Assembly: GCA_030141605.1 (NCBI GenBank)
Contig: JAQGDQ010000254.1
Coordinates: 1-64,000 of the forward strand
Length of the DNA: 64,000 nucleotides
Direction: 5' to 3'
From: Tubiluchus corallicola
Taxonomy: Eukaryota > Priapulida > Priapulimorpha > Priapulimorphida > Tubiluchidae
Part shown: positions 1-64,000 of the stretch, piece by piece
Layout of the letters: every line of letters begins with the position of its first letter
Position numbering within the stretch: position 1 is the first letter of the stretch
Translations under genes and position numbers: made by a program
The notes under the pieces: generated by a model
The model's database searches: none
The model's input: only the letters and a program-made list of their open reading frames with translations
Told to the model about the DNA's origin: nothing

Positions 1-3000
1 GAGGATATTGAACAAGTAACCAAAGATGTTGTCGAAGAGCTTGATGACATTCCTGATTTGGTTACTGTGGACGAATCAGTTGATGTTATTTTAGATGATG
101 CTACCTTAATGCCCAAAGATGTTGAGCTTGAAATAACATCTGCTGAGGCAGAACAGGTTGTCCTGTCTGATGCGGAACTGCCTCAACTGGTTATCGCTGG
201 TGAGGATATTGAACAGGTATCCAAAGATGTTGTCGAAGAGCTTGATGATATTCCTGATTTGGTTACTGTGGACGAATCAGTTGATGTTATTTTAGATGAT
301 GCTACCATGATGCCCAAAGATGTTGAGCTTGAAATAATAGCTCGTGAACTGCAGCCTGAGGCTGAACATGTGGTTCTGTCTGATGTTGAACTGCCTGAAC
401 TGGTTAGTGCTGCTGAGGATATTGAACAAGTAACCAAAGATGTTGCTGAAGAGCTGGATGACATTCCTGATTTGGGTCCTGTGGGCGAATCACTTGATGT
501 TATTTTAGATGATGCTGCCTTAATGCCCAAAGATGTACAGCTTGAAATAACATCCACTGAGGCAGAACAGGCTGTCCTGTCTGATGCTGAACTGCCTCAA
601 CTGGTTATTGCTGGTGAGGATATTGAACAAGTAACCAAAGATGTTGTCGAAGAGCTTGATGATATTCCTGATTTGGTTGCTGTGGACGAATCAGTTGATG
701 TTATTTTAGATGATGCTACCTTAATGCCTAAAGATGTACAGCTTGAAATAACATCCACTGAGGCAGAACAGGCTGTCCTGTCTGATGATGAACTGCCTCA
801 ACTGATTATTGCTGGTAAGGATATTGAACAAGTAACCAAAGATGTTGTCGAAGAGCTTGATGACATTCCTGATTTGGTTACCGTGGACGAATCACTTGAT
901 GTTATTTTAGATGATGCTACCTTAATGCCTAAAGATGTGCAGCTTGAAATAACATCTGCTGAGGTAGAACAGGTTGTCCTGTCTGATGCTGAACTGCCTC
1001 AACTGGTTATTGCTGGTGAGGATATTGAACAAGTAACCAAAGATGTTGTCGAAGAGCTTGATGATATTCCTGATTTGGTTACTGTGGACGAATCAGTTGA
1101 TGTTATTTTGGATGATGCTACCTTGATGCCCAAAGATGTACAGCTTCAAATAACATCTACTGAGGCAGAACAGGTTGTCCTTTCTGACGCTAAACAGCCT
1201 GAGTTGGTTAGTGCTGGTGAGGATATTGAACAAGTAACCAAAGATGTTGTCGAAGAGCTTGATGACATTCCTGATTTGGTTCCTGTGGGCGAATCAGTTG
1301 ATGTTATTTTAGATGATGCTACCTTGATGCCCAAAGATGTAGAGCTTGAAATAATAGTTCGTGAACTGCAGCCTGAGGCTGAACATGTGGTTCTGTCTGA
1401 TGTTGAACTGCCTGAACTGGTTAGTGCTGCTGAGGATATTGAAAAAGTAGCCAAAGATGTTGTCGAAGAGCTTGATGACATTCCTGATTTGGTTACTGTG
1501 GACGAATCAGTTGATGTTATTTTAGATGATGCTACCTTAATGCCCAAAGATGTTGAGCTTGAAATAACATCTGCTGAGGCAGAACAGGTTGTCCTGTCTG
1601 ATGTTGAACTACCTGAACTGGTTATCGCTGGTGAGGATATTGAACAGGTAACCAAAGATGTTGTCGAAGAGCTTGATGATATTCCTGATTTGGTTACTGT
1701 GGACGAATCAGTTGATGTTATTTTAGATGATGCTACCATGATGCCCAAAGATGTTGAGCTTGAAATAATAGCTCGTGAACTGCAGCCTGAGGCTGAACAT
1801 GTTGTTCTGTCTGATGTTGAACTGCCTGAACTGGTTAGTGCTGGTGAGGATATTGAACAAGTAACCAAAGATGTTGTCGAAGAGCTTGATGACATTCCTG
1901 ATTTGGTTACTGTGGACGAATCAGTTGATGTTATTTTAGATGATGCTACCTTAATGCCCAAAGATGTTGAGCTTGAAATAACATCTGCTGAGGCAGAACA
2001 GGTTGTCCTGTCTGATGTTGAACTACCTGAACTGGTTATCGCTGGTGAGGATATTGAACAGGTAACCAAAGATGTTGTCGAAGAGCTTGATGATATTCCT
2101 GATTTGGTTACTGTGGACGAATCAGTTGATGTTATTTTAGATGATGCTACCTTGATGCCCAAAGATGTTGAGCTTGAAATAATAGCTCGTGAACTGCAGC
2201 CTGAGGCTGAACATGTGGTTCTGTCTGATGTTGAACTGCCTGAACTGGTTAGTGCTGCTGAGGATATTGAACAAGTAACCAAAGATGTTACTGAAGAGCT
2301 GGATGACATTCCTGATTTGGTTGCTGTAGACGAATCAGTTGATGTTATTTTAGATGATGCTACCTTAATGCCTAAAGATGTACAGCTTGAAATAACATCC
2401 ACTGAGGCAGAACAGGCTGTCCTGTCTGATGATGAACTGCCTCAACTGATTATTGCTGGTAAGGATATTGAACAAGTAACCAAAGATGTTGTCGAAGAGC
2501 TTGATGACATTCCTGATTTGGTTACCGTGGACGAATCACTTGATGTTATTTTAGATGATGCTACCTTAATGCCTAAAGATGTACAGCTTGAAATAACATC
2601 TGCTGAGGTAGAACAGGTTGTCCTGTCTGATGCGGAACTGCCTGAACTGGTTATCGCTGGTGAGGATATTGAACAGGTAACCAAAGATGTTGTCGAAGAG
2701 CTTGATGATATTCCTGATTTGGTTGCTGTAGACGAATCTGTTGATGTTATTTTAGATGATGCTACCTTGATGCCCAAAGATGTAGAGCTTGAAATAATAG
2801 TTCGTGAACTGCAGCCTGAGGCTGAACATGTGGTTCTGTCTGATGTTGAACTGCCTGAACTGGTTAGTGCTGCTGAGGATATTGAAAAAGTAGCCAAAGA
2901 TGTTGTCGAAGAGCTTGATGACATTCCTGATTTGGTTACTGTGGACGAATCAGTTGATGTTATTTTAGATGATGCTACCTTAATGCCCAAAGATGTTGAG

Positions 3001-6000
3001 CTTGAAATAACATCTGCTGAGGCAGAACAGGTTGTCCTGTCTGATGCGGAACTGCCTCAACTGGTTATCGCTGGTGAGGATATTGAACAGGTATCCAAAG
3101 ATGTTGTCGAAGAGCTTGATGATATTCCTGATTTGGTTACTGTGGACGAATCAGTTGATGTTATTTTAGATGATGCTACCATGATGCCCAAAGATGTTGA
3201 GCTTGAAATAATAGCTCGTGAACTGCAGCCTGAGGCTGAACATGTGGTTCTGTCTGATGTTGAACTGCCTGAACTGGTTAGTGCTGCTGAGGATATTGAA
3301 CAAGTAACCAAAGATGTTGCTGAAGAGCTGGATGACATTCCTGATTTGGTTACCGTGGACGAATCACTTGATGTTATTTTAGATGATGCTACCTTAATGC
3401 CTAAAGATGTACAGCTTGAAATAACATCTGCTGAGGTAGAACAGGTTGTCCTGTCTGATGCTGAACTGCCTCAACTGGTTATTGCTGGTGAGGATATTGA
3501 ACAAGTAACCAAAGATGTTGTCGAAGAGCTTGATGATATTCCTGATTTGGTTGCTGTAGACGAATCAGTTGATGTTATTTTGGATGATGCTACCTTGATG
3601 CCCAAAGATGTACAGCTTCAAATAACATCTACTGAGGCAGAACAGGTTGTCCTTTCTGATGCTGAACTGCCTGAACTGGTTAGTGCTGCTGAGGATATTG
3701 AACAAGTAACCAAAGAAGTTGTCAAAGAGCGTGATGACATTCCTGATTTGGTTCGTGTGGGCGAATCTGTTGATGTTATTTTGGATGATGCTACCTTGAT
3801 GCCCAAAGATGTTGAGCTTGAAATAATAGCTCGTGAACTGCAGCCTGAGGCTGAACATGTGGTTCTGTCTGATGTTGAACTGCCTGAACTGGTTAGTGCT
3901 GCTGAGGATATTGAAAAAGTAGCCAAAGATGTTGTCGAAGAGCTTGATGACATTCCTGATTTGGTTACTGTGGACGAATCAGTTGATGTTATTTTAGATG
4001 ATGCTACCTTAATGCCCAAAGATGTTGAGCTTGAAATAACATCTGCTGAGGCAGAACAGGTTGTCCTGTCTGATGCGGAACTGCCTGAACTGGTTATCGC
4101 TGGTGAGGATATTGAACAGGTATCCAAAGATGTTGTCGAAGAGCTTGATGATATTCCTGATTTGGTTGCTGTAGACGAATCAGTTGATGTTATTTTAGAT
4201 GATGCTACCTTGATGCCCAAAGATGTAGAGCTTGAAATAATAGTTCGTGAACTGCAGCCTGAGGCTGAACATGTGGTTCTGTCTGATGTTGAACTGCCTG
4301 AACTGGTTAGTGCTGCTGAGGATATTGAACAAGTAACCAAAGATGTTGTCGAAGAGCTTGATGACATTCCTGATTTGGTTACTGTGGACGAATCAGTTGA
4401 TGTTATTTTAGATGATGCTACCTTAATGCCCAAAGATGTTGAGCTTGAAATAACATCTGCTGAGGCAGAACAGGTTGTCCTGTCTGATGTTGAACTACCT
4501 GAACTGGTTATCGCTGGTGAGGATATTGAACAGATAACCAAAGATGTTGTCGAAGAGCTTGATGATATTCCTGATTTGGTTGCTGTGGACGAATCAGTTG
4601 ATGTTATTTTGGATGATGCTACCACGATGCCCAAAGATGTACAGCTGGAAAAAACAGCTCATGAACTGCAGGCTGAGGCTGAACATGTTGTTCTGTCTGA
4701 TGTTGAACTGCCTGAACTGGTTAGCGCTGGTGAGGATATTGAACAAGTAACCAAGGAAGTTGTCAAAGAGGATGATGGCATTCCTGATTTGATTAATGTG
4801 GACGAATCAGTTGATGTTATTTTAGATGATGCCACCTTAATGCCCAAAGATGTTGAGCTTGAAATAACGTCTGCTGATGCAAAACAGGTTGTCCTGTTTG
4901 ATGCTGAACTGCCTGAAGTGGTTATCGCTGGTGAGGATATTGAACAGGTATCCAAAGATGTTGTCGAAGAGCTTGATGATATTCCTGATTTGGTTGCTGT
5001 AGACGAATCTGTTGATGTTATTTTGGATGATGCTACCTTAATGCCCAAAGATGTTGAGCTTGAAATAACATCTGCTGAGGCAGAAGTTGTCCTTTCTGAT
5101 GCTGAACTGCCTCAACTGGTTATTGCTGGTGAGGATATTGAACAAGTAACCAGAGAAATTGTCGAAGAACATGATGACATTCCTGATTTGGTTACCGTGG
5201 ACGAATCAGTTGATGTTATTTTGGGTGACGCTGCCTTGATGCCCAAAGATGTAGAGCTTGAAATAACAGCTCGTGAACTGCCGTCTGAAGCAGAACAGGT
5301 TGTCCTGTCTGATATTGAGCTGCCTGAACTGGTTATCGCTGGTGAGGATATTGAACAAGTAACCAAAGTTGTTGCTGAAGAGCTTGATGATATTCCTGAT
5401 TTGGTTGCTGTGGATGCATCAGTTGATGTTATTTTAGATGATGCTACCTTAATGCCCAAAGATGTACAGCTTGAAATAACATCAGCTGAGGTAGAACAGG
5501 TTGTCCTGTCTGATGCTGAACTGCCTCAACTGGTTATTGCTGGTGAGGATATTGAACAAGTAACCAAAGATGTTGTCGAAGAGCTTGATGATATTCCTGA
5601 TTTGGTTGCTGTAGACGAATCTGTTGATGTTATTTTAGATGATGCTGCCTTGATGCCCAAAGATGTAGAGCTTGAAATAACAGCTCATGAACTGCCGTCT
5701 GAAGTAGAACAGGTTGTCCTGTCTGATGTTGAACTACCTGAACTGGTTATCGCTGGTGAGGATATTGAACAAGTAACCAAAGATGTTGTCGAAGAGCTTG
5801 ATGATATTCCTGATTTGGTTGCTGTGGATGCATCAGTTGATGTTATTTTAGATGATGCTACCTTAATACCCAAAGATGTTGAGCTTGAAATAACATCAGC
5901 TGAGGCAGAACAGGTTGTCCTGTCTGATGCTGAACTGCCTCAACTGGTTATTGCTGGTGAGGATATTGAACAGGTATCCAAAGATGTTGTCGAAGAGCTT

Positions 6001-8502
6001 GATGATATTCCTGATTTGGTTGCTGTAGACGAATCTGTTGATGTTATTTTAGATGATGCTACCTTAATGCCCAAAGATGTTGAGCTTGAAATAATAGCTC
6101 GTGAACTGCAGCCTGAGGCTGAACATGTGGTTCTGTCTGATGCTGAACTGCCTCAACTGGTTATCGCTGGTGAGGATATTGAACAGGTATCCAAAGATGT
6201 TGTCGAAGAGCTTGATGATATTCCTGATTTGGTTGCTGTAGACGAATCAGTTGATGTTATTTTGGATGATGCTACCATGATGCCCAAAGATGTACAGCTG
6301 GAAAAAACAGCTCATGAACTGCAGGCTGAGGCTGAACATGTTGTTCTGTCTGATGTTGAACTGCCTGAACTGGTTAGTGCTGCTGAGGATATTGAACAAG
6401 TGACCAAAGATGTTGCTGCAGAGCTTGATGATATTCCTGATTTGGTTGCTGTAGATGCATCACTTGATGTTATTTTAGATGATGCTACCTTGATGCCCAA
6501 AGATGTAGAGTTTGAAATAACAGCTCGTGAACTGCCGGCTGAAGCAGTACAGGTTGTCCTGTCTGATGTTGAACTGCCTGAACTGGTTAGTGCTGCTGAG
6601 GATATTGAACAAGTAACCAAAGATGTTGTCGAAGAGCTTGATGATATTCCTGATTTGGTTGCTGTAGACGAATCAGTTGATGTTATTTTAGATGATGCTA
6701 CCTTAATGCCCAAAGATGTTGAGCTTGAAATAACATCTGCTGAGGCAGAAGTTGTCCTTTCTGATGCTGAACTGCCTCAACTGGTTATTGCTGGTGAGGA
6801 TATTGAACAGATAACCAAAGATGTTGTCGAAGAGCTTGATGATATTCCTGATTTGGTTGCTGTAGACGAATCTGTTGATGTTATTTTGGATGATGCTACC
6901 TTAATGCCCAAAGATGTTGAGCTTGAAACAATAGCTCGTGAACTGCAGCCTGAGGCTGAACATGTGGTTCTGTCTGATGCTGAACTGTCTCAAATGGTTA
7001 TCGCTGGTGAGGATATTGAACAGGTATCCAAAGATGTTGTCGAAGAGCTTGATGATATTCCTGATTTGGTTGCTGTAGACGAATCTGTTGATGTTATTTT
7101 GGATGATGCTACCTTGATGCCCAAAGATGTTGAGCTTGAAATAACAGCTCGTGAACTGCAGGCTGAGGCTGAACATGTTGTTCTGTCTGATGTTGAACTG
7201 CCTGAACTGGTTAGTGCTGCTGAGGATATTGAACAAGTAACCAAAGATGTTGTCGAAGAGCTTGATGACATTCCTGATTTGGTTACTGTGGACGAATCAC
7301 TTGATGTTATTTTAGATGATGCTACCTTAATGCCCAAAGATGTTGAGCTTGAAATAACATCTGCTGAGGCAGATGTTGTCCTTTCTGATGCTGAACTGCC
7401 TCAACTGGCTATTGCTGGTGAGGATATTGAACAGGTATCCAATGATGTTGTCGAAGAGCTTGATGATATTCCTGATTTGGTTGCTGTAGACGAATCAGTT
7501 GATGTTATTTTGGATGATATAACCTTGATGCCCAAAGATGTAGAGCTTGAAATATCATCTACTGAGGCAGAACAAGCTGTCCTGTCTGATGTTAAACTGC
7601 CTGAACTGGTTAGTGCTGCTGAGGATATTGAACAAGTAACCAAAGAAGTTGTCGAAGAGCATGATGACATTCCTGATTTGGTTACTGTGGACGAATCACT
7701 TGATGTTATTTTAGATGATGCTACCTTGATGCCCAAAGATGTAGAGCTTGAAATAACAGCTCGTGAACTGCCGGCTGAAGCAGAACAGGTTGTCCTGTCT
7801 GATATTGAGCTGCCTGAACTGGTTATTGCTGCTGAGGATATTGAAAAAGTAACCAAAGATGTTGTCAAAGAGCTTGATGTTATTCCTGATTTGGTTGCTG
7901 TGGATGCATCAGTTGATGTTATTTTAGATGATGCTACCTTGATGCCCAAAGATGTAGAGCTTGAAATAACATCTGCTGAGGCAGAAGTTGTCCTTTCTGA
8001 TGCTGAACTGCCTCAACTGGTTATTGCTGGTGAGGATATTGAACAGGTATCCAAATATGTTGTAGAAGAGCTTGATGATATTCTTGATTTGGTTGCCGTA
8101 GACGATTCAGTTGATGTTGCTTTTGATGATGCTACCTTAATGCCCAAAGATGTTGAGCTTGAGATAACATCTACTGAGGCAGAACAGATTGTCCTGTCTG
8201 ATGTTGAACAGCCTGAGCTGGTTATTGTTGGTGAGGATGTTGAACAAGTAACCAAAGATGTTGTCGACAAGCTTGATGATATTCCTGATTTGGTTCCTGT
8301 GGGCGAATCAGTTGAAGTTATTTTAGATGCTGCTACCTCGATGCCCAAAGATGTACAGCTTGAAATAACAGCTCATGAACTGCAGGCTGAGGCTGAACAT
8401 GTGGTTCTGTCTGTTGTTGAACTGCCTGAACTGGTTAGTGCTTGTGAGGATATTGAACAAGCAACTGAAAAAGTTGTCGAAGGGCGTGATGATTTTCCCA
8501 AT
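1..8502 (+). repeat. Coding minisatellite: 41 units of 198/201/213 bp plus a partial first unit
   Basis: Complete units start at 61 and end near 8502. Each starts with a V-x-V-D-E-S-V-D-like motif and ends with ELDDIPDL. By my count there are 18 units of 71 residues (with an inserted ARELQPEAEH-like segment), 19 of 67 and 4 of 66 (one Gln missing). The sum 18x213 + 19x201 + 4x198 = 8445 bp agrees with the measured span. Long and short units often alternate. The first ~4.5 kb is almost uniform and contains displaced near-identical blocks: 58-474 matches about 2932-3347, and units 4-5 match units 12-13. Units after about 4.6 kb are more diverged. This pattern fits unequal crossing-over or gene conversion. 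Such an array is prone to assembly collapse, so the copy number should be treated as approximate. Confidence 0.93.
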
Positions 8503-11094
8503 GTTGACTTACCTGAGCTCATCAGCACAGCAGGAGATGTAGAGGCAGTAACAGAAAAGGCAACTGAGGAAACTGATGTTATTCCCGATTTGCCTGAAGT
8601 TACTTTAGAGAGAGTTGAACATGAGTTAATTGCTCCTGTAGTGCCACCTAATGCTAAGGAAATGGTGCTATCAGAACGTGAACTATCTGAATTGATTAGT
8701 ATTGGTGAGGTTATTGAACAAGTAACCAATGAATATGCAGACATTGAACATTATCCACAAAAGACCGAGATATCTGTAGAAGTTCACTGCAAGTATCCTA
8801 GGGAAGTTAGCTTTTTGATAGCAGACAATAAACGTGCTGATGAAGAAGACAAACTAAAGCCCACATTGAAGAAGAAGAAGCAAGTAAAGAAAGTTGCAGC
8901 TGTGGTTAAAAAAGAAACTGAAAAACCTGTTGTAGCTGCAAAGGTAATTCCTCTGTGCTTTGTAGAAATTAATTATGAGCACCCTGTACAGGCGTCATTA
9001 AATGTGTGTCTAGAACATGTCAAGGAGAAGTTGCCATTGCCACATATGCGAAAATCCAAATTCTTTCACGAAACAAAAGCTACACAAACTGCAGGAGTAA
9101 GCAGTTCTCTACCAGATTCACAGAAGATACTCAAAGGTCGAGATACTATTAAGAAAGTTCAAGAATCTAAAGCTTTATATTTAGGCCAATTTCATGCACC
9201 TGACATCTGCGGGATGGAAATAATTGTAGAATCTGACTCGGAGGAAGACTATCCTTGTTATACAGACAAAATTACATATTACAAAGAGGGGAAGTGGGGC
9301 ACTAAATCACCATCTCAGGAAAAGGGTGGACAAAGCACTGATTATTATAATGAACAGTCTGACACTTATCCCATACCTGTGCAAACACAAGTTCCTCCTT
9401 TGGTGGAAGAAACTGATGAAAGCCACATAAAGAAACTACTGCAAGAAGCAGAGGAGTTGAGACTTGAACATGAACGCTCTAAGCAGCCTGAGTATTTTGG
9501 AAGGAGAGACATGAAAGGAGTATTCAGTGAAAAGGGTGACATTTATGAGGAACGTAAGTCATACAAAAGTAATTTGCCAAAACAACAACATGACACTAAG
9601 CAGATCATGAAAAAGCCAATATCAACTTTTAAGAAAAAGTACGAGCTTGAAGTTGATCGGCGACAGAAAGCTTTAGTAAAACATGTCGAAATAAAGATTG
9701 AAGCAGGATCTGCCATTAAATTATCAGAGTGCAATAAAGGAACAGCAAAAGCAAAATCAAAGCCATCAGACCACAAAGAAAAGACGGACAGGCAAGAATA
9801 TTCTTTTGACCTAAAAGTACTTGAAAAGAAGGAACCACAATATAAAGTGAAAGAATCAATTTGGTATGAAGCTAAAGATATGACTGAAGCAGAGCTCATA
9901 CAGAAAGGATTGGCTGAGCATTGGAAGCAATACCGTCTATCTACTGAAGGAAGAGGTGAAGCACTAGTTCAACTCGTGGAAGTTATTGTAGATGAAAATG
10001 AAGATGACGAACGTATTGTGTACAGATTTATGAAGAGATTTAAAGAGGGTGATGAAAAGAAACGCACAAAACCTGAGGTTGTACGTCAAGAACCGTTAGT
10101 TACCTGCAGTACGCATGAAGAAAAGCCAGAACTTTCCCGACCACATTATCAACAGCCAGATATTCGTTTCAGACGGTCTACTGGAGATAAAAATCGCGAT
10201 GTTTGTTTAAGGTTACCAGATTTTTCCTGTAAAACAAATGCATTTGGTTCGCCTCGTCCTAGTAGACGTGATTTTTCAAAACTCTCTGATAATTCTGCTT
10301 TTGATATTTACAAAAGCCATTATTCTCGAGATCCACATAAAGGCTACTTGCATACCTCTTCAGATGACCACAAGTACGGGAGAGGTTCTGATTATAATGT
10401 TCGTCACTTATCTAGTGCCAGTGATTCACTTAGTCAAAGTGATGCTTTAAAACTGTCTTCGTTTGCTATTCCGAAACTTGTCCGGGGTAAATATTTGGCG
10501 GTGCCAGAACCAATGAGAGTTCGAAAGACTTCTGTAAAAAGCCCAAGTCCTTCGAGCAGTCCGCAAACGCCAGAGCAACGGCAGTTGTTTAAGAGAGCTG
10601 TGCAAGGTACACAGCAGCGCTTGGAAGAACTATCACCTAGCCTATATCACCGCACCACAATCACTCCACTACAGCAATCATCTGAGAGATTATCTCAGAT
10701 CAAACCCAAACGATACCACTCTCGCTGTTTGGATCATTCAGATGAAGCGAGTCCTGTGATGGATGCCAAGCAGCCATATCCATCTTCTAGTCAAGCTGCT
10801 GCAACGTGGCTGAAGCGGCAGGAGTTTTTTAGAGCAGAAAGTTCTATTCGGCGGCGTCATGGCAACGAGACCAAACAAAAGACTCCTGTTTACACTCATA
10901 GGACGAGTAGTAAGGAACAGTTATGTACTAGTCCAACTCTTTCGTGGGAATTCAAGGAAGAAACGCAGAGGAGGCGATCATCTGCTGATCTTCCCCAAAG
11001 TCTGCACTTTTCTGCCCGACTTTCTCCGCGAATATCAGTAGCTTCTAAAAGTCGTGACACGTCTCATTTGAAAAGGAAGCCAAAACTTGACTAA
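1..11094 (+). CDS. Giant acidic tandem-repeat protein, 3' part (5' end outside window)
   Basis: One uninterrupted reading frame runs from base 1 to the TAA at 11092-11094, about 3,697 codons without an intron. The frame is already open at base 1 and no convincing start lies near, so the gene begins upstream. Three parts can be seen. Residues to about 2,830 are 41 near-identical acidic units (listed separately). A degenerate stretch to about 2,920 follows. The last ~780 residues are non-repetitive: Lys/Glu-rich, then Ser/Arg-rich and basic near the end, with no membrane segment or signal peptide in view. I do not recognise the protein or any catalytic domain. Acidic low-complexity repeats with a basic tail suit a cytoskeletal, scaffold or spacer protein, but that is a guess. 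The real coding nature is supported by the frame staying open through 41 copies that differ mostly by conservative changes. Length changes between units (66, 67, 71 residues) are always multiples of three bases. Confidence 0.85.
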   Translation, partial: EDIEQVTKDVVEELDDIPDLVTVDESVDVILDDATLMPKDVELEITSAEAEQVVLSDAELPQLVIAGEDIEQVSKDVVEELDDIPDLVTVDESVDVILDDATMMPKDVELEIIARELQPEAEHVVLSDVELPELVSAAEDIEQVTKDVAEELDDIPDLGPVGESLDVILDDAALMPKDVQLEITSTEAEQAVLSDAELPQLVIAGEDIEQVTKDVVEELDDIPDLVAVDESVDVILDDATLMPKDVQLEITSTEAEQAVLSDDELPQLIIAGKDIEQVTKDVVEELDDIPDLVTVDESLDVILDDATLMPKDVQLEITSAEVEQVVLSDAELPQLVIAGEDIEQVTKDVVEELDDIPDLVTVDESVDVILDDATLMPKDVQLQITSTEAEQVVLSDAKQPELVSAGEDIEQVTKDVVEELDDIPDLVPVGESVDVILDDATLMPKDVELEIIVRELQPEAEHVVLSDVELPELVSAAEDIEKVAKDVVEELDDIPDLVTVDESVDVILDDATLMPKDVELEITSAEAEQVVLSDVELPELVIAGEDIEQVTKDVVEELDDIPDLVTVDESVDVILDDATMMPKDVELEIIARELQPEAEHVVLSDVELPELVSAGEDIEQVTKDVVEELDDIPDLVTVDESVDVILDDATLMPKDVELEITSAEAEQVVLSDVELPELVIAGEDIEQVTKDVVEELDDIPDLVTVDESVDVILDDATLMPKDVELEIIARELQPEAEHVVLSDVELPELVSAAEDIEQVTKDVTEELDDIPDLVAVDESVDVILDDATLMPKDVQLEITSTEAEQAVLSDDELPQLIIAGKDIEQVTKDVVEELDDIPDLVTVDESLDVILDDATLMPKDVQLEITSAEVEQVVLSDAELPELVIAGEDIEQVTKDVVEELDDIPDLVAVDESVDVILDDATLMPKDVELEIIVRELQPEAEHVVLSDVELPELVSAAEDIEKVAKDVVEELDDIPDLVTVDESVDVILDDATLMPKDVELEITSAEAEQVVLSDAELPQLVIAGEDIEQVSKDVVEELDDIPDLVTVDESVDVILDDATMMPKDVELEIIARELQPEAEHVVLSDVELPELVSAAEDIEQVTKDVAEELDDIPDLVTVDESLDVILDDATLMPKDVQLEITSAEVEQVVLSDAELPQLVIAGEDIEQVTKDVVEELDDIPDLVAVDESVDVILDDATLMPKDVQLQITSTEAEQVVLSDAELPELVSAAEDIEQVTKEVVKERDDIPDLVRVGESVDVILDDATLMPKDVELEIIARELQPEAEHVVLSDVELPELVSAAEDIEKVAKDVVEELDDIPDLVTVDESVDVILDDATLMPKDVELEITSAEAEQVVLSDAELPELVIAGEDIEQVSKDVVEELDDIPDLVAVDESVDVILDDATLMPKDVELEIIVRELQPEAEHVVLSDVELPELVSAAEDIEQVTKDVVEELDDIPDLVTVDESVDVILDDATLMPKDVELEITSAEAEQVVLSDVELPELVIAGEDIEQITKDVVEELDDIPDLVAVDESVDVILDDATTMPKDVQLEKTAHELQAEAEHVVLSDVELPELVSAGEDIEQVTKEVVKEDDGIPDLINVDESVDVILDDATLMPKDVELEITSADAKQVVLFDAELPEVVIAGEDIEQVSKDVVEELDDIPDLVAVDESVDVILDDATLMPKDVELEITSAEAEVVLSDAELPQLVIAGEDIEQVTREIVEEHDDIPDLVTVDESVDVILGDAALMPKDVELEITARELPSEAEQVVLSDIELPELVIAGEDIEQVTKVVAEELDDIPDLVAVDASVDVILDDATLMPKDVQLEITSAEVEQVVLSDAELPQLVIAGEDIEQVTKDVVEELDDIPDLVAVDESVDVILDDAALMPKDVELEITAHELPSEVEQVVLSDVELPELVIAGEDIEQVTKDVVEELDDIPDLVAVDASVDVILDDATLIPKDVELEITSAEAEQVVLSDAELPQLVIAGEDIEQVSKDVVEELDDIPDLVAVDESVDVILDDATLMPKDVELEIIARELQPEAEHVVLSDAELPQLVIAGEDIEQVSKDVVEELDDIPDLVAVDESVDVILDDATMMPKDVQLEKTAHELQAEAEHVVLSDVELPELVSAAEDIEQVTKDVAAELDDIPDLVAVDASLDVILDDATLMPKDVEFEITARELPAEAVQVVLSDVELPELVSAAEDIEQVTKDVVEELDDIPDLVAVDESVDVILDDATLMPKDVELEITSAEAEVVLSDAELPQLVIAGEDIEQITKDVVEELDDIPDLVAVDESVDVILDDATLMPKDVELETIARELQPEAEHVVLSDAELSQMVIAGEDIEQVSKDVVEELDDIPDLVAVDESVDVILDDATLMPKDVELEITARELQAEAEHVVLSDVELPELVSAAEDIEQVTKDVVEELDDIPDLVTVDESLDVILDDATLMPKDVELEITSAEADVVLSDAELPQLAIAGEDIEQVSNDVVEELDDIPDLVAVDESVDVILDDITLMPKDVELEISSTEAEQAVLSDVKLPELVSAAEDIEQVTKEVVEEHDDIPDLVTVDESLDVILDDATLMPKDVELEITARELPAEAEQVVLSDIELPELVIAAEDIEKVTKDVVKELDVIPDLVAVDASVDVILDDATLMPKDVELEITSAEAEVVLSDAELPQLVIAGEDIEQVSKYVVEELDDILDLVAVDDSVDVAFDDATLMPKDVELEITSTEAEQIVLSDVEQPELVIVGEDVEQVTKDVVDKLDDIPDLVPVGESVEVILDAATSMPKDVQLEITAHELQAEAEHVVLSVVELPELVSACEDIEQATEKVVEGRDDFPNVDLPELISTAGDVEAVTEKATEETDVIPDLPEVTLERVEHELIAPVVPPNAKEMVLSERELSELISIGEVIEQVTNEYADIEHYPQKTEISVEVHCKYPREVSFLIADNKRADEEDKLKPTLKKKKQVKKVAAVVKKETEKPVVAAKVIPLCFVEINYEHPVQASLNVCLEHVKEKLPLPHMRKSKFFHETKATQTAGVSSSLPDSQKILKGRDTIKKVQESKALYLGQFHAPDICGMEIIVESDSEEDYPCYTDKITYYKEGKWGTKSPSQEKGGQSTDYYNEQSDTYPIPVQTQVPPLVEETDESHIKKLLQEAEELRLEHERSKQPEYFGRRDMKGVFSEKGDIYEERKSYKSNLPKQQHDTKQIMKKPISTFKKKYELEVDRRQKALVKHVEIKIEAGSAIKLSECNKGTAKAKSKPSDHKEKTDRQEYSFDLKVLEKKEPQYKVKESIWYEAKDMTEAELIQKGLAEHWKQYRLSTEGRGEALVQLVEVIVDENEDDERIVYRFMKRFKEGDEKKRTKPEVVRQEPLVTCSTHEEKPELSRPHYQQPDIRFRRSTGDKNRDVCLRLPDFSCKTNAFGSPRPSRRDFSKLSDNSAFDIYKSHYSRDPHKGYLHTSSDDHKYGRGSDYNVRHLSSASDSLSQSDALKLSSFAIPKLVRGKYLAVPEPMRVRKTSVKSPSPSSSPQTPEQRQLFKRAVQGTQQRLEELSPSLYHRTTITPLQQSSERLSQIKPKRYHSRCLDHSDEASPVMDAKQPYPSSSQAAATWLKRQEFFRAESSIRRRHGNETKQKTPVYTHRTSSKEQLCTSPTLSWEFKEETQRRRSSADLPQSLHFSARLSPRISVASKSRDTSHLKRKPKLD

Positions 11095-11850
11095 GAGATC
11101 TGTTAATCTGTTTTAGTCTAGGTAGATCTAGACAGCTGTTGTAGAAAATTGTATCAATGAAATTTTTCTCGAAATTATGATTTTTTATCAATTTTTTCAT
11201 TGTACATCTCTATTTTTGTAATTTTCGTATGATTTTTGTTAAGCTTGTATTCGTTTTGTATTCTGTGATGTTGCCTGTTAAATATGAGGAGAACCTAAGG
11301 ACAAACTCGTGGAATGGACAAATTTATACGGATGTAAATTTATTTTATTTAACTTGTAAGAGAAGGACAAATTATGATCAAGTAGAAGTTGTTAAATTAT
11401 TATGGTTTTACGATGCTTAAAGCAAAAGCTTTGATGGCGACTGAATTCATGTGCAAAACTGGCGTGGAGCTGTAACAGTGTATTACCACCTTGAACATTC
11501 TCGATTATTGATACAAATAATTGTGAGTAAATGCTCATTGTTGCATTTATATGTGCAGCTTCGTCTATAGACATCTGTAATAATTTAAGTACTGATTGTT
11601 AATGAATAATTATGTTCATATTCGGGCCTAATCCTCGCCAAAGGAATCAATGGACAATTCTGCAGTAACTGTCTAGGCTGGACCTCTGAACTTGACTGCA
11701 GACAACTAGAAAAGGCACTTAATGGAAAAGGACGTCAGCTCTAATCATGTCACTACTCTACCAGATAGGTGAGCGTTTTTTCGAAAGAACAATAAGATGC
11801 TTTTCAGAACTATAAGGCATTGTTAAGCTGTGAAGAATATAATTTCGTTT
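11095..11850 (+). other. 3' flank / probable 3' UTR of the giant repeat gene
   Basis: AT-rich non-coding sequence after the stop codon. Only short chance reading frames are present. No clear AATAAA signal precedes the trinucleotide repeat; the first clear one on this strand is at 13010-13015, so the 3' UTR may be about 1.9 kb or may be spliced. Confidence 0.5.
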
Positions 11851-12018
11851 GTCGTCGTCGTTGTTGTTGTCATCGTTGTTACTGTTTTGTTGTTGTTGTT
11901 GCTGTTGTTGTTGTTGCTGTTGTTGTTGTTGTTGTTGGTGCTGCTGCTGCTGCTGTTGCTGTTGCAGCTCTACTGCTGTGTTGTTGTTGTTGTTGTTGTT
12001 TTTGTTGCTGTTGCTGTT
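11849..12018. repeat. Imperfect CTG/TTG/TCG trinucleotide repeat
   Basis: About 170 bp of TTG, CTG and TCG triplets with few interruptions; the complementary strand is CAA/CAG. The resulting poly-Val, poly-Leu and poly-Cys frames on the + strand are consequences of the repeat and not genes. It lies downstream of the giant gene's stop codon. Confidence 0.95.
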
Positions 12019-12168
12019 AAACTAGACTTTCTATTTTCAGGTAAATCTTTCCATAACTAGTTATCAGAGCAGTTATCAGAAATTCCATAAGCAGTTATCA
12101 GAAATTATCCAACTGATGATTGTTGGCTTTGCTTTAAAACTAATTGCAGTACTTATTTTGTTAATTAG

Positions 12169-12374
12169 GTCATTCCGACGGAAGTGCCCGATTGCAGACG
12201 CCACACTGTTTTCCCTGCAAGCATTGTTGCTGTACTATCGATCCAGGTTACTTCCAGAAGGAACCACAATATGACTACTTTCCCAAGCGACGCCTCAATC
12301 TGGACAATGTCGAACAGCCGGAGTGTGCTTTTATTTGCATAAATTCGCAATTTTGCGGACTTAGCAGACATTAA
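12169..12374 (+). other. Possible small exon with Cys-rich frame, unassigned
   Basis: After a plausible acceptor (TTAATTAG at 12161-12168) one frame stays open to a TAA at 12372-12374. It has a polar, Cys-rich composition (CKHCCCT, then a YFQKEPQYDYFPKRRLN stretch) that looks more protein-like than neighbouring chance frames. It has no recognised family. It could be an alternative last exon of the giant gene or a separate small gene. The evidence is only composition plus one splice-like site. Confidence 0.2.
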
Positions 12375-13009
12375 ATTGTAAACAAATTAAATTCTGTATA
12401 TTGTGAAAGTTGAATGTCCTGACAGTGAAAGAGGTTAACGTGTCTCTGGTTTTTGCTTAGATAATAATAGTGGATTTGCCTAGAATTTTTGTGTGTGGTT
12501 AATGCTCCCTTTATTATACTATTAAAATGTGTCTCTGATGGGTCATCATATTGCTATTATGTTCTTCAGTTTTTTGTGGTCCTAATTGGTGAACGTAATG
12601 CCAATTCTGATTGTCCTATGTTGAAGACTTTATGCAAGCAATGCTGTATTTTTGAGTATGGTCTTCTAGTATGTTGTTTGCGTACTTATGTGCCAAACCA
12701 AAAACAAGGTGCTTTAAATATTTTCTCTTGTTGTAAGTTCATTAGTCTTTTAATCTAGTCAACAGGCTTTTGTATCACATCATTTTGTCCTAGTCATAGT
12801 TCAGAAATCCCGTCAAATTTATAATTATTGTTTTAGTGCATTTCCTTAAGGACTGTTTTTGTGCAATTATAGTGATAGGTGCTTTGAGCTTTTGTAGCCG
12901 AGTAATGACGAATGTGCAATGGATTTTTATTATTTTTAATTTTGACGTCATTGGCATGCATTTTAAATATTAATGCACATTCCGTGTTTGTAAAATTTGT
13001 AGAATTTTA

Positions 13010-13015
13010 AATAAA
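13010..13015 (+). terminator. Candidate polyadenylation signal AATAAA
   Basis: First canonical AATAAA downstream of the giant repeat gene on its strand. Use is not demonstrated and the distance from the stop codon is long (about 1.9 kb). Confidence 0.3.
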
Positions 13016-13089
13016 TTATTATTGCTGTTGCTACATGATTTTTAACGTGATTATTTAATTGTTGGATCTAGATTTCGTCTTCTGTTATT

Positions 13090-13345
13090 CAATAGCCGAT
13101 AGCGTTGCCCAGTATAGTGTGAGTGGCGAATGCTAAATGTGGTTCCTGTGGGTTCGATACTCGCTCTAAGCGATAATTATATATAATAATTCAACATCCG
13201 CAAACCTGGCTGTTTGGCTTGTAGAGTGAGGACGTTTATGCATCCAAATGTGGATGAGACATCTTTGCCAGTTCAGTAGTAATCTTAGAGGGATGTCCTT
13301 AATGAGTCAGCTCTAGTGGTGCTGTGAACACCTCCTTAAACAAGC
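13090..13345 (+). mobile_element. tRNA-derived SINE-like element, copy 1
   Basis: Contains GGTTCGATAC at 13151-13160, matching the pol III B-box consensus. It is followed by a body that recurs three more times in the window (44375-44450, 48008-48075 reversed, 62150-62262). Shared words are CCAAATGTGG, GGTTCA and TTAGAGGGATGTC, and a shared stretch AAGCCCT near the 3' end. A tRNA-like head plus a dispersed, diverged body is the usual form of a SINE. The boundaries are approximate. Confidence 0.55.
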
Positions 13346-15174
13346 CCTATCTTTGAGCGCTGAGTGTCCTTTTCGCTTCATTTTGCTTTAGAAACACATT
13401 GGATGTTGCAGTACCTAAACCATCATTTTCAGTTTTTTTGTGTTTTCCATTTCCTTTCCAATGACTGGGGCAATTTTCACTGTTAAATCTATGACAGCTT
13501 TCAGGTTTTAATTATATTTCACTCTATTACTGGGACTGTGGCCCCAGCATTTTTCAATTGTAGATTAGAATGTATTTCAAAAGCCTTATATCGGGTGCCG
13601 GAGAAAAATGTACCGAAATTTAGACTACAATAATATTAGAAACTAGTGCTCTGCAAAGTTGGGATTTTACAAAATGATATTGCAGTGCATTAGCTTTTGG
13701 CTGTGAAAGTTACGAGTTTATAGTTTTAGCATTAAACAGTTTTTGAGTAATGCCAAAAATATTTTACATGTTAAAAATCTAAACGCAATGTAATCACAAA
13801 AAATTCACAAGTAATTGAAAAAAGCCGCTTTGACGTACAAAGCACTCAATGTATGGCAGCAAAAAATAAGCAAAATCAATCAGTTTACATCATGGTCTTC
13901 ATCAGAAAAAATAGAGCTTTGATAAAGATTTGTTATCGAGAATGCCCTGGAATTCCCTTAAAAAGAAATTGCACGATGGCCGTGCAAAGCTGTTTGATTC
14001 AAAGTAACAAGGCAAAAACTGTTAAATGCTGTCCAAATACGCCTTAAAGAAGTGAAAAAGTGTCAGCTGTTGGATGAAACGACTTCATCTAGTTTGTAGT
14101 GAAAATGCTAGACACATAGAGCACTTACTGCAAATTTAAGCAATAGATATTCATCTATTGAATATGACATGTGATTTTTCCGGCATTTATTTTTTGACTC
14201 GTCAATTTAAAACTTCTGTTTCTGGAAAAAATTGAGGTAATGACCTAAAAATTTTGGTGCTTACACACAAGAGTCTACAACGTCAGTGTGGTAATTTTCA
14301 GGAGTCTCCGTTATTTTCTTCTTATAATATCGTGATCAAAAGTTTGGCATATTTTTTGCGCCACCTGATACAACGTCAAAAATGATGTAGCCTGCATGGC
14401 TGTCGTATTAACATATAAATTCTGAACAGGTTTTTTACAGCGACCTTACACATTAACATTTTTCAGGTCTGAACTTTTTATGATTATTCAAGTCAAGCAA
14501 ACCGTTAAGTACTTGCAATAAGATACTTTCTAATGAGTATCTGTGATCGGTTCTTAAACTCTACGGCAAGATGCACTGCTCATAGTCTGGCAGTAGATGT
14601 CTTTACTACAAAAAATCCACAGGCCCAGGTTCCAATGTTTTTGCGCGCATGCGTTTCATTTAGTCCTGTTTCAAGCTTAATAAACTCAATACAAAATCGC
14701 TTCGGAAAGTTGCGGTCACTAGGCAGCATTCCACAATATATAATAAGAAAATACAAAGCTTTAAAAGTTAATCGAAATCACGTTGTCTCAAGTTTGCTTT
14801 CGCTTTAGACACACAATGAAAAACACACATTACCTCCTGGCAATTATTATGTTATTAAATTCCTTTAGAAGTGCCTATTGAACGCATTTAAAGAGCTGAA
14901 CATCTGCTACTGATTTCGTGCCGCCAGGTTATACGCAGACTCAAAGACAAAAGTATTATTGTGACACATCCAAGTGTTAGCCCTAGGCTTTTATAAGGTT
15001 ATCAGCAAGGGCTTAGAAGCTTTTCTGCGCATTTCCACCTCGGCGATATCAAACGAAGGGTACTTAAGGTTCAGGAGGAATAAGAATCCAACATACATTG
15101 GCAAAATGCTCATGAAAGCATGTTACTAATGCTCTGTACCTAATTGGACATTAGCCTGTGTTCTTAAACACATT
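13346..15174. other. Intergenic, nothing recognised
   Basis: AT-rich spacer between the giant gene's 3' flank and the class C receptor. Short frames at 13853-14047 and 14533-14808 have no recognisable similarity or splice context. The receptor's promoter and 5' UTR presumably lie in the last few hundred bases, but I see no distinctive motif. Confidence 0.5.
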
Positions 15175-18100
15175 ATGACGGGGGCAAATCATGCTTTTCT
15201 CAAACTTTCTTTATGTACATGCTTTGTCGTTTTGGTAAAAGCCGTTGTACCACCAGCTGCACTGCAGACTGCTTACATTCTTGAACCAGGTGATCTGATG
15301 TTGGGACTGTTGTTAGGCGTCCATGACTACCACCCCGTAAAACCCTGTGGAGAGAAGATAACTGAGTATCGCCGTGTTCCTGCCGTATATACTATGGAGT
15401 TCTTGAAACAGAAGTTCGAAGCCGACCCCACCATTCTACCGAATACCAGCATCGGTTATGTCTGGTACGACACTTGTTACAAGGATTCTACTGGAATGGC
15501 ACAAACATTGCATTTTATACCAGATTCTTGTACCTCTGACAGCTCTGCCACTACAAGTACTCCGCTTTTGCAGCCTCAAGATAGCAATGATTTCTTGAAC
15601 ATGAAAGGCAATGAATATGTCGATGTCGTAGGAGTAGTAGGCGCAACATTCAGCTCCACAAGTATTCTAATCAATCATATCCTTAATATGTATGAAATAC
15701 CGCAAGTCAGTCAAGCATCAAGCAGTGATACACTAAGTGACATCAGCAGACATGAATACTTCTTTAGAGTTTATCCGCCTGATAGGTATCAGGTGCTGGC
15801 CATCATGAGTGTTATCAAGCATTTTCAATGGAAATACATTTCAATGATATACTCTGAAGGTAGTTATGGTGAAACTGCAGAAAAGTACATTCACGAAGAT
15901 GCCAAAAAAGAGGGAATCTGCATGGCTGTGGTGAGAAAGGTGCCATATAGTGCCACTTATGCCGACTTTGATGCATACGCCAATGAGCTCATCGAAAACT
16001 CCAAGGCAAGGGTGGTAATACTGTTTTGCCTTGGCGACCATGTACCATGGCTTTTCAAAAACCTCCAAGCAAAAAACTACACGAATCATTTCATTTGGCT
16101 TACCAGCGAAGCTTGGGGAGGAACCTTTGCTGATTACAGAGACATAGAGCAGATGTCTCTTGGGACCATTGCCATCACTCCAACTGTCAGAGATGTCCCA
16201 GAATTTGACCAGTGGTTTTCATCACTGACTCTGAACGATTTTACAAAGTATGGGCTGATGAATATCTTTTGGGAGAAGAAATTTAATTGTTCGATAAACG
16301 GAAGTAGTGGCACTCGTACATGTGACCGCAACACCAGATTGGGGGCACAACATGAACCACACCCAGTGACATCCTTGTTACTTGATGCAGCCAATGCATT
16401 AATATACAGCATAGATAAGCTACTTAAGAGAAAATGTCCTGAAACAACAGGTCAGGCTACTAGAAACTGTATAACAGGAAAAGAAGTACTTGAATCTATG
16501 AAGACAATAAGTTATCCCGGGTATACAATGGATACGATTCGCTTTAATGAAAATGGCGATATCCGGGCCCAATATGTGGTGCAAAATTTCCATGCAAAAC
16601 ATGGAAAGTATATTTTAGAGCACATAGGATCTTGGAGTGAGGCTGAAAACAGATTACTCTTGTTCAAAAAAGTGACCTGGGCAACAAGAACAATGGAAAA
16701 CAAGTCTGAAGAATATTTTGTTCCAGAATCTGTTTGTGCAACATCATGTCCGCCAAGACATTACAAGCAACAGTTGGAGGTGTCATGTTGCTGGGAGTGT
16801 AGAGCATGCAGAGAGAATGAATACCTGATTAACAACAATACGAAATGTGTCGCTTGTCCAAAATTCACCTGGCCCCAGGAATCTGACGATACGAACTGTG
16901 AGATTATTCCCCCAAGTTACCTAGATGTGACAGGAACTGCTGGGCTCATCAGTATTGTTCTGACAATCTTTGGGATTCTTTTTACCTTTTTGGTTACCGT
17001 TTTATTTCTGTGGCATCGGAATGCTAAGCTAATTAAAGCATCGAGCAGAGAACTGAGCATCATAATCCTGGTGGGCATTCTACTGTCGTTCTTTGTTGTG
17101 TTTCCTTTGTTATTGAAGCCGAAGTCGGGACACTGTGCCATTGGTCGTTTTGGGTTCATACTCTGCTTTACAACCATCTATGGTCCACTGTTGGCAAGAA
17201 CGAATAGAATCTACCGCATCTTTGAAGCTGGCAAGAAGACAAAGATGGTGCCGAGTTGTATAGCACCAAGATCACAGATGATGCTGAGTGGACTATTCAT
17301 ATTGATCCAGGTACGTCTGTAATGCACATTCCAATAAATATTAATTTTTTTACATTGATCACTTGACAAAATCATGCAAATCGTTTGGAGTTCAAAAATG
17401 ATTCTGCAGTTTGTAATAACAGAACAGAATTAGCCCATGAAGGGATTAAGGACTGGAAAGCCTAGAAGAAATTACTGAACTTAGCCCAGATCCCTTAATG
17501 AGATTTGAATTCAGTGACAGTCTTGGCTTTCTTACTGTAAACAACATTATCCACCCTTACTTTACCTAGAAACAATAAAAATGGTGATAAAGAACATAAT
17601 TGTATAAGATTAGACATTCACTTTGTACTTGCGCATGGTAAAAAGCAGACTTTGTTCATGTCCTGCAATAAATAGACATGTTAGACTTAATGCAAACTTG
17701 GTGCTGACTGAGTCTGAACTCAGGCTGGTTAGAAAGTAAAGGGTTTGATATCACATATTAAGGATAAATGAGAATTGGCAAATTGCCAGAATCACCCAGG
17801 CAAAACTAATCAAAGCTACTGATGGTTTGATTTGTGAGACATCCTCACTCAACCTGCATTCAGTGAATAATTGATAGTGCATAAACTAAGAAATTTGCAA
17901 AACAAACCATTTAATGACTTACTTTACAATGATCTTTAAAAAAATAGTCATTTAATAAAACTTTTGTAGACTGTAAGCAGACAGATCACTGTTTGGTCAT
18001 CATTACCTAACAACATATGCACAATATAAGAAATTTCAAATTTACTCATTAAGTTTGTCAGTTTGATAAAGTCGTGAAAAAATGCTTAATCCATCTCATT

Positions 18101-18934
18101 CTTGTCATTGTATAAGACGACAAAACTAGGTTGAATTTGCAAGATAACTCACTATGATTTTATATACCATAATATTGTTTTTCTTCTTTGATGACACTAA
18201 TCACTTTTAGTTTAACTCTTCACTAATTTGTCTGCACAATTTGTTTGAAATTAACACGTTTCAATTAGTTTAGCCATTTTTTGAAGTACGTTCTGAAGTT
18301 ATTTTCTCATCAATATTCTCACATAAATATAAAACAACAATATTTATTGATATCATTTCATTTGCAGGCAGTAATTAGTACAACATGGGCAATAATAGAA
18401 CCACCCAAAGTTGTCCTGGAGATGCCACAAGTGGTGTTACGCTACGTGGAATTACGCTGTCACATGAGTGCAGGGGAACTCGTTACCTCCGTCAGCTATA
18501 ACCTTTTGCTGATCATCATCTGCTGTTACTACGCTTTCAAGACACGCCGCCTACCAGACAACTTCAACGAGTCCCGTTTCATCTGCTTCTGCGTTTACAC
18601 CACCATGATCATGTGGCTCGCATTCCTGCCCACATACTTTACGACAGCCACGCCGCTGTACAGACCCATCTACCTGTCATTGGCACTTATCATCAATGCA
18701 TACGTAACCACTGCCTGCTTTTTTATACCGAAATTATATGCGATTTACTTTGCGACAGAAGACAAGATGAATTTAACCAAGGATGGTCCGGCAGGTAAAG
18801 TGGGCAAAGCTAAAGCTAAGGTAACACCTGGAGTCTCTGTCACCCAGCCAGGTACAACAGGCCCAACAAATTCTGAATCTGTCAGTACAAGCACAAAGAC
18901 TAATCCACAGCCCTCAACAAAACAGAAGGCATAG
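15175..18934 (+). CDS. Class C G-protein-coupled receptor, metabotropic-glutamate-like
   Basis: Two coding exons, 15175-17310 and 18368-18934. The donor CAG|GTACGT and acceptor TTTGCAG join in phase 0 to give 900 residues, usual for mGluR-type receptors. Order of parts: signal peptide (~1-23); Venus-flytrap ligand-binding domain (~40-490); Cys-rich linker (~516-577, with a CCWECRACRENEY stretch typical of mGluRs); seven membrane spans (~583-840); short Ser/Thr-rich tail. TM3 carries an LLARTNRI motif and TM7 ends FIPKLY, both mGluR hallmarks. The intron falls inside TM4. By eye-alignment to mGluR1, the alpha-amino-acid contacts are mostly kept: Ser in the FSSTS loop, Asp in YPPD, Tyr in SEGSYGE. 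The Thr188 position is Ser and the Asp318 position is Glu. A plasma-membrane receptor for an amino acid or similar small ligand is therefore likely. Which ligand, and which mGluR subgroup, cannot be told here. Confidence 0.9.
17311..18367 (+). other. Intron of the class C receptor gene
   Basis: 1,057 bp intron, AT-rich, with GT-AG ends. I see no exon or recognisable mobile element in it. Confidence 0.8.
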
Positions 18935-19590
18935 AAATAGATAAATACAATGAAGAAGAAAACCAAATGCAAAATAGCCAAGATGACAAGGTCATGTGAA
19001 AGAAGCCATATCTTCACAGACGTCACTGCAAACTTAAGAAGACACTACACAGTCAACTTTTCTGTAATTGTATTATTAGTAGATTAACAGGCACCCATTT
19101 GCCCATCATAAGCACAGAAATAACGATGTTAATCTATGGCAGCCAAAATGTTGTTTTAGTCAGATGCTGATGTCCATATGATTATGTTCATATGAATTCA
19201 TGTAGCCATAAGCTACAACTACAGAGATATGTGTGACTACACAATGATTATTCAGTTTAGTTTCTAGAGATGGTAAGTTAAAAAGCACAACTTTAATCAC
19301 GTTAGCTGCTTTTTTGTTAAACTTAACTTTCTAACACTACATCATTGCTTACACAAGATACAAAAAGCTAATGGCAAGATTCTCTTCCAAACGAAATCGC
19401 TTCCAAAATAATTTATTGTTTTTATGTTATTTTACAATAGTCACAGTTTCACATACAAGTAAACATGAAAAATCTAATTCCGTAACATGTAACTTTGTTC
19501 TAAATTATTTTCAGCTCTTTGAGATCTTACTTGTAAACTGACATCAGATGAAAAGGTGAATATCACAGCATGCTAAAACTTGTAACTGTT

Positions 19591-19650
19591 TTCACCTTTG
19601 TATGCATCTTTACGTACTTGTTCACCATTGTATGCATCTTTACGTTGTTG
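19591..19650. repeat. Two tandem copies of a 30-bp unit
   Basis: Copies at 19591-19620 and 19621-19650 share TTCACC and TGTATGCATCTTTACGT with a few differences. The repeat is in the 3' UTR of the class C receptor, just before its AATAAA. Confidence 0.9.
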
Positions 19651-19656
19651 TGTATA

Positions 19657-19662
19657 AATAAA
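19657..19662 (+). terminator. Polyadenylation signal AATAAA for the class C receptor
   Basis: Canonical hexamer about 720 nt after the receptor's stop codon. No earlier AATAAA was noticed after the stop codon. Confidence 0.5.
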
Positions 19663-19758
19663 CTATAAACTGTAAGAATGGCAAATACGCAGCCGTATTT
19701 CATTTAAAAATAGGAAAAACCACAGTTCATTATTTATGAAAACTGAAAATAATGTATC

Positions 19759-19764
19759 TTTATT
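19759..19764 (-). terminator. rtcb: Polyadenylation signal AATAAA for RTCB
   Basis: Reads AATAAA on the - strand, about 260 nt after the RTCB stop codon. It faces the receptor's signal across about 100 bp, so the two convergent transcripts end almost end to end. Confidence 0.5.
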
Positions 19765-20022
19765 ACAATGCATAAGAAAACAAAGAATTCGCATGTTGTC
19801 AAACTGTTTGCACAAGGCAAGACAGTAAAAAAGATTATGTAACATATTTCTCCAGCAATTCAACATTCTGTATACATATACATTTGGTTGGTGGCCTTCC
19901 TGATTTTACAATTTGTGACATTCAAAAATTCACAAATAGCCAATGGAGTAATAACAGTACCACCACATATCCCGCCATACTGCTTACATTCACTGGGGCA
20001 CTACATGGTTTTTTTGCCTCTC

Positions 20023-28983
<8,961 letters not shown>

Positions 28984-30280
28984 TACAAAGCAGCAAACAC
29001 AAAATCTAAAACAACGAGAACAAAGACTTTTTATACAAATGACAACATATGATATGCATTAAGAGCAAGAGGCAAGAGGCAAGAGGCAAGGCCAAGTGAC
29101 AGGCAATGATCGTGTCTTTACATCTGTTTTAATGGCATTTGTAGATAACAACTCAAATGACACAAAGCCATGTAAATTCAGAAAACTTATCGGCTATGAT
29201 TGGCTGGTCCAATGTCAGTGTAATCGCAAATGAAATTATATACATCATCACATGATCATCACGTCTGTCTTAGATATAGGACAGGCGGAATTCTAAAATA
29301 AAAAAATCTGCCATCAAGACTGGTAAACACAGCAGTAATCCAGCAAAAAAACTAAACATTGGGGTGCCAGTAGTTTGTCAGCACCACTTCCATATGACAA
29401 AACAAGCACAAATTCTGGATGATTTACCGAATCAGGATAGAAATAACCTCAAACTGTTGGCTTTACCTAAGATTCTGAGAAAATATCAACTCTACAACAA
29501 ATAAAACAAATACTGTTTTGGGAGTGAAACCCAAGCATTTGACATGAGCTGTATAGTTTTGTTTAAATTCTAAGTCAAAATTTTATTAATATTAACGTGT
29601 AAGCCTCTTATCTAGAGAAGGTATGAAGCCATAGCATGTAACAAGAACACACAATATAACAATTTAACATAAAAAACATTTTAATACAATAAGATATAAA
29701 GCAGTTTTTATTGGATTCAAAAGAAACAGGGCTGAAAAATGCCTACATGTTTTTTGTTCAATGTGTATACAGTGTATCATATCGTTACAGTGATTATGTG
29801 TTAACTACACAAGCACCACAAAAAGTTGTATAGGCCTAGAAAAATGATGGTATTGTATAATGCAGACTTGGGTTCCTTCTACATCAATATCAATATCAAA
29901 GCCATAATAAGTAAACAATGATGCGGTGGATGCAAAGGTGAATTAAAGAATAACCTGGAATGTCTTTCTAACCTAAAAAAGTCTCGAAGTTTGTCAAATC
30001 CAGGGTCAAATTTCCTCATGCATTTCATTTATTATAAGTACTTACCATAAGTGTTTACCATAACGGTAAGCAAGTTGTGAGACTGGTCATGTAACAAAAC
30101 TATTATCAGAACGTAAATAGCAAAGAATTCACTGTGCCCTTCGTGGATAGATATTTACAAAAAACGTGCTCTGCCTCCAATCATACCTCAAAGGTATTAA
30201 TATAGGAGATCGCTAGTGCATAAATATTTGTCTAAAGCATTTTTAAAACAGATAGTCATTTGTAGTCTTATAACTTCTTC
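28984..30280. other. RTCB upstream region, nothing further recognised
   Basis: AT-rich DNA upstream of the RTCB start. A short tandem GCAAGAG-type repeat lies at about 29066-29090. The RTCB promoter and any 5' UTR exon should be here, but no diagnostic motif was seen. Confidence 0.4.
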
Positions 30281-30370
30281 GGGCAGGGAACTTCAGAGAT
30301 CTATTCCCGCCTGACTCACTTAGTCTAAGTGAGGTCTGACAGACAAAGAGGAAGTATGACATGAAATGAC

Positions 30371-31160
30371 CTATCCATAGCCAATGTAAAAGCTAGATGT
30401 ACTAGAGGTACATCCATGGATCACCTGTAATGCCTGTGCTCTACTGGCATTTAGTGTGTATAGCACAAGGAATTTTTTGTCATTCCATTCATGTTCCAAA
30501 TTTCTTTTGAATTCATTTATTGACTTAGATGCTACAGTTTTGCTGCTTAAACTATTCCAGCTGTTAATTACTCGGTTGCTAAAGGCATACTTCCTTTCGT
30601 CCAGTCTGGCTCGGGGTTTGTAGAATTTATAAGGATGACCTCTAATTAGAATGAATTCTGAATTCTTAAAAAAGGATGACTTGTCCAAAACGTCAATTTT
30701 ATGATTTGATTGATGAATCTAAAAACCTGAATCATGTTACTTCATTGGCATCTATATTGTAAAGATGGAGTGCTTAATTTTCTAAGTCTTTCTGCATAAT
30801 CCAAGTCACTGAATGATGGAGCTAGCTTGGTAGCCCTTCATTCCACATTTTCTATGAATTGAGTATCTCCTACAAACCTTGGTCCCCAAACAACAGTTTG
30901 CACTACTTCTGTTTCCGCAAAATTTATACCAGAGGTTTGTTTTTTCGTAATACACTTTCTGTACTCTCGATTCACAAAAGGAGCTTCATGTTTTCTAGCT
31001 CGTTTTGAATTCAGTGGTATGTGTCTGATGTTTCACAACCTCATTCAGTAGCATACTGTATGCCCAGTAACTATCATCAACGTCATCAGAAATCATACCG
31101 TCGAATGGTATACTAGCAATGTCTTGTTTAAGCATATTTATATCAAGGTTTTTGTAACTT
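30371..31160 (-). pseudogene. Broken non-LTR retrotransposon (CR1/jockey-like LINE), internal deletion
   Basis: Read on the - strand, 31160-30930 resembles the stretch between the endonuclease and the reverse transcriptase (RSYKN, DDSYWAY, LLNEVV, SRVQK), with stops. 30900-30690 resembles the RT C-terminal region (RATKLAPSFSDLDYAERL, LSTPSLQYR). The open frame 30688-30371 holds the terminal RGHPYKFYKPRARLD...NRVINSWNSL segment. The RT catalytic core is missing between the first two parts, and frameshifts and stops separate the pieces. This is a dead 3' remnant. The family assignment is from motif memory only. Confidence 0.7.
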
Positions 31161-32040
31161 CTGTAGGTTATGTCCCTATTCTTAATACATTATACTATAT
31201 TTATACCATACATTATACTATACTATACTATACCCTATACGTAGTCCATTTGGAGTGGTTACTGTAGATACGCTCGATCCTCTTCACCACCAATGACAAG
31301 CAAGCAGACCTCAATAAAATGTGGCTGTTTGCGAGATTAACTTGTTTTAGGGATCACACCAAATATCTTTTACGTCAACTTGCCTTTGCTGTTTCCTCGT
31401 TTTAAATTGTATTTTTAGTTTCAACAGCTCGTTAACAAACATCCTAGTCAGTAGTAATTTATCTATGCTCCATTCACTTATATAGTGAGTGGGACGTGTT
31501 AAATTCCATTTGCTCCAATTTACTGCGGTCTGATCAGACAGTAAAACTCTCTGGGTTAAAAGGATGAGCTCGAGTGCTCCAACCAAGTACAAGACGCTAC
31601 TTATGTGCGGTAGCAGACTAACACGAGTTTCAGTGAGTGATTTGGGTAACTTATTTAACTATACGACTTTACCTGAAGTAATTCACCTAAGCACGCAAAA
31701 ACAGCACAGAATAGATATGATTCACGTTTACAGCTCTCTCCTTTCAAATGAAACAGTATTAAAGTCATTTACTACATTAAATTTAGTAGAAATAAATTAA
31801 ACACAACACGTGAAAGAAGCGTAAGGCAAAAGTACAGTAACAGAGATCTTTGAACATATTTACAAGCTACAAAAGATTTTTATAAAAGATTACTCATATC
31901 GCTAGCACGTGTTTCATACGAAATGTACAATATCCTTGTTATTTTATATTTGAAACTGCAATAGCCTTTTATGCAAGTATCCACAGTCAGCGGCAAGTTA
32001 AACTGACTTAAGTAATTGACGCGAGTTGATTATTAGGACC
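31161..32040. other. XPC upstream region
   Basis: Holds a short TACTATA-type repeat at about 31190-31240 and otherwise unremarkable AT-rich sequence. Small frames at 31347-31592 (-) and 31564-31800 (+) overlap and have no recognisable similarity. The XPC promoter should lie here. Confidence 0.4.
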
Positions 32041-35000
32041 ATGGATAGTGTCGGTAGTCACGCAAATTCCAAACCTGGTAGAAAACGCAAGGTCGACCTT
32101 GCGTCTAACTCTAAGTCTAATCTAGCGCAAGAGAATGAGGAGGACGACATGTCTTCTGATGTATCTGCCAGGCGTCGGAAAGGTTGTTTTCATATTGAAT
32201 TTACGATGCTTAGTAGTGTTATTCGATAGCTATTTGATAATTAACTATAAATTCGTCTTTATTTCAAATTATGTGTGACTTTTCTGCTAAGATCTATTTC
32301 TGATAAATCATTTCCGTTAGTTTTAATGTATTCCCCTTGTACTAATCTATTAACTATAATTATATTGTAGTGTACATAATAACGAGTAACTATAATAATA
32401 TTGTTATAGTACATCTTTTCATCAAAGTGTAAAATTGTTATTATTTTTTCTTCGCAGCTATGAAAAGGGAAGGTAAACACGCAATACAATAGGTCGAAGT
32501 ATGATTGAAATATGTCTTACATAATCTTCAAACAAATCCAGCAGCTACAACAACACTCATTTTTTAGCCATATTGTCTATTTCGTCACATATTCACATTT
32601 CATTACATATTTTGTTTACTCCATTTTTCTGCACTAATTCTTGTGTTCCATAGTCCTTGGCATTATGCCTAACATAATTTAATTAAACACTATTGCATAT
32701 TTTTGTTTCATTATATTTCATTTGATTTTATCATGCATATTTTGTTTCCTTCACTGATTTATTATTTATGTTTCATTTTTTTCTTTTGGTTTGACTTTTA
32801 GCTTGTTTTATGTTTTAATCAGTTAAATGCTTTATGTATTTTGTTAATCATAATTTCATATTTTCCATTTTATTTTAATGCTTTTTTTGCATACCCTATT
32901 TAGTTATTTTGCTTTCAAGTTTAATCTCTTTCCCTATAAATTTATGTTAACCGTTGATTTTCGTAACCTACTCCATAACTATATTACACCTTTCAATTAG
33001 CAGCGCTAGAAATTTTTTACAATTTACACTAACCTGAGAAGGGTAGCTGACTTGATGACAAATTGGTTTTTCACTACCCTTTCTCCTGCACCCCCTAACT
33101 CTTTCCTTTATTCATAATTTATGCTTTTTGATTAATAACTATAGCAATAATAGTCTACTTGTATTCTGGTGTAAATGAGGAGATAAATATAATGTCTATA
33201 TCTATGATGATTAGTTTTACCTGGTACTAAATGCAGTCTTTTGTTCTTTATACATTTGTGCTTCTATGAAAAAAGTGTTTGTTAAACAAATTATTGCAAG
33301 GTTAAAAAAATTAAAAGTAGTAGTTTAACTTGTTGAAAAAATGTTCCAAAAATGGTGCATTTGGAGTTCATGTAAGCCCCTGACTTAAATAATGAGGACT
33401 GTGGCAATTTTTGTATAAGTTTGTTTGTGAGAGTCACCTAAAATGTAAACTAACCTGTTGTGCTGTTTATGAAATGTTATATTTTTCCATCATTTGTGAA
33501 TTACAAACTATTAAACTCTTGCGTAAATTTGTGCTTGTGACTTTTCTTGTGCTTGGGCGGTCCCGTTTTGAATGACCATTATTCCATCAATGACATCATA
33601 CATCGGCCGAAGAAAAGCAGTGCTCTGTTAACTTCTGTCTAAAGCATAATAAGTTTATACAAAAAATGAAATAACTAATTTTTACAGTATTTTTTTGCAT
33701 GAATATTAGGTAAGCTGCAGAAGTTTGAATTAATTTAAGCAGCGCACATTTGCAGAAAGCCACGGTGCCCTTACAGAAAGTCACAAAATCCACCAGTTGT
33801 GTCATAATGTTCAAGTGAATGGCAGTTACCACTGCACCTGAATATTTCCACACTGCTCTGTTATAATTTAACTTTATGCTTTAGAAACAGTTTTTTACAA
33901 ATTTCTTTGTTGTATTTTAAGTAATAACAGTGAAATAAACCCAACATGCTACATGAGTTGTCCTTTCCTTTAAAGCCAAAAAGGGTTAATGTATTAATGT
34001 TTTAGCGTGAAAATTTGAGAATCATTGTCTTTGTTTCTGTTTCTTAAAGGCTTAGCAACCAAATTAGCTGAAAGAAAAAGAAGATCTGTTGAAAACGAAA
34101 AGAAAAAGAAAAGCAGCCATCATAGTTCCATTACTAGTTCTAATGCACAAAAAAAGACAACTAAAAAAACTGGAAAACGGAAATGTAGGCGTGAACCTGT
34201 TGGTGATACTATAGAAACAGACGGCTTTCTCAATGCATCAGGTGGGAGTATGGATCAAACTGACTTGAGGAGTGGACGTTTTCGAAGAAAAGACGTGCAT
34301 TCTTCAGAAAAGCCTGAAAAGAAAAGTCAAGCAAAAAAAAGAAAAACAAGTTCCATAAAAATTAATCGCCAAGATATTTCTGGTAATTCGACAATGCCAA
34401 GAAGTGATGAAATTACCAGAAATAAAGTCAGAAGCAAACACTTTTCAAAAAAGTTGTCTTCAAAAAAGACAAGTGAACATGTTTCCTTGAGTGCACAGAA
34501 GAAAAAAGCAATTGGAAATTCCTCGGAAGGTGCCATTAAAGCTTATGATAACGTCTCAGTGTCAGATGATATGAAGTCTGCAAAATCATCAAAAAGTCCA
34601 AAGAAAAAAAGCGAAATTGTTAGCGACAGTAGCGAATCAGAGTGGGAGGAAGTTGAAGGTTTGAGCACAACACTTTAGTTTAAATCTCATTGACAAAACT
34701 GGTTAATGGCTAATACACTGTGCATTGCATCACATTAAGTGTTCAGAGTTCTAGTCCCCGTTCACATTCAATTTTTCCTCCATTTCTGATTTTTTAAGTT
34801 TTCATGAAATTAGATCTTTTTCAAGAAGACAGGTTTAACTAAAGTGCATAAGACATGATATGTATATGCCAACATAATGTCAGCTGATGTATCTGGTGTT
34901 TCATTCGTGGTTTTGACATCAGCAACTGATTAACTAAAGCAGTTTTTATGTTTAGTACTGCTGATTAAGTTGAATTTCTATATATGTAATGTTGTGAATT

Positions 35001-38000
35001 ATTTAACCAAATTGGAGTAATCCTAAGAAGATTTTTTTCTAAAGTGCTCAGAAATGTAGGTAGCATGTTTCATTTGGAAGCAAAGACGTCACTTTACTAA
35101 TGTTTTTTTACAAAGATTACTAAACCCTTATTGTTTATAAACAATAAAAACTGAAAACGCTTCATTTCATTAATACTTCTAGGTTCTTCTAGGTTGGCTG
35201 TCAATGTAATTGAAATAATAGCAGTGCCGGATTTAAACTCCGTGAGGATGTAAGCTTTATAAAGCCCTGAGGCCATCTTTTTTTAAAATTGCACCAGCTG
35301 GTCCCAGAAAACTTGAAAATGTGTACGCCTTTTAATTATTCAATAATGAAGTAAATAATATTTATTATTTTATGACCAAAATATTACTGAATTTTTACTT
35401 ACTTATAAATATGTGTATAAAACCCAAATTGGAATCTTCTTTGATGCCGCTCGCAAAATGTGAAGCCCTAAGCTGTCGCTTATTTACCTTATACCTAAAT
35501 ACGACACTGAATAATAACTTGCATGTAAATATAAGCAGTTGCTTTTGTTTTAGAACTTGAACATGTTGCATTGACACAAGCAGCGAAAGCAGTCACGCCT
35601 CAAAAGGCAGAACCACTTCAGATTACTATGGATGCAGATGCAGATAAAAAGTATGTACTGACGAGTAGCTAATAGATTCAGATTCAAATACAATTACATA
35701 TTTAAAGATCCAAAGGCTAAATTAAGAGAAAAACATTGTGTAATCATTTGTTCTGAGTCAACGCATGATATTGTGCTTTGTGTACAAAATTAAAGATGTT
35801 ACCAAGGCTGGTCAGTTAGTAGTAGGTGAACCGCTTTGATACGTGCTCTTGGTAGTTTCAATGGCCGTGCTCATTCTGGCTATTTACCTTGTAGACAGAA
35901 GGTGTAATTACATCCGAACAAGCCAAAGATACCTCTGCTAATTCGGAGGCATCTTCGAGGCATCACCTTGATACTGAGTCTTGTTCTGGTCTGCCCATGA
36001 ACATTCTAAGTAAGTAGGCTCTGAAGTGAATGCTGTATTCTGGCTTGCAGTGTGCCAAACTATATATAAAAATGGCTAAGCATTTTTTGCATGTTTTCTC
36101 TTAATTAGATTCTTTTCTTTTAAAAATTAAATGTATTTAACAGGTGATCCAGCAGATGTCATTCACACTTCATCTGCTAAAAGCTAGACCAACCAGCGAA
36201 TGGTCTTTATCCAGAATATTTGATTATGATGTCGGAATACTTGATCAAAATTTCAAAGTGTTTTAATTAACATGTTTTGCATTTAACAAGGTTTTGCATT
36301 TAACATGTTTTGCTATAACAAGGTTTTATATTTAATTTATATATCTTATATTTAAAAATAAATTTTGTTAAACTGTGTATATGTATAGTTTACTATTTAA
36401 TATCCTGTTACTTTTTTATTGTTTTTAAAGCAGCCCTTCAGTCTTTTGTTTTTTATTATTAACCTGTGTATAGCTTTATAGCATGCCTGAATATCTAAAA
36501 CTGTGCCTCAGAAATGATCCACTGAACCAAAAGAGGTATCTTAGCCTTGTGAGGATGTAACTGCATCCTGCCTGTACAAGATAAGGAGCCAGAAGCAGTA
36601 CAGCTGGTGTCAGATGTGTGGCTAAGGTTGTCATCATCTGATCATTTTAACCTTAACTGGCAAATGCTCCAGTTTATGAGCTTCTCTATTAATGTAAATT
36701 AATATTTTTTGCAGAACAAAAAAGAAGTACACAATGGAGTCGTTTTTCAAAACTTTATGGAACAGGTTGGCAAAAGACATCAGGACAAACATTCATCAGG
36801 TTAAAAGGCAATCACTAGACATCTTTACTAATTCTTGTCTCACCAAGGATATTCGGCTCTAAAAGAGAGGGATTAAGGAACCATTTTTACATATGATGAG
36901 AAATGTTAATTGACAATTCTTAAACTCTAGACTCATTCATTTTTCTCCAAACAACTTAGTGATCAGAAAATGGTTGCTTTGGATAATCTAGAATACTTTA
37001 ATGCTCCATGCAGCTTCTTTTGCTGTTTATCCTTGCTTATCTGTAAAAACCTTGTTTCTCTGTCTGTCTAGCTCTAGTAATTAAATGGCCAGACAGAATA
37101 TCCAATGATGATCTATATGAAGTGGTGAAGAAGAATCCATGTAAAAAGATTGCAGTGGATTGGGCATGCACTAAGACCACCTTAAGAGTGTCATCTTCCT
37201 ATAGCATTATGTAAAACTCTTAAAATGACAAAAAAAGCCGAAAGAGGTCAACAACTGCCATATATATATAAAAGCAAAAAGATTTAGTAAATACAATTTT
37301 AGATTTGAGAGATGACCCATCATGACCGGTGGCAGTGGACAGGAATGCAGGGCATCAGCAGGAGGGGCATGCCATGTTTTAGAATGTTGAAACCCCTGTA
37401 TGACGATGATGACGATGATAAAGTATTAAACTCTCAAAGAACTAAGCTAACGTGCTGTGCTGGGACATAATGTTATTAGTAGTGCTCAAAGAAATCACAT
37501 CATGCTCTTAATTTTATATATAATTCAAAGTTTTATATTTTCTGGGATGGATACTAATACTAATGAAACCAAGCTTTACTAGATGCTCATATTTATAATA
37601 AATACAATAAGGTCAAATAATGTTTTGTGGTGTTAACTGTCTTAAATTATTATTCTGGATATGTGAGAATAATAATTAAAACTTGCTACTAAATTGGTCA
37701 GCAGAAAGATTGTCGCATAAGAACAAATTCATCAAGCTAGAATAGAAATTGAAACTGTTGGTTTGCTGTACATTTTTCTGAGTGATAGCGATTATTCAAA
37801 TTTAATACCGCTAACAATAAAGTGAAGAAAAAATCAAAAGAAACAAGTTTTACAGTGAGTTTATGATAAAATAAATTGAATATTCGTAATGAGAGTAGGA
37901 TTTTAAGTTGTAAAAGCTTCTATTATAGTGAGGGTTTAGTTTGACTTTGAATTTTAGAGTACTGCAGATAAGAGACATTTGTTCATTTTTAACAGTCATT

Positions 38001-41000
38001 AATGATGAAATTTATTTTGTTATTACAGGTACATTTACTTTGTCTTGTTGCTCATGCCATTCACTGTAATACTGTGTGTAACAGCTCGGAATTACAAGCT
38101 TTAGCTTTGTCTCTTGTGCCACCTAGTTATAGTACTCAACCGATGGAGCAAAAACTCATTTCAAAATTCATCAACTGGTTCAAACTTTTCATTACGCTGG
38201 AAAGGGATGAATATGAGATGCCAGATGCTGCAGAGCAAGGCACTTTAGTAAGTCACTTTCTCGTCAAAAAACTTTTTTCTGATTTTGCTTTTATTAAAAC
38301 TTCGTGCAGTATTTTCAAAATTTATCTGCATAACTAAGATTGCCATAGAATTTAATAAATTATACTACTGTTTTTACTATCTATATTAGCAATCTCTATG
38401 GTGTAGATTATCTCTTATGTATTACAACAAAATCTTCAACTTAAAATTTGTAATTTTTGTGTACTATGAAACTGTAGTTACAATGTTTTGATTTTGCTGC
38501 CACAAATCAGAAAGCACAAGTATGAATAGTGCCATGTGAGTGTTTGTAGTAGGTAATGTGTGAGACCATCTTTATCCTTCTGTTTTCTAGGAACAGCAGT
38601 TAATAAAAGGACTTCACAAAAGAAAGGTCCAGCAGCTAAAAAACTACATAATGGTACTGTCATTTTTAATACACTATATTTAAATAGACTGTGCTTTGTA
38701 TTTTTTTATGATTGCTGCAGGGAGGCAAGTTCAGTAGACTAGATTTCATGAAACTATTAAAGAAAGCGAATTAAGAAATTTTTAAGGAGTTTGCCTGATG
38801 AGCCGCGGTCCTATATTACCGAGATCTAGTTGCTGAGATTTTAAAATGGCTCAACTAAACTTGAATTATGTAGCTAATAAAAACATAATTTTGAGTTTAT
38901 TAAGGTTATTTAGTCTCTGCACTTTTGCTCTGATATTGCGATGCCGTGGAATTACTAATATATTGTCATAGTGGTTGCTTTTGTTGTCATTTGACAGCGG
39001 TCAATAATTATTTTACTAAAATTCGACAACTTGAAATGTAATATATTTGCTTCTTGCAGACATTAAAACACCTTGCAGCTAAAATAGAAAGTTAAAGTTC
39101 ACCACCAAAAAATCTACCTCAGGGAATAAACAGTGGCTTAGCAGTGAAACAAGTAGTAGGCTTTTTTTCTGTTTAATTATTTACTTAATTAATTAATTAA
39201 CCTGGCAGGCAGAAATTCAAGAATTAACTACAGAATGGCACATATTATCTGTTCAATGTACAAAGCTTCAGAACACTGACACCTTTTAACGGCTTTGAGT
39301 ATGTATCGTGCAGCATTTCGAATTATAAGAGAGCGAAATCCAGTTTAAGTAAAATTGTGCAAAATGGGAAATTGGTGTTTAAAAAAGATAGCACTTATGA
39401 AAAGCCATGAACTTTCCAAATAGTATGTGCTGTTTGATTTTCTTTTCATTTGAATGAGAAGTTTCTATTTACCATAATCCACAAGTCATTAGTCACTCAT
39501 TTTTTGTGCTATTTTGTATTTGATAGGATTGGATTAGTTCTTGAACTTCTCATCAAGATAAAAATATTCCTTGGAAAAATTGTTAATCTCTCTTAATTTG
39601 CCGTTCTGTTATTTTTCAGTTAGTTGCTGTTTGCTTGCGCAGTTTATCAGTTTTGACCAGACTTATGTTCAATTTGCAGCCAAGTCCTCTGAAACCACCT
39701 ACACAAGTAAGTTGGGATTTTTTTTTTGGTTTAAATTATTTGACAGTACAACCTTAAACCCCTGTGAAGTTGAGAGAAAGGGTTAGACGCCCGTTAACTA
39801 ATGCAAGTTGCTAACGTTGCAGCAAGAATATGTAAATAGGCCTATGCACATTGCTTGTTAACTTTTATGAAGTTTCCAAATCGCGAATTCTCGTTCGAAT
39901 TAACAAAAATCGAAAAAATTAGGAGTAATTAGGAGTACAATTCTGAATATTAAGAAGCAAATGTAGTTACCTAGCAATGCCTTCCAAGATTATAGTTGGC
40001 ATTGTAGTTGAATGGTGAATTATTCGTATCCATAATTTTAGGTTCAAATTAAATTCTAATTAAAAACACTTGTTCGAATCGAATTCGAACGTTCAATCCT
40101 CACCCCTGTTCCAAACACGTTGTTTTCAGCCCTAATGCTTTTCGTAATTTTTCTTTCACTCATTCTTAACCTCAACATTTCTTTCTGGGACTTTTCATGT
40201 TTTTATACATTTTGGAATCCAGCACTGGCACCTCGCTCTCAAATCAGATATTTGTGGGGAAACCAAAAGCTGTTTCATTATCAAGGCCATGCCGCTATGA
40301 TGAGGCACTGAATCAGTAAAGGTGTCTTAGCCATGTTAGTCCAGCCTTCCTCTACAAAGTGAACAGCCAGAATCAGCTTGGTAAATGAAACCCCTCAGAA
40401 TAAAAATTGACACGGTTTGTCCATCTTTTAATTACTTTGCATCGACACTGTTCTTAACTTTGGCCACCATTCAGGATGCTATAACCACTCGGCAAACATC
40501 TTGTTTGATAAATCTTGCTAAGTCTTGAATCATGAGTTTTTTTTATTAAACGTCCACACATTTTGACCATTCTGTTCGCATTATGCTGGTCTCACATTCT
40601 AGATAAGGTTAATTTATATTCTATGTATCATATTTAGCTAGCCATTTTCTTTGTTAAACGTGCTGCTTAGCAAATTTCCTTTATATTTTTATGATACTTT
40701 TAAAATTACACTCCATTTTAATCATGCTGAGACTAAAAATTATTTTTTCACCTGTTGAATTTCCTTCACCTCACTAAAGGTGCATTTAAATTCCAAACAT
40801 TTCTTTGGAGGCCCACTTCTTTTTTCGTTAATTTTGTTTAATTTTTTTTCTTTTTCAGACAAACAAGAGTCAAAACAAACATTGTAAAGGTATGGGTAAA
40901 GGAAAATCATCGAAAAATAGTTCTCAAGAAAGTGCTGCTTCAAAAGCGACTATTAAAACTATCGCTAAATCTAAAGTCGAAAAATCAGGTGGTAAATCAG

Positions 41001-44000
41001 AAGTTGCAGAGGCAGCAAGGCAGTCGAAAAGATCGCAGAATGTTGATTATCGGGAATCAGAAACAGATAGCGAATACAGTCCGAATATCGATGACGATGA
41101 AAGTGATGATGAATGTAGTAGAAATCAGTTAAAACGAAAATCGCAACATTTCCAGAAAAAAATGAAATTAACAAAACTCACTACAAAGAGGTACATTATT
41201 AGCTTGTTAATAAACTAATAATAAACTAACAGCTTGTTATAGGCATAATTAAGTGCATTTATTTTGGCTCACTTTTTTGCAGTTTGTAATTTATCTTGAA
41301 ATGACTATGCACCGCTGATGCAACTGCAAATACCTTCATTAATAAAGAAGTTATGCTGGTGTACCTGTACCACTTTGTAGCCAAATCCTAAGGATTTTCT
41401 TTATTGATTGTGAACTGACCTAACAAAAATATTTATGATTATATGTGCATTAATAGCACGATGTAACTGCTGTTATTGTGGCTACTGGAATCTAAAATAT
41501 TAGTTTTTTTTTCAAAAAGAGCCACAACTGTATGAAGAATGGGTTACTCTCGTTTCCCAGAAAAGCTTTTTCCCAAGAAATTTTTTCCCTGACGAAAAAG
41601 CTTCACAGTAAACTTTTTTTACCAGAAAAATGTTCATCCCAGAAAATATTTTTTCCAGAATAGCCAGTTCCCAGAACCATCATTTCCCAGGAAATAAAGT
41701 TCACAGAAAATGTTATATATTCTTTTTAAAGTACAGTTAAATGATGCAAAATAAAAACTAGCTATTTTTTACTACGTGTATTGATTAATACTGATTATAT
41801 GATAAAACATTTAACTCGTTAAGGCAAGAAAGTAGATTTGTCACGTCAGAATGATTATATAGCGAATTTTGTTGATCTTTGCACATACGCAATTGTGTGT
41901 AATCTTAAGGTGTGATTGGCTACCGAAGTGACACAACGTTGAACATGGCAACTGATTAGTTGGGTGGCTGATTAGGAATCTCACTTGAGACAGTTCCTTT
42001 CACTGCCATATGGAAATATTTTGTTAATTTAGGGAATATGTACACTCATCTGATTGTGTCTGTGACACCTTTGCCTGTTCAATATTTCATCTCAGATGAT
42101 TATTTTGAAAATGAACTAGGATGCAGTCCTGCCATAAAAGAACCTGAAAAAATCTTGTGAAGGAGCACAATTTATTTGTGCAAATTTATACTGCAACATA
42201 AGGTTTGGTATTTTCATTTCCTAGATTATTAAAGTTTATTAAACTTTATCTCAAATCCTTTGAAAATCAATTAAATTTGAGGTGATTATATGGCAAATGA
42301 TACAATGTAAATTGATTCTAATTTAATGCTGAAATGAATTGCAATGCGCTGGAAAAAAGTGTACTAAAAATACGGCACATTTTGACTATCTGCCATACTC
42401 AATACACTGCATCATTTTCAATTATTCAGATAGTTCTTAGATAAAGCAATATAAATAATTAGAAGCAAAAAGAGAGAAGGAGAGGGTTATTGAGAAAAAG
42501 AGGGTGGAGAACAGGAATAAACTGAGAGAGAGAACAAGACAGGAGGGAGAGGAGACAGGAAGAGAGAGTAGGAGGGAATCAAGTATAGAGGGAAAAGGTA
42601 AATAGAAAAAAGAAACCAAAGACTTTATCCTACTAAAGTAGCAGATCTTGCAACTAAAAATGCAACCGCGATTTTTCTCTTAAATATATTTTTGGAAAAT
42701 ATTTTTCTGTGAAGCGAGTTTTCTAGGAAAAGTTTTTACTGGGAAGTTGTTTTTTCTTGAAAATATTTTTTCTGTGAAAAAATTTTTTTGGAAAACATTT
42801 TTTGTGGGAAACAGACATAAACCTTGAAGAATTTAAGTCATGATTTTTCATGTGTTTATTCCTTTATATCAGCAATGTTTTTATTACAGTGAAGGTGTCA
42901 GCAATGATACTAAAGCCTCAACGAGTAAACCTGATGGAAATCTGTCTCTGGGATATCAGTGCACAGAACTAAGAGATCTCTGGCTAGAGATCTATGTTAA
43001 AGCTACAAACAGATGGATACGTAAGTCACCTGTTTTGCACTAGATTAAGATGTTAATGCTTTGTTCATAACAGGCAAAAACAGATAACAGCATGTATGCT
43101 CGTTTGTTTCTTTTTTTGGTTTGTATATCAAAATTAAGAATGCTGTGAAAAATAACTGGCCTGACATTGCCTTCATATCCCAGTCAGTGAACTAATCATC
43201 CCAGTGTGTGTTATGCTGCTTAAGAGTTGTTGCTCTAAATCTGTTTAATGAATCCACTTCATGCAAAGCTAGATGGATTTATTAAGTGAATTCTACTGTA
43301 CCTGCTTAACATTTCAAACTAGCACAACAGCGATAGAAAAGATGGTATTTTGGCAGAATTAAATTTCATTTTGGAATTTCATAATCTAATTTACCAGTCT
43401 AACAGTAAGTAATAAAAAATTAATGGAAAAATTCCCTCTGAACGTGCATTAAAAAAATAATGGATGTAAATAATCCAATAAATTTTTTGAGTGCACGTTC
43501 AGAGGGAACTTTTCCATTAATTTTTTATTACTTGCTGTTAGACTGGAAAATTAGATTGGAAATTTCAAAACGAAATTTAATTCTGCCAAAATACCATCTT
43601 TTCTACCGCTGTTGTGTTAGTTTGAAATGTGTTGACATGCACTAGCTCTTGCGTTGTACGCAAAAGCGACATCTTCATTTCTTCCTTCGCGGAGTCATTA
43701 TATCCAACTTACTTATGGTATTTGGTGTGGTCGCTTGTGTGTGTAGAAACTTTATGATTGCAAAAGAAATTTGTCTTAAATGCTTATTAAAGTAATTTAG
43801 AAAAATTAGCAACATTTTCGGTAGTGGCACATAATTTTAATGTGGTTGTTTTTGTATTTTTACATGTTTTCCCTGTGGTAGTTAGTGATTAGTGTTTCAA
43901 AATCAAGCTTTTCCGATGTGTAAAATTGCCACTGCGCCAATTTTGCTGTATTTTTTATAAATAATAGTATCCATTAGCTGGTTGTTTTCTAATGTCTGCC

Positions 44001-47000
44001 ATTTTGCCTTAATTTTTTTATGAAACCATTTGCATTTCTTATCACTAATCAATTTCTAACATGTCTTTTTCTGCAATTTAATCTTATTGTTTATAGCTGT
44101 AGACTGCATAACTGGTTTGGTGAATGATGCCAAATCCATTGAGGAAACAGCTACCAAGCCTGTTCATTATGTACTAGGCATAGACAATAATGGGTGCATT
44201 AGGGATGTCACTTCACGCTATGCATCTGATTGGCTGACTCAGACTCACAAATTGAGAACTGAAGAACAATGGTGGGAAGCAACTTTGGCACCTTATAAGT
44301 CGGATGACCTATTTAGAGAAAAAGAAGAAGAACTGCAATTAAGAGGTATCATTATTAATTAGCATCATAAAATGAGTATGTATATACACCCAAATGTGGC
44401 CAAGACATATTTGTCGGTTCACTCGTTGATCTTAGAGAGATATTCTTAATAATGTGTTTAATTGAATTTAATTGTTGCATTTTTGCAGATAAAAATCAAA
44501 GTTTTTGTTATCCTTTAATTCTAACTAAACAGATGCCTAATTACATTATTTTCAGCGTTTTAGATTTTATAACATTAAATCAGTGAAGTTCATTTATTGT
44601 CTTCTAGCGAATCAAAGTGTCGGGGAGGGTAAACTGTCTGAACATTTACATTTCATCTCCAAGGTTACTAACTTACGGCAAACTAATCCTCTCAAACTAC
44701 GCGTATCATTTTTAATATGCTTTTATATTATAATATTTATATATTTTAATTTTTTATATGCATAAGCATATTAAGAAAAGTAACATTATGTATACAGGGA
44801 GAAACATACTGAGCTAGGATTGACTTTGACTTTCACCTTGAAAGTCAATTGTGATTTATATTAGGTCATTCTGTATTCTCACTGAACTAGGTGCCTTTTG
44901 GCGGTAGGTCTTTTTGAGTGACATTAATTTAAAATCAATAATATTTATAGTGTAGCTGGAATTTACTTTGAAGTTTACAAAAAAGGCTGAAGTACCCTAG
45001 AAGAGTAGTTCAAGTGAGAGAAGCCAATTTCTAAGCAAGTAAAGAAACTCTTACGAATTGTTTTGTAAAGTGTAATTTTCTGGTGTAACGTGTACGTTAT
45101 CAAATTTATACATTTGCTAATATTTTGACCAATTTCCAGTCTTCAGCAAAGAAAGATCACTGAGCAACATTATTTTATTTGTTTGGAATAAATCAAAGGC
45201 AAAGTTCACATTCAAAATATAGTTAGAACAACAATAAATAACAGTTAATAACATACACACACATAAGTTTCTGAAACTACATTTTGGGCTGAGTAACATG
45301 AAACCTATTTGGTATCCCTGTAATATGTCTGCTCTTTCTTTCATTACACAAATTTTTAGCTACAACTTGTGTGATTTTAGAACATCATCTGAAGACGTAG
45401 CATTTTATTGATAGCTTAGGGAGGCCACGCATTTGTCTCACATAAAGCACGACTTAACACAAATGGTCATCCAATTGGCAATTTGTCAAACTTTGTCACT
45501 GCTGTCACAAGTACATTTCAGTGTGTGGACACATTTGCATTTGTTTCTGTCTTTTGATCTAGTAATTTCTGTTTTAACGTAGCTAATTCCTGTTAAATTG
45601 TAGATCAACTTATGGAAAAACCGATGCCTACCAGCATTCAAGCATTTAAAAATAACCAGTTATATGCACTAAAGCGCCACTTACTTAAATTTGAAGACAT
45701 ATACCCCCGCACGGCACAAGTTCTGGGTACAATCAGAGGTGAAGCTATTTATGCCAGAGAATGTGTACACACTGTAAGTACATTTTTCTTATGTCTAGTT
45801 TTCTTTAAGTTTGCTTTTTACCTCTTTCAAGTTTTCATATTCAAACTTTTATTTACAAATTCATTTTGATGCATTAATTTCATTAATTTTTTTGATAACA
45901 CCAAAGAATGCTTATGATGTTATATATTTGATTGTTCAATATTTGAATGATTTATTTATTGATAAAGGTAGCAGATAGTAGCCTTGTGTTGCAGTCTGAT
46001 TCTGTGATGTATTTCTTGAGTGACTTTCGTCTTATGTAGATGCACTCTTATTGGCTGATATTTATTAGAAACCACTGTGGTTGGTCAGTGATGTATTACC
46101 TTGCTGTAATTCGTCTGTATCACTGTGACCATGTTATAGCAATAAATCAGTAAGTGTTCTCGAAGAAACAAAAAATTTCGTACGTATTTGTTCATATCAA
46201 GCATAATATTGTAATGAAATGGGATGGTGCAGATTCACTTGGTCAATGAGATTATGCAGAAAATCGTCAGGTAAGTGTACAGAAACAGAAAAATTTAATT
46301 ATTAACATCTTCTTGCATCCTGCATACCAGTGGAACAGGTGCTGCGATGGAAAAAAGCACCTGCAAGACCACAAAACCGTTTGATCCCAGTATATTTATA
46401 GACCTCAGTATGCAGTGGCTTCATATTACAGTGCAGGGGTTAGAGTGAAAACAAATGGCATTTTGCCCTCATTACAATATTATCTTAAAGTAGATGAAGG
46501 TGATTAGGTCCTGATAATTAGTAATTATATTAGCATTCATAATGTAAGGAGTGAGAACGTTAGAATGTGAGAATAGTGGTAAAGTTTATTCTGTAATTTA
46601 CTTTTCTGTAGTGGCTCATGGCTGTGAGTGCCAGGCATACTTTAAATTTGCAAGTCTCCTTAATAGAAACATCTACCACAAAGCCCAAAAGAAGCTTTAG
46701 CCATCCATCAAGGTTACTTGCAAGACTTTTTGTCAATATTTGAAAGAGATTTTCCATTAATATTGAGCACTCTGTGGTGAGGAATCAATGATAACACTGA
46801 AATTGTCAAATTAACAAAAGCAGGGAGAAATTTGCAGAACTAACATAAACGACAGTTTCTTAATTTGCCTGTTAGTTGAAAACTGTATGTATGTCCAGTC
46901 CTAGCACACTAACTATTTTAAGAGATTTGGTACCTAACCTTAACAACATGATTAAATTCTTTGCTCTGTTACTAATGTTATTTTTGTTCTTCACCTTTTT

Positions 47001-50000
47001 CTATCTTACTGATAAGTTTATTTCATAACTTACCTATTATTGTCAACAGATTTCTGTGACTAACGTAGTAATGTTATCGCATTTTATTTTACATTTAAGC
47101 TACACTCGCGGGAAACATGGCTGAAAGAAGCACGGTCTATTAAAGAAGGCGAAGTACCATACAAGATGGTAAAACCACGACCCAAACCGGGTAAACCTAA
47201 AGGAGAACCATTAGAAGCCACCCTTCAGCTTTACGGAAAGTGGCAAACAGAACCGTATAAACCTCCACCTATAGAAAATGGCAAAATACCACGGAATCAA
47301 TACGGAAACGTTGAGCTATTTAAGCCATGTATGTTGCCAGAAGGAGCTGCTCACTTGAGACGTAAGCATGCTACAGTAGGATTTAACACAATGAAAGTAA
47401 CGAAGCTTTTTTATCACTGGTACAGTAGAATCTTGGTTATTCCTAATAATGATCTCCCTAGCCAGATTTTTGTAGATATAGTGAAGTTTAATTTTTATCT
47501 TAATCGATGCAACAGGAACAGTCTCAATACATGGTGACATACTATGAATATTGTTACATCATACGTTAATATTACTATCATATACACTATCATTACTGTA
47601 AAGGAATAATTGTACTGCAGTGGGCTAGGCAAGCAATACTTGCATGTATAAGTCCAGTGACGTGAACCAAAAAAAGAACAGGGAGAAAGATTAGATCACA
47701 CAGGAAAGGAAGAAAGATGTGTTAGTGGAAGTTGTAAGAAGAAAGGCAGCAGGTTGTACGATGTTTACCTCAGCTCTAGATATCGACTCATCTTTTAAGC
47801 ATAATTTGTACTGGGATTGTGATATATGAATTATATTTTAAAGTGCTTTGACTTTTAATGCTCAATGAATCCTTGCAAGAGATGGGCAAGTGTGAGCCAG
47901 TTTGCATTTTTTTGTGTGTTTGGCACACTTCAAGTCAGTATCCAACATTCAGTGGCATTGTATACTCAGGAAAACATTTTTACCTTGGTGGTGTAACTGT
48001 AACCTAGCTCTTTATTACGGATATCTCTCTAAGGTGAGCCAGTGAACCGGCAAATTTGTTTAGACCACATTTTGGTGGATTTACATCCTCATCTTATGAG
48101 GTAAATGGCTGAGAACCAGTGCTGTGAGTGAAACCTTTAGGGACACATATATCATACCCAAACAGTCACTTAGGGATGCTATCTTCTACTAAAAGGATAC
48201 TGATTTAAAATCTTTCCGACACTTTGTAGATACGCCTCTTGTTTTAGTTGATTTAGGAATATTCTGTAAATAAATTCCAGCCCTTATGGGGCATTTAGAA
48301 CATTCATTCTCAACTAAATCCACAGTAAAACCACATCTTTGAAGAGTTTATTTAATGTGAGTAGTTGTGCAAGGGTTCTTTTCTCTAATTACTGTACTAG
48401 ATTTGTTCAAATTATTTTTATGATCTCTTTAAAACTAATCTTTGATGAGACATTTTTAATATATTACATTCTAATAAAAAGTCTTGTGGTCATTATTTTT
48501 TAGTACCTGGTTTAAATCGAATAGCACAAAAGTTGGCCGTTGATTGTGTACCAGCTATGGTTGGTTGGGACTTTCATGGAGGATACAGTCATGCCGTGTA
48601 AGAATTGCTACTATAATTTTCAAATATAATATTCATTTCAAATTCAGTTTATTTTTATAACTTTGAAAATGACACCTGCTTATAAATAGTCATACATGAA
48701 ATCAATGGGATGTTATTTCCAGTGTTAGAAGGCTAATCATTAAATACCTGTAATTAACACCTTCATGAGTATCCACCTATCATAGCTGGTATGTGAATAT
48801 AAGCACCTGCAGTTTTCTTATATTTAAGTGCGCATAAATAGTATTAAAGCTTTACTAAGTATTATTTGCTTTCTAGTACCTGGATTAAACCGTATAGCGC
48901 AAAAGTTGAACGTTGATTGCGTACCGGCTATGATTGGTTGGGACTTCCATGGAGGCTGGAATCACGCAGTGTAGGTGGAGTGAAAATTTCGAAGTCCACA
49001 CAAAATTTAAAATAATTTTTTTTATTCGTAGTAGGACAAATGAAACTTTCAGATAATCAAAAATCACTAAATACTACCATACTCAATCTATCATTTGTAG
49101 TTAAACTGCACTAGCTTCTGTTGGTTTAATGTTTTCAAATAGATGACAACTTATGTATAATGAAGTGACATCTAGTGACAAGGAAAAGGAAGAGTTATGA
49201 GTGGGAATCTTTTAAACTACAATGGTCGTAAAGGGTGGTCATTGCTTATTATAGAGAGACTTGATTTAGAAAAATTGAAAATGTCAATTTAAAGTTTTTG
49301 TTTGTAACTTGTACATACATTTATAAGAACTGAAAATATTTTATAGTTTTCACTTGTAGATTGAGGCATGTGAATAACGCTCAAGCAAAAATAATTGGTT
49401 ATCTTGAGTTGCGTGATAACAAAAATTGTTTGCGTTAATTTGCATAGACATTAACTCATTAAACATTTCTTTTACCTGGTTGATTAAAAGTTAGGAGTAA
49501 TTAGTCTCAAATAAACTGACTTGACTATAGTAATTTGTGACTGAAATCCATGTGGAATGTTTAATTAACAGTTTAAAGCAAGCTGTTCAACTTATATGCT
49601 GTACACATTCATGTAAAACACTAAATTGTGTAAGTTGTGCAAGTCCATCTCTTGTGCATTTAGACTTGACGGCTACATCGTCTGCGCTGAACATGCTGAT
49701 AGTCTCCGTGAAGCTTGGGAGGCGGAACAGGAAGAATTTGAACGCAGGCAGAAACAGAAACGACAGAAAAAGGCAATAGCAAATTGGAGACTGTTGACGC
49801 GTGGTTTGCTGATCAGAGAGAGATTGCGCAATCGCTATGATCTACAGGTCAGTTGCCTTAGTTGTAAAGGTTGATTGAAAAGTAACTGCTGAATTTTTAG
49901 GCTCATTAATTTTTTTTAATCTAATAAATGTTTAAAAAAAATCTCTACTACAGTATTAAATTCTATTTATAGTATTGTCGTTTTATGACGCTGAGAGCTT

Positions 50001-50188
50001 CTGCCAAACAACTTTAATCTTTCCTGCAATGACATTCACCAGTTTTACACTACGTCGAACATTTTCTTTCACAGAAACCCAAGCCAGTGAATATCAAAGA
50101 AGGAGAAAAAGCAAAAGATGACGAATCATCTTGGCCCAGAAACAGAGGACTTGTGAAACAGCTTGACACTTACAGTGAACAAATGTGA
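32041..50188 (+). CDS. xpc: XPC / Rad4 DNA-damage recognition protein
   Basis: XPC senses helix-distorting lesions, starts global genome nucleotide excision repair, and recruits TFIIH in the nucleus. Coding exons: 32041-32182, 34050-34658, 35554-35650, 36715-36799, 38029-38247, 38591-38653, 39620-39706, 40859-41190, 42890-43020, 44097-44345, 45604-45773, 47100-47361, 48504-48597 or 48877-48970, 49664-49847, 50075-50188. With one exon-13 copy all phases close: 2838 nt, 945 residues (human 940). Order: basic/acidic disordered N-terminus with a WEEVEE motif; Rad4 transglutaminase-fold half 1 (exons 4-7, [20 protein letters not shown]); charged linker (exon 8); half 2 (exons 9-10, RWIPVDC); BHD1 (exon 11, [19 protein letters not shown]); BHD2/3 (exons 12-13); centrin-binding helix [15 protein letters not shown] with Trp-x2-Leu-x3-Leu (exon 14); a SSWPRNR tail. 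The start is the first ATG. Exon 6 is the least certain, fixed mainly by phase. Confidence 0.95.
33525..33990 (+). repeat. Dispersed ~450-bp repeat, family R2, copy in XPC intron 1
   Basis: Aligns along its whole length with the reverse complement of 59788-60200. Shared stretches include GCAGAAGTTTGAATTA, TTTTTGCATGAA, CAAATTTCTTTGT, AATAAACCCAACATGC and TTGTCCTTT. It has no coding capacity, so it is a non-autonomous element. The type (SINE or MITE) is not clear; I saw no convincing terminal repeats. Confidence 0.7.
36505..36600 (+). repeat. Short dispersed repeat, family R3, copy 1 (XPC intron 3)
   Basis: Resembles 40303-40385: both have a CACTGAA segment, then GGTATCTTAGCC/GGTGTCTTAGCC, then a CTACAA-like and AGCCAGAA segment. 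Diverged and non-coding. Confidence 0.4.
37075..37400 (+). pseudogene. Degenerate LINE reverse-transcriptase tail
   Basis: Short pieces in shifting frames recall the C-terminal end of RTE/L2-type elements: [16 protein letters not shown] at the left, then [10 protein letters not shown] in another frame, then a DRWQWTGM-like piece. Frameshifts and stops make it inactive. It lies in XPC intron 4 and ends in a GATGATGAC microsatellite near 37400-37420. Confidence 0.45.
40303..40385 (+). repeat. Short dispersed repeat, family R3, copy 2 (XPC intron 7)
   Basis: See the copy at 36505-36600. Nearby (about 39880-40110) is other repeat-like sequence rich in TTCGAA palindromes. Confidence 0.4.
41548..42816. 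mobile_element. Foldback-type element with internally repetitive inverted ends
   Basis: Left arm about 41551-41712 repeats TTCCCAGAAAA-like words. Right arm about 42690-42814 carries the same words in reverse complement, ending GTGGGAAACAG against CGTTTCCCAGAAAA on the left. The interior of ~1 kb is non-coding and includes a purine-rich tract (42461-42620). Long terminal inverted repeats made of short tandem motifs are the form of foldback transposons. It is wholly inside XPC intron 8. Confidence 0.6.
42461..42620. repeat. Purine-only-like GA-rich tract
   Basis: About 160 bp in which the + strand is almost all A and G (AGAGAGAAGGAGAGGG-type words). Such a tract can form triplex DNA. It lies within the foldback element. 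Confidence 0.85.
43310..43630. mobile_element. MITE-like 320-bp near-perfect palindrome
   Basis: The left half (43310-43465) and right half (43472-43630) are reverse complements with few differences. The ends read ACATTTCAAACTAGCACAAC on the left and GTTGTGTTAGTTTGAAATGT on the right; the centre is at about 43468. There is almost no loop, so the whole element can form one long hairpin. Non-coding, in XPC intron 9. Confidence 0.85.
44375..44450 (+). mobile_element. SINE-like element fragment, copy 2 (XPC intron 10)
   Basis: Matches the body of the element at 13090-13345: CCCAAATGTGG, GACATATTTG, GGTTCACT, then ATCTTAGAGAGATATTCTTAAT. No tRNA-like head is visible. Confidence 0.5.
48008..48075 (-). 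mobile_element. SINE-like element fragment, copy 3, reversed (XPC intron 12)
   Basis: The reverse complement reads CAAAATGTGGTCTAAACAAA, then TTTGCCGGTTCACTGGCTC, then TTAGAGAGATATC, in the same order as copies 1 and 2. Confidence 0.5.
48504..48597 (+). other. xpc: XPC exon 13, copy a (BHD3 hairpin)
   Basis: 94 nt between a TTTTTTAG acceptor and a GTAAGA donor. It enters in phase 1 and leaves in phase 2. It encodes the BHD3 segment with [14 protein letters not shown] and YSHAV. It aligns with human XPC at the stretch holding Phe797/Phe799. Confidence 0.93.
48877..48970 (+). other. xpc: XPC exon 13, copy b (BHD3 hairpin)
   Basis: 94 nt between a TTTCTAG acceptor and a GTAGGT donor, with the same phases as copy a and 279 nt downstream of it. 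It encodes [14 protein letters not shown] and WNHAV. Against copy a there are 16 base differences: 10 synonymous, and 6 in four codons (Ala>Asn, Val>Ile, Tyr>Trp, Ser>Asn). No stop or broken splice site is present, so it is not a decaying copy. Confidence 0.92.
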
Positions 50189-51747
50189 ACACAAGGCGTT
50201 TCCACAGTTGAAGAAAAACTCACTTTTTACGAAATCATGGTTTCTGCTTTCACATTTTGGGAGAAAATTTTCCTAGTTGTTAAATAATTTACACTATTTA
50301 AAAAGTTGTTAGATTGCTGTATGTGTAATCAAGTTTTCTTGGTATACTAATGTGGTTCAAATGCAGAATATTTTCTACGTTGATCATGGACTGAATAACA
50401 AAAAGTGTTAAACTAAGTAATCACAGTTGTTGATGATGTGTAATGCGTAGAATCATGTGATTTTGCATACAGGAATAATTACAGTTGTAAAACGTTTTTT
50501 CATTGAATATTAAATTATTCATCATCACGTACACAATTCTATTGCATAAATCTAGAAAAAAATAATTACAGTTCTTAGCAAAAGACCAGTTTGTGTTCTG
50601 TGTTCACTATTATCAGCCAATAATTACTAACGACCGATAAGCAAGATCCACACGTGACTAAATGATTATCTGATCATGTCGTCCCAAATTTCATTTGCAA
50701 AACGTCTTAAACTTGATCATCTATTCATTCAGGTTGCAAGTCTCCTGTCGTTATGTTTACAATGGTAACAATGTATTTGATGTAGGATTTTTAAAGGACA
50801 CTGTAAGAGCAATACTATCAGACTATACACTAGCAAAACATGAGAAATCTTATTCTTGTTTTACAGTATGGCTAGTACTATTGTACATGTGCAGGTGCTA
50901 AACAAACTAAAACAGTGCTCAGTAACAAAGGTGATAAACCAAAATTAATAAGCTAGAGCTATGTGCTGCATCATTTACACTTGTACGTAGCCCAGCCACA
51001 CTCAGTTATCAGGTTTTGACTGTTCTGCTGACTTGATTACTTTTGTGTACAAGTTTACCTTGCAAAAGATACAGTGTAAAACTCTACTTTCGTGCTCACA
51101 GCTACTGTGTCAGGGCCTTGGGTTCTAATATAAAATAATGGGAAATCCGAGTTTAATCATACAAATTAAGCAGAGTTAACCGAAGAGCATTTCTTATTTC
51201 TGTTTAAACTTAACAACGAAAGTGTTTTTGTAAGCCACAATGTAGAAACAGCTAATGTCAGAGTATGTCTGTGACAGGCTGAAAGCCTGAATTTACGAAT
51301 GATTTAACTACACATGTATTAGCAAGATAAAATGTATGCCAGTGACATGTAACTACATAACAAAACAACTAACTAAATGCTAAATTACATTAACCACTAA
51401 TAACTAAAAAAAAGTGTTGCTTCTAACTATATTCTGTATTGTAAAAGCTTTAAACAAAGCATGTTGTGAGACAAGAGAACAATTATTTGCATTTAGTTCG
51501 CATTAACTAACGAGATATTTAATTTTTATTTTATCAACATGATTTAATGTAGGTTTATAACATTACTCAATTCAGCAAAGCAAGAAAAAGGCTCAATTTC
51601 TGCACACAAAAAACAATTTTGCATTTAGCTGTAAAATCTCTGCTCGTAATGTGGTAAAACACAAGTTCTAGAATCTGAAAGCGTGGTCTGATGCATGTCT
51701 GCTTACAAAAAACTATAAGCTGTAGAATTTATAAAGAGCATTAAATG
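50189..51747. other. Convergent 3' region between XPC and RBM28
   Basis: Contains the XPC 3' UTR (an ATTAAA at about 50509) and the RBM28 3' UTR (AATAAA on the - strand at 51525-51530). No gene is seen. Small frames here are chance. Confidence 0.55.
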
Positions 51748-54060
51748 CTAACTATCAAACCATTTGCTTTCTTTCATACCAATACCCGCAAACTTGTTTT
51801 TGTACTGATTTATTAATTTGTCCAAACTGTCACTTGTCTTCTGCTTAACTCGAATGTTTTTCTGCTTCTCGGGCTTCACAACATCTCTTTTGACCTGCTG
51901 CCTAGACTTTTTCCCAATTGGCTTGTTAGATTTTACTGCCCTGGCTTTGTGCCGAATTTTCGGGCCAAAATGAGAAGGCAAAGTATTTGGTGGTTTTCGC
52001 TTTCCAGATGACATTGCTGTGCCGTCCTTTTGATGCTTCTGAATTTTACTTTTAGTATCCTTAACAATTGTCCCAGTATCTTGCTTGGCTTTTTTGGATA
52101 CACCTCCAACATCATCTTTTATCTTTCGCTTTTCAGCGGTGCCTTGTTTCAGCATATTTCGCTCTCGTTTTCGCTTCTGGGCATTAAGAGCGACCCTGTT
52201 TTCTAACGAAAATTCTACGATGAGCCTTCGGTTGTTAGGAAATAGATTTGGATTGTTATTGGTGTTGTGCAATGCAGACAAAGCATCTTCGTGTTTGGCA
52301 AACTCCACAAAACCATAACCAAAAGACTTGGCGATGCCCTTGCTGTTAACCTGCCTCCTGTCCCTCATTACTCTAGCCTTGGTAATCCTCGTGATTTTAG
52401 TTTCAGCAGCTTTTGCAAATATTTCCTTTAAATTTTTGTCATCAACTGACTTGGGAAGATTTCTCACACATAGACGGACACACGAGATGAAAATATTCAA
52501 GTTTTTCAGTTTCTGTCTTTTCGTCATTTCTAACTGTTGACGTTTCAGGAGGTCCTGTTTTGGTGTTCCAGCAGCTGCTTGCGTTCCCATTCGTATTAAT
52601 CCCACACGTGCAAGGTGGAGGTTACGGTTATCCTTTGGCTCTTTTTCTTTTTGGGTAAGCTTGCTCGCTTCTTCTCGATTAATGGCTTTGGTTATTAACA
52701 GCTTTCTGTTTTTCAAAATCAATGAATTATCGGCTGTATTACTCTTCTGTATGCAATCTTCTGCTGCTTCCACTGTAGCAAATTTCACAAAAGCTGTCCC
52801 TTTTGGATGCTCGGTGAGAGGATCCACACAAACTCGGATGTACACTACTTTCCCAAACTGTTTGAAAATGCCGTCTATATCTGCTTCCTCTGCATCATAG
52901 CTGAGATTTCGTATAAAGACTGTTTTGCCTTCGCCAACATCATCTGGAAGCTTTAATCTCTCTTTTTTTGATTTAGTTTTACCACTTTGTTGCTCTACGT
53001 CATACTCGTCTTTTGTATCACTGCCATCATGATCTAAATCACTATCAGCATTATCATCGTTTGGATCAGAAATACTACCGTCCTCATTGTCGTCATCACT
53101 GACACTGGATTCTCTGCTTTCATCATTGTCGTCAGACTCACTAACTGCACCTTTTTTGTCAGATTCGGTCATATCGTTACCTTGCCCCGTGACCTTGCTT
53201 TGCATTAAAGTCATGTACTGTTGTTTCGGCAAGGCCCAATCAACAGCGATTTTTCGTCCCTTCACTTCCATCATGTTCACTTTGTCCACAGCCTCAGCAG
53301 CAGCGTTAACATCAACAAACTGAACAAATGCAAAACCAGGCATTTTTCCATTGCCCTTTTTTGGTATAACTACTTCACTCAATTCACCGTATTTGGAAAA
53401 GATCTTTGTAAGATCGCTCTCTGAGCACTGAAAGGGAAGATTCCGAACGATTAACCTTGATTTTTTTAAAGACAGCTTCTGCCGAGAAGTTGCTTGTTCT
53501 TTGTCAGCTAGCAAGAATGTTTGCGCTTTGCACTGTTTTATCATTTTTCCACTGAGTTTCTTTCTTGCTTTAATTGCACTTCCAACTGTAGCAAATGTCA
53601 CTAAAGCTGTTCTATCAATGACATCAATACTGGCAGGATACTCTAAAGATCGGACATTCTTCAGCTTTTTCAGAGTTTGCATTACATCTTCTTTTACTAC
53701 AGTTTCATCTAAGCCACTAAGTACTAAAACTTTCTTATCGGCATCTTTTTCATGTATCACGTTCTTTGAATTTTCCTTTGCTTTACGTTTTTCTTTTCGT
53801 TTATCTAATTTATGCTCGGCAAACTGAATGAACACTTTCCTGTTCTCCACAGATTTCACCTCTTTCATTGCGTTTTCCGCATCCTCCCGCATAGCAAACG
53901 TGACGTATCCAAAACCTCGGCATGTATCACTCCCCTTTTCCTTAACTACGAAGCACCTATTTACCGGTCCATATTCACTAAATACATTTTCTAGCTGCTT
54001 ATCTGAGGTTGTATAAGTTAAGTTTCTCACAAATAATGTTTTGCTACAAACACGAGCCAT
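51748..54060 (-). CDS. rbm28: RNA-binding protein 28 (Nop4-type nucleolar RRM protein)
   Basis: RBM28/Nop4 is a nucleolar protein needed for large ribosomal subunit assembly and associated with spliceosomal snRNPs in vertebrates. One exon, 770 residues (human 759). RRM1 ~7-85 (LFVRNL; RGFGYVTF); a degenerate RRM2 ~108-180; RRM3 ~203-280 (LIVRNL; GFAFVQF); an acidic Asp/Glu/Ser tract ~300-365; RRM4 ~382-460 (VFIRNL; GTAFVKF); RRM5 ~530-620 (LCVRNL; FGYGFVEF); then a long Lys/Arg-rich tail. The last residues are SKWFDS, identical as I recall to the end of vertebrate RBM28, which supports an intact full-length gene. The start MARVCSKTLFVRNL is the first ATG before RRM1. Having no intron is odd beside intron-rich neighbours. 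The start lies 118 nt after the UQCC6 stop on the same strand, leaving little room for a promoter. Confidence 0.95.
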   Translation of the reverse strand: MARVCSKTLFVRNLTYTTSDKQLENVFSEYGPVNRCFVVKEKGSDTCRGFGYVTFAMREDAENAMKEVKSVENRKVFIQFAEHKLDKRKEKRKAKENSKNVIHEKDADKKVLVLSGLDETVVKEDVMQTLKKLKNVRSLEYPASIDVIDRTALVTFATVGSAIKARKKLSGKMIKQCKAQTFLLADKEQATSRQKLSLKKSRLIVRNLPFQCSESDLTKIFSKYGELSEVVIPKKGNGKMPGFAFVQFVDVNAAAEAVDKVNMMEVKGRKIAVDWALPKQQYMTLMQSKVTGQGNDMTESDKKGAVSESDDNDESRESSVSDDDNEDGSISDPNDDNADSDLDHDGSDTKDEYDVEQQSGKTKSKKERLKLPDDVGEGKTVFIRNLSYDAEEADIDGIFKQFGKVVYIRVCVDPLTEHPKGTAFVKFATVEAAEDCIQKSNTADNSLILKNRKLLITKAINREEASKLTQKEKEPKDNRNLHLARVGLIRMGTQAAAGTPKQDLLKRQQLEMTKRQKLKNLNIFISCVRLCVRNLPKSVDDKNLKEIFAKAAETKITRITKARVMRDRRQVNSKGIAKSFGYGFVEFAKHEDALSALHNTNNNPNLFPNNRRLIVEFSLENRVALNAQKRKRERNMLKQGTAEKRKIKDDVGGVSKKAKQDTGTIVKDTKSKIQKHQKDGTAMSSGKRKPPNTLPSHFGPKIRHKARAVKSNKPIGKKSRQQVKRDVVKPEKQKNIRVKQKTSDSLDKLINQYKNKFAGIGMKESKWFDS

Positions 54061-54178
54061 GATCTCAAGGAATTAGATTCGATTAACTAGCATTCCAAAC
54101 TCTTTATATTCATGAGATGCTAAGCAGCTCTTCAGCTACCGGCTAAATCTTTGTTTCAATTGCTTTGGCTGGATCATG
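54061..54178 (-). promoter_or_regulatory. 118-nt gap between UQCC6 stop and RBM28 start
   Basis: No AATAAA or ATTAAA is seen on the - strand in this gap. A possible acceptor-like GAGCTGCTTAG (reading - strand, near 54118) could take a trans-spliced leader, but its pyrimidine tract is weak. The alternative is a very compact promoter or shared transcript. Confidence 0.35.
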
Positions 54179-54710
54179 CTAATCATTTGATTCTATATTC
54201 TTAAGTTGTGCTATAAACTTTTTCTTTTCTGCCTCTATGTATTCATCCAGATCCTGGAAAAAAGAAAAATATGACAATCTAGTGGAGAACTAATACTGTC
54301 CTATGTTCCTGTAGAGAGTATATGCTTGCATTCATATATCAAAACCATCCTAAGCAATTATTCTGCAACTAAGGCAGATTTATGATTGTACAAAAATAAA
54401 AAAATCTGTCAATTTTATTCATTTTTTACTAAATTCCAATCTCAGGTACTAACCAGGTGAAATATGGATTTGATCGTGTTAGGAAACGTAGAAACCAGGT
54501 CTGATAAAAATGTATTCATCCTATCTCCTGAATTATGCACCATAGATCACCAATATAAAAACCTCAAAATATTTTTATTAAAAACTGTTGAGACAAACTT
54601 ACATCAAGAGGTCTGTAGATCATGTGGACAACTTGTGATCCAGCAAACATGGATAATCCAGCAGCTATTAAAAATCTAAGGTATGCACCCCATGTGACAC
54701 CAGCAGGCAT
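54179..54710 (-). CDS. uqcc6: UQCC6 / BRAWNIN (C12orf73) homolog, complex III assembly microprotein
   Basis: A 60-residue protein from two coding exons, 54603-54710 and 54179-54253, joined in phase 0. It opens MPAGV and has one membrane segment (~9-28) followed by VVHMIYRP, which matches the MPAGV...AGAEVVHRYYRP core I remember for human BRAWNIN. The tail is Asp/Glu/Lys-rich. BRAWNIN sits in the mitochondrial inner membrane and is needed to assemble ubiquinol-cytochrome c reductase. The first coding exon starts with a splice acceptor (TTTTTGCAG) only 21 nt before the ATG, so its 5' leader comes from an upstream exon. The UQCC5 exon 2 donor at 55240 is the nearest candidate. Too short for most gene finders. 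Confidence 0.88.
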
Positions 54711-55234
54711 TCTGTGCAGCAAAATCAGGCTCTGCAAAAATATCAGGTTTAACCTTAATATTAACACCATAATATTAATATCACCGCACTGAAGGGAATT
54801 TCATATTAAACGTTAATGACATAAACACCCTTAAAGCAGTAGATTCTGTATTTCAGCCAGTAAGTGTGTCAAATATTTCAGCCCATGCCTTGAATCCTTA
54901 GTGTTCCTGTTCAAATCCCAACTGGAGTTACCACGTCTTAGCCCAAATCCAAAATGAGTCTCCGGTTGCTTTGGCAAGAGCTCCAGTTGACTGTCATGTT
55001 CACAGTGTGCTAGTGGCAAAGCCAAATTCACATAGAAATGATCCAAAATTTCATCGATTCTTGAGATAGTATTTAACGGTAATTTATTGTTAACTTCAGT
55101 TATATTGTGGTTATTAATACAATAACTTATTGACTATTATTGAAGCTTTGTTATTTCAGCATCCTATTCAAAACTTCCTATGCCACCTTCTATTAAGTGA
55201 CACTAAAAATTCATTACCACAACCACTACTGCGG

Positions 55235-55240
55235 ACTTAC
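55235..55240 (-). promoter_or_regulatory. Strong splice donor 44 nt after the UQCC5 stop codon
   Basis: Reads CTA|GTAAGT on the - strand. Splicing from here to the acceptor at 54732-54733 would give one mRNA carrying UQCC5, a 65-nt spacer and UQCC6. The spacer holds a six-codon minimal frame (two in-frame ATGs, then TAA). An AATAAA overlaps the UQCC5 stop codon and could instead end a short transcript. Confidence 0.55.
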
Positions 55241-55284
55241 TAGGTAATTTCTGTTTTATAACATATTCCTGCACATAATTAACT

Positions 55285-56383
55285 TTATTGTTTGACATTA
55301 ACAGGATTTTCGGTTGTTTCTACAGAATTTTCAATTGTTTCCACTAGCGCTAACTTCTTGGCTCGCTTGGCAGCTTCTTTGCTCTTGAATACCCTATCTA
55401 AAAATAAAGTATTTTTATTTTAATGTGTAATGTGCACAGTGAGCATACAATAGGCAAGAACTAAACTAAAAGCAAAATGAGTCCTGCAGTGGTAATTGCA
55501 CTGTAAGAACAAATGCAGCTAATGTTTAGAACCTAAACTAAAAAAGTATAACATCAAATAAATATTTCTGCATGTAATTATTGGATTAAGTACATTTGCA
55601 AATGTAAATTTATGCAATGTAATATTTTTCTATTGACAGCACAGTACTTTACAATATAGCTCTCTTTCTATATAAAACTAATTACAATTGCTTTGGGAAT
55701 CTTTTAATATTTGGCTAAAATTGAATGTGAAGCATTATAATACATGTTGCAACCACTTTTATTTAGGTTATGTTACAGTCAACCTCGGATATAAGGGACA
55801 CCGCAGGACTCAAAAAAACCGTCCCTTATATCCAATGTCCCTTATAGCCGAAGTTGAGTCAGACCGAGGGTGGATCTAGATCTGTATTTTTACACATATT
55901 TTTATGGATCATTGCTACACATTCAGTGCAAACGGTATGTAGGAAGCAATGAATGTTGCGAGATGTATGTGACTGCGGAAACCGAGCTAATCGAAGATCG
56001 AGTATGCGAAAAATTCAGGTTAAAAATCGATCAATATCACTTTTGATCATAGGGTCCCTTATATGCGAGGTAATTTACCTGGCTTTCTATTACGCGGGAC
56101 GTGAAGATATCGATCCTTATAACTGAAAGTCCCTTATATCCGAGTACCCTATATACGAAGATTTTTTCATAGGACAACAAATAACTCAAAAAGTCAAGCA
56201 ACAATTTCAGTGAATGTTTAACTTACAAAAGTTTGTTTCACCCACAGTCCAATTAATCATCGAAAATTCCAGTGCTGCGCCCAAAACAAAGAAAACTGGT
56301 AAAAATCTGTAAATTCCAAACACTCTTTTTCCAGGCCAGCGGTCCAAAATTTTCCGTAAAGTCTTACTGTATAAGAAAACCAT
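55285..56383 (-). CDS. uqcc5: UQCC5 / SMIM4 homolog, complex III assembly microprotein
   Basis: An 89-residue protein from two exons, 56227-56383 and 55285-55397, joined in phase 1 (270 nt). The N-terminal part TLRKILDRWPGKRVFGIYRF followed by LPVFFVLGA matches, in order and spacing, the human SMIM4 core (PGK-x-RFGIYRFLPFFFVLGG). One membrane segment lies at ~27-45. After it come a short NWTVGETNFYRVF region and a Lys/Ala-rich helix. Known role in animals: mitochondrial inner-membrane factor for early complex III (cytochrome b) assembly, acting with UQCC6. The ATG at 56383 is the first in frame. The intron (829 bp) contains a pogo-type MITE. Same strand and order as UQCC6 downstream. Confidence 0.92.
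55777..56163. mobile_element. pogo/Tigger-type MITE in the UQCC5 intron
   Basis: The left end CAGTCAACCTCGGATATAAG and the repeated GTCCCTTATATCCGAG words in both orientations resemble the terminal repeats of Tc1/mariner-pogo non-autonomous elements. No transposase frame is present. The right boundary is uncertain. Confidence 0.55.
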
Positions 56384-56757
56384 ACTAAACGAACTCCACG
56401 TTTCGTTCACGTATAGCAGCTATAGATGTGTTGCAGCGATTTTACACCATACTTGTTCATGCCGCGCCCTCTCTTGTGCAGTTGTGCTCATGCGATAAAA
56501 TGCCAAATATGTCACCTAGTCCGCCCAAGTGCTTCTCTGAAGAAGTAAACGAACTATTCGAAATAAAGTTTTCTTTTCAACTCGCTTTTTCTGAATAAGC
56601 ATGCTCACATTCACGTCTAGTAGTTTTACTTGATTATTTATGAATGAAATTTCTGAAAAAGCCAGTTATGAATTCTGGCTTTTGGCCTAGCCTATCTTGT
56701 CTTAATTTTGGCCTAAAACGTTTTGGTAAAATGTTGTATTGTGTGTTAGGTTATATG

Positions 56758-56995
56758 AAAAATATATAAAATACAAATATTTAAATACAACATTAATATT
56801 TATATATTTAAAAATACTATAAGAATGAGAATATGCAAAAATTTTAAATAATAAAATGGAATCAAAAACAAAGAAATATATATAAAATACAAAATATTTA
56901 AATACAACATTAATATTTATATATTTAAAAACACTATAAGAATAACAATATGCAAAAATATTAAATAATAAAATGGAATCAAAAACAAAGAAATA
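56758..56995. repeat. Two tandem copies of a ~117-bp AT-rich unit
   Basis: Both copies contain TATAAAATACAAA...ATTTAAATACAACATTAA, then a TATATTTAAAAA run, then ATAAAATGGAATCAAAAACA. They differ at a handful of positions. Recent local duplication. Confidence 0.92.
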
Positions 56996-57404
56996 TTTAT
57001 AGACTACAGTGAAATAGACTGCGAAATATACAAAAATATCCGAAATATCCAGAAGAAAAATGCTAATGAACGCGGTACGAAATGCTAAACCAATAAGACA
57101 TGTCTATTGTGTAGCTACACTTATTTACTATTTACACTTTTACACACAAACCAAACAATGAAAAACACATGCACGCAAAAATATCAAATTCCAAATTAAC
57201 AATATGAGCATGAACACACAAATTATGTCTGTTTATAATAAAAATATTAGCAAAAATAATCAATTTGCTAGTTAACCATTTATTTACAACAAAAAGCACT
57301 AGCAGAAATATTGATAACTATTCAACCGAACTTTATAATAAAAAAAACGCTGGTACCACATACAAAATGAAACAAAATTATAGATAAGGATGTGCGCTAA
57401 AACT

Positions 57405-57655
57405 GCATCTATTTTGTATTTATTCATTCACCAAAAACATGCAGTTACGCAAAACTGCATTAAGTATAAAAATCATAATTAACTCATGAATAAAAAGAGT
57501 TTCCTTGAATAGAGACGGCCAGCAAGGGTAGCTAGAAACTAATGCATTTATTCATCAACAAAAATATACAGTTACGAAAAACTGCACAAGTAGAAAAATC
57601 CTAACTAACTTATGTAAAAAAAGATAGTTCGTTGATAGGAGACGACCAGTTTCAA
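57405..57655. repeat. Diverged tandem duplication, ~120-bp unit
   Basis: Two neighbouring segments share TTTATTCATCAxCAAAAA, CAGTTACGxAAAACTGCA, AAAATC, ACTxATG and GAGACGxCCAG in the same order. An older duplication than the one at 56758. Confidence 0.6.
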
Positions 57656-59787
57656 ATTTCAACAACTCTATTCGAACGACTAAAGGAAAATTTGAATACA
57701 TTCAACCTGTAATAATTTTTATATAATTTATAGCCGTGAACCTTAAGGCCTACCGGCGGTAAATACTCAAAAAATCATCAAAATTTAAATCAACAAGGTT
57801 ATTACATAGTTTATACACATTTTTCAAGCAACATTGATAACAGCATTAAAGTTTTTTCTGAGAACTTCATATAGGGAAGTTATACTCAAGCAATGGTCGC
57901 TTCTACGACACATGCCGTGATCAAAGCTACGGTATTTTTAGTTTTAAAACATCGAAAAAACACGTTTATGACTTTATAGGCTTTCGCAGCCTGTTACCTA
58001 CAGTATTTACCAAATTTCAAATTACAGCAAGTAGTATCACTAATCAGCTTTAACACGTTTACTTCAAAGACGTAAAATGAAAAATGTACGAAATGGAAAT
58101 TACGTCATCTTTAAATTTATGCGACGTAGGTCTTGTAACAAAAAATGGGAGTTGGCTTACATGTGTGGCAGCTATAGTTATCAAAAAAATAATTAAAACA
58201 TACGCATTGACATAATAATTATAACACTAATACACGTATGACAATATCAAGCAGCGCACAATGAGAACGCTAGATTGGAGGCTTGTAGGCTTATTTGTGT
58301 CAGTCAAATTTTAACACCGTACCTATTTTTAACTCCTCAACGTTATTATTAGCTTTATAGTAAGTTTTCTAATCAAGTTTTATTCGATTATAAATTTTAA
58401 TGTATATTACTAACACAGCTAGCTTGTCTTAAAGAACAATGCAAAGAGGAGCTGAACATGAAACAAGTTCAGTTGAATAGCTGCCTTGACAAAGAATAAT
58501 TATACAAACTGTTAAAACAATGTGATACTGGCAGCCACGTAGAGGTGCTCAGAGATACTGGGAGAATGTTCTTCGTCAACGTTATGGCCTCAGGCAGAGA
58601 CAGGTCTTGGAAGTGCTCGTTTTTTTCAAAATTCTTACTCACTAATCTAACGTTTCTGAAGCCGATTGAAAATTTCTGAATTCTTAACAACAACTACAGA
58701 TGGCATTAAACTTTGTCAAGCGTATGGTTTGTCTGCTCAGTCGGCAAGTTTCATCGCATAAGGAATTTGAGAATCACAATTCAACATCATGTTTTGCAGC
58801 AGGTTAAGATCTAGATTCGCTACAACATGACTACTTGATCATTAATATTGTGTGCGTAAATAAGTGCAAGCTTTAAGGGAGGAGGAGACGCAAATGGGCT
58901 ATACTAGGACTACGAGCCTATTTCTACATGTGCTAGATTGTATAATAACTAACACCCTTGCTCTCTGAGTTCATCAAGAGCCCTTTCAATGGGTGCTAAG
59001 TACTGAAGTCTCTCAAGAAATACTCAGCTTCGATTCTTTTTATTGTGTAGCAAACATCAAAATAATTAACTTGTGTAGACCTAATGTCTTCGCAGATTTT
59101 AATAATCAAACGTCTGTAATATAGCAAGACAGGGTGGTTTAATTACAAATTAGTATAATATCTCAACTGAATGATCAAGAATACGCTTTCTACAGGGGCT
59201 GAATTTACGATAGAGACAAATGACATTCTGCTACGATAGGATCTGGATAACTAATTATGAAAGTGAGAAGCTGCTAAAGGCAGAGCGGTCAAGCTATTCA
59301 CTGAGGTAGATTAACCCTGTTAAGGCTGCATGAGCAACAAACAAAAAGTTCTGTACTAGAGCCATGATCCAGTAAAATGAAAATTGAAGCATCACCACCC
59401 AAAGGTGAGGTCCAGGTGTATTCAATGATAGAGATGAGGAATTTGCATAAAGCTTTGTAGAAGACTAGTAGCAGTACAGAACAAGTACTTTAACACGATC
59501 TTTAATAACAAAATCAATGAAAAAACCAATTTTTAAGTTTAGTATGATCTTGTAACCACTAATAGCAGCTAAACAAAATCGTGGTAAATTTTGAATGGTG
59601 TAGAATCACAAACTGACGGTAACACTGCTGCGCCACTTCAAACGAAATTACATTGAATGTTGTGAACGTTTTTTAATTAACTCTAATTGTTGCAAAATGA
59701 ATTTGTCACTTCAGTCTCTACTCATAAAGGATCTCAAGTTTAACAAGAGAGGACCTTCTAATGACTTTGCAGAGTTCCACAAAACAC

Positions 59788-60200
59788 ACGTTGGTTAAAG
59801 TAAAGGACAAGTCACGTTGCATGTTGGGTTTATTTTATTGTTTCCACTACAAAGAAATTTGCGAAAAACTTCTATAAAGCACAGTTAATTTATACTACCA
59901 TTGTATAGAAATTTCCAGGCGCGGTCGTAGTCGCAATTTACCTGAAAATTATGACGTAACTAGTGGACTCTAGTAACTAGTGTGACTTTTTATTAACGCG
60001 CACTGTTTAACTAATTCAAACTTCTACAGATTACCCAACTTCATGCAAAAATATCACAAAATTAGCTGTGCAATTTATTGCAAGAATTTATTATACTTTT
60101 GACGGAAACTGACAGTGTGCTGCGTATCTTCAAACGATGAACGACGTCATTGGTGGAAGAATGAGTGCTCAAAATGGGAGCGCACAAGCGCAAAATGATA
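59788..60200 (-). repeat. Dispersed ~450-bp repeat, family R2, copy 2
   Basis: Reverse complement of the element in XPC intron 1 (33525-33990). Similarity runs from GTTGGTTAAAGTAAAGGACA at the left to the CAAAATGGGAGCGCACAAG region at the right, with many substitutions. Non-coding. Confidence 0.7.
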
Positions 60201-60650
60201 GCGACTACACGAAAGTAAATTACTGCTAGCTTTTAATCACAAATTTCCTTAAAAATCTGATACAAGAACAGCAAGGCAGTAAAAAAAGGGCGATTTGTTG
60301 GATAATTTTTGACAGTTAAAACAAAAATAGCTTTTGTTCTGCCTCCTGTATAACAACTAAATTTATAAAACTGTCAGTGCTAATTTCGTAATCAGGAATC
60401 GCTAAGCGAGACCAAAAACTATACTCAGACTCGGTGTAAGAGATAACAATATTGTAGTTCATGATTCACGATAATTTGATTTTATTTTGATCACATTTTT
60501 TATGCTTATGTTGTCGTAATTGCGAATCCGAAAACTAAAATTCAAATTTTGAGCGAGCTACTCTCATAACCTGCAGACCAGGAATGCTTCTACTTCATGG
60601 TTACAACAGCATCACAAAGACTGGAATTTCTCTAAAAATGTATTTGGTAT

Positions 60651-61427
60651 TACCGGAAGTCAGGCGTCAGAAGTACACCCCACTCAAGGCTTATGTCAAG
60701 CCAAAAGCTGTCTAGAGTCGCCAAGCCGTTTTAATTTATCAATAGTTCACTCATTCAACGGTGTGACAAAGGGATTTGATACTTAATGACAGGAATACCG
60801 GAATTCAGTGTAAGGCAAAAAAGCAAAAATACCGAACAACAATCCATAATAAAATTGTATTAGATTCCACATGCGATTAAACCATTCTAGCGATTCCACA
60901 GCAAACGCACAGAGCTGCGTGTGTTTCATTGTCTAAATTAATCAAAAATTACGTTTTCACGAAAACGTTTCCAGTAAATGCAGTATGTTAGTACAAATGT
61001 AGGCCTACATGTACGTCAGTACAGTTTGTCATGTCATGTATAGTAAAAGTTTTAGTGTAGAAGAAAGATATTAAACAAATAAGTTAATAAGAAACTGTTA
61101 GAAAAATATGCTGTATTTACTGGAATCACTTAAATGAAAATAACTGCAGTCACATATCAGCAGCCATATTATCATTACGAATGTGACAACTTTAAAAATC
61201 CACAAACTGAGTACGAGTCCTCAGTCTTGCATGAATAACTTCGTCAAAATTTGATAGACACAAATGTTTGCTGTAAAAATAATAAAAAGGTAGCTTTTTG
61301 TGAAATATTAAGTCATTTGTCACACCATTGGAATGACTAAACTAATGAATTAAAACCACTCGACGACTCTGGACAGCTTTGGCTAATGTCGAATGGCGTG
61401 TACTTCTGGGACCCAATTTCCGATGAC
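60651..61427. mobile_element. Element with ~140-bp terminal inverted repeats
   Basis: The left arm (about 60651-60795) pairs with the reverse complement of the right arm (about 61297-61427). Shared words are CAGAAGTACAC, CCAAAAGCTGTCTAGAGTCG / CCAAAGCTGTCCAGAGTCG, TTTTAATT, TCATTC and GGTGTGACAAA. The ~500-bp interior is non-coding. It is a likely non-autonomous DNA transposon or an inverted pair of one repeat. Confidence 0.65.
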
Positions 61428-62149
61428 ATCGATTTAGATGTCAGTCCTAGTACTACTTTGCAACTGGTGCAAGCCTAATACAGTCTGACGGAGCTAGTTC
61501 CCTTAAAATAGGAATTTGCTTTGGATTCTATTCGCGGATAAGATAGCATAGGGTCGTGAATGTCAAGAATACAAATATTTAAGATAAAGATCTATTTTTG
61601 CTTACTAAATTCTATGCGTTTAAAAAAGTCCCTTTCCGAGCTAAGAAAGCTGCCTTTTGCTCTTGCTGCTGCATTTGAGAGGAACATACTTAACTGGCAA
61701 GTAGGAATCTAACACTAGAACGTCGATCTATTTCGTGTTCCGTATCATTGAGCTGTTACCGGTGTTAGCCAAGCGATTACTAGAGTGCTCTTGTATTTCT
61801 CAATATTTTTGCTGGCTAGTCATGAATTACTATGTTACAGTGAATTACATGTCCAGTGCTGATTTCCGATTTCCAAATTACCATTGGTTAAATATGTTTG
61901 TAGAAACAACACAGAAATTATTACTAAATATATTATGTCAGCCAAAAATGCCCCAAATTTCTTTTCTCATTGTCCCGTTCAAATGATTTAAAGACCATCA
62001 AGTCCTTCTCATACCATTTAATAAATGTACTAATGCAAAATTAAAACCGTGTTTTTACATACTGTTCGTTGATATCAGATGCGTTTATACTAGGACGAAT
62101 AATTGTGGGTCTGTATCTTAGATTAGTAAAAATCTACCGTTAGCTGAAA

Positions 62150-62262
62150 TGTAGCTGGATGGTTCAGTGGCTCGCTTTAGAGGGATGTCTTTTTTAATGA
62201 CCCAGGCTCTGATCAAACAAAAAATCTCATTGAGTAAGCCCTGCCTTTGGACCTCCAATTTC
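62150..62262 (+). mobile_element. SINE-like element, copy 4
   Basis: Starts TAGCTGGATGGTTCAGTGGC, which resembles a tRNA 5' half with box A. It continues with TTTAGAGGGATGTC and ends with AGTAAGCCCTGCCTTTG, as in copy 1 at 13090-13345. Confidence 0.5.
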
Positions 62263-64000
62263 GCCACATCCAATTCTAACTAAATTTCTAAGCATTTTAT
62301 CTACTAGGATGCATGTTTATTTGATCACATCTAGATTTATTGCTCTGTATTACACGAATCCCATCAGAATTTAGCAGGATCAGTCAAGGTATTCAAAGCT
62401 AGAAGAAATGCGGTTTGAGTAACGAAAAAGTTACAGATTTCGCTTAAAACGAACATTCGTGTTAATTCGTTGTGGAACAGATCAACTCTAAATAAGCAAA
62501 GTTGTTTAGATTCTGTAACAAAAAAATTGTAAGGATTTTGCTTCTCTCAAGTTTTTGTCTAAATATTTACTTTTCAATAAATGTTTGATACGTAGCTTAC
62601 CAATGCACTTACGCTTTGCTTTACCAAACAGTACACTAGATGGTGCGTGCATGATCATGTCGGTCATCAATCTTACTGGGCAACAATGGTCCCCAATGGT
62701 CCCAAATGCTCTAATATTTTCGCTTATCATTTCATACTGGTAGTTAAAAAGGGTTACTGCCAAAGACTGTAGTGACAAATTCAATCCTGGTGCAATTTTG
62801 TTCGTCAATTTTCAACATAATCAGCGGACAGAACAAATTTTTATTCTCAATTTGATTGAAAGAAACTCGAAAATTAAAAACTAAACACAAAGTTACAGTT
62901 CAAAGAACATGAAACTAAAAATGCTATCAGTTTGCGAAAAAAGTTTAGCAGCAAGAGCGGTCCTGTACTATACGAAACTGTATAATGCTGCGCCATGACT
63001 TTAGGGATTATATATGAAATAGAAAAGATAAATTACGAACCATGCATTGCCAGCCACTAGCACGCCATTTTAAATACAAATCTCACAAAGCTACTATCGC
63101 TGCCTATTTGCCCAAATACAGGTTTCGAATACTAGGAAAATTCAAAATATGCACGAAAAGCTCTTGAGATACCTATCGTCTACATGAAAACCAGAGTGCG
63201 CAATAGACCTAAAAATGAAACAGGTAATTAAATTATAAGAAACTGTTTGCTATAGAGTAAACTGAGAGCTAAAGCCATCGAAGTAGTTGATTGATGTAGA
63301 CAATGAATCGTATCGTACCAATATAAAAACAGTACTTAACATCAGTTGCAAGTTTGTTGTGATAAGCGCTACATTCTGGCTTGTTGTGTGCCGAACTGCA
63401 TAAAAAAGTGAAGATTACGAACTAATCCCGAATAAAAAACATCTGGTTACTATTTTTTTCTACCCGACTGCGATTGTGACGTCACGTCATTTGCAACATT
63501 AAAAACTATTAAAAACTTATGACAGGAAGAACAACGAGAACGAAAACAACATCACAGCAAAACAGACCTTCTTATATTTTTGCTTATCAACCATGGCTTT
63601 AGCTATTCGCTAATACAGTTACCCTAAATGCAAAACAGTTTTTGCTTACTTAGTTCTCAGTTTACCCATGGCAGCGCACTTGTTCTTTACAGTCGTTCGT
63701 CTTAATAATTATGGTGCTTTCTTTCAGTGAACGTTCTTGCGTTTTGTACTCTCAGGGTTACTAAAACAGCGAGCACCGTACCTGAAACAACTACATGCAG
63801 TACAGTCTCTACAAAAAATATTAAAATTGAACTCAAAATTTGGGCCCCATTCATAAAACATAATACCGTATCACTGTTATTTCAGCATTTCTAACAAAGA
63901 GGCGCTTCATTAATGGTCTTGCATTTGCGATGAATTAGTTTTGCATTTTTGGGTTACTTGCTTGCAATGCAACTCTATAAACAGATCTTTTCGTCATGAA

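Follow-up and report, generated by a model that had tools for sequence, protein, structure and literature searches.

Duplicate exons for the BHD3 hairpin in the XPC gene of a priapulid worm: a candidate mutually exclusive pair with a shared complementary intron element

Introduction

Competing RNA structures are known to govern the choice between duplicate exons in a number of genes (PMC6071210, PMC9013439, PMC10790352, PMC9198270), with Dscam1, 14-3-3zeta, Mhc, MRP1 and ATE1 among the examples of docking-site/selector systems (PMC6071210, PMC10790352). In the accessible text of this literature, the selectors of such systems are described as intronic and adjacent to the exons, and the dock is placed either upstream of the exon cluster, as for Dscam exon 6, or downstream of it. 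Duplication of one arm of a stem has been proposed as an event that creates competing pairing of this kind (PMC6071210).

The exons described here encode part of a DNA-repair protein for which the closest comparisons are human XPC and yeast Rad4. In the available excerpts on Rad4, the segment termed ‘beta-hairpin3’ comprises residues 599-605, within which Phe599 guides flipping and Arg601 and Ser603 are at the tip, and residues 789-815 of human XPC are equated with Rad4 589-616 (PMC7708039). F797 and F799 of the human protein are described as flipping contacts (PMC4713717).

Here we describe a pair of duplicate exons in the XPC gene of the priapulid Tubiluchus corallicola (assembly GCA_030141605.1), within the first 64,000 nucleotides of contig JAQGDQ010000254.1. 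This stretch is hereafter referred to as the window, and all coordinates refer to it.

Results

The window contains an XPC gene on its + strand, the single XPC gene found. Pfam matches to Rad4 (transglutaminase-like) and BHD_1 were identified in open pieces at ~44.1-44.4 and ~45.6-45.8 kb, and matches to BHD_2 and BHD_3 in the exon at 47100-47361 together with the joined exons beyond it. The gene thus encodes the transglutaminase-like domain together with BHD1, BHD2 and BHD3 that define the XPC/Rad4 family, and its closest relative among solved structures is human XPC (E 3.1e-64). Family searches of the genome returned one BHD_2 and one BHD_3 match, both within exon 47100-47361; these searches match exon by exon, so that weak matches can escape them, and the BHD_3 search missed the two short exons described below. 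The exon at 47100-47361, which was placed by its Pfam BHD_2/BHD_3 and human XPC matches, encodes BHD2 and the start of BHD3 and ends in the donor GAC/GTAAGC. It is followed, after the duplicate pair, by a constant exon at 49664-49847 (the end of BHD3 and the following helix) and by the last coding exon at 50075-50188, with a TGA stop at 50186-50188. The borders of exons farther upstream were guessed by eye.

Several other features of the window were recorded. From its first base to position 8498, a 201-nt (67-codon) unit is repeated in tandem ~41 times; by eye, the + strand of this unit spells an acidic protein repeat. At 15130-18934 lies a class C GPCR gene, in which a ligand-binding region, a nine-cysteine domain and a 7tm_3 domain are encoded over at least two exons. 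On the - strand, tail to tail with XPC, a 774-codon open frame at 51748-54072 contains four RRM_1 stretches and is presumably RBM28-like. Within XPC itself, alignment with the human protein shows that the human N754-E755-F756 turn reads Asn-Gln-Tyr in exon 47100-47361, so that the DNA-repelling Glu755, which has been called evolutionarily conserved in the accessible part of one report (PMC4713717), is replaced.

Between the constant exons lie two 94-nt exons, A (48504-48597) and B (48877-48970), separated by 279 nt and bounded by proper AG/GT splice sites, with the donors CGT/GTAAGA and AGT/GTAGGT respectively. The initial annotation had described this pair, and its account of the anatomy was borne out: the copies differ at 16 bases, of which 10 are synonymous and six nonsynonymous, yielding four amino-acid changes (A>N, V>I, Y>W and S>N, in the direction A to B). 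The exons are neighbouring, homologous and equal in both length and phase, as expected of mutually exclusive exons, and their similarity ends almost at the splice sites (84% over 104 nt, 48497-48600 against 48870-48973). DNA searches of the genome and a search of the window for a third copy returned only the places of A and B.

Joining the exons in silico to 47100-47361, 49664-49847 and 50075-50188 likewise upheld the claim that one copy keeps the frame and that none or both breaks it. A alone or B alone leads to the same downstream protein and the same stop, whereas skipping both brings a stop 71 nt upstream of the last coding-exon junction, and including both brings one 241 nt upstream of it. 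Since these early stops precede the last junction, the skipped and double products are plausible targets of decay. Two other sources of exclusivity were set aside: steric exclusion by judgement, the 279-nt spacing being roomy (a branch-point-like TACTAAG was noted by eye near the exon B acceptor), and U2/U12 incompatibility by eye, both donors (GTAAGA and GTAGGT) being ordinary.

An alignment with human XPC places the four amino-acid differences at D787, T795, Y803 and S804. Copy A retains the human Tyr and Ser at the last two positions (tip HGGYSH), while copy B has Trp and Asn there (HGGWNH). Both copies have Phe at the F799 position and, unlike human XPC, both have Trp at the F797 position; the BHD_3 scores of the two isoforms are near equal (94.6 and 94.4 bits). 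Because human 789-815 has been equated with Rad4 589-616 in the available excerpts (PMC7708039), we infer that Y803 and S804 fall inside the inserted BHD3 hairpin, the residue-by-residue matching to Rad4 being putative. The initial annotation had put the Tyr/Trp and Ser/Asn changes immediately after the tip; they appear instead to lie within the very segment deleted as ‘beta-hairpin3’ (Rad4 599-605; PMC7708039).

The intron between the copies holds a feature that was absent from the initial annotation: an element at 48767-48796 that is complementary to the equivalent stretch of each exon, 48544-48573 in A and 48917-48946 in B, at 27 of 30 positions in either case. By computation, this amounts to one element with a site in each exon and room for one pairing at a time, as in a competing structure. 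The RNA test was post hoc, having been made once repeat finding had listed an inverted pair that links the intron with exon A, among seven inverted pairs in all. Gapless complementarity scores were 47 for A and 49 for B, against means of 24.7 and 23.9 for dinucleotide-shuffled introns, which reached the observed score in 0/3000 (A) and 1/3000 (B) cases. None of 2160 overlapping stretches of the window reached it either. Six other XPC exons, with borders partly set by eye, were also cut into slices and compared with 279-nt stretches within 3 kb; none of 1178 comparisons reached 47 (the top score was 44). When 48760-48797 was run against both strands of the window, a score of 38 was reached only by the two exons and the element's own complement, and a genome DNA search with the element, which skips very common words, returned only its own place. 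A search of viral and of bacterial/archaeal sequence collections yielded no related loci.

In equilibrium (not kinetic) partition-function folds of three RNAs that stop short of exon B, ~28 pairs formed between 48762-48796 and exon A; in four longer RNAs ~30 pairs formed with B and 0-0.4 with A. The fold of the whole 496 nt was not significantly more stable than that of shuffles (z -0.87; 18/100 fold as well). A duplexfold measure was matched by few shuffles (2/1000 for A, 0/1000 for B, 0/1000 for both) and by rather more window stretches (57/1000, 18/1000 and 12/1000, respectively); duplexfold energies permit long loops, and the gapless score was adopted for that reason, with both reported here. 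Synonymous recoding of the exons reached the observed gapless scores in 264/5000 (A) and 98/5000 (B) cases, so that the pairing is only modestly special by this standard, much of it being fixed by the protein.

The same data can be read in another way, to which we give a substantial weight, if somewhat short of an even chance: the exons would be mutually exclusive, and the intron element would be an inverted exon remnant undergoing decay, without any role, the choice being left to splice-site strength, splicing factors and decay of the wrong products. This reading differs from the one we favour only in its RNA part. Local alignment matches the reverse complement of the intron to each exon (34 nt, score 28, reached by 2/2000 and 0/2000 shuffles), and an inverted exon fragment is a likely origin of the element. 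Such an old fragment could explain the complementarity as well as an RNA switch does, and frame together with the decay suggested above could yield exclusivity by itself. The share of G-U pairs in the helix, compared with that in a decayed inverted copy, is not clearly higher (P 0.105, n=19; P 0.093, n=227). Against a relic without a role, the helix includes three of the differences between A and B and pairing is kept at all three, which random placement does equally well in 3.1% of trials (P=0.033 under a codon-position-matched null); and a strong duplex is predicted with A as well as with B, however the element arose.

We then consider whether a single copy serves in normal splicing, with the other as a recent or rarely used duplicate, a cryptic or poison exon. 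The early stops that follow double inclusion or skipping would suit a poison exon, and a cruder neutral test, with eight substitutions on one free copy or branch, is indecisive (P 0.15-0.17). Both copies, on the other hand, have intact splice sites and are free of indels and stops, and their divergence (dN 0.085, dS 0.73; NG86) points to constraint: had all 16 changes fallen randomly, the expected number of amino-acid changes would be 10.6-10.7, and a count of at most four would arise with P 5e-5. We also simulated one dead and one constrained copy, allowing for splice-site loss as well as for stops and indels. Kappa was assumed to be 2, omega 0.12 and the indel rate 0.1 per substitution, and indel and splice-site losses were scored for the dead copy only. 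Among runs with 8-12 synonymous differences, success was counted as six or fewer nonsynonymous differences without a stop, indel or splice loss. The dead copy remained intact by this measure in 2/33 runs at t=0.1, 1/126 at t=0.15, 1/242 at t=0.2, 0/347 at t=0.25, 0/410 at t=0.3 and 0/395 at t=0.36, whereas with both copies constrained success fell from 100% (t=0.1) to 47% (t=0.36). A ratio of nonsynonymous to synonymous change as low as that observed is therefore rare for a simulated dead copy. These simulations provide good, though not final, support, drawn from one genome, for use of both copies, and we regard a single working copy as unlikely.

Genes known to be edited contain intronic editing-complementary sequences that pair with their exons, and the predicted duplex of ~30 pairs with either exon might likewise guide RNA editing of the hairpin codons of one or both exons as an ADAR substrate, besides or instead of controlling splicing; editing has no need of pairing with both exons, however, and we consider this improbable. 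That two haplotypes or a collapsed repeat were placed side by side in an assembly of 2344 contigs is the least credible explanation, given that similarity stops near the exon borders and that 17% exon divergence (16/94) with a 10:6 synonymous excess is unlike that of two alleles.

Discussion

The reading we favour is that a tandem exon duplication in XPC gave rise to two exons, A and B, that are probably used mutually exclusively. The initial annotation had proposed such use, and much of its basis stands, in that the phases match, the frame tolerates exactly one copy, both copies are intact, and their ratio of nonsynonymous to synonymous change is unlike that of a dead copy; the splicing of both copies, and their exclusive choice, we infer from these features. 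The outcome would be two XPC proteins differing at four residues, two of which would lie in the tip of the BHD3 hairpin. The reading frame may enforce exclusivity in part, as transcripts with zero or two copies would meet an early stop and could be removed by nonsense-mediated decay.

RNA structure probably contributes as well under this model, with the element at 48767-48796 pairing with A or with B, never with both; taken by itself, the proposal that this element enforces the choice is tentative, and we would put it at rather less than an even bet. In pairing with A, the middle of exon A would be held in the helix and the A donor in the loop; in pairing with B, the middle of exon B would be buried and the B acceptor looped. 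In either state, the exon engaged in the helix would be a candidate for masking, together with the looped splice site next to it, although looping can also promote splicing (PMC10790352, in the text available). The ratio of A to B could be set by the speed of transcription or by a double-strand-binding protein. The most far-reaching form of the model holds that coding sequence within each hairpin exon competes for the intron element, and that the order and speed of transcription choose a Tyr-Ser or a Trp-Asn tip, and hence the ease with which DNA is opened at lesions, across tissues or under stress. As a whole we hold this chain to be speculative and unlikely.

Like the docking-site/selector systems, the XPC pair consists of duplicates of equal length with one element that could pair with one of two copies at once, and it may work like that class. 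We do not file it there, as the selectors of the cases compared are intronic (a feature of those cases, not a strict definition), whereas the selector-like stretches predicted here are coding and lie inside both exons, with the dock-like element in the intron between them. In the accessible portions of the literature surveyed, we found no competing-structure system with both selectors inside exons.

In comparison with human XPC and yeast Rad4, the gene shares the same Pfam BHD_1, BHD_2 and BHD_3 and Rad4 transglutaminase-like domains, and differs in that separate exons encode alternative tips for the hairpin, YS and WN. A search of the accessible literature, which includes few subscription papers, returned no described isoform switch of this kind for XPC, in line with the suggestion of the initial annotation. 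As for the earlier proposal that the isoforms might differ in lesion sensing, the hairpin tip does differ, but the Phe that directs flipping (Rad4 Phe599/human F799) is the same in both. Any effect could be small, since deletion of the hairpin in yeast changed UV survival and CPD repair little in the excerpts available (PMC7708039). Yeast and human are reported to differ in this respect, the hairpin being largely dispensable in yeast cells and human XPC deleted for 789-815 needing UV-DDB (PMC7708039).

XPC is usually thought of as a single, general-purpose sensor. If both exons are used as proposed, two natural XPCs with different inserted fingertips would provide a natural experiment on the role of the hairpin tip. 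If the exon-internal stretches do act as selectors, this would point to a simple evolutionary route, in which duplication of an exon creates exclusivity at once.
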